Shown here: positions 1-64,000 of the stretch, in pieces | How positions within the stretch are numbered: position 1 is the first letter of the stretch | How the letters are laid out: every line of letters begins with the position of its first letter | Origin: Undaria pinnatifida | Taxonomy: Eukaryota; Sar; Phaeophyceae; Laminariales; Alariaceae | DNA: 64,000 bases | Direction: 5' to 3' | NCBI GenBank assembly: GCA_012845835.1 | Contig: JABAKD010000023.1 | Coordinates: 16,884,753-16,948,752, forward strand | The notes under the pieces: model-generated | What the model was told of the DNA's origin: nothing | Databases searched by the model: none | What the model saw: the letters and a program-made list of their open reading frames with translations, nothing else | Position numbers and translations under genes: made by a program

Positions 1-347
1 AGTAATTGAGTAGTACCGAACAATATATACAGCAGGTACTGTCTCTTACCCTTCGTTGTCGGTATTCCGCCGGTAGGCCTTATATAGCAGTGTACCGGGG
101 CTTACGCTTACCAGTTGCGACTGCTGTGAATCCCGTTCGTTCTTGTCCCAGTTGTGGTTTCATAGGTGTTAGCAACGTTGTGGTACCAGGCAGGGCTTTG
201 CCCATAAACGACCGCTTTCATTACAACAGCAGTGTTAAATTGTACGACTTCCTTTCCAACTTTGGAAATCGACGACAGCTACGTGGCCTTACTATTTTGA
301 ACATTCACTGAACGCAAGGTATTCCCATCCGTTGTTGTCGTTTGCAG

Positions 348-1267
348 AAGCCCTGCGAAGCAGCCGCCGAGGGCCGCCAAGTCGGCGAGGACATAAACAC
401 GAAGTGCACCGGCGACATCAAGGTCGGTGACCTCCTGAAGAAGGCAGGCGACCACTTGCTCGATATACATCCCGCATTCCATTCCCACGGTGCCACGAGG
501 GCGTTCGACATCGAGGTACGTTCTACTCTTATCTTGCGTCCTGTGTGTCACGAGTCGAGACATCCATGTCTCTTGCTCAAGACTAGGGGATGGCGTGCGG
601 ATATAGTCTATGAAGTGCGGCTCTTTTTCCAAGTACCAAGAGCAAGTACAACAATACCACAACAATTAATAACAGCGAAAGGAGCTCCAATAATTTGGAT
701 GGTTACGACGTCTGCTGGAGAGAAGTACGAATACTTTTTTACACATACTTATGTTATAAGGCTTAGTTTGGGTAAGCTATTGGTTAACCTGTGCAAGTGG
801 TCAAACGGACTAATACCCCACTAATACCTTAACAAATGGCGTCGTCGACAGACCATGGGTTTTTGGGTCGTGGGTTCGATCCCCACATCCACCATAATAA
901 ACTTTTTCAGATTTTCCCATGGCGAACTTGAAAAATACTCTCCCCGGTTTACCCAGGAAATGAAACGGCTTGGATAAATGACAGGTCCGCCCGTATATAC
1001 GGCCGACCTTCTATCCCGCCGTTTAAGGGGGGAAGAGTGTTATAAGGCTTAATTTGGGTAAGCTATTGGTTAACCTGTGCAAGTGGTCAAACAGACTAAT
1101 ACCCCACTAATTCCTTGACACTTATCGACGTTCTCCCGCCCTGCTTCAACGTTTGTGGACAGATCCACAAGACCATCGACAAAAAACAAGAGTGCAAGGT
1201 GCTGGGTACCTCCGCTGAGGAGGAAGAGTCCAAGCAAGCCTGCATGCTCCTTCGGAAGCAATGTTGA
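348..1267 (+). pseudogene. Zinc-module gene copy A, exons 3-4, exon 4 interrupted
   Basis: Exon 3 is 348-515 (56 codons, phase 0 at both ends, acceptor TTTGCAG, donor GTACGT). It contains the family block K-C-T-G-D-I-K-V-G-D and H-P-A-F-H-S-H. Exon 4 starts at 721 after GCTGGAG but is split by the element at 752-1120. Reading into the insert meets a stop after about twelve codons. The rest of exon 4 resumes at 1121 and would end at the TGA at 1265-1267. The reading frame beyond the insert is otherwise preserved, so the insertion looks recent relative to duplication of the unit. Exons 1 and 2 are outside the window. No function can be assigned beyond a Cys/His-rich, probably zinc-binding protein. 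Confidence 0.65.
752..1120 (+). mobile_element. TRIM-like miniature LTR retrotransposon
   Basis: Two 83-bp direct repeats (752-834 and 1038-1120) differ at only four positions, and both start TG and end CA. Two bases after the first repeat lies a possible primer-binding site starting TGGCGTCGTC (837-850). A purine tract (AAGGGGGGAAGAG, 1025-1037) abuts the second repeat. The tetranucleotide CTTA flanks both sides (748-751 and 1121-1124). Copies B and C of the host unit hold the empty site with a single CTTA. There is no coding capacity: the internal part is 203 bp and includes a tRNA T-arm-like stretch (870-894) ending CCA. Size and layout fit terminal-repeat retrotransposons in miniature (TRIM), which need an autonomous LTR element to move; none is visible here. 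Confidence 0.82.
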
Positions 1268-1849
1268 CAGCACGTTCTTTATAGAACGTTAAGTTGTGGT
1301 TTATTATACCAGCATCGTTTTTTGAGGACTATGCCTAAATGCGTGCTCTTCGTCTTTCAGGAATACAAATGAGGAATACAAATGTACTTCACATGTTTGC
1401 GGTGTGTGCGTTCAAGTTCCTGCTTCCAGCATGTTTTTTTTGGCACTGCGCTCCTTTACATCTTAAGTTGTAGTTTTCCTGTCTCTATCCTTGACAAGCG
1501 CGTGCCTGGTGTTTATGCACTGCGATAATTTATTGTTGATGATCGACTTAGAGAGAGAGAGCTATTAATAAGTGTACAGGACCTACATAGGTGCTACCTG
1601 AGAGGTGGAAGGATATGCCAAGCAAGTCCTCCGACTTGCCCATCATGGATTGGGCGAATGGATAATAATAACAAACTCATAATCATAATCGTCTCTATCC
1701 TGTACCGTTGTACTATATATGGACCTCTTGGCATTTTCAAGTCGCCAGTTGCGCCATTTGTGCTTCTTTTCCGCCTTTCTACTGAATGTCTATTCCTCCT
1801 TCCGCAAGCGTAGCGGGCGGCGCCCAGCCGCCCGCGAGCGAAGCCCTTG

Positions 1850-2360
1850 TACTCTTTATTCTTATCGTCAGTCGAACCGACTTTATAGTTTTGGTGCTCT
1901 TCCTAGAGGCGGTTGGTGTGAGGGAGTACTGCTATTAATAGTACTGCTGTACAGCAGCCGAAATCGGTTGGCAGCTCTGCGCTTCGCGCTTTCTTCGCGA
2001 GCAACGGCTCGACGAACCCTCGTCCCAGCGAGTTGGTGGCTTTGGGCTTAGCCGAAAGCCGCCAAAGAAAGCCACGTTCGTGGAGTTGCACTCAGCCGAG
2101 AGCCGCCAAAGCTACAGCAGCCGCAGCGGTTGTTGGCAGCATGGGATCGAGACCGCGCGCTGCTGCCGTCGTGTGATACACGCTGCTGGCGAGCAAAACT
2201 AGGAATGCGCCACGCTGACTTGCTGCGAGAAGCAACAGCTGGGATAGCGAAGCCAGCGTCAACGCCTTGTATGGTACTGCAGTGTGGTACCTGGTATGGG
2301 TGTGTGGCCGTGTGGGTGTGTGTTTGGTGGTGGGATGAGCGATGCGATCGGTTCAAAAAA
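1850..2360. other. Non-repeated spacer, nothing recognised
   Basis: I see no gene with supporting structure. Two short related pieces containing the string AGCCGCCAAAG occur at about 2056-2070 and 2101-2112. The reading frames here are short and have no family resemblance. Confidence 0.4.
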
Positions 2361-2515
2361 CACGTAATTTTTTTTTTCGACTGAGATTTTCGACTGGAGT
2401 ATCCAGTCGGAATTCTCAGTCGAAAACAGTTTAGTAAAAAAAGCCCTTTTTCGACTGCGTAAGAAAGCTCGATTTGGGCTTCAGTCGAAAACACGTCCGA
2501 CTGCATAAGAAATGG
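2361..2515. repeat. Short interspersed TCGACTG repeat, MITE-like
   Basis: The words TTTTCGACTG and CAGTCGAAAA recur in both orientations within about 150 bp, giving an imperfect inverted-repeat structure. The end word CGACTGCNTAAGAAATGG also occurs at 25219-25236. It is probably a short non-autonomous DNA element. Boundaries are approximate and no target-site duplication was identified. Confidence 0.4.
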
Positions 2516-3085
2516 CCTTAGCACCCCTTACACATAAGGCACAGAAGCGCATCTATGCAGACGGTTTAGACATAGATAACAGACTACCTGGGCACGGACA
2601 CGGCACGAAAAGGGCTAACGATTCAGATGCTCCTTTCCAAATGGCACAGGGAGATACGACTATATGTTCGTGGCGTGTCGGGCCCGAGAAATGTACTGCC
2701 GCCACCTGTCACATCACACCCCGAGAAATGGTTTGATCAAATGATTTGAGTCACACGATTTCCTAGGTCTCGCTAACAGGTGACCTGCAGGGACGCCGTT
2801 TTCAGGAAAAGCTCTGTGGGTCGTGCTTGTACCTCTCTTACATGGGAAGTAGTTTTGCATAAGCCAACATCCAGCAGGCCTGTACACAGCAGTGCTTCTT
2901 ACGTGTGGAGTCTCATGTATATTTGTGCACATGTTGCGTTGTGTTGCCAATTTTGTGTGTACTCGGCTGTCGCTGGTGTTCCTCGTAGCGCCGTCCCTGG
3001 TCGCCGTCCCACACGGGAAAAAATTTTGGGGTGCGGAACGGACACAGGATTGTATTCCGGGTGCTGTCAATATATAAAAACTATA
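2516..3085. other. Spacer, nothing recognised
   Basis: No repeat partner elsewhere in the window and no convincing exon. The overlapping reading frames on both strands look like chance openings. Confidence 0.35.
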
Positions 3086-3357
3086 CAAGGGGCTACGCCG
3101 GCGGCCTGGACGGCCGCCGGTCGCAGCGCAGGATAGTAAATATTAAGAGGGTAAGAAGTAATGCTAAGAGTTAGACGAAGATTGTTAATTCATATATGGG
3201 AGATACTGGAAAGGGAAAATGCCGACAAATTTTTCCCGATTTCCCGTGTGCGGCGGAACAATGCGAGAAGGCAGCCTGGACATTATGGGAGAGCATGGCG
3301 GTTCACCCCAGCTGGGTGACGCTCTGCGTTGCTAGGCAGAAAGGCGCGGCCATAGCT

Positions 3358-3491
3358 GCTGCTGTGCATATACCATTTGTAGCTTCGTGATGCTGCTGTG
3401 CATATACCATTTGTAGCTTCGTGATGCTGCTGTGCATATACCATTTGTAGCTTCGTGATGCTGCTGTGCATATACCATTTGTAGCTTCGTC
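3358..3491 (+). repeat. 34-bp tandem repeat, four copies
   Basis: Four contiguous near-identical copies of a 34-bp unit starting GCTGCTGTGCATATACC begin at 3358, 3392, 3426 and 3460. A further copy stands alone near 3611. The related element at 35886-36991 also has several copies but a different number, so the array varies between elements. Confidence 0.85.
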
Positions 3492-3957
3492 AAGCTGCAG
3501 GCTCATCATGGCTTCAGCTACTGCTGTACATCATGTACATGTACGTGCTGCTGTAGACTACCGGGGGTTCAAACATATTGAGAGTTCGCAGTTCTCCACG
3601 ACGCCTAGCTGCTGCTGTGCATATACCATTTGTAGCTTCGTGATGCTGCAGGCTCATCATAGCTTCAGCTACTGCTGTACATCATGTACATGTATACGTG
3701 CTGCTGTAGACTACCGGGGGTTCAAAAATATTGAGAGTTCGCAGTTCTCCACTACGCCTGGGTGGCATGTGTTCTCGGGGATTACGAACTTTTCTTCCCC
3801 AGATCCTAGCACAAACCTCGCTTAGTGGCCTTTACAATGGCGACGCCGGCCAGGTAATCGACCCCCCCCCGTGTGTCGGAGGTCAGAGAACACGTACCGA
3901 AGAAATAACGCGAAGACATTAGCCCTGTGTGCAGACTACGCACCAAACGTCTCACAG

Positions 3958-4128
3958 GGCACGATTTTTCGGAGATCTCGTCGTAGATCTCGACGTCAAG
4001 GCCTCGCGCGCGCGCTACGGCGCCGAGCGGGCGGATCAGCTGAGCCGGTGGTTGCAGGCGAGGCGGGGGCACGCCTCAGCGAAGAAACCGCGCGGAAAGG
4101 CGGTCAGAGGCGGGATATATCCGCAGAC
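3958..4128 (+). other. Candidate exon inside family-2 element
   Basis: A 171-bp open stretch lies between an acceptor-like CTCACAG and a donor-like GAC|GTAAGG. It encodes an Arg/Ala-rich segment containing F-F-G-D-L-V-V-D-L-D-V and R-A-D-Q-L-S-R-W-L-Q. The other two copies (10875-11045 and 35919-36089, minus strand) keep the frame open with only a few substitutions, which suggests coding or a recent shared origin. No family is recognised. It may be a gene fragment captured by the element. Confidence 0.4.
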
Positions 4129-4513
4129 GTAAGGATGTGCATATGTGATAAGCGAACTAAGATATATAAAACTATATACCTAGACCTCGCCCCCCTCGGA
4201 CGTCTCGCTCGGCATATCCTCCCCCCTCTCAGCCCTTCTCAGCCCGTAATTGCCGAGAAGAAAATTAGTTGCTGGGGAAAAGAACCGTCCCGAAGTTCCT
4301 TGCCTTCCTTGCTTTCCCTAGTCTCACTCTTACTTAGCTCTCATTCTCTGATCTTTTTCCTGCTTGCTCTGATATTTTTATTTTGCTTTTTCAGCAACTT
4401 CTTTTTTGTACTTTTACTTTTGAAGTTGGCCAATTGCTGGCGGTTGGGAGGGAATTGCCGTTGACGGCTGCAAACAATTTGAATTTGAAATTTGCCGGAT
4501 CGGCAATAACAAT

Positions 4514-6942
4514 TTGAAGTTGAAATTTGCGAAGCGGACCAAGGCTTGTGCGGGAGGAGGCTCCGCCAACAGTGGGGGTGGTGGAGGTTCAGGATCAGGC
4601 GTGTGGAAGCTGGTCGGGCAAGAACGGGACTCAGCTTCTTCTGGCAATCCTGATTGGCCGTGCCCGAGCAAGGGTTGTGACGGCTTCCTCATCGCACGAA
4701 ATAGGAAAAACAGGAGTTTCCAGTACGCTGTCTGCGACACCTGCAGGAGTGACGAGCCTTCCACGTGCCAAGCTTTTCATAACCTTAACAAGAAGCACTT
4801 GGGAAGCGGCGACAACCCTCGTGTGTGTGACTGGTGTGACGCGGACACCTGTGATTCACCTTCGATCGGCGTCCCTAACGAAGGAGCTGAGAGCTTGACG
4901 AAACGTGAGTTTCATTCCTTCGTGTTGTTGGAATTTGATGTTTGCTGTCAGCTACTATACTACTGAATCTGATGATGTTGAGAGTTTCCCGTTGTCAGTG
5001 TGTTCAGCGCCGTGCGACATAGGTAAGACACCAGATGTCAACACCCTGTATTTTCGGTAGTGCTGCGTTGAGTGTTGGCTGAGTGCAAGTTGTGCGCAAT
5101 AGACTACCAGTATGTGGTTTTGGGTGTTGGTGAACTCAAGCGAATCCTGTTTCCAATAATGATGCACATTGAAATTTACATTGTTTGACCTTGTGTGTCT
5201 GTCTGAAACGTCTGCTGTAGCATGTGTGTGCTACACCAGCGTGGTCGAACTACCACACGGTGTGGAAGCTGTGCTTGGGGACGCGTAGCCTGAACAAACT
5301 CAAGTTCGCCTTGGTGGTCACGGAGGGCAGTCCCGTCGTCGGGGTAAGCATGTTGTACTAGTTGTCTACGCAGTTGTGTGCTGTGATTTCTTTTTCATGC
5401 GTACAAACACACTTTTGCATGTACGAGTATGATACGTGTACGGGGCAGTCCCGTCATCGGGGTATAAGCGGGAATTGTACAAGTACTCAGGTCTACGAGT
5501 AGACCTATGCAGTGACGCTGCTGTGTGATGCGATTTCTTTTTCATACGTACAGCCAAACACACTTCATGTATGTACGACTACGAGAACGGGGCAGTCCCG
5601 TCATCGGGGTAAGCGGTTGTTGGACAAGTGGTCCATGCAGTGACGCTTTGTGCTGTGATATAAACACACGTTTTGGATGTGCGACTACGACTACGTGGTA
5701 TCTATACATGTAAGACGCAATGAAAACGGGAAAGTCTCATCACAGGGGTCAGCCAGGGTTGTAAAAATGGTCCATGCAGTGATAAATAACACAGCAGCAT
5801 GATACCTCAGCACCAGTCGCAGTGCACACTGGAGGTTGATATATAGCAGTAAACAGAAGCTGAAGTTAATGGGTGATGCTGGAGAGCAGTCCCGTGATTG
5901 GGGTTAGCGAGTTGTTCATGTAGTGACGCGGTGTACTATTACTGTTACTCATTTTTCATACAACCACATGAACTCTTTGTATTAACGTGTACAAGTAGGG
6001 TGCGCAACCTCTTCAGGAATCGCAGTACACGTCGGTCGTAATAGTGTTGATAGCAGCAGTAATTGAGTAGTACCGAACAATATATACAGCAGGTACTGTC
6101 TTTTACCCTTCGTTGTCGGTATTCCGCCGGTAGGCCTTATATAGCAGTGTACCGGGGCTTACGCTTACCAGTTGCGACTGCTGTGAATCCCGTTCGTTCT
6201 TGTCCCAGTTGTGGTTTCATAGGTGTTAGCAACGTTGTGGTACCAGGCAGGGCTTTGCCCATAAACGACCGCTTTCATTACAACAGTGTTACATTGTACG
6301 ACTTCCTTTCAAACTTTGGAAATCGACGACAGCTACGTGGCCTTACTATTTTGAACATTCACTGACCGCAAGGTATTCCCATCCGTTGTTGTCGTTTGCA
6401 GAAGCCCTGCGAAGCAGCCGCCGAGGGCCGCCAAGTCGGCGAGGACATAAACACGAAGTGCACCGGCGACATCAAGGTCGGTGACCTCCTGAAGAAGGCA
6501 GGCGACCGCTTGCTCGATATACATCCCGCATTCCATTCCCACGGTGCCACGAGGGCGTTCGACATCGAGGTACGTTCTACTCTTATCTTGCGTCCTGTGT
6601 GTCACGAGTCGAGACATCCATGTCTCTTGCTCAAGGCTAGGGGATGGCGTGCGGATATAGTCTATGAAGTGCGGCTCTTTTTCCGAGTACCAAGAGCAAG
6701 TACAACAATACCACAACAATTACTAACAACGAAAGGAGCTCCAATAATATGGATGGTTACGACGTCTGCTGGAGAGAAGTACCAATACTTTTTTACGCAT
6801 ACTTATCGACGTCCTCCCACCATGCTTCAACGTTTGTGGACAGATCCACAAGATCATCGACGAAAAACAAGAGTGCAAGGTGCTGGGTACCTCCGCTGAG
6901 GAGGAAGAGTCCAAGCAAGCCTGCATGCTCCTTCGGAAGTAA
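4514..6942 (+). CDS. Zinc-module protein gene, copy B (intact, four exons)
   Basis: The best-preserved copy of the tandem gene. Exon 1 is open from about 4514 to 4904 (start unresolved; no ATG is in frame nearby, and an acceptor-like TTTTTCAG precedes it at about 4388-4395). Exon 2 is 5240-5343, exon 3 is 6402-6569 and exon 4 is 6775-6942, ending in TAA. All junctions are GT-AG, with intron phases 1, 0 and 0. Exon 1 encodes a Gly-rich linker, then C-P-S-K-G-C, Y-A-V-C-D-T-C and V-C-D-W-C. Exon 2 gives N-Y-H-T-V-W-K-L-C, so the module CxxC-x27-H-x5-C spans the first intron. Exon 4 has a further Cys cluster (P-P-C-F-N-V-C). Zinc binding is inferred from the Cys/His pattern, which loosely resembles PARP-type fingers. 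The biological role is unknown; paralogs beside Helitron proteins suggest a transposon accessory function. Confidence 0.65.
5432..5911 (+). repeat. Intron 2 array of exon-2 splice-donor copies
   Basis: Exon 2 ends in GGCAGTCCCGTCGTCGGG|GTAAGC at 5343/5344. Downstream, inside intron 2, the same stretch recurs at about 5441-5470, 5589-5614, about 5725-5750 (decayed) and 5886-5908 (decayed), at 120-160 bp spacing. The first two keep a GT donor. Between them the units share CTTTTTCATRCGTAC and a CA-rich part, so the whole ~140-bp unit is duplicated. One unit even has an acceptor-like CGTACAG (5547-5553). The same array is present in copies C, D and E. Confidence 0.75.
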
Positions 6943-7505
6943 TGTTGACAGCACGTTCTTTATAGAACGTTAAGTTGTGGTTTATTATACCAGCATCGTT
7001 TTTTGAGAACTATGCCTAAATGCGTGCTTTTCGTCTTTCAGGAATACAAATGTACTTCACATGTTTGCGGTGTGTGCGTTCAAGTTCCTGCTTCCAGCAT
7101 GTTTTTTTTGGCACTCTGCTCCTTTACATCTTAAGTTGTAGTTTTCCTGTCTCTATCCTTGACAAGCGCGTGACTGGTGTTTAGGGTCTGCGATAATTTA
7201 TTATTGATGATCGACTTAGAGGGAGCTATTAATAAGAAGTGTACAGGTGCTACCTGAGAGGTGGAAGGATATGCCAAGCAAGTCCTCCGACGTGCCCATC
7301 ATGGACTGGGCGAATGGATGATAATAACAAACTCATAATCATAATCGTCTCTATCCTGTACCGTTGTACTATATATGGACCTCTTGGCATTTTCAAGTCG
7401 CCAGTTGCGCCATTTGTGCTTCTTTTCCGCCTTTCTACTGAATGTCTGTTCCTCCTTCCGCAAGCGTAGCGGGCGGCGCCCAGCCGCCCGCGAGCGAAGC
7501 CCTTG

Positions 7506-10500
7506 TAAACTTAAATAGCTAGACCTCAACCCCCTCGGAGGTCTCGCTCAGCATATCCTCCCCTCTCTCAGCCCTTCTCAGCCCGTAATTGCCGAAAAGA
7601 AAATTAGTTGCTGGGGAAAAGAACCGTCCCGAAGTTCCATGCCTTCCTTGCTTTTCCTGTAATTCTTGGCTCTCATTCTCTGATCTTTTTCCTGCTTGCT
7701 CTGTCATGTTTTTATTTCGCTCTTTCAGCAACTTCTTTTTTGTACTTTTTACATTTGAAGTTGGCCAATTGCCGGCTGTTGAGAGGGAATTGCCGTTGAC
7801 GGCTGCAAACAAATTGAATTTGAAATATGCCGGATCGGCAATAACAATTTGAAGTTGAAATTTGCGAAGCGGACCAAGGCTTGTGCGGGAGGAGGCTCCG
7901 CCAACAGTGGGGGTGGTGGAGGGTCAGGATCAGGCGTGTGGAAGCTGGTCGGGCAAGAACGGGACTCAGCTTCTTCTGGCAATCCTGATTGGCCGTGCCC
8001 GAGCAAGGGTTGTGACGGCTTCCTCATCGCACGAAATAGAAAAAACAGGAGTTTCCAGTACGCTGTCTGCGACACCGGCCGTGAGTGACGACCCTTCCAC
8101 TTGCCAAGCTTTTCATAACCTTCACAAGAAGCACTGGGGAAGCGGCGACAACCCTCGTGTATGTGACTGGTGTGACGCGGGCACCTGTGATTCACCTTCG
8201 ATCGGCGTCCCTAACGAAGGAGCTGAGAGCTTGACGAAACGTGAGTTTCATTTCTTTGTGTTGTTGGAATGTGATGTTTGCTGTCAGTTACTATACTACT
8301 GATGCTGAGAGTTTGTTCCTGTTGTCAGTGTGTTCAGCGCCGTGCGACATAGGTAAGACACCAGATGTCAACACCCTGTATTTTCGGTAGTGCTGCGTTG
8401 AGTGTTGGCTGAGTGTGCTGCAAGTTGTGCGCAATAGACTATGTGGTTTTGGGTGTTGGTGAACTCAAGCGAATCCTGTTTCCAATAATGATGCACATTG
8501 AAATTTACATTGTTTGACCTTGTGTGTCTGTCTGAAACGTCTGCTGTAGCATGTGTGTGCTACACCAGCGTGGTCGAACTACCACACGGTGTGGAAGCTG
8601 TGCTTGGGGACGCGTAGCCTGAACAAACTCAAGTTCGCCTTGGTGGTCACGGAGGGCAGTCCCGTCGTCGGGGTAAGCATGTTGTACTAGTTGTCTACGC
8701 AGTTGTGTGCTGTGATTTCTTTTTCATGCGTACAAACACACTTTTGCATGTACGAGTACGTGTACGGGGCAGTCCCGTCATCGGGGTATAAGCGGGAATT
8801 GTACAAGTACTCAGGTCTACGAGTAGACCTATGCAGTGACGCTGCTTTGTGATGCGATTTCTTTTTCATACGTACAGCCAAACACACTTTATGTATGTAC
8901 GACTACGAGAACGGGGCAGTCCCGTCATCGGGGTAAGCGGTTGTTGGACAAGTGGTCCATGCAGTGGCGCTTTGTGCTGTGATATAAACACACGTTTTGG
9001 ATGTGCGACTACGACTACGTGGTATCTATACATGTAAGACGCAATGAAAACGGGAAAGTCTCATCACAGGGGTCAGCCAGGGTTGTAAAAATGGTCCATG
9101 CAGTGATAAATAACACAGCAGCATGATACCTCAGCACCAGTCGCAGTGCACACTGGAGGTTGATATATAGCAGTAAACAGAAGCTGAAGTTAATGGGTGA
9201 TGCTGGAGAGCAGTCCCGTGATTGGGGTTAGCGAGTTGTTCATGTAGTGACGCGGTGTACTATTTATGTTACTCATTTTTCATACAACCACATGAACTCT
9301 TTGTATTAACGTGTACAAGTAGGGTGCGCAACCTCTTCAGGAATCGCAGTACACGTCGGTCGTAATAGTGTTGATAGCAGCAGTAATTGAGTAGTACCGA
9401 ACAATATATACAGCAGGTACTGTCTCTTACCCTTCGTTGTCGGTATTCCGCCGGTAGGCCTTATATAGCAGTGTACCGGCGCTTACGCTTACCAGTTGCG
9501 ACTGCTGTGAATCCCGTTCGTTCCTGTCCCAGTTGTGGTTTCATAGGTGTTAGCAACGTTGTGGTACCAGGCAGGGCTTTGCCCATAAACGACCGCTTTC
9601 ATTACAACAGTGTTACATTGTACGACTTCCTTTCAAACTTTGGAAATCGACGACAGCTACGTGGCCTTACTATTTTGAACATTCACTGACCGCAAGGTAT
9701 TCCCATCCGTTGTTGTCGTTTGCAGAAGCCCTGCGAAGCAGCCGCCGAGGGCCGCCAAGTCGGCGAGGACATAAACACGAAGTGCACCGGCGACATCAAG
9801 GTCGGTGACCTCCTGAAGAAGGCAGGCGACCGCTTGCTCGATATACATCCCGCATTCCATTCCCACGGTGCCACGAGGGCGTTCGACATCGAGGTACGTT
9901 CTACTCTTATCTTGCGTCCTGTGTGTCACGAGTCGAGACATCCATGTCTCTTGCTCAAGGCTAGGGGATGGCGTGCGGATATAGTCTATGAAGTGCGGCT
10001 CTTTTTCCGAGTACCAAGAGCAAGTACAACAATACCACAACAATTACTAACAGCGAAAGGAGCTCCAATAATTTGGATGGTTACGACGTCTGCTAGAGAG
10101 AAGTACCAATACTTTTTTACGCATACTTATCGACGTTCTCCTGCCATGCTTCAACGTTTGTGGACAGATCCACAAGACCATCGACAAAAAACAAGAGTGC
10201 AAGGTGCTGGGTACCTCCGCTGAGGAAGAAGAGTCCAAGCAAGCCTGCATGCTCCTTCGGAAGCAATGTTGACAGCACGTTCTTTATAGAACGTTAAGTT
10301 GTGGTTTATTATACCAGCATCGTTTTTTGAGAACTATGCCTAAATGCGTGCTCTTCGTCTTTCAGGACTACAAATGTACTTCACATGTTTGCGGTGTGTG
10401 CGTTCAAGTTCCTGCTTCCAGCATGTTTTTTTTGGCACTGCGCTCCTTTACATCTAAAGTTGTAGTTTTCCTGTCTCTATCCTTGACAAGCGCGTGCCTG

Positions 10501-10832
10501 GTGTTTATGCACTGCGATAATTTATTATTGATGATCGACTTAGAGAAGCTATTAATAGGTGTACAGGACCTAGGTGCTACCTGAGAGGTGGAAGGATGTG
10601 CCAAGCAAGTCCTCCGACGCGCCCATCATGGACTGGGCGAATGGATGATAATAACAAACTCATAATCATAATCGTCTCTATCCTGTACCGTTGTACTATA
10701 TATGGACCTCTTGGCATTTTCAAGTCGCCAGTTGCGCCATTTGTGCTTCTTTTCCGCCTTTCTACTGAGTGTCTATTCCTCCTTCTGCAAGCGTAGCGGG
10801 CGGCGCCCAGCTGCCCGCGAGCGAAGCCCTTG
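7506..10832 (+). mobile_element. Zinc-gene unit copy C
   Basis: Second complete unit, joined directly to unit B at 7505/7506 and ending with the GC hairpin and CCCTTG at 10832. It is followed by an inverted piece of the family-2 element. It closely matches B apart from small indels, and lacks the TRIM insertion of copy A. The empty TRIM site is at about 10130-10135. Confidence 0.7.
7849..10272 (+). CDS. Zinc-module gene copy C with exon 1 indel
   Basis: Exon 1 is open from about 7849. Exon 2 is 8569-8672, exon 3 is 9726-9893 and exon 4 is 10099-10272 (TGA, two codons longer than copy B). In exon 1 the codons after C-D-T differ from copy B by a one-base gain, which shifts the frame and soon gives a stop. 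The same change creates the consensus donor GGCC|GTGAGT at 8080/8081, in phase 1, the phase of the normal exon 1 donor (8240/8241). Splicing there would bypass the frameshift and join exon 2 in frame, losing the second Cys cluster. Whether this is a functional isoform or a decaying copy cannot be settled from sequence. Confidence 0.5.
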
Positions 10833-10839
10833 TATATAT

Positions 10840-11418
10840 ATATTAGTTCGCTTATCACATATGCACATCCTTACGTCTGCGGATATCTCCCGCCTCTGAC
10901 CGCCTTTCCGCGCGGTTTCTTCGCTGAGGCGTGCCCCCGCCTCGCCTGCAACCACCGGCTCAGCTGATCCGCCCGCTCGGCGCCGTAGCGCGCGCGCGAG
11001 GCCTCGACGTCGAGATCTACGACGAGATCTCCGAAAAATCGTGCCCTGTGAGACGTTTGGTGCGTAGTCTGCACACAGGGCTAATGTCTTCGAGTTATCT
11101 CTTCGGTACGTGTTCTCTGACCTTCGACACACGGGGGGGGTCGATTACCTGGCCGGCGTCGCCATTGTAAAGGCCACTAAGCGAGGTTTGTGCTAGGATC
11201 TGGGGAAGAAAAGTTCGTAATCCCCGAGAACACATGCCACCCAGGCGTAGTGGAGAACTGCGAACTCTCAAAAATTTTGAACCCCCGGTGGTCTACAGCA
11301 GCACGTATACATGTACATGATGCACAGCAGTAGCTGAAGCTATGATGAGCCTGCAGCATCACGAAGCTACAAATAAATGGTATATGCAGCTGTGGCCGCG
11401 CCTTTCTGCGTAGCAACG
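10840..11418 (+). mobile_element. Family-2 element, truncated
   Basis: Starts TATTAGTTCGCTTATCAC right after unit C and matches 35886-36760, but stops abruptly at about 11418, before the hairpin end. Beyond 11418 lies coding sequence of the zinc-module paralog. It includes the candidate exon (10875-11045, minus strand) seen in the other copies. Its break at 11418 coincides with loss of the 5' part of the paralog. Confidence 0.6.
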
Positions 11419-13583
11419 CTTCCTGGAGAAGGTGACATCCCGTGGTGTAGTTTGGTACTCCTGTGACCAAAACGTACAGGGGGATCCTGACTCCTGCCCC
11501 TTCACCGCGAACAAGTTTCGGTCCGAGCGCGACTCGACCAAGAAGCAGTCCAAGCTTATCTGTGTGGTCTGCATCCTCCCGGTCAACGGCGCCATCTCCA
11601 TCGGAAAGAAGCTTGACGGGGAGGTCGACGACGACGGCAAGCCAAGTAAGTATGGTATTTTTGCCCTTTCGTTTCTTTCCTCGGTATTTTTGCTATCGTA
11701 TAATAGCACAGTCGATACAACAGCAGTACAGCGCTTTTGCCCGGGGTTTTATTGCGCTGCTGTTGGATTGCCTGCCGGGTGTGATCATTTGATGCCTTGC
11801 ATCCTTCCACCGTCCAGCCGTGTCTGCATGCCGACGTGTGTCCCATTCTTTCAGCGCCCTCTGAGGGTATATTGCCAAACCGCACGACTGCTACTCTGTT
11901 GAGCGCCTACTTTTGATTGGTGTTTACTGCCTTCTTTTCCCCTACTGGTGTTTACTGGCTTTTTCCCCCAACTTTTCATTCCTACGATCGTATTTGTTTT
12001 TCGTCTCACTTCTGCAGCCTTGCGCCCTACTGCTGTAGTGTAAGTCGCCCCGTGCGTGACTCGTCTGATCCTCGCATCATTTCCTCGTCCTGCGTTGTCC
12101 GCCTGCCAGCGTGTGTGCCCTCCTTTGAGCGTATTATTTTGTGTGCTGTATGTACCGACGGTATGGCGAACGTTTATTCCTTTGCGAAAACGCCCTGCTG
12201 CGATTTCACTGGCTTTGTTCCGCTTTTACCTGCTTTTTTTTTCACGTTTACTCGTAGGGCGTCCGTCTCTTTTCTGCTCTGTAATCGCATCCTTTCGTCG
12301 TCCTTCCGGGTTAGCCTGCGTATATGTTTCTTCGGCACCATCACAGCCCTCTTTCGTGTCGTATCAAAGGCACGTTGAAATTAAAACACTTGCCAACCCG
12401 CCTGAATACTACTGCTGTTGCTGTTTTTGTTTCTTTTTCAGGGGACTCATACTTGCTTTATTTCCCGCGTCCGTCTCGTTTTTGCTTTTTTCTCGTGTCT
12501 GTCTCGTTTTTTGCTTTCCGTCCGTATACTTGATCCAAAGAGTACGAGAACTTGCACGTACACTTCGAGGACTGCGCTGGCCGGAGGGTCACGAACGCTT
12601 CCGGGGAGGAAGTTTTCGCCAGCGGGGCCTCGGCCACAGAAGACCTCATCGGAGTGAGCGACAATTGCCTGTGTCCAACTGCATCTTTCACACGAGTATA
12701 TTTATAAACGCCTGTGTTCTACATGATGTAACACATATTGCTCACAGCTGTTGTTTTTTTTAATTTTTCTACGAAATATTATAAAAAATGAAAATACACT
12801 CCAGCTGTGAGATCGAAGATTTCGTCGAAACTCATCTTTGCAAGCTGTGTGTGATACTCCGATCGCGCGCATTACGAGTTGTGTGTCCTCAGTATATAGG
12901 TCGGCGACTCCCCTTACAACTACAGTGTAGCTATCAGGGTCAACAGGATGATTTTAGTCAGTCTGTACGCGGAAACTATAAAACCCGTTTCTGAGGGGGA
13001 CAAAATCTGACAGCTGTGAAGGGAAATGTATCCTTTTATCAAGTGAATTTTTCTAATATTGTATGCATCTTTCATACGAGTATATTTATCGGTTGAGTCA
13101 ACACATATTAGATGCATCTTCATACGAGTATATATTACTGTTTATAATATTCCCCTCCCTACGCATGATTTCACACAGGAACTCTGCATATGCTACGACC
13201 CAACGCACACGTTCGACCACCTCCGCGACGGGTGCACTGGCCAGATCGAGGACGGCCAGCTCGTGGTCAAGGGGTGGGCCAACGCCGACATTCCGGAGCC
13301 GTTGCACCTGCGTTGCGCTAAGCGTCTCTGGGCGAAGAAGGTACGCAGTCATCGTAGATTTCCATCATGCCGCCTTCCGTCTGTTGTGTAGGTCTGGCTC
13401 TTTTCTTTATAACATATGATCACACTCCTTATTTTTCCTGTGTTGCGCTCTTCCCCATGTTCGTCTTGACAGCGCCAAGAGCTCGTGAACGAGAAGAAGT
13501 TCCTGCGCAAGACGGGAGCCTCCGCGGAAAGTGAGGCGAAGAACCCCTCTGCCTTGGTCCCCTCCGACTTCGCCGACTTTTGA
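11414..13583 (+). CDS. Zinc-module paralog next to Helitron fragment, 5'-truncated
   Basis: Four exons with clean GT-AG junctions: about 11414-11645, 12541-12653, 13179-13340 and 13473-13583 (TGA). The intron phases are 1, 0 and 0, as in the tandem gene, although the protein is strongly diverged. Exon 1 has C-D-Q-N...S-C-P-F-T and I-C-V-V-C. Exon 2 supplies Y-E-N-L-H-V-H-F-E-D-C. Exon 3 has C-I-C, D-G-C-T-G-Q-I-E-D-G and P-L-H-L-R-C. The last exon is a charged tail ending S-D-F-A-D-F. The Cys/His modules suggest zinc binding. No start codon remains, because a truncated family-2 element abuts the coding part at about 11418. A Helitron-type protein follows 154 bp downstream on the same strand, the same order as at 52.9-62.9 kb. 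Confidence 0.62.
12775..13015 (-). repeat. 240-bp dispersed repeat in an intron
   Basis: This stretch is repeated in inverse orientation at about 45025-45270. It includes the word GCTTGCAAAGATGAGTTTCGA, also found (diverged) near 17300, 28730, 39593 and 47150, and an end carrying AGAAACGGGTTTTATAGTTTCC. Here it lies in the intron between the second and third exons of the zinc-module paralog. Probable short non-autonomous element; its type is not identified. Confidence 0.55.
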
Positions 13584-13736
13584 AGATCCAAAAGGTTAGT
13601 CGTTTACCATCTCATATTTGGCTTTCATTAGCCCTGATACTGGCTTATATTAGCCCTGATACTGGCTTTTCATAGCCCTGATCATTGTCATTCCAACACC
13701 GAGTTTTGGTGACCCACTTTACGTTGCATCCCGCTT

Positions 13737-15466
13737 TTGATGCCAACCCACCTACCTGACCACTTACCTACTGATAACTTTGAAGTTCAAACTCAGTCAC
13801 GCCATGAAGTTACGCCTGCTGTAACACGATCTAGAAGCGCGTGTGCTGTTACACAAGATGATCCCCATAGACCTGCTTCCAACTCTACTGAAACCTCTGA
13901 AAGCCAATCTCAGCCACGCCACGCAGTTACGCCTGCTTTCACACGATCCAGATGTGCATGTCCTGTCAGACGAGCTTCTACAAGCGCATGTGCTGTTACA
14001 CGAGATAAACCCCATAGACCACCTTCCAACTCAACTGAACCCTCTGATGGCCAATCTCAGCAACGCCATGAAGTTACGCCTGCTGTCACACGATCCAGAA
14101 GTGCTTGTGCTGTAAGGCGAACTTCCAACACACATGATACCTCTGAACGCCACAGAAAAACTAACGTTGCAGCTAGACGAGCTTCCAAAGCTCGCCGCCG
14201 CCGCGCTGCACGTACGGCCATTCTCGCAGCTAGACGTTTACGTACCCAACCAACACGTCAAGCTGATGACGATTCAGCAATAATTCGCGATCATTTTACA
14301 CGCATGCGAGCTCCTCGCCACCCGACCCTTCCACCTCCTGCCTCCAACGCTCCTCTTATTTCCCCGAAAGGTATTCAAGAGTTCAACTCAATGAGCCATA
14401 TTCCAGACTCTAATATTTTCGAAAACACCGTTCTTACACACGAAGATAACTACGTTTGCCCGCACTGCGGCGCAATGTTGTGGAAAGAAGAACGAAAAAA
14501 TAAATACAACTGTTGCAAAAACGGCGAATATGCGACACACCCTTTACGACCTATTCCTGCTGATGTATGGGATATATTTTACTCTTCGGAATTCAGTCGC
14601 AATCAACGAAGGTATAACTCTCTGTTCTCTTTCATCGCCCTCGGGGCAGGCGGAATGGACAAAAGAACATGGACCAACCCACCCCCTCCTTCAATGCTTA
14701 CTATGCATGGCAAAGCGTACCATCGAATTTTCGACCTCCAAGAGCAGTACGAAAACCTAACTGTTGGCAACACTGCTCGCCTTTATATATATATATGACT
14801 CCGATTTTACTCAGCTTCTGTCATGTGCCTCATTTCCCCATCTCATGTTCTCAACGGCATTCCTCATGCTGCGAACGTTGTCTATGACCCTTTTGTAGAA
14901 GCTGCTACTGGAATTGTTCGCCAAATTCCACCCTTACCCCCCTTTTTATACCCCCTTCGTCTTTTCATCCACCGTCATTACCGCCTACGCCTTCATGGTC
15001 TATTTGCCACGAATTTGGTGACGGATCTTGCGGATTTCGTGCTCTCGCACGTGCTCTTCTTGGTGACGCTAACCTTCACTCCCAGATTCGACAAGAAATT
15101 GTTCAGTACCTCGATGCTAACCGTCACATTCATACATTTCAAGCAGCAATTACATCTGGCATTGGCATTGAAAACTTGCCCATTCTCGGTGAGCCCCCAT
15201 GTCTTTACCAATCGTACGACCACTACCTTGAGCTCATGTCCAATCCTGCAACCTACATGGGACACCCTGAGATAATCGCTGCTCAGCTAAAGTACGGCAG
15301 GACAGTGCACGTTTCTTTCGCTGGATCGCCCCTGCCCATCGTGCCAATTGCCTACACCGACACCATCCACCTACTCTTCAACCCAATATCCAAACATTAC
15401 GACTCGCTAACTATTACCTTCCCACCATCCGTTGCACTCGCCAATCCTCTTCCAACAGGTGCCTAA
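13737..15466 (+). pseudogene. Internally deleted Helitron protein retaining OTU domain
   Basis: An open frame from 13737 to 14798 encodes an N-terminal region with three ~40-residue repeats (each with H-E-V-T-P-A-V-T-R-S-R or close variants), then a part homologous to residues ~35-150 of the intact protein at 52867-57777: C-P-H-C, N-C-C-K-N-G-E-Y and N-Q-R-R-Y-N-S-L-F-S-F. It then jumps at about 14800-14830 to the region matching residues ~1430-1450 (L-N-G-I-P-H-A-A-N-V-V-Y). The Rep nuclease and helicase are therefore deleted. A frameshift in a C-run near 14940 precedes the OTU part. The OTU part is open to 15466 with G-D-G-S-C-G-F-R and a C-terminal K-H-Y-D-S-L, matching the catalytic Asp, Cys and His positions of OTU cysteine proteases. 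It cannot mobilise DNA by itself. Confidence 0.75.
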
Positions 15467-17147
15467 GTGCTCCCTACATCGGTGTCCTCCCAACATGTGC
15501 TCGCTACTTCGGTGTGCTACCGACATGACTTCTCTCTCTACCCTTCGCCTTCCACACTCGGCCCTGTAGCTGGCGATTACTTTTGTAATCCAGTCTTCAT
15601 TTACATGGGCGTGCTTCCTACACGACACCCCGCCCTTTCCTTCGCCCTCCGCGCTCGGGCGTATCGACCTTGAGGATTGCCTTCAGCACCCTTATATATG
15701 TACATCGTTATTAGTGGTAGGCGGTGTCAGTGTTCCACTTCGTGTGTTTACACCGTCGTCTTTGTTGCGTAGAGTTTGACTCCTTCCTCCTCGACATTTT
15801 AGGTTTATTGTCTTCACTTCCTTTGCGTTCATACTCATGTTTCCGTAAGTAGCCCTTTCATTTTTTTGTGGTGCAGTCCGGTTTGACCTGTTTTCGCCCG
15901 CTGCCGCTTCCCTTAGTTCTGTTGTGTTACGCGGTTGGAAATAGTGTTTCATCCATGCCGTCGTGCACATTGTGTCATTTATCGGATGTACAGCTGTTCT
16001 TGCTGTCGTGCTAGTTGTGCGTTTTTCTCTGGAACCCTTCCCATCCAGTTGTTCTTTGCTCCGTTGCTCGTCGCATCCTTCGTCATCGGTTGCCGCCTTG
16101 ACACATTTGCTTCCTTCCCTCCGTTATACTCCAAGCGTAGCCAGTTGTCATTAGTGTGGGCTGGATGATATGCTTTTCGTCCATCCAATACAGCTTTTCT
16201 TGCTGTCTTCCTCGTTGTACCTTTTTTAGTACAACCCTTTACGTGCAGTTTTACGTTGCTCCGTACCTTTTCACACCCATCAAACTCGGTTGCGGCCCTG
16301 TCGTCTTCCCCCCCTTCCGTGGATTTTAGTCCGAGTCCGACCGGTTCATTTGATGGTGTTGTGTCTAGTGGTTCTTACAATCAGCTTTTCATGCTTTCGT
16401 CCTAGTTGTGCGTTTTCTGCCTGCCTAGGTTCTAGTCTAGCAAGTTGTCATTAGTCTAGCAAGTTCTCATTAGGGTCGTTGAACCTTTTAGTCTAAGTCT
16501 AGCCAGTTGTCTTTAGTGTCGCTTCAACGTTCTTGCCTCGGGTGCTTGCGTTGCTCCGAAGCTCTGGACGTTCATCTAAGTTTTGCCAGTTGTCATTAGT
16601 GTGGCTTGAAGATTTTAGTTTCTAGACAGTTGTCATTAGTGTGGGTTGAACGTTGTTGTCTCAGGTGTTTCAAAACACACAGCTTTTCTTCATGCTGTCG
16701 CGCAAGCTTCGCGTTCCCGGTAATGCTTTCCATTCCGTTGTTCAGTTTTGCCAGCTTGCCGTGATTTCAGTTTCATCCTTCAAGTTGTGCCCCCCCCTTG
16801 CATGATTTTTTTTTGCTGGAGCATTCTGCTTGCGTCATTCCTTCTTAGCGATGCCTTCCGCATTTCTCTCTTCGTGCGGTTTCAAGGGGGCTCTCCTTCA
16901 CGTTAATGCAATAAATATTTATTCCCATATTCTTCTCCCTTCACTGGGTTCCATTATTTGCCCATCGCTTCCTTCTCGGTGATGCCTTTCCTCAAACGCT
17001 CATCACCTCATTGTCATGCGTGCCTTAGATTTTCAGTTCCGTACATTTGACGACCGGCGCCGGGCGGGCATTTTGTCGGCGCCGACCGCTGCCGTCGTTG
17101 CGGGGGCACGCCTCAGCTATTTATTGCTTTGTTTATGATACGCACCA
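15467..17147. other. Pyrimidine-rich spacer with weak GTTGTCATTAGT repeats
   Basis: No coding signal. Between about 16435 and 16650 the word AGTTGTCATTAGTGT and variants recur at irregular spacing. Near 17055-17110 there is a GC-rich patch sharing GCGGGGGCACGCCTCAGC with the family-2 candidate exon. It is probably the 3' flank of the Helitron fragment, but no terminal hairpin is recognised. Confidence 0.4.
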
Positions 17148-17176
17148 TACGTAGTATATGAATTAACAAACTTCGT

Positions 17177-17267
17177 CTAACTCTTGGAATTACTTCTTAC
17201 CCTCTTAATATTTACTATCCTGCGCTGCGACCGGCGGCCGTCCAGGCCGCCGGCGTAGCCCCTTGTA
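17177..17267 (+). mobile_element. Family-2 element, hairpin-end fragment
   Basis: Matches the last ~90 bp of the element at 35886-36991: CTTACCCTCTTAATATTTAC, the stem CCGGCGGCC/GGCCGCCGG, then TAGCCCCTTG. Only the hairpin end is present, so it is a 5'-truncated copy or solo end. Confidence 0.6.
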
Positions 17268-17397
17268 TATTATAAAATTTATTTTCAAGGACATCAGCCG
17301 TGAGTTTGACGAATTTCAGGTCAATACTCATATTTGCAAGCTGCGTTGTTGGTACTCGTAATATACCATATGAGTGAGTTTTTATTGGGGGTTGTCT

Positions 17398-19256
17398 TAT
17401 TGTTCCGTACTACTCTATTACTGCTGCTATCAATACTATTACGACCGACGTGTACTGCGATTCCTGGAGAGGTTGCGCACCCTACTTGTACACGTTAATA
17501 CAAAGAGTTCCTGTGGTTGTATGAAAAATGAGTAACAAGTAGTAGTACACCGCGTCACTACATGAACAACTCGCTAACCCCAATCACGGGACTGCTCTCG
17601 AGCACCACCCAGGTTAACTTCAGCTTCTGTTTACTGCTATATATCAACCTCAAGTGTGTACTGTACTGCGACTGGTGCTGATGGTATCATGCTGCTGTGT
17701 TATTTATCACTGCATGGACCATTTGTACAACCCTGGCTGACCCCCGTGATGGGACTTGCCCGTTTTCATTGCGTCTTACATGTATAGATACCACGTAGTC
17801 GTAGTCGTACATCCAAAAAGTGTGTTTATATCACAGCACAAAGCGTCACTGCATGGACCACTTGTTCAACCCCCGCTTACCCCGATGACGGGACTGCCCC
17901 GTACTCGTAGTCGTACATACATGAAGTGTGTTTGGTTGTACGTTGTACAACCCCCGCTTACACCCCGATGACGGGACTGCCCCGTACACGTACTCGTACA
18001 CACAAAAAGTGTGTTTGGCTGTACACATGAAAAAGAAATCACAGCACGCCGCGTCACTGCGTAGACAACTAGTACAACATGCTTACCCCGACGACGGGAC
18101 TGCCCTCCGTGACCACCAAGGCGAACTTGAGTTTGTTCAGGCTACGCGTCCCCAAGCACAGCTTCCACACCGTGTAGTAGTTCGACCACGCTGCTGGTGT
18201 AGCACACACATGCTACAGCAAACGTTGCAGACAGGCACACAAGGTCAAACAATGTAAATTTCAATGTGCATCATTATTGGAAACAGGATTCGCTTGAGTT
18301 CACCAACACCCAAAACCACATAGTCTATTGCGCACAACTTGCAGCACACTCAGCCAACACTCAACGCAGCACTACCGAAAATACAGGGTGTTGACATCTA
18401 GTGTCTTACCTATGTCGCACGGCGCTGAACACACTGACAACGGGAACAAACTCTCAGCATCAGTAGTATAGTAACTGACAGCAAACATCACATTCCAACA
18501 ACACAAAGAAATGAAACTCACGTTTCGTCAAGCTCTCAGCTCCTTCGTTAGGGACGCCGATCGAAGGTGAATCACAGGTGCCCGCGTCACACCAGTCACA
18601 TACACGAGGGTTGTCGCCGCTTCCCCAGTGCTTCTTGTGAAGGTTATGAAAAGCTTGGCAAGTGGAAGGGTCGTCACTCACGGCCGGTGTCGCAGACAGC
18701 GTACTGGGAACTCCTGTTTTTTCTATTTCGTGCGATGAGGAAGCCGTCACAACCCTTGCTCGGGCACGGCCAATCAGGATTGCCAGAAGAAGCTGAGTCC
18801 CGTTCTTGCCCGACCAGCATCCACACGCCTGATCCTGACCCTCCACCACCCCCACTGTTGGCGGAGCCTCCTCCCGCACAAGCCTTGGTCCGCTTCGCAA
18901 ATTTCAACTTCAAATTGTTATTGCCGATCCGGCAAATTTCAAATTCAATTTGTTTGCAGCCGTCAACGGCAATTCCCTCTCAACAGCCGGCAATTGGCCA
19001 ACTTCAAATGTAAAAAGTACAAAAAAGAAGTTGCTGAAAGAGCGAAATAAAAACATGACAGAGCAAGCAGGAAAAAGATCAGAGAATGAGAGCCAAGAAT
19101 TACAGGAAAAGCAAGGAAGGCATGGAACTTCGGGACGGTTCTTTTCCCCAGCAACTAATTTTCTTTTCGGCAATTACGGGCTGAGAAGGGCTGAGAGAGG
19201 GGAGGATATGCTGAGCGAGACCTCCGAGGGGGTTGAGGTCTAGCTATTTAAGTTTA
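17398..19256 (-). mobile_element. Zinc-gene unit copy D, inverted and truncated
   Basis: Joined head to tail with unit E at 19256/19257 and reading on the minus strand. Similarity to unit B stops at about 17398, inside intron 2 just before exon 3, so the 3' half including the hairpin is missing. The intronic donor-copy array is present at about 17560-18000. Confidence 0.65.
18087..18913 (-). pseudogene. Zinc-module gene copy D, exons 1-2 only
   Basis: Exon 1 runs from about 18913 to 18522, with the same one-base gain as copy C and therefore the same extra in-phase GTGAGT donor after 18682. Exon 2 is 18087-18190. In exon 2 the conserved His of N-Y-H-T is changed to Tyr, which would remove a putative metal ligand. 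Exons 3 and 4 are absent because the unit is truncated. Sharing the indel with copy C shows that C and D descend from one version and B and E from another. Confidence 0.6.
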
Positions 19257-19819
19257 CAAGGGCTTCGCTCGCGGGCGGCTGGGCGCCGCCCGCTACGCTT
19301 GCGGAAGGAGGAACAGACATTCAGTAGAAAGGCGGAAAAGAAGCACAAATGGCGCAACTGGCGACTTGAAAATGCCAAGAGGTCCATATATAGTACAACG
19401 GTACAGGATAGAGACGATTATGATTATGAGTTTGTTATTATCATCCATTCGCCCAGTCCATGATGGGCACGTCGGAGGACTTGCTTGGCATATCCTTCCA
19501 CCTCTCAGGTAGCACCTGTACACTTCTTATTAATAGCTCCCTCTAAGTCGATCATCAGTAATAAATTATCGCAGACCCTAAACACCAGGCACGCGCTTGT
19601 CAAGGATAGAGACAGGAAAACTACAACTTAAGATGTAAAGGAGCAGAGTGCCAAAAAAAACATGCTGGAAGCAGGAACTTGAACGCACACACCGCAAACA
19701 TGTGAAGTACATTTGTAGTCCTGAAAGACGAAGAGCACGCATTTAGGCATAGTTCTCAAAAAACGATGCTGGTATAATAAACCACAACTTAACGTTCTAT
19801 AAAGAACGTGCTGTCAACA

Positions 19820-21783
19820 TTACTTCCGAAGGAGCATGCAGGCTTGCTTGGACTCTTCCTCCTCAGCGGAGGTACCCAGCACCTTGCACTCTTGTTTTTC
19901 GTCGATGATCTTGTGGATCTGTCCACAAACGTTGAAGCATGGCGGGAGGACGTCGATAAGTATGCGTAAAAAAGTATTGGTACTTCTCTCCAGCAGACGT
20001 CGTAACCATCCATATTATTGGAGCTCCTTTCGTTGTTAGTAATTGTTGTGGTATTGTTGTACTTGCTCTTGGTACTCGGAAAAAGAGCCGCACTTCATAG
20101 ACTATATCCGCACGCCATCCCCTAGTCTTGAGCAAGAGACATGGATGTCTCGACTCGTGACACACAGGACGCAAGATAAGAGTAGAACGTACCTCGATGT
20201 CGAACGCCCTCGTGGCACCGTGGGAATGGACTGCGGGATGTATATCGAGCAAGCGGTCGCCTGCCTTCTTCAGGAGGTCACCGATCTTGATGTTGCCGGT
20301 GCACTTCGTGTTTATGTCCTCGCCGACTTGGCGGCCCTCGGCGGCTGCTTCGCAGGGCTTCTGCAAACGACAACAACGGATGGGAATACCTTGCGGTCAG
20401 TGAATGTTCAAAATAGTAAGGCCACGTAGCTGTCGTCGATTTCCAAAGTTTGAAAGGAAGTCGTACAATGTAACACTGTTGTAATGAAAGCGGTCGTTTA
20501 TGGGCAAAGCCCTGCCTGGTACCACAACGTTGCTAACACCTATGAAACCACAACTGGGACAGGAACGAACGGGATTCACAGCAGTCGCAACTGGTAAGCG
20601 TAAGCCCCGGTACACTGCTATATAAGGCCTACCGGCGGAATACCGACAACGAAGGGTAAGAGACAGTACCTGCTGTATATATTGTTCGGTACTACTCAAT
20701 TACTGCTGCTATCAACACTATTACGACCGACGTGTACTGCGATTCCTGAAGAGGTTGCGCACCCTACAAAGAGTTCATGTGGTTGTATGAAAAATGAGTA
20801 ACAGTAGTAGTACACCGCGTCACTACATGAACAACTCGCTAACCCCAATCACGGGACTGCTCTCCAGCATCACCCAGGTTAACTTCAGCTTCTGCTTACT
20901 GCTATATATCAACCTCCAGTGTGTACTGCGACTGGTGCTGAGGTATCATGCTGCTGTGTTATTTATCACTGCATGGACCATTTTTACAACCCTGGCTGAC
21001 CCCCGTGATGAGACTTGCCCGTTTTCATTGCGTCTTACATGTATAGATACCACGTAGTCGTAGTCGTACATCCAAAACGTGTGTTTATATCACAGCACAA
21101 AGCGTCACTGCATGGACCACTTGTTCAACCCCCGCTTACCCCGATGACGGGACTGCCCCGTACTCGTAGTCGTACATACATGAAGTAAGTGTGTTTGGCT
21201 GTACGTATGAAAAAGAAATCGCATCACACAGCGTCACTGCATAGGTCTACTCGTAGACCTGAGTACTTGTACAATTCCCGCTTACACCGCGATGACGGGA
21301 CTGCCCCGTACACGTATCATACTCGTACATGCAAAAGTGTGTTTGTACGCATGAAAAAGAAATCACAGCACAACAACAGAAATGTAACTCACGTTTCGTC
21401 AAGCTTTCAGCTCCTTCGTTAGGGACGCCGATCGAAGGTGAATCACAGATGTCCGCGTCACACCAGTCACACACACGAGGGTTGTCGCCGCTTCCCCAGT
21501 GCTTCTTGTTAAGGTTATGAAAAGCTTGGCACGTGAAAGGCTCGTCACTCCTGCAGGTGTCGCAGACAGCGTACTGGGAACTCCTGTTTCTCCTATTTCG
21601 TGCGATGAGGAAGCCGTCACAACCCTTGCTCGGGCACGGCCAATCAGGATTGCCAGAAGAAGCTGAGTCCCGTTCTTGCCCGACCAGCATCCACACGCCT
21701 GATCCTGAACCTCCACCACCCCCACTGTTGGCGGAGCCTCCTCCCGCACTAGCCTTGGTCCGCTTCGCAAATTTCAACTTCAA
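19820..21783 (-). pseudogene. Zinc-module gene copy E, exon 2 deleted
   Basis: Exon 1 is about 21783-21393 and, unlike copies C and D, its frame is intact through all Cys clusters to the GTGAGT donor. A deletion of roughly 450 bp just after that donor fuses the start of intron 1 to the intron 2 array, so exon 2 is gone. Exon 3 (20360-20193) and exon 4 (19987-19820, TAA) are intact. Joining exon 1 (phase 1) to exon 3 (phase 0) would shift the frame, so this copy probably cannot make the full protein. Confidence 0.6.
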
Positions 21784-22051
21784 ATTGTTATTGCCGATCC
21801 GGCAAATTTCAAATTCAAATTGTTTGCAGCCGTCAACGGCAATTCCCTCGCAACAGCCAGCAATTGGCCAACTTCAAATAAAAGTACAAAAAAGAAGTTG
21901 CCGAAAAGACGTATTTAAGCCTGACGATATGCCTATATTTTTGGCTCTAAACCAAATTAAGCCCTATCGTGTTTTAAATGTCTAAAAAGTAGGTCTATTT
22001 TATCGACCTAACGACCACGGCAGACCACGGTGAGATGTGGATTTTCCCAAA

Positions 22052-22087
22052 ATATGCACTTGGGCACATTTTGGCCCAAGTGCATAT
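22052..22087. repeat. 14-bp perfect stem, 8-bp loop
   Basis: ATATGCACTTGGGC (22052-22065) is followed after eight bases by its exact reverse complement (22074-22087). It lies about 150 bp inside the end of the 3-kb element, where a subterminal structure may matter for transposition; this role is a guess. Confidence 0.6.
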
Positions 22088-23496
22088 TTGAAGCAATTTT
22101 CCGAGTATTTTCCAGCAAACAACAGCATTTCAGACGACAAAAGCTCGAGGCAACAACAGACACTCTGCACAGCAGCACAGCGCAACACCCACGCAGTAAT
22201 TGCAACGCTCAACCTAGCAAGCCGCTTGGTGTATCCCCAACCCGGGTTAATCAACCTGCGTGTACAACACCATCAGGAACGTTGGCGATGGTCAGAGGCG
22301 TCCCACTCTCGTGGAGCGGCATGCCTCTACGAACTATTACTTGAAAAGGAGCCCTTGTTCATTCACGAGAACCGAGCGCGCACACACACAACACAACACA
22401 CCACAAAACAAAAACAACACAGCACAACACACAGACAACCAGCACCCCAACAGCCAACCCAACTACAGCACAACTAGCCGGTGGAAAACGCCCGCGAGAC
22501 TCCTCCTACCCTGGCGTTCTCTGCGGTCAGAGAGCTGGGACTCTGACATAGTTCGTCGCGCGCTCGCGCTCCTGCTCTCTCGTCCTGAGGCTTTAATTTT
22601 TCGATGACACATTTTTTTTTGTTTGGTTTTTGTGCCCGACGTAGCGCATGGCCGGAGCTGCTGCAGTTTACAACCCTTGCCTCTTTCCCGCGAATGCCTA
22701 CATTTCGAGGGTGGAAATTTGATCCGGGTTGAGGGCCAGTCCTGCTGTGCTGCTGTACTGACTGCCACACTGAGGCACACCGAAGGCGGCAGACGCCTGC
22801 GAGGTATCCTACATATGAAGCGAGTATGGAGTACGAAGCACTCACTCAATGTTTTTGCCAGGCACCAGTTATTTGTTTTGGCCGTTTGTTCAAGCTCGCA
22901 CAACTGTAGTAGCATGGGCAGGGGAGGGTCTTTCTCGAAGTTTCCACCCACTCATGTGTGTGTGTGTGTTCTTCACATTAACCCCCTTGGGGCCCACTCG
23001 AACAGCCGGGAGAATATGACGAGACCGGTCTACTCGGGAAGAAACGGTTACATTTTATCTGTTTGCTAGATTTTCAAAACCTTGGCTTCTGAGTGTGCAC
23101 AGACTCGACGAGTAAGCAGTCCAACCTTGTAATGTAGCCGCCCAAACCCCGCAACCAGAGCTCTGTTGGAACCGTTCTTCTACTCGTCGACATCCAGCAC
23201 ACCCAGTGTCCGTACTGATTCTTCACCCTAGAAAGATCAGCTCTGTGGTCACAAGCTACGACACAGAGATAATGCATCGTAATGCATTCGACAACGCAAT
23301 GTCATGCCCTAGTACTGGGTACGACAGGCACAACATACATACGTCAGCAACAGAAATATATTGGAAGAGAGAAATACGAAATAAACAAAAACAAAAACAA
23401 AATAATAATAAGAAAGCAAATAAAAACAAAGATAAAAATAAAACAAAAAATGAAACAAACAAAATGAAGGGGAAATCGAAGAAACAACCCAACCGG

Positions 23497-24400
23497 AAAG
23501 GAGAGCCAAAGCTCGGAAAAGAAACATAATAATAAAATAAAATAAAATAAAGTAAAGTAAAACCAAAATAAGATAATCCGAACACGAGCCAAAAACCTGG
23601 ACACGCAAGGAGGGAACAAAGGGGAAAAAGATACCCCAGAAAAAGACGAAAAGTGCTATGTACCTACTAGTCGGCCTGGTACCTTGCTACCCTGCCTGCC
23701 ATCTCCTTCCTGCCTTCGTCCACCGCGGTCTCCCTTCTATTCCTCCTGTTGCCCCCCCTGCCCCCATTCCCTTGGACGGCTTTCCTTCTACTCCTCCTCC
23801 TGTTTCCCCCCCTCCCCCCTTTGTGTTCTTCTCATTAAACCAAAATACCTTGTAAAAGAGAGAAACAACGAAAGAAACCAAGACAAAATAATAAATGAAT
23901 AAATAAATAAATAAAAAGGGGAGCCAAAGCTCGGGAGATAGAAACATACCCCGAGCATGAGCCAAAATGGACATGCAAGGGGGAAAGAAAGGGAAAAAAT
24001 ACCCCGGAAAAAAGAAACAAGTAAAAGAAGGAAGACTGGGAGGGCCAAATAAAACAGGCTCGTCACCTACCCACCATGCAAGACTCCCTTCATAAGGATA
24101 AGAAGGGGAAAGGAAAAAAAAATGAAAGAAAAAAATAAATTCACGGAAAAATCAAAGTACCAAGACATCACATTCCGAGCAGCCGCAGCAGTTAGTTGGC
24201 GGTACGAGTGGCATAGATAGAAAGGTTCCACCTACTAGTCGGCCTGGTACCTTGCTACCCTGTCTGCGGTCTCCTTCCTACTTTCATCTACCGCGGTTTC
24301 CCTTCTACTCCTCCTGTCCCCCCCCCTGCCCCCATACCCGTGTGCGGTGTTCCTTCTACCCCTCCTGCTGCCCCCCCTCCCCCCGTTCCCTTCGACACCA
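23497..24400. repeat. Diverged tandem duplication, A-rich then C/T-rich
   Basis: Two blocks repeat in the same order. GGAGCCAAAGCTCGG...ATACCCC occurs at about 23502-23640 and 23920-24005. GTCGGCCTGGTACCTTGCTACC followed by pyrimidine-rich sequence occurs at about 23670-23820 and 24238-24400. AAAAC/AAAAT runs lie at 23385-23560. Long reading frames here are low-complexity translation. Confidence 0.6.
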
Positions 24401-24651
24401 CCCACGGCGGATGCGCGGCGCTGTCTACTCAGCTTTGCCTCATCCTCGTGCCACCTGCCCATGAAACGTTCAGCTGCTTCGAGGACCCCCCGGTACCACT
24501 TGCCCACCTTTTTTGCTGCAGTGGGCCACAGCGCGGTCCCAACTCCAAAAACTAAGGGGGAGTGTTCCGTTGATCCCTCGTTGGCTTTGAACACCCTAAG
24601 GTCCTCAGCTATGGCTCTAGGCCAAGTCTTGAGTTGTCCGCCTGGTTTCAT
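24235..24651 (-). pseudogene. Possible LINE reverse-transcriptase tail, degraded
   Basis: A 138-codon open frame starts M-K-P-G-G-Q-L-K-T-W, with later F-G-x5-W and W-x6-A-A-E-R-F. This recalls the C-terminal tail of some non-LTR retrotransposon polyproteins (G-G-Q-x-K-T-W...D-L...F-G...W). The second half is Arg/Gly-rich translation of the pyrimidine-rich repeat. No catalytic motif is present. Low confidence. Confidence 0.25.
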
Positions 24652-25236
24652 GTGCTGACTGATGACATAAATCCTCGTCTTGCCATCTGCGTCTGGAGTA
24701 GTGCAGAAATATCATAGTCTATTTTCAAGTAGTTTGATCTTTCCTCGGCTTTTCTTTTTATGCGTACTGAAAGAGACCACTATTTCGAGTTTTAGACATG
24801 TATGTGGTGTTTTTTTTATGCGTTAGGTCGAAATATCGAATGGCCTAGCTCTTCCAGTTGGAAGTACTTAAGACCTAACCTCGAGGCTTAAATACGTCTA
24901 ATAAAAAAGCAAAATAAAAATATCAGAGAGCAAGCAGTAAAGATCAGAGACTGAGAGCTAAAAAGTAAGTAAGAATGAGACTAGGGAAAGCAAGGAAGGC
25001 AAGGAACTTCGGGACGGTTCTTTTCCCCAGCAACAAATTTTCTTTTCGGCAATTACGGGCTGAGAAGGGCTGAGAGGGGGGAGGATATGCCGAGCGAGAC
25101 GTCCGAGGGGGGCGAGGTCTAGGTATATAGTTTTATGAAATCGGCTCGACTGACGTTAGGAAGAAGTACCAGAAGAATCCCGTCGAAAAGGGCCGTTTTC
25201 GACTGGTGGGCGGTATCCGACTGCGTAAGAAATGGA

Positions 25237-26467
25237 AGACCTACTATAATTATGGAAAAATTTTTAGCGATTATTTCTGGCGATTATTTTTTTTGTGGTT
25301 TTGAGGCTCCAGAAATAACTGCATCAGAAATAAGCGGCGTCCATTATGGCTTCTGATTTTTGGAAAGTGGTTTTATTTTGAATTGGTAGGTCTTGTTTTG
25401 CCGTTTGCCTTTATTTTTGAAATCTGGCACGTACACTGTCGCCGGCGACGTTAGGTCATCACCGCCTCTGCTGCGGTCTCTTCTGCTGCGCTGCTGCTGT
25501 GGTGCTGGTGTGGTGTGCCTATGGTGGTTTCGATGGTGGTGGTGCTGCTGCTGTCGCGTTTGTGTGAGGATGAAGCTCTGTCTCGCACACAACAAAAACG
25601 GTCCTGCCGACGACGCCAGATTGTGAAGGAGTCGTGGTGCCGGATGTTGGGAGGGAAGGGACGCAGGGGTATCAGCTTCGCTTGGAGACAGCACCGGTTC
25701 TTCTTTGATGATTTCTTATTACTGGCGTTGAGCTATGAGAAGCTCGAAGGAGACAGGAAAGGGGAAGGAGTGAGAGCATGGGGGTGGGGTGAGGCTCACA
25801 GAGTTCGCTTCACCCTCCAGCATTGCTGCTGTGCTCTCTTCTGGACCTTTACCTATGGAACGTACAAGGAACGTTCTCCTAGGTGTGCTATATTCCCAAG
25901 AGCGCTTAACGCGCTTACTTCTACCTATCTTGTCCAGAGGAGGACGTTCCATTACCGAGAACGTTCTTGTGGTATAAGCTAGCTATTCTCTACGGGTTAT
26001 CCGCTTCACTAAGAATATTCCGTTCTAAGGGAATCTTCTTGTGGCCAATAGACCGTTACTCTGCGGACTATCTTACCGAATCTATTGCCCGCTATACCGA
26101 CACTCTATTACAACAAGCGCAGTATGCTGTCGTAGGTGTGTTTGTGATTCTTTGTTATGGGTGATGCGTGACGTGTACAGCAGACAAGTATCATACCAGG
26201 TACAGTATGGGCAGTGGTGACATGTGACACTTGGTACGAGGTAGTATCCAAAAGTCAAATAATCCCAGTTTTGAGAGGTTGGAAGAGCTGTTATTTCTGG
26301 GCTCAGAAATCACCAGATCCGCTGATTTCTGGCCTCGATTATTTCTGAACCCAGAAATAACGATGATTTCTGGTCCCATAGTGGAAGGTTTTTATTTTTG
26401 GCGTCGGAGATCCCGGTTAAAGAGAGAAATAATCGATGAAAATATTCGCCATAATAATAGTAGGTCT
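25237..26467. mobile_element. 1.2-kb DNA element with imperfect inverted ends
   Basis: AGACCTACTATAATTATGG at 25237-25255 is matched in reverse complement at 26449-26467 with one mismatch. Similarity continues inward for about 45 bp (ATCGATTATTTCT / AGCGATTATTTCT). Several GATTATTTCTGG words recur near both ends. No transposase is visible. Part of the middle (about 25790-26110) also occurs inverted at 51170-51490. No clear target duplication. Confidence 0.5.
25790..26110 (+). repeat. 310-bp dispersed repeat, partner at 51170-51490
   Basis: Contains TATGGAACGTACAAGGAACGTTCTCCTAGG and a run up to CTCTGCGGACTATC (split here to key words). The 51-kb copy is inverted and diverged by scattered substitutions. 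No coding content recognised. Confidence 0.6.
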
Positions 26468-26639
26468 AACTGCGACTTCAAGGTCCACAAAAAAGAGCTC
26501 CGGAAAAAGAGGTCCGGAAAAAAAGAGCTCCGAGACGAAGGAACAAACAATGCCCCGCCTCCTGACGTGGCGCGAGTCGCGCCCGCTGCGCGTGCGTGTG
26601 TGCGTGTGGGCTGGTGGTCGAGTAGTCCGGCCATAATCG

Positions 26640-26912
26640 GGTAGCTTGTATGCGAGTGGGGTACATGTCGAGGACTTGTTCAGCCATAATCGGGTACACC
26701 CGATGGACATGCGGCTGCGTTCGGATGCGGTGTGGTTTCGACCAATGAGATGTCGTCCTGAGTCGTTGTGGGACCGGCCCGGCGCCCGGGAATCTGCCAA
26801 CATTGGCAGGAAGGAAAAGCCTGCCAGTCCCGGGCGCCGGTTTTGGGACAGTGTGTTCAAGGGGTACCCGATAACGGCCATCAATCGGGTGTACCCGATT
26901 TCGGCCATCGCT
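26640..26912. repeat. Palindromic CGGGTACACCCGAT words and GGCGCCCGGG block
   Basis: GCCATAATCGGGTA, ATCGGGTACACCCGAT and ATCGGGTGTACCCGAT recur near 26631-26705 and 26865-26910. Between them, GGCGCCCGGGAATCTGCCAA (26780-26800) and its partial inverse (26823-26840) form an inverted pair. The same GGCGCCCGGGAATC block starts the repeat at 27556 and ends the inverted one at 34547. Confidence 0.5.
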
Positions 26913-26913
26913 C

Positions 26914-27090
26914 TTACTTTTGCCCCAGTTCCCAGTGACGATAGTCTTTGGGTGCTGTAGTCAAAAATCTAAACCATCCCCAAAATCTCCTGGTTTTGAA
27001 AGGAGCGATGGAAGGAGATTTTGGGGATGGTTTAGATTTTTGACTACAGCACCCAGAGACTATCGTCACTGGGAACTGGGGCAAAAGTAA
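26914..27090. repeat. Fold-back element, 78-bp arms
   Basis: The left arm 26914-26991 and the right arm 27013-27090 are reverse complements with a single mismatch, separated by a 21-bp loop. A transcript would form a long hairpin. This may be a fold-back MITE or a recent inverted duplication. No flanking duplication was recognised. Confidence 0.85.
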
Positions 27091-27554
27091 CCCCAACTCA
27101 GAGTGCGCGAGTGGCTGGAGAGGGGCTTGTGGAGTCCGCTGGCGAGAGGTGGGGTTGCTCTCGGAAGGCTTGTGTAGCGTCCTCAGCGCATTTTACTGGT
27201 GAATTATATACCTGGTGTGCCTGCGAGCTAATTACTCTTTGCAGTTGTGTACAAGTACAACCTGCCGAAGCAGAGCAGCAAACAGCAAACACGCTGTTGC
27301 CGCTATCATACTGGGCTGCTGCTGTTGCTGCTGCTGCTGTTGGTGCTGCTGCTGTTGGTGGTGGTGGTGGTGCACACGTGGCCATTCGGCTCTTTCCCAA
27401 GGTCGTTGAAAAGCCCGACCTTGGGGAAGGTTGGGCCTAGTGTAAGGTATACCGATTAGGAGGGTTGGGTTCCCTGTCAATGTCAATTTTTTTTTTTTTT
27501 ACATATCCTCCGGCGGATGGGGAAAAATTAAGCTTTAGCTCACCACACTTCCAC
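27091..27554. other. Spacer with CTG/GTG-rich runs
   Basis: Impure GCTGCTGTTGCTGCTG and GTGGTGGTGG runs at 27310-27370 explain the Leu/Cys/Val homopolymer frames. No gene supported. Confidence 0.45.
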
Positions 27555-27555
27555 C

Positions 27556-27665
27556 GGCGCCCGGGAATCTGCCAACATTGGCAGGAAGGAAAAGCCTGCC
27601 AACACCAAAAACGCCTGTGTACCTACTCTACAGAACTAGATTTCAATTTGAAAAGACCACGAAGT
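27556..27665 (+). repeat. ~110-bp dispersed repeat, inverted copy at 34433-34547
   Basis: Begins GGCGCCCGGGAATCTGCC, contains the small hairpin TGCCAACATTGGCA, and ends near AAGACCACGAAGTAC. A near-identical inverted copy is at 34433-34547 and a partial copy at 26780-26830. Probable SINE or MITE of unknown class. Confidence 0.6.
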
Positions 27666-29420
27666 ACACCTGCCCGCACACTCTGCCCGCAGAGCTAACA
27701 CACGTACGTAGCAGCACGTAGCAGCACGTTGCGGCGGACCCGCAGTGGTTAACCCCAAGGTATCTACGGGGCTGAGAACCGCCAGCAGCATGGAGGCTGC
27801 TGCAAGTGCTGCTGCGAGTCTTGCGAGCTCGGCTTTTCCTTGCCGCCTTGCGAGTCGGACGAAAGTGATGCACCGGTTTCCTCCTCGCTAGGCACGGCGT
27901 GGAGTGCAGTCTCGGATGAAAGACATGCACCCACGACCTCGCTAGGCTTGACGTGGATTAACGAGGAGCCTATGGTGGTAGATGACCAGGCAGCTCCTTA
28001 CAACGACAACTCAGCAGCAAGACGCAGATTCCCCGGCGCCGCTTATCAGGGGGCCGGCGGCACGATATTCTTAAAGTAGTACAGGACGTAAAAATGGCGA
28101 GCTGATACTTCTAGAAAGACAAGAAATCCGGGAGCTCAAGGCAGTGCAGATGACACCCTCCCAAATAAGAAACCCGCAGCCCCAGCCAGGATTCCTGTTT
28201 CTCGCTATCAAATAAGTACCTGATACTTCTACAAGCAGGTGTAGTGCAGATAGATTATTCCAGGCACAATGCTGCTCATACCGCAGTAGTAGCAGAAATT
28301 AAATATTAATAGGAAAAAAAGGAAGAAACCGGAATAATTCTGGCCGAGGCTGAATTTCTTATTTGAGACAGGGTGAGTTCTACACACTATCTTCAGCACA
28401 GCGCCTCTCAATTATCTTCCTTTCCTGGTAAGGTACAAGTACTCGTGTGAGCCTTGCTTTCCTATTCATATCCCTGGGTGTTTTTTTACATTTATGTCGT
28501 GCACTATTGTGCACTACTACTACAAGTAGTGTAGTGCTGTATCCCATAATATGTACAACGGCAAGCATCACCAACCAGCCGCAACAGAAAGTTTTTTTCA
28601 TGCGTTTGTGATACAAATGTTCACCGTAAAGTATAAATACCAACACTTACCATTATAGTGGACAAAAAAGAGGACACCTCCCAATATAAAATCACCCATA
28701 TAGTATATTACGAGTACCAACAACGCAGCTTGCAAAGATGAGTATTGACCTGAAATTCGTCGAACTCACGGCTGACGTCCTTGAAAATTAGTTATAAAAT
28801 GTTGTCGTTGCTATATAACGCGTTTCTTTGTGCGTTAAACTCCTTGGTGTGTATCGAATGGATGAAGTAGGGCTTTCGGTGACAATATTCGACTGGGAAG
28901 CGATGCGGGTGGTTCCGCCAAAATAGACGACACGAACACCACAAATAACAGGACCGACGTAACTCTAGTTCAACCAAATGATTGGTGATGCTTCTGAAAA
29001 ATTCTTCTTCCAATACAGACACTTTTGTGTGGTGTATATCTTGGCACTGAATCGTTCTTGCCGCCCGGCGACATCCAGCACCCCCATCATGCCAGGCGAA
29101 GGAAGAGAAATATCAGGGGGGTAGGGAATAGCTACGAGTAGGGACCAGGTAACCCCCCCCCCCTTCTTCTTTCCCTCTCCCCAGGGATGGATAAAAAGGA
29201 GAACATGGGAAAGGGAAAACTAAACAAAAAGGGACCACACTTTTATCGACAACGGTGGTAGTATCGCTGTTGCCCCTCCCCCAGAGATTAAACAGATAAT
29301 CAAACCCAGGGCCACACAAAACGAAACGGCCGGCTCGCAAGCGAAGCAAAAACTTGAACTCGTACGATATTTATTATTTGTGAATTAACAAAAGGCAAAC
29401 TTGACGCGACACTGCAGACG
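27666..29420. other. Repeat-like spacer, no gene supported
   Basis: A unit at about 28100-28200 (AAATCCGGGAGCTC...CCAAATAAGAAA) is related to the array at 32985-33760. The stretch near 28730-28790 matches 17280-17340 inverted (CAGCTTGCAAAGATGAGTATTGACC). Open frames are short and unconvincing. Confidence 0.35.
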
Positions 29421-29697
29421 CTAGCCTACCACACCGAGATGGGCCCGAGTGCACTTTTCACATTCACACCATGACCACCACCGCTTCCCGTCTGATCTAG
29501 TTTTTTCCCAGTTCTGCAGGCCTTGGGCCGGTGCTTTTCTGGCGGCACAGTGCGTTGGGGCCGCCCCTCCCTCCCACGCGGGGCAGGGTGAGCCTCCTGG
29601 TACGCGCCTTCTTGCCGACTGTGTCCGCGGTGAAAGAAAATCTGAGGGCCCCGGAATGGGCCCTTGGGCTTCTTGGGCGTCTGTTGGCGGCGCCAAA

Positions 29698-32600
29698 CTA
29701 CCCTGCCTCATCCCCGCCGCCGCCAAAATCGAACATCTTTGCAGCTGACGCCGACACGCCTGCACCTGCCGCTGCGCCCCCCCCTTCGCTGCCGCCACGA
29801 ACGCCAACAATACCTGCCCCATACCAACTCCGCGAAACAGCAGGGGAAACAGCGCAACCGACAACACCCGCAATCATCGCGCCCCCGTCAGCTTCCTGCA
29901 ACCTAGCACGCAATGCAGTATGTCGTTGACAAATAGAGATCATCGTATTCCTAACGTTGGCGTGCCCTTTGATTTGATCATAGCGATTCTGAAGTTGTTG
30001 GGAGGTCGACAAGATCAACCGGCCCCTCACCCCGAGCATCAGGTCCCCACAATCTCTGAGAAAGGTCGCTTCTTTCACCAGTGTCTGCCACGTCGAGAGC
30101 AGAGACCCACCCAGGAAACATCGGGCTATCCGGTAACCAGCTGGCCGTGTCGCTTTAGATAATCTCAAACTCAAACTGTTCGTAGCACTCTCCAATCTAC
30201 TTCGGCAGTCCGCGGTTCTTCGCAGCCATCTAAATGTCCCAGCGATAATTGAACTCCAGCAGATCGAGTGGGTCCAGCGCAGGAGAAGCGCAATAGTAGC
30301 CTGCGGAGGTAACGATGAAAACCCTTATAAAAAGGACAAACAGTTACAGCAGGCGGAAAACATATTGGACAGGTGTACGTCAGGTCCATCATAACATGAA
30401 TTACCTGGTTGACCACCAAGCCGAGGAAAAAACTCAACATGTTACAAACACTACAACAAACGAAACCGTGCGGTATACTTGACGGCAAATACTATGAGCA
30501 TCGGGTTACGCCGTGAGGCCAATGTTATGGGTGGAAATGGTTGCTGTACCTGCTAGTGATAGGAAAGTCACGCAAAACACACACCAAGCCCCTGTACTGC
30601 AAACACACACCAAGCCCCTGTACTGCTGGAATCTCTGACACAGCGACGAGTGGTGATCCCCGCTTTACTTTTCCCTAGTGCGTAGTACAGCGGCACGCTG
30701 TCAGGCTTGCTTAGACAACCAGCTTCGATGTGCTTGCGGACCAGCTTCACGACTTCCAGTGCTTTCGGGCGCAGGAGAATTTATCCCGATTTCGCATCGA
30801 TCACGTCGCAGAACCGATCAATCACTGAATCAAAGCGAGTCAACAATCGTGTACGCTCGGGCGCCAACCGCCGACAATTCCGCAAGAAACACAGTTTATC
30901 TCTATCTCTGTCTACTCTGCCACCTATTCCGACGGCATTTTTGCGCTTGAAGAGCACTTTCTACCTGCAGTTGGAAGCAAGATCGGCAGGAGCGTAATGG
31001 TCACGACACATGACCCAGTACAGGCATTGTTTTCGACGACAGCTAAAGTCTCCCCATATCACTGATCCGAACAACGACACAAGTGACGTCAAAACCAATT
31101 GCCTCCTTGATGTCTTCCAGATTAACGATATAGCAAGCATCTCTCAACCAAGCCATGGAGGGCTTGAAGGCGCCGTGACTTTTCTTCACCAGGCGCGAGA
31201 TACGTGGAAGCGCGTGGAAGGTATCCAGGCGACCCTTGAGCATGTTTGGGCCACCCCCCTGATGCAGTTGGGTAACAACCAACATGAATTGAGAACACTC
31301 GAACAGAAAAAAATCGTATACAAAGCGCACGTTGACGCCGAGCAGATTTCAAAAACAAACAACACATATTTGCCACCTCTGCAGCACTCACGTCGTCCTG
31401 GTAAACATTGCCACCAATCTCGTCTCCGCCTCTTAGGTCGCAAGCGCGGTCGTGACCAGCATCAAAGTCATACCCGTCGCCACCGTCCTTTTCGCCCTCG
31501 TCCGAGTCCGTATCATCTAGAAAAAAAAAAAAACGAAAAAGTTTGGTTTGTTGGGCGAATACAAACGTCAGCAAGAGAATGAGGAACGCCAATGCGGGCA
31601 GGGCGTCAGATAACTCAGCTCAATTTTTTCCAAGGACGGTGTAAGGTCTTACCTAGCGAGCCCACCACGTGGCAAGGTGCTTCGGTGGCGAACAAGTCGG
31701 GGTCATCGTTGTAAGCAGCACTTGCATTCGGGTTTGGCGACGGTGCTGGTGTCGCAGGGGGGGGTGTCCAATCGGCCGCAAGGCGAACATGGGTAACGTC
31801 CCACAGAACAAGCCTGTCACCGCCGCCGCCGCAGATTTCCTTCATCGTCACACGACCCACACCCGCGGAGGAAGGTGCCTCCTTGTGTGCTGCGTACGTA
31901 GCAGGCTTGACCGCGTCGCTCACTTTGACTACGACGTTCTTCTGGCCGCCAGATTGACGTGATCGAGGACGCCACCGAAGCAAAGATCCAGCGGTAGTCT
32001 CATGGCCCTGTACGTTCCCAACGCCAACACAACTGGCATGGTTGTTGCTGTGGAGTCGCACCTGGAGTTCCATCGCAAAATAGACCAGGTTTGGGGGGTG
32101 ATACCAGGTTTAGTCGCTTGTGATGCGGATGTGCCGTGCATGTTGTTGGTTTAGATTATGCGAGAAATAAGGTCTCGATGAATGTGGTACAGAACATCCC
32201 AATCGCATCTGTGTTCCCGGCGGCAAAATGGTCGGAACCGGGCCGCGCATGGGATCCTTCAATGCCTCGATCTCCTCGTAAACGAGAACAGACGCGTAAT
32301 CATCCAAGCAGGCATACTCTACCCGTGACGGCACCGTAAGGATTTTAAAAGGCTGGCATCCTTAACATTCCACATACCAGCAGATTCAAGAGCATGGCGC
32401 CAACAATCTAGCTGGCAACAAGAAACGTTCGATAACCTACAACGAGCGTGAATAGGACACGCGCACAGCTAACTAGAGTAGTATCACCAGTTGGGCGTTG
32501 AGGGGAGAACTCCGGCGAGACAAGGGGAAGATCGGGTCTGTGGGCACCTCTTTCCTAACCAAACTAGACACCATACCCGCCAGCGAAAGAGATGGCGTCT

Positions 32601-32826
32601 GCACCCAACAAGCTTTCGCGTGAGTCAGCGCGCCCACAGTGTTCGCGGCTTTGACCTCATCCAAATACGTCGCGTCTGACTTGGTGTTGACGCCAAGTCT
32701 ACCATCATGTCCTGGTACCAAATCACGCTGGTTTTTCACCTTTGGAAACGCAAGCGAGAATTTTCGATTTGAATACGCTTTGTGCCAGCTGCGAACTGCC
32801 GAACCAAGAAAACACGACTGCCGCAA
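29698..32826 (-). CDS. Candidate multi-exon gene, unidentified
   Basis: Several minus-strand stretches look like exons. An open segment within 32340-32110 (P-S-R-V-E-Y-A-C-L-D-D-Y) and one at about 32100-31655 (V-K-V-S-D-A-V-K-P-A-T...D-V-T-H-V-R-L) are followed by a donor GCTAG|GTAAGA. A segment at about 31518-31398 starts after a T-rich TTTCTAG acceptor, encodes an acidic stretch (D-T-D-S-D-E-G-E) and ends at GAC|GTGAGT. A segment follows at about 31296-31045, and a helical segment at about 30240-29700. I cannot establish joins, start, stop or family. The acidic exon with matching splice signals is the best evidence of coding; the rest could be chance. Confidence 0.28.
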
Positions 32827-32984
32827 TTGTACCAGGTGCCAGTTATCATGTACCAGTCATCATATGCTCAGAGCTATACATCACGTGTACGAGTGTAGAA
32901 GCTACGACAGCAAACAAGCTTCAACAGAAGTAATAGTTTCAAAATAGATGGCGTAATTAGCCAGGCTGTTATTTACACGAAAAT

Positions 32985-33760
32985 AAGAAACTCGGGATAC
33001 TTTGTACTGAAGTTAATGTACAATAAGGTAGAGTGCACCCTCTACCAAATAAGAAAGCCACCCTAGGTCGCTATTTTATGTGCCTGGTATCTTTTAGGTG
33101 TCCTGTACTACTGCATCTGGTATCTGCCATGCGATTAATCAGAGGTCAGGTATGGTATTTACTTTGTACCAGGTACCAGGTATCGCATGCTCAGAGCTAT
33201 GATACCTGGTACCAGGTAGATTCGCGTACAACCAGCAGCGCACAAGCAGCAAGAGCAGTAGCCTACAATGACCTGGTACGACTCGTACCTCGTATCAAAA
33301 TAACATTGCCGAAGACAAACTGCTGGTGTACAGCAGTACAGAACACGAAAAATAAACCTGGTAGTAAGAAAGCCAGGGTGATATTTAGCTACCGGAGTAA
33401 GAACCTCGGGAGTCAATATACCTTTATGTGACCACGGACTCTAGATTTTTGACAAGAGTTAATGTGAGAAAAAAAAAAAACATACTGAAGTTACCTATGA
33501 GAACAAACCCTCTGCCAAATACGAAAGCCAACCTACTGGTGTAGGTCAGTATTTCCGTGCCTTATGATATACAGCGGTACTACAGCAGTACAAGACACCT
33601 ACCAGTAATATTAAAGGTGCAGTAATAAGAAATCCAAGTTGATATTTTCAGGAAGAAAAGAAGCTCGGGAGCTGTTATACTGAAGTCAGTGTAGAACGTA
33701 CCCCCTCATAAATAAGAAAGCCAGCTTACCGCAGGTACCAGGTAAGTATGTTTCTTATCT
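32985..33760 (+). repeat. Diverged ~270-300-bp tandem units rich in CTGGTACCAGGT
   Basis: TACTGAAGTTAATGT...CCAAATAAGAAAGCCA and variants occur at about 33005-33065, 33480-33540 and 33668-33725. Each is preceded by an AAGAA...CTCGGGA word and followed by ACCTGGTA/CAGGTACC palindromes. The copies are old. No coding content. Confidence 0.5.
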
Positions 33761-34430
33761 GGTGTCCTGTAGTCTACTGCTTTAGCTTTACCATGGTACC
33801 AGATACTGCTGTGTAAGATTCGTCCGTACAGCAGCAGGTAACAAACAGAAGTCTACGAAAGAACCACTCACATCCGGCCTTGTGTAGCATAGGTAGAGGG
33901 CTGTAAGGAAACTACCCCACCCGCTTGCTTTTTTCTTGACGTGCTGGCTTTGACAGAATAGTGCTCGTGATGTCGATGAGTGCCCTGCTGTCAAAGTAGA
34001 TGAAGTTGCACTTTGTTGTGGTTCGCTCTCCCGAGCGGATCCATCACCGCTGCCTCCACCGCTACTTCCATCGCTACCTCCACCGTCACGATCTCCGCCG
34101 GTGCTGCTTCCAATGCCCCCACCGCTGCCTCCGCCATCAATACCCACCTCGTCGCATCGACAAATGGCAGGCTCCAAGAAACGAAACTAGTCACACTACA
34201 ACTGCTGCTACAGGGAGGCAGGCTCCTTGGCTCGGGACCACGGAAACGAGCCCGGTGGTCGTAGGCTAGGAGAGCCGCAATTAGACATACCAAAGCGTAC
34301 ATAGCCGCCACACCAGCATGGTGCTGGGGAGCCGGCTGTGGTGTCGGTTGTCTGGTGTCTGCGCTGCGCGCGGTCCCGCTTGCAGTCTCTATCCTTAAAA
34401 AAAAATCCCCAGGTATAGACTAGACCCCGT
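33761..34430. other. Spacer with Ser/Gly low-complexity frames
   Basis: A CCACCGCTGCCTCC-like imperfect trinucleotide run (34040-34140) gives Gly/Ser-rich or Ser/Ala-rich frames on either strand. Nothing marks a gene. Confidence 0.4.
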
Positions 34431-34806
34431 GCCGTACTTCGTGGTCTTTTTCAAATTGAAATCTGGTTCTATAGAGTAGGTACACAGGCGTTTTTGGTGT
34501 TGGCAGGCTTTTCGTTCCTGCCAATGTTGGCAGATTCCCGGGCGCCGCACTTCCACGTATTTTCATACGCGTCGTGTGTCGATTCAACTCAGTTGCTTTC
34601 GCAGCCCAACGCTAGCTGGCGCACCCTTCGGGTCCCATTGTAGGTATTGCGTCAATGTCGTGACATCGTTACCTTGTTACCTTGCCGAGGGTATCATTAC
34701 CTCAGCAGAAACAGCGCATAAAAAGTTGGGAGCACATTTTTGGTAGGGGAGGGGCGGCCTGAATACCCTCAGTAGTCATATCTGCGATGCATCATATATA
34801 CCATAC

Positions 34807-35160
34807 AAGGGCTTCGCTCGCGGGCGGCTGGACGCCGCCCGCTACGCTCGCGCAAGGCAAGGAAGAATGCAACTAAAAACATGTGAAGGGGGCAGAAAGA
34901 AGGGGCCCACGATTTGGTGCGGACAGCGATTTGATAATGCCAAGAGCTGCTTGTGCAAAGCAAATTGCCTTGTTGTTGTGCTCAGCTGTGTTGTGTGCTT
35001 TTGGTACCGGTGTTACGTTCTGATCGGCGGTACGGGGGTCATTTGCGGTCATTTGCGTGGGGGAAAAAACAGGGGGCCGTGCAAGATCGAATACATGTAG
35101 AAAAATAAAAAAAATAAAAGTATAGACTATAGTACACAACAACACGTATTATACCCGGTA
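34807..35160 (-). mobile_element. Family-3 hairpin-ended element
   Basis: The hairpin and CCCTTG end, almost the same as that of the zinc-gene unit (complement of 34807-34850), are followed by ~300 bp unrelated to that unit. It ends near ACCCGGTACTGCTCTAG. A second copy lies inverted at about 45700-46040. The shared terminus with different interiors is what Helitron-like non-autonomous families show. No ORF. Confidence 0.55.
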
Positions 35161-35179
35161 CTGCTCTAGTCTATGTTCG

Positions 35180-35400
35180 AAAGAAAGGACACAGCGCAGC
35201 ACGACACAGCACCGCAGCGAAGGGCACACGGCACCGCACCGCACGGCTCCGCACGGCGCTACGCTGCGCTGCTGGGCTGTATAAAGCCGGACTGATCTGA
35301 GCTGGGCGTGTATTGTCCAACAGCGTAGTACCTGATAGTATGTACAAACCAGGTGTAGTAGTATCGGTATGTACTACTATGAGCCTCAAGGTCTTCTCGT
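35180..35400. repeat. GCACGGC minisatellite and GATCCAACAACGTAG element end
   Basis: Degenerate GCACNGC/GCAGCGC words (35190-35270) are followed by GAGCTGGG and a CAACAGCGTAGTACC stretch. The same composite recurs at 38760-39050, 42040-42180 and 45580-45690. Confidence 0.5.
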
Positions 35401-35880
35401 AGGTTCGAATCCCGGTGTCATCGGGGAAAGAAAATGATACTCATAAAAAAATAAATACTCCGTAGATATCAACGTGACTTTTTGGCCTTCTAGTAGATAG
35501 ACTGTCCACTTATAAGCCTGGTGTTCTTTGGTTGAGTCCAGGGGTCATATGAGAAAAAGAATGATCCTCATGAAAAAAATGATATTTATTTTTTGGTAAA
35601 AAATGGTAGTACTGGAGATACACCACTGCTGCTGTGACATATTGTGGTCTAGTACATAGACTGTCCGCGTATAATCCTGGTGGCCTTCGCTGGTTCGAAT
35701 AAAAAAATGATCCTCATGAAAAATCGATATTTATTCGTCAAGATAAAAATTAGATAGCAATGTGACTTTGTGGTCTAGTAGATAGACTGTCCGCTTATTA
35801 TAAGCCTGGTTTTCGTTAGTTGAATCCAGGCGTCATCGGGGAAAAAAATATATTCTCTTGAAAGAATCGATATAAATCTA
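35400..35880 (+). repeat. tRNA-like SINE fragments in tandem
   Basis: Four stretches end in a pol III B-box-like word (GGTTCGAATCCCGG at 35402-35415; GGTTGAGTCCAGG, GGTTCGAAT and AGTTGAATCCAGG further on). Three of these are preceded by GTCTAGTAGATAGACTGTCCGCTTATAAGCC, resembling a D-arm and anticodon region (key words only). They are spaced ~130-160 bp with ATGAAAAA linkers. Inverted counterparts are at 42790-43000. None folds as a convincing complete tRNA, so I call SINE-derived repeats rather than tRNA genes. Confidence 0.5.
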
Positions 35881-35885
35881 TATAT

Positions 35886-36991
35886 CTTAGTTCGCTTATC
35901 ACATATGCACATCCTTACGTCTGCGGATATCTCCCGCCTCTGACCGCCTTTCCGCGCGGTTTCTTCGCTGAGGCGTGCCCCCGCCTCGCCTGCAGCCACC
36001 GGCTCAGCTGATCCGCCCGCTCGGCGCCGTAGCGCGCGCGCGAGGCCTCGACGTCGAGATCTACGACGAGATCTCCGAAAAATCGTGCCCTGTGAGACGT
36101 TTGGTGCGTAGTCTGCACACAGGGCTAATGTCTTCGCGTTATTTCTTCGGTACGTGTTCTCTGACCTCCGACACACGGGGGGGGGTCGATTACCTGGCCG
36201 GCGCCGCCATTGTAAAGGCCACTAAGCGAGGTTTGTGCTAGGATCTGGGGAAGAAAAGTTCGTAATCCCCGAGAACACATGCCACCCAGGCGTAGTGGAG
36301 AACTCTCAATATTTTTGAACCCCCGGTAGTCTACAGCAGCACGTATACATGTACATGATGTACAGCAGTAGCTGAAGCTATGATGAGCCTGCAGCATCAC
36401 GAAGCTACAAATGGTATATACACAGCAGCATCACGAAGCTACAAATGGTATATGCACAGCAGAATCACGAAGCTACAAATGGTATATGCACAGCAGCAGC
36501 TAGGCGTCGTGGAGAACTGCGAACTCTCAATATGTTTGAACCCCCGGTAGTCTACAGCAGCACGTACATGTACATGATGTACAGCAGTAGCTGAAGCTAT
36601 GATGAGCCTGCAGCATGACGAAGCTACAAATGGTATATGCACAGCAGCATCACGAAGCTACAAATGGTATATATATGCACAGCAGCATCACGAAGCTACA
36701 AATGGTATATGCACAGCAGCAGCTGTGGCCGCGCCTTTCTGCGTAGCAACGCAGAGCGTCACCCAGCTGGGGTGAACCGCCATGCTCTCCCATAATTTCC
36801 AGGCTGCCTTCTCGCATTGTTCCGCCGCACACGGGAAATCGGGAAAAAATTGTCGGCATTTTCCCTTTCCAGTATCTCCCATATATGAATTAACAAACTT
36901 CGTCTAACTCTTGGCATTACTTCTTACCCTCTTAATATTTACTATCCTGCGCTGCGACCGGCGGCCGTCCAGGCCGCCGGCGTAGCCCCTT
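35886..36991 (+). mobile_element. Family-2 hairpin-ended element, complete copy
   Basis: The best copy of the family: starts TTAGTTCGCTTATCAC and ends with the stem CCGGCGGCC/GGCCGCCGG and TAGCCCCTTG at 36991. It contains the candidate exon (35919-36089, minus strand) and a variable number of 34-bp CACAGCAGCATCACGAAGC units (about 36390-36720). Relation to 3086-4166 is over the full length with few indels. Confidence 0.65.
35919..36089 (-). other. Candidate exon inside family-2 element
   Basis: Same 171-bp open stretch as 3958-4128, bounded by CTCACAG and GAC|GTAAGG on the minus strand, frame intact. Third copy at 10875-11045. The conserved frame across three copies is suggestive but not proof of coding. 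Confidence 0.4.
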
Positions 36992-37142
36992 GTATTTTAT
37001 ATAAAAATTGAAAAACGTCAGCTGTGAGTACGACCGGTTGAATGGTTGAAACTCAAAGCAAGAAATCAAAGAAAAGCTGGACCAATTGTAAATGTCCAGA
37101 AGATGAAAAACGAGTTCGAACGAATCAAATTCAAAGGAGATA

Positions 37143-38460
37143 CAGCAGGTGGGCCTATATAGTGCGGGTTATATAGTGCGCCCCTGCCGGTATAGTTCGG
37201 GTGAAATCGCTTGGCACAAAATTCGGGCCTATATAGTGCGCATGCCGCACAATAGGGGCACAGGTCTATATAATGCGGATTTGGACCACCTCACACCCGA
37301 TATAGTGCGGGTCTGACGTCACCCCGCCTTAGATCATGGGGTCAAACTGACCACAAACCCGCAGTGCTGCGGTACAGCAGTACAGTACTACAGCTGTACA
37401 GTACCCCTACCACCCGGCGGACCCTACTGGCAACACGAACAGCAGTGTAGAGGCTCACGATGCCGTGTGCAGCAGGCGAACTCTGCCATCTTCCCCATCT
37501 GGAGAGTGAGGACGACGACGACGTCGAAGGCGTTCGCACCGAGCCACCGTCGTATGCGGAAGTTCTCCAGCACTTCGCCGCCCTGGAAAACTACGCAGAA
37601 GCGTCCGGCATCAATGAGGCCGGCCATTTGCTCCAGAGGGCACGGATGTTGATGATTGCAGAGCATGCATCGCGGCCATCTCGCCAGACTGATGTCGGGG
37701 GGTATTTTGGCACGTGAAACGATTGGCGTTGTTCTGTTTTTTTTTTTGGGGGGGGGGTGGAGCGCGGGTCTACGGAGTGCCTGACTTTCATGTGTGGTGA
37801 AGTGACTCGTACGAAGTACAGTAAGTCAAAGGTTAGCGCGTTTTACTTGTTCGTGCATTAAAACCAAGCCCAAGGGTATGCGTGGTGTTGCGTTGTTGCG
37901 GATTTTCTCGTAGCCACAAAGGTAGAGCGTACGAGAAGTACGAGTAGAGACGTATGTTTGTTGTTGTTCCAGTTTCCCGCTTTTTTTTCCTGAGAGGATG
38001 TCGCCGTTTGGCACGTTTATGTTTCGTTTGCAGAGCTTGCATTTAGTAGTCAATCCATTCCTCTACGAACTTGATAAATTTCATCTCAACCAACGATGGC
38101 CTTCGCACACACAGACGGGTGGTGCACTCAGACATGCGAGCGCGTCGTCATGAGCAACCACGCTGTACCCGGGTGCAGCAGGCCTATTCAACGCTGCAAC
38201 AGGCTGTCCTCTTCTCACCACGTACAGATGCATGTATCGACAGCTTGTTCACCTTCGTACACCTTGCCGTTGGCTTTGTTCTGTGCTTTAAACAAGTGAA
38301 ATCGCGAATAGAGCGCTAACCCGCACTATTGGGTTGATTCTAGTCGCGAATTGTGCGGGTACCCGCACTATAAAGGCCAGAAATAATATAGTGCGCGAGG
38401 TCGATATAGTGCGGGTACGGAGCCGTGTCACATACCCGCACTATATAGGCCCACCTACTG
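37143..38460 (+). mobile_element. pogo/Tigger-like DNA transposon, deleted copy
   Basis: Exact TA dinucleotides flank 37143-38460. The ends are CAGCAGGTGGGCCTATATAG and, in complement, CAGTAGGTGGGCCTATATAG, with 26 of 27 bases inverted-repeated. A CAG start, TA target and a transposase remnant with a PIP-box-like tail fit the pogo/Tigger branch of Tc1/mariner. Near both ends the word TATAGTGCGGG (or its complement) recurs about five times, looking like subterminal transposase-binding iterons. At 1.3 kb it lacks most of a transposase gene. Confidence 0.85.
37460..37717 (+). pseudogene. C-terminal remnant of pogo-like transposase
   Basis: An 85-codon frame inside the TA-flanked element has an acidic run (E-D-D-D-D-V-E-G), then P-P-S-Y-A-E-V-L-Q-H-F-A-A-L-E-N-Y-A and ends R-Q-T-D-V-G-G-Y-F-G-T. 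The acidic stretch, the S-Y-x-E-A/V helix and a terminal Q-x-x-x-x-x-Y-F resembling a PCNA-binding box are typical of the tail of pogo/Tigger transposases. The HTH and DDE domains are absent. It cannot be active alone. Confidence 0.65.
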
Positions 38461-38469
38461 TAGTAGAAA

Positions 38470-39360
38470 ATGAACGAGGAAACAACTGAAAAACGAAAAA
38501 AATACAAAAATTGTCATAACTGGTCCACAGCTTAAGCTTGCTCCTGTTGTTGCCTTGTGCTGTGTGCCCTTGGGCGCATTACAAAAAAGCTCGCATGGAC
38601 GTCTATTAAAATGCAAGTTCAACTCCCTCGCATGGACGTCCTTTAAAATGCATATTCAGCTCCCGAAGAAACAAAGTTGCAAGTTCAACTCCCAAAAACA
38701 AAAGTTACTTGGAAAAAAAGAGTTGAAAAAAAAAAAGTAAAAAAAACGTTCAGAACATGGGCTGACCTGAGCTGGGGGTGCGTTTTGATCCAACAACGTA
38801 GTATGTACAAAGTACCGGTACGTGGGATAATACTGCGAATGAATGTTACTGGCAGGTACGAACTAATAAAAGTACCGCAAAGCACGCAGCATGGCAAAGC
38901 AGCAAAGCACGTCAAAGCACAGCGCTGCGCTCTGCTAAGCTAGAGCTGCAGGGCATCGCAGGGCACTGCACGGCGCTGCGTTGCTGCGAGCTATAGCGCT
39001 GCGGTGGGGTGCTGGGCGGGCTGAACTGAGCTGGGGGTGCGTTGTGATCCAACAACGTATTATGTACAAACTTATTACCGGTACGTGAGATGATACTGCG
39101 AATGAATGTTACTGGCATGTACGAACTATTAAAAGTACCGCAAAGCACGCAGCATGGCAAAACAGCAAAGCACGCCAAAGCACAGCGCTGCGCTCTGCTA
39201 AGCTAGAGCTGCAGGGCATCGCAGGGCACTGCACGGCGCTGCGTTGCTGCAAGCTATAGCGCTGCGGTGGGGTGCTGGGCGGTGCGAAGCTGATGAGCCA
39301 AGCCCAGATCTCAGCTGACGAAACTCGGAGATGCCAGGGAAGCACCAACCGAGCGCTTTC
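38470..39360 (+). repeat. Composite repeat, inverted partner at 41525-42720
   Basis: The blocks run in order: CTGAAAAACGAAAAAAATAC, CGCATGGACGTC, AAGTTCAACTCCC, GATCCAACAACGTAGTATG, GTACCGCAAAGCACGCAGCATGG, GCACGGCGCTGCG. They recur in exact reverse order and complement at 41525-42720. Within it, 38760-39000 is duplicated in tandem at 39005-39290. The two inverted copies surround the hAT-like element at 39782-41474. No genes supported; the open frames are repeat translation. Confidence 0.65.
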
Positions 39361-39362
39361 GG

Positions 39363-39545
39363 CACGAAGATATTTGTAATTTCCCCAGCAACTAATTTTC
39401 TTGAGGAACTTCGGGACGGTTCTTTTCCCCAGCACCTAATTTTCTTTTCGGCAATTACGGGCTGAGAAGGGCTGAGAGGGGGGACGATATGCCGAGCGAG
39501 ACCTCCGAGGGGGTCGAGGTCTAAGTAATTAAGTTTATATCCTTA
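39363..39545 (-). mobile_element. 5'-end fragment of a zinc-gene unit
   Basis: The complement of 39395-39540 matches the start of units B-E (AGACCTCGACCCCCTCGGAG through CCCCAGCAACTAATTTTC), with an internal partial duplication at 39385-39440. It includes the unit's AT-rich start (TAAACTTAATTACTTAGACC) but no exon. Shows that the unit's 5' terminus also exists as a dispersed piece. Confidence 0.6.
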
Positions 39546-39781
39546 ATGAGGACACACAACTCGTAATGCGCACGATCGGAGTATCACACACAGCTTGCAA
39601 AGATGAGTTTCGACCAAATCTTCGATCTCACAGCTGGAGTGTATTTTCATTTTTTATATAATATGGAGTTCCTTGTACAGTCGACCCCGCTTTTCAGGCG
39701 CACCGACTGGGCGCACAAGAGAGGTTATCCCGCACACCTCCCTCCACCTCCCCCCACCCCCCTTCCGAGGCCCCAAAAAAA

Positions 39782-41474
39782 CAGGGCTTTTCACGGGTCG
39801 GGTCAAATCTCGCGGGGCGGGTCGGGTCGGGTCGGGTCAGTGAGATTTTCGAGACTTCTTGACCCGACCCGACCCGACCCGCGAGATTTTCGAGACGTCT
39901 TGACCCGACCTGACCCGACCCGCGAGATTTTCGAGACGTCTGGACCCGACCCGACCCGACCCGCGAGATTTTGAAATCGTCCTAACCCGACCCGACCCGA
40001 CCCGCGACAATCCGGGTGACCCGCGAGATTCGGGTCGTCTGGCGGATCACGTTAACTTGACCCGTGACATTTATCACCGGCCAAAGTCAAAAAGTCACGG
40101 GTCAAAGCATTTATACCTCGGTCGGTTGGTTGGTCCTTGGTCCCTCGTACTTTTCCCAGTGTGTTGTGTTCTCTGCGTTTTTTACCGGCATTGTTTGCAG
40201 CTGATGATTATGTCAAGTGGTGTGCGCGCGAGAAATAGGAAAGAGACCGCAACCCACATACATGGACATGCCCGTACCGCTAGACCACCGGGTCGACCCG
40301 ACGAGCGACCCGACGAGCGGGCTAGTTATAAGTTATAAGTGCAATCTCCGGTCCCGGCAAGCAGCCTAGCTGAGCCGCCTCCGGCAGCAAGCCCACAACT
40401 GGGGCGGTGGATCTGTCAGCAGGGGCTGCGATCCGCGAGGATGCGTTGTCTGCTGCTGGTGCTTGCTGCTGCCAGGGTGCTGCTGCGGCTGTGCTGCTGC
40501 TGCTGCTGCTGCTTGCTGCTGCTGCTGCTTCGACAACGGCTGCTCTTCTTGCTTTTTCACGTTTGGTTACATTTCGTACTGGTATGATAATTCTCGAGCT
40601 AGCTACTACTACTGCTGCTGTGTCTATCTTCTATCTGTGCAGTCCCCAGCCCCGGCAAGCAGCCTAGCTGAGCCGCCTCCGGCAGCAAGCCCACAACTGG
40701 GGCGGTAGGTCTGTCAGCAGGGGCTGCGATCCGCGAGAATCTGGGGTCTGCTGCTGGTGCTTGCTGCTGCCAGTGCTGCTGCTGCTTCGACGACGACTGC
40801 CCTTCCTTGCCTTTTCACGTTCGGTTACATTTCGTACTGGTATGACGTAATATTACTACTGTTGTTACGGCTTCAGTAGGTACAGGATTCGCGTCACACT
40901 GCTGTATGCCTTGGTACGAGTAGCTAGGGGTATTGCCTGGTGATTGTTCTGTACGTTGTGATGACATATGATCGGAGCATCGGCACGAGCGAGGCAGGAA
41001 GCGGAAATGTTTGTGTTTTAATGGCGGACCCGCGGGGCGCCTGCACGGCATCAATGTGGCTCTCAGCTGTAAGTTTGAAAAAGGCGGATTCGCCGGCCAG
41101 ATCCGCGGGTTGACCCGCGGGTCAGCCTAAAACAACTCACGGGTCATTATGGCTTGACCCGCGAAGTGACCCGTATCTCGCGGGTCATGACCCGACCCGA
41201 CCCGCGAGATTTTGAAAACCTTTTGACCCGACCCGACCCGACCCGCGAGATTTTGAAAACCTCTTGACCCGACCCGACCCGATCCGCGAGATTTTGAAGC
41301 CTCTTGACCCGACCCGACCCGACCCGACCCGCGAGATTTTGAAAACTTCTTGACTCGACCCGACCCGACCCGTGAGATTTCAAAACGTAATGACCCGACC
41401 CGACCCGACTCGTGATATTTTGAAACCCCCTTGACCCGACCCGCGGGTCGGGTCATGACCCGTGGAAAGCCCTG
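39782..41474. mobile_element. hAT-like element with 41-bp arrays at both ends
   Basis: The ends CAGGGCTTTTCACGGGTC (39782-39799) and the complement of GACCCGTGGAAAGCCCTG (41457-41474) differ at one base. CAGGG termini and size suit a non-autonomous hAT element. The flanks are A-runs, so an 8-bp duplication can only be guessed. Inside both ends lie tandem GACCCGACCCG...GAGATTTT units: about 39800-40010 and 41190-41455, period 41 bp in most units. The centre holds a ~290-bp duplication (40354-40830). No transposase. Confidence 0.65.
40354..40830 (+). repeat. ~290-bp tandem duplication with CTG runs
   Basis: CCCGGCAAGCAGCCTAGCTG...GGTCTGTCAGCAGGGGCTGCG occurs at about 40353-40440 and 40652-40740 (key words). 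Each copy is followed by TGCTGCTGGTGCTTGCTGC and a CTG run of different length. Poly-Cys/Leu/Gln frames here are not genes. Confidence 0.7.
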
Positions 41475-41524
41475 AAAAAACATTTTTTTTCAATATAGAC
41501 TTACTTATGAATATCTTTGTGCTG

Positions 41525-42720
41525 AAAGCGCTCGGTTGGTGCTTCCCTGGCATCTCCGGGGTCGGACGGTCCAGGTTACTACTTGCGGAACGGTCCAGCT
41601 TTTCTTTGATTTCTTGCTCCGCCCGCCTTATTATTATCTTCTTTTATTCTGCTCGTTTTGCCAGTTATTTTTTTTTTATACTGCTCGTTTTGCCAGTTGT
41701 TTTGCAGCAACGCGGCGCCGTGCAGTGCCCTGCGATGCCCTGTGGCCCACCATTTATTTTGTGCTTGACGAAGTTTCGTCAGCTGAGATCTGGGCTTGGC
41801 TCATCAGCTCCGCATCGCCCAGCACCCCACCGCAGCGCTATAGCTCGCAGCAACGCAGCGCCGTGCAGTGCCCTGCGATGCCCTGCAGCTCTCCCTTTGC
41901 AGAGCGCAGCGCTGTGCTTTGACGTGCTCGGCTGCTTTGCCATGCTGCGTGCTTTGCGGTACTTTTATTAGTTCGTACATGCCAGTAACATTCATTTGCA
42001 GTATCATCCCACGTACCGGTACTATTTAAATATTAATAAGTTTGTATATACTACGTTGTTGCACCCCCAGCTCAGGTCAGCCCGGCTATATATAGCTCAG
42101 CAGTGCAGCGCGGCATAGTGCGGTGCCGTGTCTTGCCCTTTGTTTTGCGGTGTTGTGTCGTGCGGCGCTGTGCGTTCTTTTAAACATACAGGGGTAGTAC
42201 CAGGTATGATACAGGTACCAGGTACCATTTATTATGTACGTGTGTTCTCATCACACGTACTGCGGTTCAGAACTAGCGCAGGGCAATTAGCTCTGCACAT
42301 TGTCAAGCACCTCTTGGCAAATGTTTTTCACCGTTCCAGCTTTTTTTTGCTTTCTTCCACACTTTATTGGTTCTTCCATTTCGTCAATTATTGCATTTTT
42401 TTCGTTTTTCAGTTGTTTCTTCGTTCATTTTCTACTATCTCCTTTAAATTTGATTGGTTCGAACTCGTTTTTCATGTTCTGAACTTTTTTTTAACCTTTT
42501 TTATTTGTTTATTCTTTTGTTCCAAGGTTTGTTTTTGGGAGTTGAACTTGCGACTTTGCTTTTTTGGGAGTTGAACTTGCATTTTAATAGACGTCCATGC
42601 GAGTTTTTTTGTACAAGTAATGCGCCCAAGGGCACACAACACAAAAGGCAACGAGAAGAGCAAGCTGAAGCTGTGGGCCAGTTATGACCATTATTGTATT
42701 TTTTTCGTTTTTCAGTTGTT
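41525..42720 (-). repeat. Composite repeat, inverted partner of 38470-39360
   Basis: Complement of the 38.5-39.4-kb composite, with extra inserted T-rich sequence (42300-42500). It ends at GAAAAACGAAAAAAATACAA in complement (about 42695-42718). Confidence 0.6.
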
Positions 42721-42779
42721 ACCACAATATTATGTCACAGCAGCAGTGGTGTATCTACCAGTTCTATTTTTCTACCAAT

Positions 42780-43060
42780 AGGTATAATTTTTTACGAAGA
42801 TCATTTTTTTTTCGTATGACCCCTGGATTCAACCAACGAGAACCAGGCTCATAAGCGGACAGTCTATCTTTTACTAGAAGACCACAAATTCAAATTGATA
42901 TATATTATTTTTTCATGAGGATCTTTTTTTTTTCCCGATGACACCGGGATTCGAACCAACGAGAAGACCTTGAGGTACCGGTACTGCTACACCAGGTTTG
43001 TACATACCATCAGGTACTACTACGTTGTTGGATCACAATGCACGCCCAGCTCAGATCAGT
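42780..43060 (-). repeat. tRNA-like SINE fragments, inverted
   Basis: Complement of the 35.4-35.9-kb series: GGTTGAATCCAGGGGTC and GGTTCGAATCCCGGTGTCATC read on the minus strand, followed by the CAACAACGTAGTAGTACC element end. Confidence 0.5.
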
Positions 43061-43084
43061 CCGGCTATATCGCCTCCCTACCTA

Positions 43085-43440
43085 TGCCAAGCGAAGTATT
43101 ACTAACGAGGTAACGTGATTGAGCGCGTGTATACCAAGTATGACTAATGAGGTAACGTAATTGAGCACATGTATACCAAGCGTTCCTTTAAAACTGACGA
43201 TTCGCATCCCTCCCTCTGATGCTCAATGACGGAGACAGCACATGGCCACATACATCACCTCGCATGCTGTATTTGGCAATACGTATCTCTTGCGTATAAT
43301 TAGCTATGTCGATAATAATGGTAACTGTATGATGATGGTGACAAACAGTGCATGACCACATCACCTCGCCTGTTGCCTTTGACAATACGTATCTCTTTCT
43401 TATAATTTGCGATGTCAGAAAATAATGGTACCTACAAATA
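43085..43440 (+). repeat. Two short tandem duplications
   Basis: GAGGTAACGTRATTGAGC...TGTATACCAAG is repeated at about 43108 and 43150. The stretch around CACCTCGCATGCTGTATTTGGCAATACGTATCTCT (43255-43290) recurs at about 43355-43400. No gene. Confidence 0.5.
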
Positions 43441-43640
43441 TTCTATAAAATATTCTAGCTTTCGATCGATGTATCATACAACAATAAAAAATGAAGATTT
43501 AACACGTTATTTACTACACTTGAACACTGGGTTGCATGCTGCATCTAACATCAAACCTTCTAGAATAGTAAACATTACAAGCCAGATGATAAAAAAGGAT
43601 GTCTTATTGCTTCAATCGTCAGGTTTGTCCCCTTCGAGAA

Positions 43641-43681
43641 TTTATAGTTTCCGCGCACATATTGAAATATCCCGCCCCCCG

Positions 43682-43712
<31 letters not shown>

Positions 43713-44990
43713 TTCCGCCTAGTCTGTCCAAACGCCCCACTCACAATCAAAATCGGCCTGAGTAATAAACACCTATACGCAGTTGATATCACGTCATTAT
43801 CTTTCTGACCATCCATGACGTAGTTTTCAATTATCCCCCCCCCCCCCCCCCCCCCCGCCCCCCCTTCCAACGCCCCCTCTTTTCCGACCACCTGCACGAT
43901 CGCCTAGACCTAGCACCACGCGTATAACAAGCTGCTACATATCTTTGATCTCACAGCCGAAGTGTATTTGAATATTATTTGTGACCTAAACCTCCCAAAA
44001 AATCCCCCCCCCCCCCCCCCCCCCCTCTTGCTCTCCCTTACTCAATCGCCCCACCAAATATCGAAATCCGCCACATTAATAAACACTTCACGCACAGGAT
44101 ATCACCTCATTATCTTTCGAGAGCCATCCATGCCGCTGTGTTCCCCCCCCCTCCCCCTCCCCCCCCCCCCCCCCCCCCCCCCCCCTCCAACGCCCCCTCT
44201 TTCCCGACCACCTGCACGATCGCCTAGACCTAGCACCACGCGTATACCAAGCTGCTACATATCTTTGATCTCACAGCCGAAGTGTATTTGAATATTATTT
44301 GTGACCTAAACCTCCTAAAAATCTCCCCCCCCCCCCCCCCTCTTCCTCTCTCTTACTCAAACGCCCCACCAAATATCGAAATCCGCTACATTAATAAACA
44401 CTTCACGCACAGGATATCACCTCATTATCTTTCGAGAGCCATCCATGCCGCTGTGTTTCCCCCCCCCCCCCCCCCCCCCCCCCGCCCCCCCGCCTCGAAC
44501 GCCCCCTTCTTCCCCATCACCCGCACCTTCGCCTAGACCTAGCACCACACGTATAACAAACCCCTCACCTGAAACCCTTCCCCCCGCCCCCCCCCCGCCC
44601 CCACCCCCCACCCTCCCCCCCCAACCCATCCCAACCCCACCCCCTCGAACACTCCACCCTCTCTTTACTCACTGATTGTACGACTTAACCCAGGATATAC
44701 TTGATAAACTGATGTATTATTTCCAAAACTGTCACGTTTATCCCCTCAAAATAATGTATAGTTTCCAGGCACATATTGAGCTGCCCCCCCCGCCCAACCC
44801 CCCCCCCCCCCCCCCGCCCAACCCCCCCCTCCCCCCCGCCCCAACCCCCCCCCCCCCCCCCCCGCGCCCCCAATAATATACTGGTACCAAAACCGTCAGA
44901 TTTATCCCCTCGAAAGGATTTATAGCTTACATGCATGCACAAATTGCCCTTTCCCCCCCCCCCCCCCCCCCCCCCGCCCCCCTCCAAACC
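43641..44990. repeat. Cluster of long poly-C tracts in degenerate tandem units
   Basis: At least nine C-runs, several over 20 bases, at about 43676-43712, 43834-43866, 44004-44025, 44144-44185, 44325-44340, 44459-44495, 44580-44630, 44786-44872 and 44954-44990. They sit in repeated contexts: TTTATAGTTTCCGCGCACATATTG before some, and ATTATCTTTCGAGAGCCATCCATGCC before others. The last context continues into the dispersed 45-kb repeat. Proline/glycine frames here are not genes. Run lengths may be unreliable in any assembly. Confidence 0.8.
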
Positions 44991-45019
44991 CGCTCGCTTT
45001 TGATCAAAACCAGGCCCCC

Positions 45020-45270
45020 CTTTCCCTTCACAGCTGTCAGATTCTGTCCCCCTCAGAAACGGGTTTTATAGTTTCCGCGCACAGACTGACTAAAATCATC
45101 CTGTTGACCCTGATAGCTACACTGTAGTTGTAAGGGGAGTCGCCGACCTATATCCTTAATGAGGACACACAACTCGTAATGCGCGCGATCGGAGTATCAC
45201 ACACAGCTTGCAAAGATGAGTTTCGACGAAATCTTCGATCTCACAGCTGGAGTGTATTTTAATTTTTATA
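45020..45270 (+). repeat. Dispersed ~240-bp repeat, partner in intron at 12775-13015
   Basis: Runs from CACAGCTGTCAGATTCTGTC to CTCACAGCTGGAGTGTATTT. It includes AGAAACGGGTTTTATAGTTTCC and GCTTGCAAAGATGAGTTTCGA in key part. The first part is also the edge of each poly-C unit upstream. Near-identical to 12775-13015 inverted; partial copy at 39570-39640. Confidence 0.65.
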
Positions 45271-45699
45271 ATATATATATATATTTTTTCGCACACTTGT
45301 ACTTTCCAGCTTCTGGACAAGCCATGGTCACAGGTGTCGTCCCTTCTCCCCCCCGGTTCTTGCCTTCAATTTTTATCGCGCATAGGGTTCAGCAATCCCA
45401 CTGCTCGTCGATTTTTCATCGAGTGTTGCTCACTCACGCTCTCGCGCTTTCCGCAAGTCAATTTGTGCACAAGAAAAAGTCCCAACGAATTTATACGAGT
45501 ATGCACTCGGCGGGGCTCGAGCTCACGAACCTGACCTATACCAGGCTCGAGGATATCCTGATACGCCACCGGGACGACCGGCTATATATAGCCCAGCAGC
45601 GCAGCGTAGCGCCGTGCGGAGCCGTGCGGAGCCGTGCGGTGCGGTGCCGTGCCCTTCGCTGCGGTGCTGTGTCGTGCTGCGCTGTGTAATTTCTTTCGA

Positions 45700-46040
45700 A
45701 TATAGAGCAGTACCGGGTATAATACGTGTGTTATGTACTACTTTTCTTTTTTCTTTTTCTACATGTATTTATTTGATCTTTCACGGCCCCCTGTTTTTTC
45801 CCCCACGCAAATGACCCCCGTACTGCCGATCAGAACGTAACACCGGTAACAAAGCACACAGCACAGCTGAGCACAACATGGCAATTTGCTCTGTACAAGC
45901 AGCTCTTGGCATTATCAAATCGCTGTTCGCACCAAATCATGGGCCTCTTTCTTTCTGCCCCCTTTACATGTTTTTTGTTGCATTCTTTTTTGTCTTGCGC
46001 GAGCGTAGCGGGCGGCGTCAGCCGCCCGCGGAGCGGAGCC
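45700..46040 (+). mobile_element. Family-3 hairpin-ended element
   Basis: Inverted partner of 34807-35160, ending in GCGGGCGGCGTCAGCCGCCCGC, then GGAGCCCTTG at about 46040. It is preceded by the GCACGGC-type composite at 45580-45690, as in the other copy (mirror order), so the two pieces may have moved together. Confidence 0.55.
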
Positions 46041-46253
46041 CTTGTATATATATCTTTTACTTTGTTTCCTCGCTTGGTGGTTCGTTTCTTGGCTGTGCCC
46101 CTGTGGACGGTTTACTGCGCGCTCTTGCCTTAACAAAGAGGCTTGGCAAGCAAGCCAACATTGCAAGAGCAAGGGATGTCAAACTGTGTTTTAGGTTGTT
46201 TAGGTATGTAAATCCTTGCGTCAATGCAAGGTGGTCAATGTAGTTAGAATTAA

Positions 46254-46901
46254 TCAATGGTGGGCAAGCGCCGCGCTTGGGCACGAAACCCTGTAAGCCT
46301 TCGTGCCCTTGATGTCCAAACACGGCGCACACGTGCCTCCTGGTTGTTCCACCGTTCCCGCACAGCCTGGGCTCAAGATGCTGCGGGCGGCAGTTGGCAC
46401 CGCGTGGAGAGACACGCGATTCAGGTTTATCCGAGCCTCCCACGACACCCCCAGGTTGCCAGTACCATGGAGAGTTGATGGGTAGTGTTGGAGAACAGGC
46501 TCCCGGACAGCCGGACGAAATCCTGCGCAGTAGATGGGAGCGTGGACAAGCGTCCTATTGGCGAGACCACTCCCGTCAGCGTCGGAGAAAACACCATCCA
46601 TATCAATGCCCGCGCTCTCACAATCCTCAAGCCCGTTCACAACTCCCGTCGCAACCACGTCAGCGAAACTGCCCGCGCCCGCACCACCCTCACCCCTGCT
46701 CACAACTCCCGTCGCCACCACGTCAGCGTCACCGCTTGCGCCCCCGTCGCTACTACTGTCCATCAACACCGGCGACTCCTTCGCGCCGTCCGTGGCGCTC
46801 TTCGGTTTGAAAAAACCCAGCAATGTGCGCCCGCTCCCCACCGCCGCCGCGGCACCAGCACCCCTGTCGACACACGTTGGTTGACATGCAACTTGCGACA
46901 T
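46254..46901 (-). CDS. Unidentified Cys-containing ORF, possibly transposase-related
   Basis: A 215-codon frame from the ATG at 46901. It starts with a low-complexity Ala/Gly part, then L-L-G-F-F-K-P-K, acidic Asp/Ser stretches with a short internal repeat (A-D-V-V-A-T-G-V-V), and a C-terminal part with S-W-E-A-R-I-N-L-N, S-I-L-S-P-G-C-A-G-T-V and G-G-T-C-A-P-C-L. The C-x11-C-x2-C pattern after an A-R-W/I-like segment recalls uncharacterised transposase-like proteins with a metal-binding motif, but I cannot name one. It may continue through a splice. No start context or neighbours support it further. Confidence 0.35.
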   Translation of the reverse strand: MSQVACQPTCVDRGAGAAAAVGSGRTLLGFFKPKSATDGAKESPVLMDSSSDGGASGDADVVATGVVSRGEGGAGAGSFADVVATGVVNGLEDCESAGIDMDGVFSDADGSGLANRTLVHAPIYCAGFRPAVREPVLQHYPSTLHGTGNLGVSWEARINLNRVSLHAVPTAARSILSPGCAGTVEQPGGTCAPCLDIKGTKAYRVSCPSAALAHH

Positions 46902-46913
46902 GAGCAATAGCAA

Positions 46914-48575
46914 TTGATCAGTCGCGGAAAGAAAAAACGAATTTGCTCCTGCTTTTCACATACACACATCGACAAGGCCTGCAGCCTCATATACTGCGCG
47001 ACTAAAATACGTCCAGCGTGGCAGTTCCCAAACTACTGAACACGCGCGAACGACCTCCCGTAAAAATTGTGAAGCAGTGTATTAACAACCAGGTATATTT
47101 CACAAACACCATATCATAAATGAAACATAGATCTAATGTACCACGCAGCTTGCAAAGCTGAGTTTCAACCGTTCAATCGGTCGTACTCACAGCTGACGTT
47201 TTTCATTTGTTTATCGAAACTTCTTGTGCTAGCGAATGCAACAACTGATGTCCTCACAAGTCGTCACTTGTGTTGAAGCGACTGTTCGTTAGTCTCTCCG
47301 TCGAGTCCGGCTCAGTTGCTCTATATTGCGTCCGAAATCGCGCTTGCACTTCTTGCACACCCAGTTGCCGCTGCTGGTCTTCGCAGCGATTTTTCCGATA
47401 GGCAGAGTGCTCTGCTCGCATGCGAAAGGCGTGCAAGGACCAACAGGGACGCGGAGTAACTTAGTTGGTTCGCAGTTCGTGCGCGTTTTTTTTGTCCATT
47501 TTGATCATGCGGCTACGGCTTCTGGTATTTCTGCTCTGCTGCTGCTGCCGCCAAGGCTAGGCTTCTGCAACTGCTGATGTTGTCAGTTATTGGGGAGGAG
47601 GCAGCACGACACACACACTGCTCGATGGTGAGCACTTTTACATGTATATGATAAACCAGAGTTTTGTCTTTCCAGTGCTTGCCGCTGCTGCTGCTGCTGC
47701 CAGGTACACGATACCCTCCAATGTCACACAACAGCCCTCATGCCTCTCCACTCTCTCTCTGCGCTGTGCCGAACACTCATGCTCAATGGCCTGGCCCTCG
47801 TCCACTCCTGAACCGTCACCGAAGTTGGCCCCGCAGCAGCAGATGAAATCCTCGGCATCGGCTGGCTTCCGCAGACGCTTTGTAGCCAAGCTGTCTTGTC
47901 GAAGGAAGGTTGTAGCAGGGGTCCCTTCACCGTGGAGGCTGTGTTCATTGTGACCACTCTCTCTTGTTCACTCCCTTTGTCTCCGTTGCTCTGCGCTGTG
48001 CGTAGCTGGTACGCAGGCTGCTGCTGCGCGACCAGGGGGCTGCGTGTCTGCTCTATAGTACCGCCCCTGCCCCTTCATTATATAGGATTTAGAATGGGGG
48101 TTGTTTGCATAGGAAATTATGTGGCGTAATGGGGGGGGGGTGGGGTCTTCGTACCCTCCTCCCCCCTCTGGAAAGGCGAAAAAATAGTTATGGCACGTAG
48201 GTGTCGAAAAAAAGAAAATTGTGCGCCCTTGGGCGCACATGTTTTTTTTTTCAGAGCGTCTTTAACGCGGGGAATCGAGAATTATCGAATTGAAGGTGTA
48301 CCGGTAGGTTCGACATCACTGCTTCGGGTATCCCGAACGAAAAATGTATGGTGAGCGAGAGCTGTTGTTCTCGACGCGGTTGTGGGCTCGCTTGTGGATA
48401 TAGCAGGTGCTCGTACAGCAGCAGCAGCTTAGATATGATAGTTCTCCCGTTTCTTTCGGTTGAACTCTTGACAGGACGATCAGCATCTATCTATCTCCGG
48501 TATTGTGGTCGTTTCATTGATCCGTACGAGCTAAGGCTGGATCCTATGCAGTACAATTTGGAGCGGTAAAATTTG
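46914..48575. other. Spacer; repeat end at ~47145-47205, no gene supported
   Basis: CAGCTTGCAAAGCTGAGTTTCAACC...GTACTCACAGCTGACG at 47146-47205 matches the complement of 37015-37065. A CTGCTGCTG run lies at 47680-47700 and a G-rich run at 48130-48140. Several overlapping frames at 47.6-47.96 kb oppose each other and none has family features. Confidence 0.4.
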
Positions 48576-50225
48576 CAAGGGTGCGTTCGGTACGGTACGT
48601 AGCGAGGCGTACCGCCAGTATATACCGCCGGTATTTTCGGTATCGGACACTTCGGTAAGTTCGGTACGGCATCAATACCGGTACCGGCAACTTCGGCAAG
48701 TTCGGTACGACATCAACCCCGGTACCGGACATTTCGGTAAGTTCGGTACGACGCCAATACCGGTACTGAACATTTCGGTAAGTTCGGTACATTATCAATA
48801 CCGGTACCGGAAACTTCGGTAAGTTCGGTACACGATATCAGTACAGGTACCGGACACTTCGGCAAGTTCGGTATGACATCAATACCGGTACCGGACACTT
48901 CGGTAAGTTCGGTACGACGTCAATACCAGTACCGGCGGTACCGTTACGCACGTATGTACCGGAGCCGGTTCCGGTATCGATACAACATTGATACCGGTAC
49001 TGGACACTTCGGTAAGATCGGCACAACATCACCCCGGTACCGGACACTTCGGTACGTTTGGCATGATATCAACCCGATTCCACCACATTGTGACGTCATC
49101 CCTTGGAGCTTTGGCTCCAGGCAGCACTCCAAGCCACACACACCCAGTCCCAAACATGTTCCAGTACGCTCGGTATACCGAGACTCTGAGCACGCATGAG
49201 CAACGGCGCAAATTCCCAGAATGAGGTGGCCTCCAGCAATGATGCCACCGCTTCTGGTGGCAGGTCATCTTCGCCAGCTCCTATAAACACCAGCGCCGGC
49301 GGCGGAAGTTATCGGCGTGGACGCGGAAAAGAAAGCCGTGCCTGTGCTTTTGCCTGCTCCTGTGTACAAGTCGGTCCCGGGAGACGTGCACGATTTGCCG
49401 GCGGAGACGATCAAAGCCGTCGATGGTTTTTCGGTGCCGGCCGTTTTTCTGGGGGAAGGGACGCTTGAAGCGTCCGTCATGTACTCGATTGGTGTGTGCG
49501 TCGAAACGATGGACGAGAAGACGGCGCCCTGCTGATAATCCAAAGCGTACCTTTACCTTTACAGCATATCAAGACAAAAATCAAATAAGATAAAAATAAT
49601 ACTCCGGAGTATTGAAAATAGAAGAAACAATAATAATCAATTTTATACCTCAGCGGGTACCCCCGGCCAATACCAGATTTGCTCTTTACATGTACCGCCA
49701 GTTTGTTTCTAGTTGATGTACTTGAGCGCAACTGTGCGCCGGATACCGCCGGCACTGCCGGTATGTGTATTTAAGTGTGTGCTAGTACCGGCATAGGCTT
49801 TCGTACCGGTACCAGACGCTTCGGTAAGTTCTGTACGACATCAATACCGGTACCGGAAACTTCGATACGTTGGGTGCAATATCAATACCGGCACCGCAAA
49901 CTTTGATAAGTTCGGTACGACATCAATACCGGTACCGGAAACTTCGGTAAGTTCGGTACGACGTCAATACCGATACCGGAAACTTCGGTAAGTTCGGTAC
50001 GACGTCAATATCGGTACCGGAAACTTCGGTAAGTTCGGTACGACGTCAATACCGGTACCGGAAACTTCGGTAAGTTCGGTACGACATCAATACCGGTACC
50101 GCGTACACACTTTCGTACCGGTGCCGGACACCTCGGTAAGTTCGGTACACCTCCAATGCCGGTACCGGGCACTTCGATAGGTTCGGTACGACGTCAATAC
50201 CCGTACCGTAACGAACACGCCCTTG
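48576..50225. mobile_element. Second hAT-like element with 41-bp arrays at both ends
   Basis: Ends CAAGGGTGCGTTCGGTACGG (from 48576) and, in complement, CAAGGGCGTGTTCGTTACGG (to 50225) form an imperfect inverted repeat. The flanks AAAATTTG and AAAATTGT resemble an eroded 8-bp duplication. Tandem arrays of CCGGTACCGG...TTCGGTAAGTTCGG units lie at about 48640-49075 and 49795-50215, with a 41-bp period in the second array. Same architecture and size (1.65 kb) as 39782-41474 but unrelated sequence. The centre holds a small frame-shifted ORF. Confidence 0.65.
49196..49535 (+). pseudogene. Small frame-shifted ORF in hAT-like element
   Basis: Starts M-S-N-G-A-N-S-Q-N-E-V-A-S-S-N-D at 49196. Around 49305 the coding-like sequence continues in another frame (E-V-I-G-V-D-A-E-K-K, then V-P-G-D-V-H-D-L-P-A-E-T-I) to a stop at 49535, needing one frameshift in a GGC run. 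Unidentified. May be a captured gene piece or chance. Confidence 0.3.
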
Positions 50226-51169
50226 AAAATTGTCTTCAGGGAGGTTTCGGGGTATTTGGGCCCAGTTCTGACCATTTCTGATCAGAATCGTGTCTTATGG
50301 GGAGCGTTTTTTGGGAAAAAATCCTCCGAGATTTTACCACCGATCAAACCTGTTTGGACTCAAAAGTGGTCAAAGTTGGTTTTGCACCATACCTCGGAGG
50401 CTTTGTACTAGTGTGTATGGGTTTTAGACTGCTGTGGGGTACGACGGGACTATAGGAGACACGCCACGTATAGACTTATCCGCAACCACAGCCTACTACT
50501 GCTCATGGCACGACTGGGACACAGCACCCTTGCACCGACCACGGCCAAGAGGGAGATAACCCGTATATCCTTGCGACCGTCGCGTATGTTGTGGCGGCCC
50601 TACAGCTGCGCTAGGCAAAGTAAATTCGTCTCCTCGAGGGGACGATTTTGAATCGGACGACGATCAAAACAACCCAACGTGATTTTTCCCGACTCTACAA
50701 AGCAAACAGCAGTGGATACAGGCGCTGATGCTCCATAAGAGAGGGCTTCTCTCTCCCAGCGACAGTAGAAGCCCTACAGCTCCTCATTCCGTGCCCTATC
50801 GTCGGCGAGCTGGTGGTGAAAGGGGACAATTGCCAATCCTGGCGTGGGTCTCTCGTGGAGTTCAAAATCTGGTTCAACAAGAGTACTGTGCTGAATTGGC
50901 TGATTCCCATATGAAACAGCAAAAAAAATCGAAACCACGATAACACGGCCCACGGAACAACTCCATGTTTTTTTTTATGACCCGTTGAAAATCCACCTTC
51001 CGTCCAAATTTTACTACTCAAATTTTACTGCATAGGATCCGTTCTAATAAACGAACTACGCTGTTTGATATTTACGTTCTGTATTCAGAGAGAACAATAA
51101 GTCGTCGATCAACCTCCTAAAAATAGGTACTCGTACAGCAGCATAGATTATTGTTATAGAGTGTCAGTA
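50226..51169. other. Spacer, nothing recognised
   Basis: No repeat partners in the window and no convincing exon; opposing short frames at 50.7-51.0 kb. Confidence 0.35.
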
Positions 51170-51490
51170 TAGCTGGCAATATATTCGGTAGGATAGTCCG
51201 CAGATTCATGGTCTATTGGCCACAAGAAGGTTCTCTTAAACGGAATATTCTGAGTGAAGCGGATAACCCGTAGAATCTAGCTAGTTTGTACCACAAGAGC
51301 GTTCTCGGAAATGGAACGCTCCTCCTCTGGACAAGATAGATAGAAGTAAGCGCGTTAAGCGCTCATGGGAACATTAGGACATCCAGGAGAACGTTCCTTG
51401 TACGTTCCATAGGAAAAGGTCCGGAACAGAGCACAGTAGCAATGCTGGGGTGAAGCGAACTCTGTGAGCTTCACCCCACCCCCGTGCTCT
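51170..51490 (-). repeat. 310-bp dispersed repeat, partner at 25790-26110
   Basis: Inverted and moderately diverged copy: shares ATTCGGTAGGATAGTCCGCA, GGCCACAAGAAG, AAGCGGATAACCCGTAGA and AACGTTCCTTGTACGTTCCA with the complement of the 25-kb stretch. Confidence 0.6.
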
Positions 51491-52030
51491 CACTACCTGC
51501 TCTACCAGCTCTACCTGCTATACTTGCTCTGCCCTGCACTACCGTGTGCCAAGGGCCTGTGTTGTCTGTCTTTTAGAGTCCAATGAAGAGGAAATAATGT
51601 ATAAGCTTTTGAGTCTATCCAGCGAGCCATGAGGAGAGACCAAACAAGGGCACCGGAACCCATGAGGAGCACGCTTCCCAACACCGACCAACCACGCATC
51701 CGCCACTCGGAGTACCACCACATTATACAGAAAGAAAAAGTCATCCAACAACCTCCTGAAAATAGCTACTCGTACAGCAGAAGAAGGTGTAGAAGCAGCG
51801 GCAGTAACAGCAGCACGGCACACGGGACCAGAGCCGGGTGAGTGTCGCTCTGCGTGTGTCTCGTCGATCAACCTCCAGAAATACTCGTACAGCAGCATGC
51901 TGCAGCATAACAGATCGTTCTCCCTTTTATTTCGGTTGAATTGTTGAGGGCTCACAATCTGCATCTCCGATCATAAAAGCACGATCAGCATGGGAGAAAC
52001 TCATACTATCAATACTGTACTCGTATATAA
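51491..52030. other. Spacer, nothing recognised
   Basis: Contains two pieces sharing ATCAACCTCCNGAAA...ACTCGTACAGCAG (about 51865-51895 and 51740-51780), related to 51110-51145. No gene supported. Confidence 0.35.
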
Positions 52031-52039
52031 CATCCCGGA

Positions 52040-52430
52040 CAATAGCCTATTGAATATGCCTATTGAATGCCAATAGGTTTGGGTATTACATATCGGTACC
52101 TATTGACACGTTCGATAGGTATGCGAATTTGTCGATCGATACCCATTGCTTGGACCAATAGGTCCAGAGTAATTGGTGCAATAGGCTGTTGTGCTTAAGA
52201 TAGGTGTGTGACTCTGTCTATCGATACCTATTTCTTCGATCAATAGGTTCTCATGAATCCGCACAATAGGCTGTTGTTCTTACAATAGTTATCTCACACT
52301 GTCGATCGATACCTATTACTGTGACCACTAGGTACGTGAAAGTGTCGATCGATACCTCTTGTTTGACCAATAGGTATGTGAAATGGTCGATCGATATCTA
52401 TTGCTATGAGCAGTAAGTATAAATCCCTGC
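52040..52430 (+). repeat. Minisatellite of GTCGATCGATACCTATT units
   Basis: The core GTCGATCGATACC (or one-base variants) recurs at about 52125, 52215, 52300, 52340 and 52390, alternating with AATAGGT words, at ~45 or ~83-85 bp spacing. AATAGGCTGTTGT is a second shared word. Confidence 0.65.
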
Positions 52431-52506
52431 ACAGCAGTTGTCTACCACGTATTGAGTACGCCTGTAGGTCTGTCCACAAGTTGGTGTATCGAATGTCGAT
52501 ACGTAT

Positions 52507-52517
52507 CATTATTATTA

Positions 52518-52603
<86 letters not shown>
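52507..52603 (+). repeat. ATT trinucleotide microsatellite
   Basis: About 32 ATT units with a single ATC interruption near the start. The poly-Ile and poly-Leu frames over it are artefacts. Confidence 0.95.
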
Positions 52604-52605
<2 letters not shown>

Positions 52606-52687
52606 AAGATCTCCCTTCGGAGTGGGCTCATGAGAGCACAGCGGATGGGGGTGATGCAAGACGAAAGCAAACAGTGATATAGATTTG

Positions 52688-52795
52688 AAACGCCTCTTTT
52701 CCCGCAACAACCCGCTGCCGAAACACAGCGCGAACCACTTCCTGTACGAACGCATACGGATGTTCAGCCCGTGTCAACATTGCTGAGCGGCGCAC
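52688..52795 (+). repeat. Flank repeat R, copy downstream of Helitron gene
   Basis: AACGCCTCTTTTCCCGCAA (about 52690), CCTGTACGAACGCATACGG and CCCGTGTCAACATTGCTGAGC match in the same order and orientation at 62983-63175, beyond the other end of the zinc-gene/Helitron pair. Relative to the genes (minus strand) this copy lies 3' of the Helitron stop. It may be the 3' terminus of the element. Confidence 0.6.
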
Positions 52796-52866
52796 CCAGC
52801 CTCTAAGTAGTATGACGATATTATGTTAAACTAAAAAAAAAAATATAATTGAAAAACAGTTTTCAG

Positions 52867-55800
52867 TCATGGATCGCTATCATTATTATTGTGCGCGTTC
52901 GAAGGTGACAGAGTGCAGTAGTGAAGGGAATTGGCGTGGAAAAGAACAGTGAGAATGTTTGGCTGGTGAGGGTCAGCCGGCGGTGGGTAATTTGTTCCAG
53001 CGACCCGGACTTCTATGGTCACCCCGTATAGTATCTCGGCGGCCGCTATCTCGATGTATCCAGCGTAGGCCGTGGGTAGAGCCATGATTTGCAAGTATTG
53101 CTGGACGGAGTGGTAGATTTGTGGGCTAGAACCTTGAACATGAATGGGTTCATTTCCAAACCCGTTTTGAATGTGTAGGAAGAAGTAGTCTTGGTTGGCA
53201 TGGATGTGAGACACAATTTGTTGGCGAACTTGATGGTGATATTCTGGATCGCCGAAAACTTTTCTGGCAATGGTTCTGAGCAGACAGGCACCATCACCAA
53301 CCTCGTCGACAATATTCCACGAAGAAGGTGGTTGTGGTTGGTCAGGCGCGGGCAATGATGGACGGGAGGGAGGGTTTGAGTTCGGCGGTTGGTAAAAAAT
53401 GGGGTTGAACTCCGGAAGCTTGTTGCCGGTGGCTGCCTCGATGAAGGGCGCATAGACGCAGTTGGCGACATGAGGCACGCCGTTGATGAGACGTTCTGGC
53501 TGCACCAGTAGGAGGACGCTGTTGCTAGAAGTGGTCCTGCTGAGAGCGACGTAAAGCTGACCATGGCAGAACACGTCAGATCGAAGATCTAGTCCGACGC
53601 GGGCAAGTGTTTGCCCCTGGCTTTTGTTTATTGTCATTGCGTAGCAAACACGCAGCGGAAACTGTCGGCGGTGGAAGCACATCCCTTGCCTGCCGACCTT
53701 AACCTCGAACAGAATGCGCGGCACTTTCACGAGCGGAGAACCTGGAGCGATGATTTCGACGTCAACAATTCGCGGCGAAATTGCGCGCACAATGCCTTTC
53801 CTTCCGTTGACGATACCGCTGTCGAAGTTCACATTTCTGATGAACATGACGATACAGCCAACTTTGAGGTCTAGTTGGTGCGGCGGTACCCCAGGAACGT
53901 CAATCTTCTCCAAGAATTCTACAGAGGTAACCTCCTCAATGTCTTTTGGGTTGGACTTGATGATTGTGTTGGAGCTTTTCAGAGAATGCAATTGGTTGGG
54001 CAAGAGATTGAGTATATGATCGTTGATCTCGTCGGTGCTGGCGTTAGTCGGCGACAGGATGCCCCTGTCGGCAAATTCTGCGGGCTGAGCGGTCAAAATG
54101 TCAGGATAAACAAAATCGATGAGCGTTTGGAACTCGGTGGTGCAACTCAATGAGCAAGTTGAGGGGAGAGAAGCAGTTGGATGGGATTCTGTATCGTGCT
54201 CCTCGGGTAGGGTGTATTCCAGCGGGATAATAACAGACTCGTCCGGAAGGGTTACAGGAGGTATCAAACCTTCACCTACCGCTCTGACAGTGCGCGAGTA
54301 TGGTTTGTCTAGGCGGTCGCGCATGGACTGCACCAGGCGGAACCTCTGTACCTTACCCCAAAGATAGGAAGAGATAAGAGAAGCCTCGACGACGTCTGCA
54401 GGAGTACCAAAGACAACGACAGGCCCGACCTGTCGCCAGTCTCCTCCGAACAAAACTGTTGCGCCTCCGAACGGCTTGTCACAGCGGCGCAAGTCACGAA
54501 GAGTAAGATCTAAAGCTTCGGGTGCAAGCTTGTCACTCATAGGTATTTCGTCCCAAATAATGAGGTCGGCACGACGAAGAACTTCGGCACGTTCTGTTTC
54601 GGCCTTGACGTTGCACACAGAGCCCTGCACGAGGTTATCACCGAATGGGATTTTGAAGGTGGAGTGGGCTGTGAGACCCCCTGGTAAGAGAAGTGCAGCG
54701 ATTCCTGTGGAAGCGGAGCACAGTACGAGGTTGCCCTTTGCTCTCAAGTCTGCCGAAATGGCGGTCATGGTGAAGGTCTTGCCCGAACCAGCCGGCGCGT
54801 CGATCATGAAAATGCCACCTGCCTTGTTCCGCACGGAGTTGACGACGGCATCGAAAACAGTCCTCTGTTCTGAATTCAACTTAGGTATGATGCCGTCAGC
54901 CTCTTGCCGCATGTCTTCACGGTTGAAGGCAGCGAGAAGCCGGTGGTATTCCGTGTCTGGATGCGAAACATGCGGCAAGCCGACGGAAGCGGTAGTCTTT
55001 CCGTGCTTGGCGAGCATTACATCGAGCTGCCTGAGCGCGCTGTCGGTGGCTGAAGATTCGGACATGCGGCACATGTAGTCGGTCATGAAGTGCTGCTTGT
55101 GAGTGTCCCACAGGTCGCGTGCCGGAGCACCTGCGATGATGAGCGTAACTAAAAGAGATCTGAGTTCCCGAGGAGTGGAGAAATTTAGAGACTCTCTTAA
55201 CGTAAGGTCGTACTCCTGTGCGTCTGCCACCAAGCCAAGTGCATGCGCTGCAGATTGGTGAGACTCGTGAAGGACGGCATCTACGGTGCGAATTTGCTCC
55301 CAGCTTTGCGAGGCGATGTGGTGCAGAAGAAGCCGAAGGTACCACACGTCGCCTGAGTCGGGCTTGAGAAAGTTAACACGGCAAACGCATTGAGAGCGTC
55401 GGCGGTACACGTAGTTGCCGTAGCCATCGATACGATTGGGCGTAGCGGTAGGGTCTGCGTCGTCGCTGTCGTAGCCATCGCTGTTGTCATCCTCAGACTC
55501 GTTCCGTTGTTGGTTACGGCGGCCACGTTTTCTCCGTCGCTGTTTCGGCTCGACGGTAAATTGTTCGAAATAGTCGAGGAAAGTGAGTTCGTCAAAAGGC
55601 TCTCCGGTAGGGCGTCTGAAATACCGCATGAGGTCAGTTTGGGAGTTCTTGGCCAATTCGCGGCGTTGCTCCGCTGTATCATCCTCGTCGTGGATTACGA
55701 CTTGTTCGCCCTCGAGATGAACATAGAGCAGTATGACACCAGGAGAACGGCTTTGCATGTCGAAGCCAAAAATTCTCCACATTGCTTCAGAACTTGATAT

Positions 55801-57777
55801 GTAGCGAATACTTTTGTACGCCTCTATCTCATCTCCGTCGTACATAATCCGTGCTTTGGCCAAGTCCGGTCCTTTATAGCAGTATTTGTATATATAGGCA
55901 ACTACTGCCATGGCCGTGACCAAATCAACGCAAATGTGACAATCGTATTTCATGAGAAGGTATGGATTGTAAGGCACAATGTAGCGGTTATCAATTTCGG
56001 TCTCACCGTACTGGTTGGCCCCATTTTTTTGCTTTATTGTAGCGGTATCTCGGTTGTCTAGACGTCGGTACTCGGCCCTTCCTGTCTTGGGGTCTGTTGC
56101 AAAATTGTCCCTGAATGGTTGAGGGTAGTGCTTTGAGCAGTGCTTTCTGTTCGTCTTGTGGTCTGTAGTCATGCATGGCGCGTTGGGGTTGAACTCCCCG
56201 CACTTTTGGTGTACCATGTACTTAATGACTTTTTCTCTCAGTTTTCCGCCGGCAATTCTTTCGTCCGGCAAGTTCGTCCACACCCACTTGCCCACCTCCT
56301 GACGAGCTTCAGGGCTCAGGCCGTCAAACCTTATTACAATATGACTGTGGGGCATGCCCCTTTTCTGAAATTCAATGACGGAGAGGTGATAAATCGCCTT
56401 CCCGTAGAGGTTGTTCTTCAGGTCGTTCATGATAGCTTTAAGCTTTATTTTGAAAACGCGGTTGCACAGATCCGGTCGGTCCATCGCGCATTGTCCTGGC
56501 AGCAAATTAGCTTGAATTTCAGGCCAGAACCCGTTGCACGTAACAGTAACCATTAACGACGGTCTCCTTTTGCGTGTGACGACGGCCATGCCGTCAAGCT
56601 GTCTCTTTTTACGGTTTGCTGGTGACGCGTGAAATGCTGTCGGCAATTTTTTGCCCGTCGGAGTTGTGCCGACTGCACTTCGTAGAGCTTTGTATTGTGT
56701 GATTCTTTTCTGGCATTTGTTGGAACCGATGTAGTCTAGGGTGCTGTCCTCCTGTCTAGAATAAGCATCACATGCATATTCTTGAGCAAGGACGGAGAGT
56801 ATGTGGAATACTTTTTCGCACAAAATTCGCTGGCGAACAAACGTCCAGATCTTGATTGGTTTGTCGCAAGTAGTTGAGAGGGTCCGAGAATCGTAGGGCG
56901 GGTCTTCCTTGTAGTAGCCTGGACTCCATCCTGGCTCGCCGTGAAAGAGCAGAAGTGGGTATTGTAGTGAGGAATACGTTGGAGACCAAATTGGCACAAA
57001 GCGAGGTCGATCGCAGATTTCACCCGGTCCAGTTCTAGGAAAGGTGTACACAAATCTTTTCGAGCGAGATTGCGCGTCGTCTTTGAAAATCAAAGCAGCG
57101 ATTTCTTTTCCTGAGGGAGGAGGAGCGTCGCCGACAACGGGCCCGTGTGTTTGTCGTGTGACTTGAGCGAATTCAATGCCGACATTGTCGCTAGGATCTG
57201 ATTGATTGACCTCTAGGAGAATGGACTTGTACGTTTTTATCCAAGAGTTGTTCGCGTGCAGAGCTGCGGACAGGTTGGCGACGACTGTCTGGTCTAATTT
57301 TTTCTGTTTGGCAGCATGCTGAAGCATGTTCGAGTCGTACATGTATAGTCGCGCTTTGTTTACGAGTGGGACACGCTCAGAGTAAGTTTGGAAGGCGTCC
57401 ATGATGCGGTGGTAGGATCGACCGTGCAACTGAAGCATTGAAGGATAAGAGGGTTGTGTCCAAGTGGGTGTCGGAGCAGCGCCCATGGCGGTGAAACTAA
57501 ACAACCCGTTATACCGGCGCTGGTTCTGTAAGAAGTGTTTTGTCTTGTACAACTCCTCAACGTCACTCGACAGCGGAATCAATGGCTCCACGACATACTT
57601 GCCGCTGGAGCAACAGTTAATAGTCTCCTCACGCAAAGTGCGAGCATTGCAGTGTTTGCAAATATCGTTGGACGGATCGTTCAGGGATGGAGCACGCAGA
57701 ACGTACTCACTCGGCAAGGACACTGTGAGATCGCCAAATGTCAACACTCCCAACCTCGGAGTTGGTTGAGAGGACAT
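52867..57777 (-). CDS. Helitron-superfamily Rep-helicase-OTU protein
   Basis: Uninterrupted 1,636-residue frame, ATG at 57777, no intron. It is a rolling-circle transposition protein. The N-terminus has Cys pairs (C40-x2-C43, C55-C56). The Rep nuclease has the R-G-M-P-H-S-H-I metal motif (H477, H479) and the tyrosine motif Y-I-Y-K-Y-C-Y-K-G (Y628, Y632). The SF1 PIF1-like helicase has Walker A A-P-A-G-S-G-K-T (994-1001), Walker B I-I-W-D-E (1073-1077) and motif VI Y-V-A-L-S-R-T (1409-1415). An OTU cysteine-protease-like domain follows, with G-D-G-A-C-L-L-R (D1495, C1498) and His in L-H-Y-C-T-L (H1619). All key residues are present, so it could be active. An OTU domain is known in Helentron-like and some algal Helitrons; its target is unknown. 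A zinc-module gene lies ~700 bp upstream on the same strand. Confidence 0.93.
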   Translation of the reverse strand: MSSQPTPRLGVLTFGDLTVSLPSEYVLRAPSLNDPSNDICKHCNARTLREETINCCSSGKYVVEPLIPLSSDVEELYKTKHFLQNQRRYNGLFSFTAMGAAPTPTWTQPSYPSMLQLHGRSYHRIMDAFQTYSERVPLVNKARLYMYDSNMLQHAAKQKKLDQTVVANLSAALHANNSWIKTYKSILLEVNQSDPSDNVGIEFAQVTRQTHGPVVGDAPPPSGKEIAALIFKDDAQSRSKRFVYTFPRTGPGEICDRPRFVPIWSPTYSSLQYPLLLFHGEPGWSPGYYKEDPPYDSRTLSTTCDKPIKIWTFVRQRILCEKVFHILSVLAQEYACDAYSRQEDSTLDYIGSNKCQKRITQYKALRSAVGTTPTGKKLPTAFHASPANRKKRQLDGMAVVTRKRRPSLMVTVTCNGFWPEIQANLLPGQCAMDRPDLCNRVFKIKLKAIMNDLKNNLYGKAIYHLSVIEFQKRGMPHSHIVIRFDGLSPEARQEVGKWVWTNLPDERIAGGKLREKVIKYMVHQKCGEFNPNAPCMTTDHKTNRKHCSKHYPQPFRDNFATDPKTGRAEYRRLDNRDTATIKQKNGANQYGETEIDNRYIVPYNPYLLMKYDCHICVDLVTAMAVVAYIYKYCYKGPDLAKARIMYDGDEIEAYKSIRYISSSEAMWRIFGFDMQSRSPGVILLYVHLEGEQVVIHDEDDTAEQRRELAKNSQTDLMRYFRRPTGEPFDELTFLDYFEQFTVEPKQRRRKRGRRNQQRNESEDDNSDGYDSDDADPTATPNRIDGYGNYVYRRRSQCVCRVNFLKPDSGDVWYLRLLLHHIASQSWEQIRTVDAVLHESHQSAAHALGLVADAQEYDLTLRESLNFSTPRELRSLLVTLIIAGAPARDLWDTHKQHFMTDYMCRMSESSATDSALRQLDVMLAKHGKTTASVGLPHVSHPDTEYHRLLAAFNREDMRQEADGIIPKLNSEQRTVFDAVVNSVRNKAGGIFMIDAPAGSGKTFTMTAISADLRAKGNLVLCSASTGIAALLLPGGLTAHSTFKIPFGDNLVQGSVCNVKAETERAEVLRRADLIIWDEIPMSDKLAPEALDLTLRDLRRCDKPFGGATVLFGGDWRQVGPVVVFGTPADVVEASLISSYLWGKVQRFRLVQSMRDRLDKPYSRTVRAVGEGLIPPVTLPDESVIIPLEYTLPEEHDTESHPTASLPSTCSLSCTTEFQTLIDFVYPDILTAQPAEFADRGILSPTNASTDEINDHILNLLPNQLHSLKSSNTIIKSNPKDIEEVTSVEFLEKIDVPGVPPHQLDLKVGCIVMFIRNVNFDSGIVNGRKGIVRAISPRIVDVEIIAPGSPLVKVPRILFEVKVGRQGMCFHRRQFPLRVCYAMTINKSQGQTLARVGLDLRSDVFCHGQLYVALSRTTSSNSVLLLVQPERLINGVPHVANCVYAPFIEAATGNKLPEFNPIFYQPPNSNPPSRPSLPAPDQPQPPSSWNIVDEVGDGACLLRTIARKVFGDPEYHHQVRQQIVSHIHANQDYFFLHIQNGFGNEPIHVQGSSPQIYHSVQQYLQIMALPTAYAGYIEIAAAEILYGVTIEVRVAGTNYPPPADPHQPNILTVLFHANSLHYCTLSPSNAHNNNDSDP

Positions 57778-58477
57778 GTTTAAAAGATGAAAGTGTTTTA
57801 TTTATTATTCAGAATCCAGAAGTCTTTTAAGACCAAAACACGCAAGCCTTGACACGAGTCAAGATCAGACGAAACGAAACCGGTGTTGCCTCTACTCCAA
57901 ACGATGAGGAGCAGAAAAAACGGTCACAGAAAAAACGAACGCCTGAGCTCAAACGCAGGCACACGCACAAAAATGCTGGTAACTTACCCGGCTGAAGCCA
58001 AGATGCAAACCAACAAAAGGCAGTAGTAAAGCTGCGCTCCTTCAAAGGAGCTAGTCGAAGAAAACAACAACCCTGGTCCAAACCAAAGTCAATACGGATG
58101 ACGTCAACCCGAACAGGCAAACGTAGAAAAAAGCTGGTTACAGACCTGGCCGAAGGCAAGGTGTAACCCAGCGATAGGTAGCAGCAGTAAAAGCAGCGCC
58201 CCTTCAAAGGAGCTTACTGAAAGAAAAATTAACCTAGGTCCAAACCAAAGTCAACACCGAACACGTGTAGCTCAAGCTCACGAACGAACGAAACCCCAAC
58301 TTCTCAAGAAGAAAAGGGCAAGGTAGTAGTAAAAGCAGCGCCCCTTCCAAGGAGCTTACTGAAAGAAAAATTAACCTTGATCCAAACCAAAGTCAACACC
58401 GAACGTGTGGAGCTCAAGCTCACGAACGAACGAAACCCCAACTTTTGAAAAGAAAGGGCAAGGCGATAACGAACGCC
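57778..58477 (-). repeat. Intergenic ~142-162-bp tandem units
   Basis: Between the zinc-gene stop and the Helitron start. AAAGCAGCGCCCCTTCNAAGGAGCTTACTGAAAGAAAA-type units begin near 58024 (diverged), 58186 and 58328. Each includes GGTCCAAACCAAAGTCAA and CTCAAGCTCACGAACGAACG. The array probably contains the 3' end of the zinc-gene transcript and the Helitron promoter, but no specific signals can be assigned. Confidence 0.65.
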
Positions 58478-61068
58478 TCAAAGGTCGTCGTCAGAGTCAG
58501 GCGCGAGGGCAGCGAAGCCGACTGCGCTCTCGACCTTGAGCTTCTTTTCCGCCGACTCCTGCTCCTTCTTGAGGTAGTTCTTGTGGAGCTTGTCCTGGGA
58601 GCCGAAGACCAGGCGAAGGAAGTCCTTGCGCTTCTTGCGGGCGCACGTGTAGTGCAGGCGAGTCCCCAGGGGAGCGCTGGAGAGCAGGACGTCGCCCTCC
58701 TTGATGACAGGGTCGGCCTGCACGCACGTGGTGCACTCTTTTCCGATCTGCGCGGAAGAGAACAAAAAACAGGAACGGAGGAGGAAACAAATTTTGAAAC
58801 AAAATTAGACTTGTTGCGCGGAGCAAAACACTCACTCGAAAATATAGTAGCTGCAACACAAACGGGAAACAATACATGCACGTTTTTTGCAAGCATTCTG
58901 CTCTACCGTGCGGCTGTCTAGTTCTTGCACAACCACTCACACAGAAAATAAAAAGAGGGAAAACACCTTCTGTTCTGTATAATACTGGGAGGGAAAAAAA
59001 AATAAACGACTTCTGCATGCTGCACACATGTTGTATGAACACATACATAGCAGCGTTGTTGTTGCGAACGTAGAACACGGTCGTACGGAGACAGCATGCA
59101 GAACTTGAAAAAAAAAAAAAGTGGGAGGATCGAACCTGACGCTAATCACACGGCATCATGCAGGCACGCCGAAATGCAGTAATTTATAGGATCACTTGGA
59201 TCACGCCAGAAAAAAACGGTGTGAGGAGGATAGAACCGGGGTCGGGGTGCGCACCACGATTCGTCGTATTCTATGAACACATTGCTTGTTGTGTTGCTCA
59301 TTTCAACGCCAAACACGGGGCTGGAGGAAAACGCAGGAGAAAAAGAAACAACGACGGTGTAAAGATCGAATCGGGGTGACACCGCGAGCATACAGAAACT
59401 GAGACACGAGGAAAAAGCAGGTGAATACTGATGCTTAGTACTTGCATAGAGAAAAACACTCACACAAAAAATAAAACAGGGACAACACACACTCTCTGTT
59501 CCGTGAACGCTCATTACGCATAATACTTTGAGGTGACAAAAATAAAAACAAAATTACTCCATGCATGCTGCACACATGTTGCGAACGTACAACACAGTTA
59601 GGTCTGGGACTGGACGTCGATTTGACCCAAAAAAATGGCAGGTCTATTCGGCGAAAACCACAAAAAAATCCGAAAAAATGTCTCGAAGAAAAAAATTGCA
59701 AACACTGTTTTTACTTGGTTTTAGACTAAAATAATGTTTGACAGGGTATCACAAAATACGCAACACAGGAGGCGAGTTGGATCCTGAAATTCAACAGACA
59801 CGTGTAATGAGTGTAAACGGAGGGAAATACGGATTATTCTGAATTTTCCGTTGTATTTTGAAGTCTAATCGGACGGAAATGTGCGGGAAAACTCGTGTTT
59901 TCTGCTTGTATTCGTCTCTTGCTCAATGGGGTCGAACTAATGCAACTGGGTATTGGTAAAATACCCGTATTTCCCTCCGCCGGGACTTGGAGGAGACAGC
60001 AAAGCAATCCGCTCTTAAATCGAGTAAATAGCCGGCGAGAAATTCGCAAACAAAGTTGGCCCCATTGGGTCATATTCTGGCAGAGTGATCGTGCAAAATT
60101 AGCCATGGGCAACTCGAAAAAACCTGAAGGCACGGGACCGAAAGGAGATTTTTTTTTTTGCAAAGGTCAAGGAGGCTTATCGGGCGCGTACCGGGACCAC
60201 GACGGCAGACGCGGGCGTGGCTGCACGCCGGGCGCTTGCCATCCAGCGCGGCGGTGTTGAGGCGGCCGAGGGCATCCGTGACCGGGTCGTGAAGCAGCGC
60301 GACGAGAGCCGGGTCGAGGCCGCTGAGGCAAAGTCTTTGCTGCAAGATGTCTCTCAACAGTTGTCCGAGGAGAAAGGCAAACTCAACCTGGAGCAGGACC
60401 TCCGACACGAGTCAGATGCAGCCTTGGCCCAAACCCGAGTCGAGCTACACGCACAGCAGCAACTTTCCCACGAGCTAGAGGTGAAGCGTGCTGCATCGGA
60501 GGCACGCGAGATAGAGTTGGGAAAGACGCTGGAGGTTCGCAAAAAAGGAAAAATTACGGCACTGCTGCTGCATAATATCACCATCTTGCCGGAGGGTCCC
60601 CCAGAAGATGTGTTCCGCCTACGCTAGCTGTCCCTTGAGTACGCTGCTACACGCGGGGGGTAGAGCAGCACCTCGGGCAGCAGCAGCAGCAGCAGCAGCA
60701 GCAAGCAGCAGCAGCAGAAGCAGCAGCAGAAGCAGCAGCTATTTTTTTCTATACACGCTCCAACTTTTTTTGCCGCAGAACAGCAGCAAGCGGCACAGGC
60801 TTTGTTTTCACGAATAATTTTTTGCAGGTGATGTGGGGCCTTTCCCCCCATCGCTGATTGGTTGATTTCCTAAAGAGTTTTTTTCCCAGAGAACGACCAT
60901 GGGACATTTTTTTTCCAAATTCTACGTCTAAAATTTTGCCAGTCCCAGGCCTAACTGCTGCTGCATAATATCACCATCTTGCCGGAGGGTCCCCCAGAAG
61001 ATGTGTTCCGCCTACGCTAGCTGTCCCTTGAGTACGCTGCTACACGCGGGGGGTAGAGCAGCACCTCG

Positions 61069-61100
<32 letters not shown>

Positions 61101-62855
61101 GCAGCAGCAGCAGCAGCAGCAGAAGCAGCAGCTATTTTTTTCTATACACGCTCCAACTTTTTTTGCCGCAGAACAGCAGCAAGCGGCACAGGCTTTGTTT
61201 TCACGAATAATTTTTCGCAGGTGATGTGGGGCCTTTCCCCCCATCGCTGATTGGTTGATTTCCTAAAAAGTTTTTTTCCCAGAGAACGACCATGGGACAT
61301 TTTTTTTCCAAATTCTACGTCTAAAATTTTGCCAGTCCCAGGCTTTTTTTTGCCAGTCCCAGGCCTAACAGTGCGCAGACAGCATGCAGAAAATGAGACA
61401 ACAAAAAACTTGAGGATCGAACCTGGGATATAACCACAGGAGTAAAAAACCAGGAGTAAAAATGTTGGAGTATGTTGTATTTTATACGGTACAGAGTAAA
61501 AGAAAGAAAAAACGCGTGATGAGGATAGAACCGGGGTGCGCAGCAAGATTCATCTAACCCTACCAATACAGGACTGCTGTTGTTGCTAAATTTAACGCTT
61601 AACACGGGGCTGGAGGAAAACACGGGGAAAAAAAACGTTGGTGACACCATCAATCAGCAGGAAAATCCAGTGGGGTGCGTTACACTCCTCGTTCTTCTCT
61701 GTCAGACGTCAGGTTTGTAAATGCACCTTCCAACACACACACATATATTTGAAACAGCACTGGAAACACTTCATCATGCCACGTCACACAAAAACAAAAA
61801 CAACGGCGGGATACACGTGACGCGATGAAGCCAGACGCCTGTTCCCAATAGAAGGGAAAACATACAATAGATAGTGTACTCACGTCCTTGACAACAGCGT
61901 TGCAGGCGAAGGCCGCGTTGTCCGTGCCTTTGGCCTTGTCCAGCAGGCAGTTCCTGAGGTGCTGGTTCGTGAACTCTGTGCAGCAGGGGAATGGGACGAC
62001 AAAACAGAAAGGGCGTTGGTTGGTTGCAGCGGGATCTTTTGATAAAGATTTGTATGAGCGTCATGCATCTGAGTGTGCTGACGCGCACAGAAATGAGAGA
62101 GAGCAGCGAAAATTAAACAGGTGACGAATACATGAACACAGCATGTTCCTGCAGTGTGCGGACAACAGATCGACACATACATCAGCCGAAAACCATAGGC
62201 CGAGACACGTCACCCTAAATTACCCGTGCATGTACAACCATCGTACTCTGGGTAGCTTGGAAAAAGACTGGTGTGACAACATGTTTGTATGTGCAGTCCG
62301 GTTGAAAATTGCGCGAAGCAGCGAATAAAACAGAAACGAACAGATGCATGAACAAACGCATGAGAATAACACGCAACATTGAACGAACTTAGTCAACTAC
62401 TCACTGTTGTCGTAGTCCGTCTTGACAGACAGGCACACTGTCCCTTCCGGGATGGTACCGTGGCAGGCGCAGCACTTGGCGGAGTACCTCAGGATAGTGC
62501 CGCCTCCAGCGCAGCTCCCAGAGCGGCAGACGGCGAAGGTCACACCGGTCTGCGGGTTGGTTCCGGGGGGAATGAACTGCACGAGGGTGAAGGGGCAGGA
62601 AGGGCGGTTGCAGCGGAGCTCCTCGTCGAACTCGAGCTTGGTCGTCTTCGCAGTCGCAGGCGTGTTCCACTTCTCCTTGTAGTCGGCGAAGGAGGAAATG
62701 GGCTTGTCCTTGACAGGGGCCGAGGGAGGGGATTCTGCCGTAGAACGGGGAGCAGGAGGGGACGAAGGACCCCCACCAGTGGAAGCAGCAGCAGCAGTAG
62801 CTGAAGCGGCCGGGGGAGTTGCGGGGAGTGCAGGGGTGCGGGGCGTGCGGGCCAT
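58478..62855 (-). CDS. Intact zinc-module protein gene upstream of Helitron gene
   Basis: Three exons on the minus strand: 62855-62405 (ATG start), 61975-61884 and 58747-58478 (TGA). Junctions are GTGAGT/CACAG and GTGAGT/GCGCAG, phases 1 and 0, the same as the other family members; the third exon equals exons 3+4 of the paralogs. The product is ~270 residues: a Pro/Ala/Ser-rich N-terminus, C-N-R-P-S-C-P-F, C-R-S-G-S-C, then A-K-C-C-A-C...(x24)...H-L-R-N-C across intron 1, and C-T-T-C...(x23)...L-H-Y-T-C. It has a basic helical stretch and an acidic end D-S-D-D-D-L. The two C-x2-C...H...C modules, with I-P-E-G or I-K-E-G between, look like PARP-type fingers, which in known proteins bind DNA breaks. 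Function here is inferred only. Its position just upstream of the transposase gene suggests one element. Confidence 0.72.
59100..59360 (+). repeat. Intron repeat, partner at 61375-61640
   Basis: Within intron 2 of the zinc-module gene. GAGGATCGAACCTG, GAGGATAGAACCGGGGT and AACACGGGGCTGGAGGAAAA occur in the same order at both places, as does the nearby ACAGCATGCAGAA. Duplication inside the 3.1-kb intron explains part of its length. Confidence 0.6.
60105..60627 (+). CDS. Antisense coiled-coil ORF nested in intron 2
   Basis: An ATG at 60105 starts M-G-N-S-K-K-P-E-G-T-G-P-K-G-D. After a T-run (about 60150-60161) the coding-like frame continues one base off as K-V-K-E-A-Y-R-A-R-T and a long heptad-rich, charged region with repeated A-E-A, Q-Q-L-S-E-E-K and L-E-Q-D-L-R patterns to about residue 140, a probable coiled coil. 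Stop near 60627. A T-run frameshift or an AG acceptor at GCAAAG would both reconcile the frames. Codon choice is GC-rich like the real exons. It lies opposite to the host gene. Unidentified; could be a captured gene piece. Confidence 0.35.
60558..61345 (+). repeat. 393-bp tandem duplication with CAG repeats
   Basis: Sequence from ACTGCTGCTGCATAATATCACC (60558, key part) is repeated 393 bp later with few changes; each copy contains a CAGCAGCAG run of different length (about 60690-60740 and 61070-61130). It lies within intron 2 of the zinc-module gene. The frames over it are not genes. Confidence 0.85.
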
Positions 62856-62974
62856 GCTCGAAGCTGTTCGGTGTATGGTTTGTCGGTCAGGAACGAGAGC
62901 GTGTGAGGGTTGTGAGAGAGAGGGGCAGCGCGAGGCGCTCTAGGTTTGAACACAGATCTTTGAACCAAAGATCT

Positions 62975-63175
62975 TGACCTCAAACGCCTCTTTTCCCGCA
63001 AAAGTTCCCGTAAAACTCAGCTGGGTTCTGCCGTTCTTAATCGACATCATCAGCTTTCTGTACACGGAAACAGCTCCCCCTGCAAAACACACCACCAACA
63101 GTTCCGGCCCCAGATTTTGCATACAGAACCGGGTGCTCCTGTACGGACGCTCGTGTCAACACAGCTGCGCATAGC
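62975..63175 (+). repeat. Flank repeat R, copy upstream of zinc-module gene
   Basis: Carries AACGCCTCTTTTCCCGCAA, CCTGTACGGACGCTCGTGTC and CAACACAGCTG in the order and orientation seen at 52688-52795. Together they flank the zinc-gene/Helitron pair as direct repeats. It may be the 3' end of a neighbouring element joined head to tail. Confidence 0.55.
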
Positions 63176-64000
63176 TGTGCCTCACAGCTGTGCCTTACAG
63201 CAGTGCTCGTAGCTGGCATATGACGATTTTCTGTTGAACTATGACTTTTTTTTGTTCAACTGCTTCTGTCGTTGTGGCATATGTATGCGATCTGCTGCAA
63301 CTGCCGACAGCTGCTGCTGACGTGTTTTTTTTTGTGCAAAACACAGCAGCACAGCAACAGCAGTGCTGAACTGGTGGCCCTGGCCCTTGTGTCAACATAG
63401 CTGTGCAGGTCTGCTCCTCTCAGCAGTGTGTAGGCCTGTGCCTCTCGGCAGTGTGCTTAGCTCTAGCTAGGGGCATTTTTTGTTCAACTATACCCTGTGC
63501 CTGCTCTCAGTGCAGTGTGCTCAAAACGTGTTATTGTTCTAAATTACTGCTGCTGCAACTGCCGACAGCTGCTGCTGACGTAGCACAGCAACAGCTGTGT
63601 GCTGAACTGGTGGCCCTGTTCTAAATTACTGCTGCTGCAACTGCCGACAGCTGCTGCTGACGTAGCACAGCAACAGCAGTGCTGAACTGGTGGCCCTGTA
63701 CAGACGCCCGTGTCAACATAGCTGTGCAGGTCTGCTCCTCTCAGCAGTGTGTAGGCCTGTGCCTCTCGGCAGTGTGCTTAGCTCTAGCTAGGGGCATTTT
63801 TTGTTCAACTATTCCCTGCTGTAAACGTGTTCAACCAAAAGAGGCGGCAGCTTTTCTGAAGTGTTTTTGGACTGTTGAGCCAACAGCCCGCCAACAGCCC
63901 GCCGACAGCCCACGGAAGCGGAAAAAAAAATGACAGTCCTGCGCCAGATTTTGTATATAGACATATGTGTAGGCCTGTGCCTCTCGGCAGTGTGCTTAGC
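63176..64000 (+). repeat. Tandem ~314-bp units related to flank repeat R
   Basis: GAACTGGTGGCCCTG...CGTGTCAACATAGCTGTGCAGG followed by CCTGTGCCTCTCGGCAGTGTGCTTAGC begins at about 63368 and 63682, and the array continues past the window end. An 83-bp subrepeat (CTAAATTACTGCTGCTGCAACTGCC) is at 63539 and 63622. CTGTACAGACGCCCGTGTCAACA (63696) is the same word as in repeat R. No genes. Confidence 0.7.

Follow-up and report, generated by a model that had tools for sequence, protein, structure and literature searches.

We found that the OTU-bearing Helitrons in the genome of the brown alga Undaria pinnatifida are two-gene elements, with a gene for a putative zinc protein upstream of the Rep-helicase-OTU gene and on the same strand. 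On balance, the predicted zinc- and DNA-binding product of these two-gene Helitrons is probably a transposition accessory, in the role taken by RPA-like proteins elsewhere among Helitrons. Helitron accessory genes as such are already known, and a zinc-protein gene in that place would be the new part.

The starting point was the window, the whole stretch of 64,000 nucleotides that was analyzed (C30:16884753-16948752), and the search space was the genome assembly of 511 Mb. The original prediction described an intact spliced zinc gene followed by an intact Rep-helicase-OTU gene at 52.9-62.9 kb of the window, and the reading of both genes upheld it (Table 1). In the splice model, the three zinc exons have GT-AG at every border and join in frame to encode 270 aa, while the Rep-PIF1-OTU open reading frame (ORF) runs from the ATG at 57777 to 52867 with no internal stop. 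The ORF begins 0.7 kb downstream of the zinc gene on the same strand and matched PIF1 (E 2e-58), Helitron_like_N (E 4e-33) and OTU (E 6e-6) in Pfam. The zinc protein comprises a ribbon of four cysteines, two fingers of the C2HC type, a charged region and, at its C-terminus, a short tip. In our assignment of the ligands, finger 1 consists of C128, C131, H156 and C160 (spacing C-x2-C-x24-H-x3-C) and is split by the intron between exons 1 and 2; finger 2 has the spacing C-x2-C-x23-H-x2-C. The net charge is +7 in the stretch after finger 2 and –4 in the tip. No Pfam family matched the 270-aa protein up to E 10.

Table 1. Features of the two gene pairs and the third zinc lineage in the window (positions are those of the window)
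Feature	Position	Strand	Description
Complete Helitron-like element of family A, 11,364 bp with the foreign insertion counted	52602..63965	-	5' end TATGTCTATATAC, 3' end ...GATCTTGTAA
Zinc gene, exon 1	62405..62855	-	N-terminal tail rich in Ser, Pro and Ala; ribbon of four Cys (C82, C87, C110, C115); first part of finger 1 (C128, C131)
Zinc gene, exon 2	61884..61975	-	H156, C160 (second half of finger 1)
Zinc gene, exon 3 and stop	58478..58747	-	Finger 2 (C186, C189, H213, C216), then a basic stretch and an acidic tip at the C-terminus
Foreign insertion in intron 2, ~1.77 kb	59598..61367 (approximate)	.	Does not belong to the element; its ends are TTAGGCCTGGGACTGG and CCAGTCCCAGACCTAA
Rep (HUH, Y-x3-Y)-PIF1 helicase-OTU protein, about 1636 aa	52867..57777	-	Identified by Pfam and alignment
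Second pair, zinc paralogue exon	11426..11645 (start approximate)	+	GT-AG border
Second pair, zinc exon	12541..12653	+	H..C half of finger 1
Second pair, zinc exon	13179..13340	+	Finger 2
Second pair, last zinc exon	13473..13583	+	Ends ...VPSDFADF-stop
Second pair, Rep-helicase-OTU gene with internal deletion	13713..15466	+	N-terminus and OTU end remain
Third zinc lineage, degenerate last exon	9711..9893	+	HSHGA vs HYHCA of intact members; piece of a high-copy non-autonomous derivative

The zinc gene and the Rep-helicase-OTU gene form a common transposition unit. The 5' end TATGTC of family A is common to 10 copies, the window counted, with different flanks, and the 3' end is common to the window and three short copies, the only 3' ends read. 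These short copies, of 1625-1627 bp, contain the 5' end and zinc exon 1 to about residue 106 and then continue with 52821-52602; the shared 5' ends and the short copies joining 5' to 3' end thus place both genes inside one set of ends. The window zinc protein gave 33 exon matches in the genome. In five other Rep-linked copies of family A (C31, C48, C28, C25 and C2), the zinc-gene region aligns in segments of 95.9-100% identity, and one unbroken alignment of 98.7-99.8% identity links zinc exon 3 with the Rep ORF. The zinc gene is damaged in three of the five, by an inversion of the 5' part (C25), the loss of most of exon 1 (C2) or a stop within the last exon (C28). In C31 and C48, the three zinc exons are open and in order, but the Rep matches are in open frames of only 522 and 586 aa. 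The insertion in intron 2 is missing from C48, C28, C25 and C2.

At 11.4-15.5 kb, a diverged zinc paralogue had been predicted to precede a deleted Rep-helicase-OTU gene, and reading confirmed the same strand and order. The Rep gene retains its N-terminus (13713-14798) and its OTU end (14888-15466) on the strand of the zinc paralogue; the OTU match (E 3e-4, 21.8 bits) is slightly below the Pfam cut-off of 23.3 bits. The exons of the zinc paralogue have GT-AG borders, and one more is likely 5' of 11645. Rep is 43% identical between the window family and that of the second pair, for which the C61 copy stands, and identity between the two zinc proteins of the window is 17% over the last exon and 29% over exon 1; the pairs, as foreseen, are therefore not one recent duplication.

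The elements belong to the Helitron superfamily, with the H-x-H and Y-x3-Y motifs of Rep joined to a PIF1-type helicase. Among 11 aligned families, H-x-H is intact in 10 (H-x-Y in the 1669 copy) and Y-x3-Y in eight, with only the first Tyr present in M3 and the motif not readable in B and M2. The ends of family A, TATGTC and GTAR, are not the canonical Helitron1 ends (5' TC, 3' CTRR), and the last 80 bp contain no perfect hairpin of at least 6 bp. Canonical Helitron1 elements insert between A and T; in family A, a T follows all four 3' ends read, and the base preceding TATGTC varies. Using the joined flanks of one short copy as a query for the empty site, we obtained 23 matches: two were the copy's own flanks, one crossed the junction (85-170) and most others aligned with the terminus of a MITE-like repeat, up to about query position 151. 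None was a full empty site, so the terminal T may belong to the host or to the element. A search for Helitron2-type inverted termini with exact 8-mers found none shared in family A or the 1713 family, the 3' end of the latter coming from two copies. The Pfam matches to the window ORF up to E 1 included no endonuclease family, such as the AP endonuclease of Helentrons, and the OTU domain is C-terminal there. Separately, the 1713 family has TAATATTAC at its 5' end, which looks like a geminivirus origin motif; we do not claim it as one, since the 9-mer also occurs at three other loci.

To extend the analysis to the genome, we counted zinc matches around the best 150 of 154 Helitron_like_N matches, the queries being the window protein, the second-pair protein and two more. 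For two queries, the count used the 127 of 150 and 102 of 150 matches listed, weak or solo-derivative ones being omitted; the omitted matches could only raise the counts, those of the control arrangements included. A zinc match was within 9 kb, upstream and on the same strand at 79 of these best 150 of 154 Rep matches, in comparison with 3 on the same strand downstream, 4 on the opposite strand upstream and 3 on the opposite strand downstream. Among the best 81 Rep matches, 78 are preceded on their own strand by the zinc gene: the search found it at 67, and direct reading added 11. Of the 14 missed by the search, eight of the 10 fetched have the gene, as do two 1673-family copies, and one of the 11 directly read is a second match in an already counted element. 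The exceptions are C61:1354559, which is a family-A copy with rearrangements, and two loci that show no zinc gene within 4.5 kb, C18:4201710 and C56:7708733. The 81 are matches rather than independent elements, and 42 of them carry the 16-191 match of a near-identical, recently amplified 1713-aa family; the gene is present in 40 of these 42 and in 38 of the 39 outside the family. Direct reading of loci picked without a known zinc match found the gene in 5/5 and 8/10. Among the weaker Rep matches (82-150), the zinc gene was seen in 12/69 and none was shown in 57/69, an absence that we attribute, without a case-by-case check, to fragmentation. With that reserve, the search for an upstream zinc gene, carried out in this genome, bears out the claim that the gene is a bona fide component of the element.

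The spacing of zinc gene and Rep is fixed inside families; in the 1713-aa family, for example, it is 1580-1589 bp in the copies on the plus strand. This family has 42 open exon-1 matches of equal score, and 40 scored matches have a common 5' end; in C1 and C13, the distance from that end down to the zinc exon-1 match is 773 bp. The second-pair protein gave 172 matches in the genome; among those listed, exons precede Helitrons of the second-pair family by 1.9-5.6 kb, and an exon of 44% identity precedes the near-identical copies of the 1713-aa family. At two of the directly read loci counted as having the gene, the zinc match is short: a 26-residue piece (L065, E 9e-7) and 59 residues at 32% identity (L067, E 5e-7).

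We then compared the phylogenies of Rep and the last zinc exon in 11 families, of which B, T2, M2, M3 and M4 were picked since their zinc match was known. In Rep, family B is 58% identical to family A, the six well-preserved families 1673, 1713, T2, 1669, 1725 and z2 are 42-45% identical and the decayed M families 25-52%, in pieces. Both trees contain the clades {A,B}, {1673,T2,1669} and {z2,(M3,M2)}, with supports of 100/100, 100/91 and 78/81, and {1725,M4} has a support of 98 in the Rep tree and is unresolved in the zinc tree. The Rep topology was not rejected by the zinc data (approximately unbiased [AU] test p 0.151), and none of 200 label-shuffled topologies was as good. For the nine families other than A and B, the result was the same (AU p 0.151, 0/200 shuffles as good) and {1725,M4} appeared in both trees (98/67). 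The Mantel correlation was 0.81 with all 11 families (0/5000 permutations as good) and weaker without A and B (r 0.44, 62/5000). We take this agreement of trees, which the original prediction had named as a check, to show parallel descent of the zinc gene and Rep.

The last exons were also compared for selection by NG86. The omega was 0.076 for T2/1673 (dS 2.9, saturated) and 0.277, 0.288 and 0.385 for M4/1725, 1713/1725 and 1713/M4, three pairs of moderate dS that are built from the same three families and thus not independent. The one exon-1 pair was saturated, and the single pair within family B gave 0.53 on nine changes. A derivative with a lost ligand still had an omega of 0.186 against its intact 1673 relative, and low omega is thus partly ancestry. 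Rep gave 0.038-0.043 by the same script; with values above these, the zinc exons evolve faster than Rep. In the between-family comparisons made, the estimates show purifying selection on the zinc gene. Linkage, co-descent and the low between-family omega together indicate that the zinc gene has been part of these Helitrons for a long time.

A 1669-type zinc query gave 1782 first-look candidates, and many of the best 150 of 152 matches were 57% identical. The stretches read combine exon 1 with a degenerate last exon having HSHGA for HYHCA (L045, L046) or contain exon 1 as a tandem array (L047), and the 57%-identical matches point to a short non-autonomous derivative. It seems that neither the internal-deletion copies nor the high-copy derivative had an intact zinc gene in cis as they spread, a pattern compatible with a trans-acting factor.

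The zinc protein probably helps the element to move or survive. From the conserved Cys/His columns, it is predicted to bind zinc, and from the type of its modules it may bind DNA, either single-stranded or at junctions, exposed by Rep nicking and PIF1 unwinding. Single-stranded DNA-binding (SSB) proteins have docking C-terminal tips, and by analogy the tip of the zinc protein would perhaps dock on the Rep-helicase; Phe is the last residue of the tips in eight of 11 and another residue in three, and the net charge is 0 in two. A wider version of the proposal is tentative, and we consider it possible rather than probable: this undescribed protein family would be the ancestral accessory of the OTU-Helitrons of brown algae, and perhaps of all stramenopiles, having co-descended with Rep since before the families split and standing in for RPA as a single-strand- or junction-binding protein with an SSB-like tip.

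The main rival is a regulatory or anti-silencing role, which the present data do not separate from the accessory role and to which we assign a real but minor probability. The protein would then bind the DNA or chromatin of its own element so as to regulate expression or to oppose silencing by the host, possibly in concert with the OTU deubiquitinase. Anti-silencing proteins exist in other plant transposons. The ribbon and finger make-up and the separate upstream gene suit a DNA-binding regulator, and linkage, co-descent and selection fit it equally well; the copies that spread without an intact zinc gene, however, suit a trans-acting factor of either kind.

The comparisons above treat the zinc proteins as one family. 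Direct matches are clear inside {A,B} and inside the remaining families, and full-length searches by one type did not list the other among the matches listed; comparison of the exon-1 profiles was not significant (E 0.04, probability 1%). Such results would be expected if two merely similar zinc proteins had been acquired separately by the A/B lineage and by the others. The last-exon profiles, however, match over 26 columns (E 3.5e-6, probability 88%), the order of the parts, their position and strand are the same and an intron splits a finger in both. On the last-exon match together with order, position and strand, we take the two types as homologous, and a separate A/B origin is unlikely. 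In the alignment of 12 last exons, C6 and C36 never vary and H33 hardly does; the alignment of six exon-1 sequences has five invariant Cys.

The likeness to PARP fingers, put forward in the original prediction, was not supported. A PARP-type finger recognizing the nicks made by Rep would suit the two C2HC modules with their H-x2/3-C end, which are PARP-like in outline. PARP fingers have the form C-x2-C-x28/30-H-x2-C, however, while the spacing here is x23/x24, and in finger 2 of families outside the A/B type ~13-16 residues separate the first two Cys, in comparison with two in A/B. No zinc protein matched zf-PARP (PF00645) in Pfam up to E 10, and no PARP chain was found up to E 10 in the PDB sequences by phmmer and two family profiles. 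We consider this reading quite unlikely.

Helitrons are known to capture fragments of host genes (PMC6431247, PMC4067079, in the parts available), and the zinc gene could in principle be a host gene captured once and carried along without function. Such a hitch-hiker is already disfavored and very improbable: frames and ligands are kept across families with Rep 42-45% identical to family A, omega is 0.08-0.39 in the four between-family comparisons and order and strand are the same in 78/81. A chance neighborhood of two repeat families, both being high-copy and one zinc derivative alone having 1782 first-look candidates, has a negligible probability, as it is contradicted by the 79 against 3, 4 and 3 around the best 150 of 154 Rep matches and refuted by the shared element ends.

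Several known systems resemble the zinc-gene Helitrons in part. Plant and some animal Helitrons combine a Rep-helicase with a small accessory thought to bind single-stranded DNA (PMC4067079, PMC6431247, PMC4683698, as far as their available text goes); the accessory here differs in being cysteine-rich, and no RPA domain was among the Pfam matches to the zinc proteins up to E 10, a result at the level of sequence. Helentrons, in the available part of their description, are alike in their Rep-helicase with an OTU protease, in carrying an accessory gene (RPA in their case) and in a T at the insertion boundary, but they are defined by a C-terminal AP endonuclease, of which the window ORF has no Pfam match, and they carry RPA, whereas the family here has the zinc protein and no RPA match (PMC4067079). 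From the same partial text, proto-Helentron-Pi of Phytophthora infestans is alike in its stramenopile host, in an intron-less Rep/helicase of 1783 aa without the endonuclease and in a hypothetical 218-aa protein, EEY70650.1, that the first ORF encodes on the strand of the Rep/helicase; it differs in its size of ~14 kb, its SET gene, its last ORF on the other strand and its ends (5' TT / 3' CTAG, between A and T) (PMC4067079). EEY70650.1 may be a relative of the zinc protein. FoHeli3 of Fusarium oxysporum has an extra upstream ORF that lacks known domains and is found only in Helitrons, but this lies in the opposite orientation, and the available portion of the account mentions no zinc motif (PMC5148889).

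The accessory genes listed in the accessible parts of PMC4067079 and PMC6431247 are RPA, OTU, SET and endonuclease, and in the open-access titles, abstracts and passages covered, no zinc-protein gene is described at this Helitron position. Outside the genome, tblastn found no relatives in phage records, and searches of the IMG/VR contigs, by zinc exon or by entire Rep ORF, found none either; these being viral collections only, that says little. Helitron accessory genes are often of unclear use. Here, almost all well-preserved Rep genes have the zinc gene linked to them, and the two share their descent; the zinc gene is therefore a strong candidate for a component that rolling-circle transposition requires, and it may offer a way to ask what the Rep-helicase needs in vivo. 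For annotators of transposable elements in related genomes, it offers a second diagnostic gene; overlooked, it might be mistaken for a large orphan family of host genes.

In a side observation, the EsV-1-7 domain gave 2159 first-look candidates in this genome, of which 150/150 scored were above the cut-off, and was found in 0/14 control genomes, which points to a brown alga. According to the available part of PMC12477816, the domain has expanded in number in brown algae and, elsewhere, is known mostly from giant viruses.

Intron 2 of the zinc gene (the cysteine-rich protein gene upstream of the Rep-PIF1-OTU ORF) carries an insertion with nearly inverted ends that resembles a separate DNA transposon. 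A shorter version is found in the C31 copy, and at least part of it is present in the copy at C30:25.05M. The array at the 5' end of the family A element aligned patchily to other element copies.

Features in the window
Feature	Position	Strand	Remarks
Minisatellite-like array of repeated segments	63292-63965		5' 0.7 kb of family A element
Insertion in zinc gene intron 2	59598-61367		ends TTAGGCCTGGGACTGG / CCAGTCCCAGACCTAA
Piece of high-copy non-autonomous derivative	9711-9893	+	other stretches L045-L047

The high-copy non-autonomous derivative contains zinc exon 1, and a genome search for its type of exon 1 gave 1782 first-look candidates. Two of the three derivative stretches read also have a last exon, which has lost a ligand, and at C34:2747500-2752700 the derivative forms a tandem array with a 1191-bp unit.

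The 5' terminus of the recently amplified 1713-aa family (L073-L082) is ATAGAGGTAACTAATATTACGGG; it contains the 9-mer TAATATTAC, a motif of geminivirus origins that may occur here by chance. Contig C30, which at 27.5 Mb makes up 5.4% of the genome, holds 43 of the 150 listed Rep matches, and 35 of these 43 lie past the 14-Mb position.
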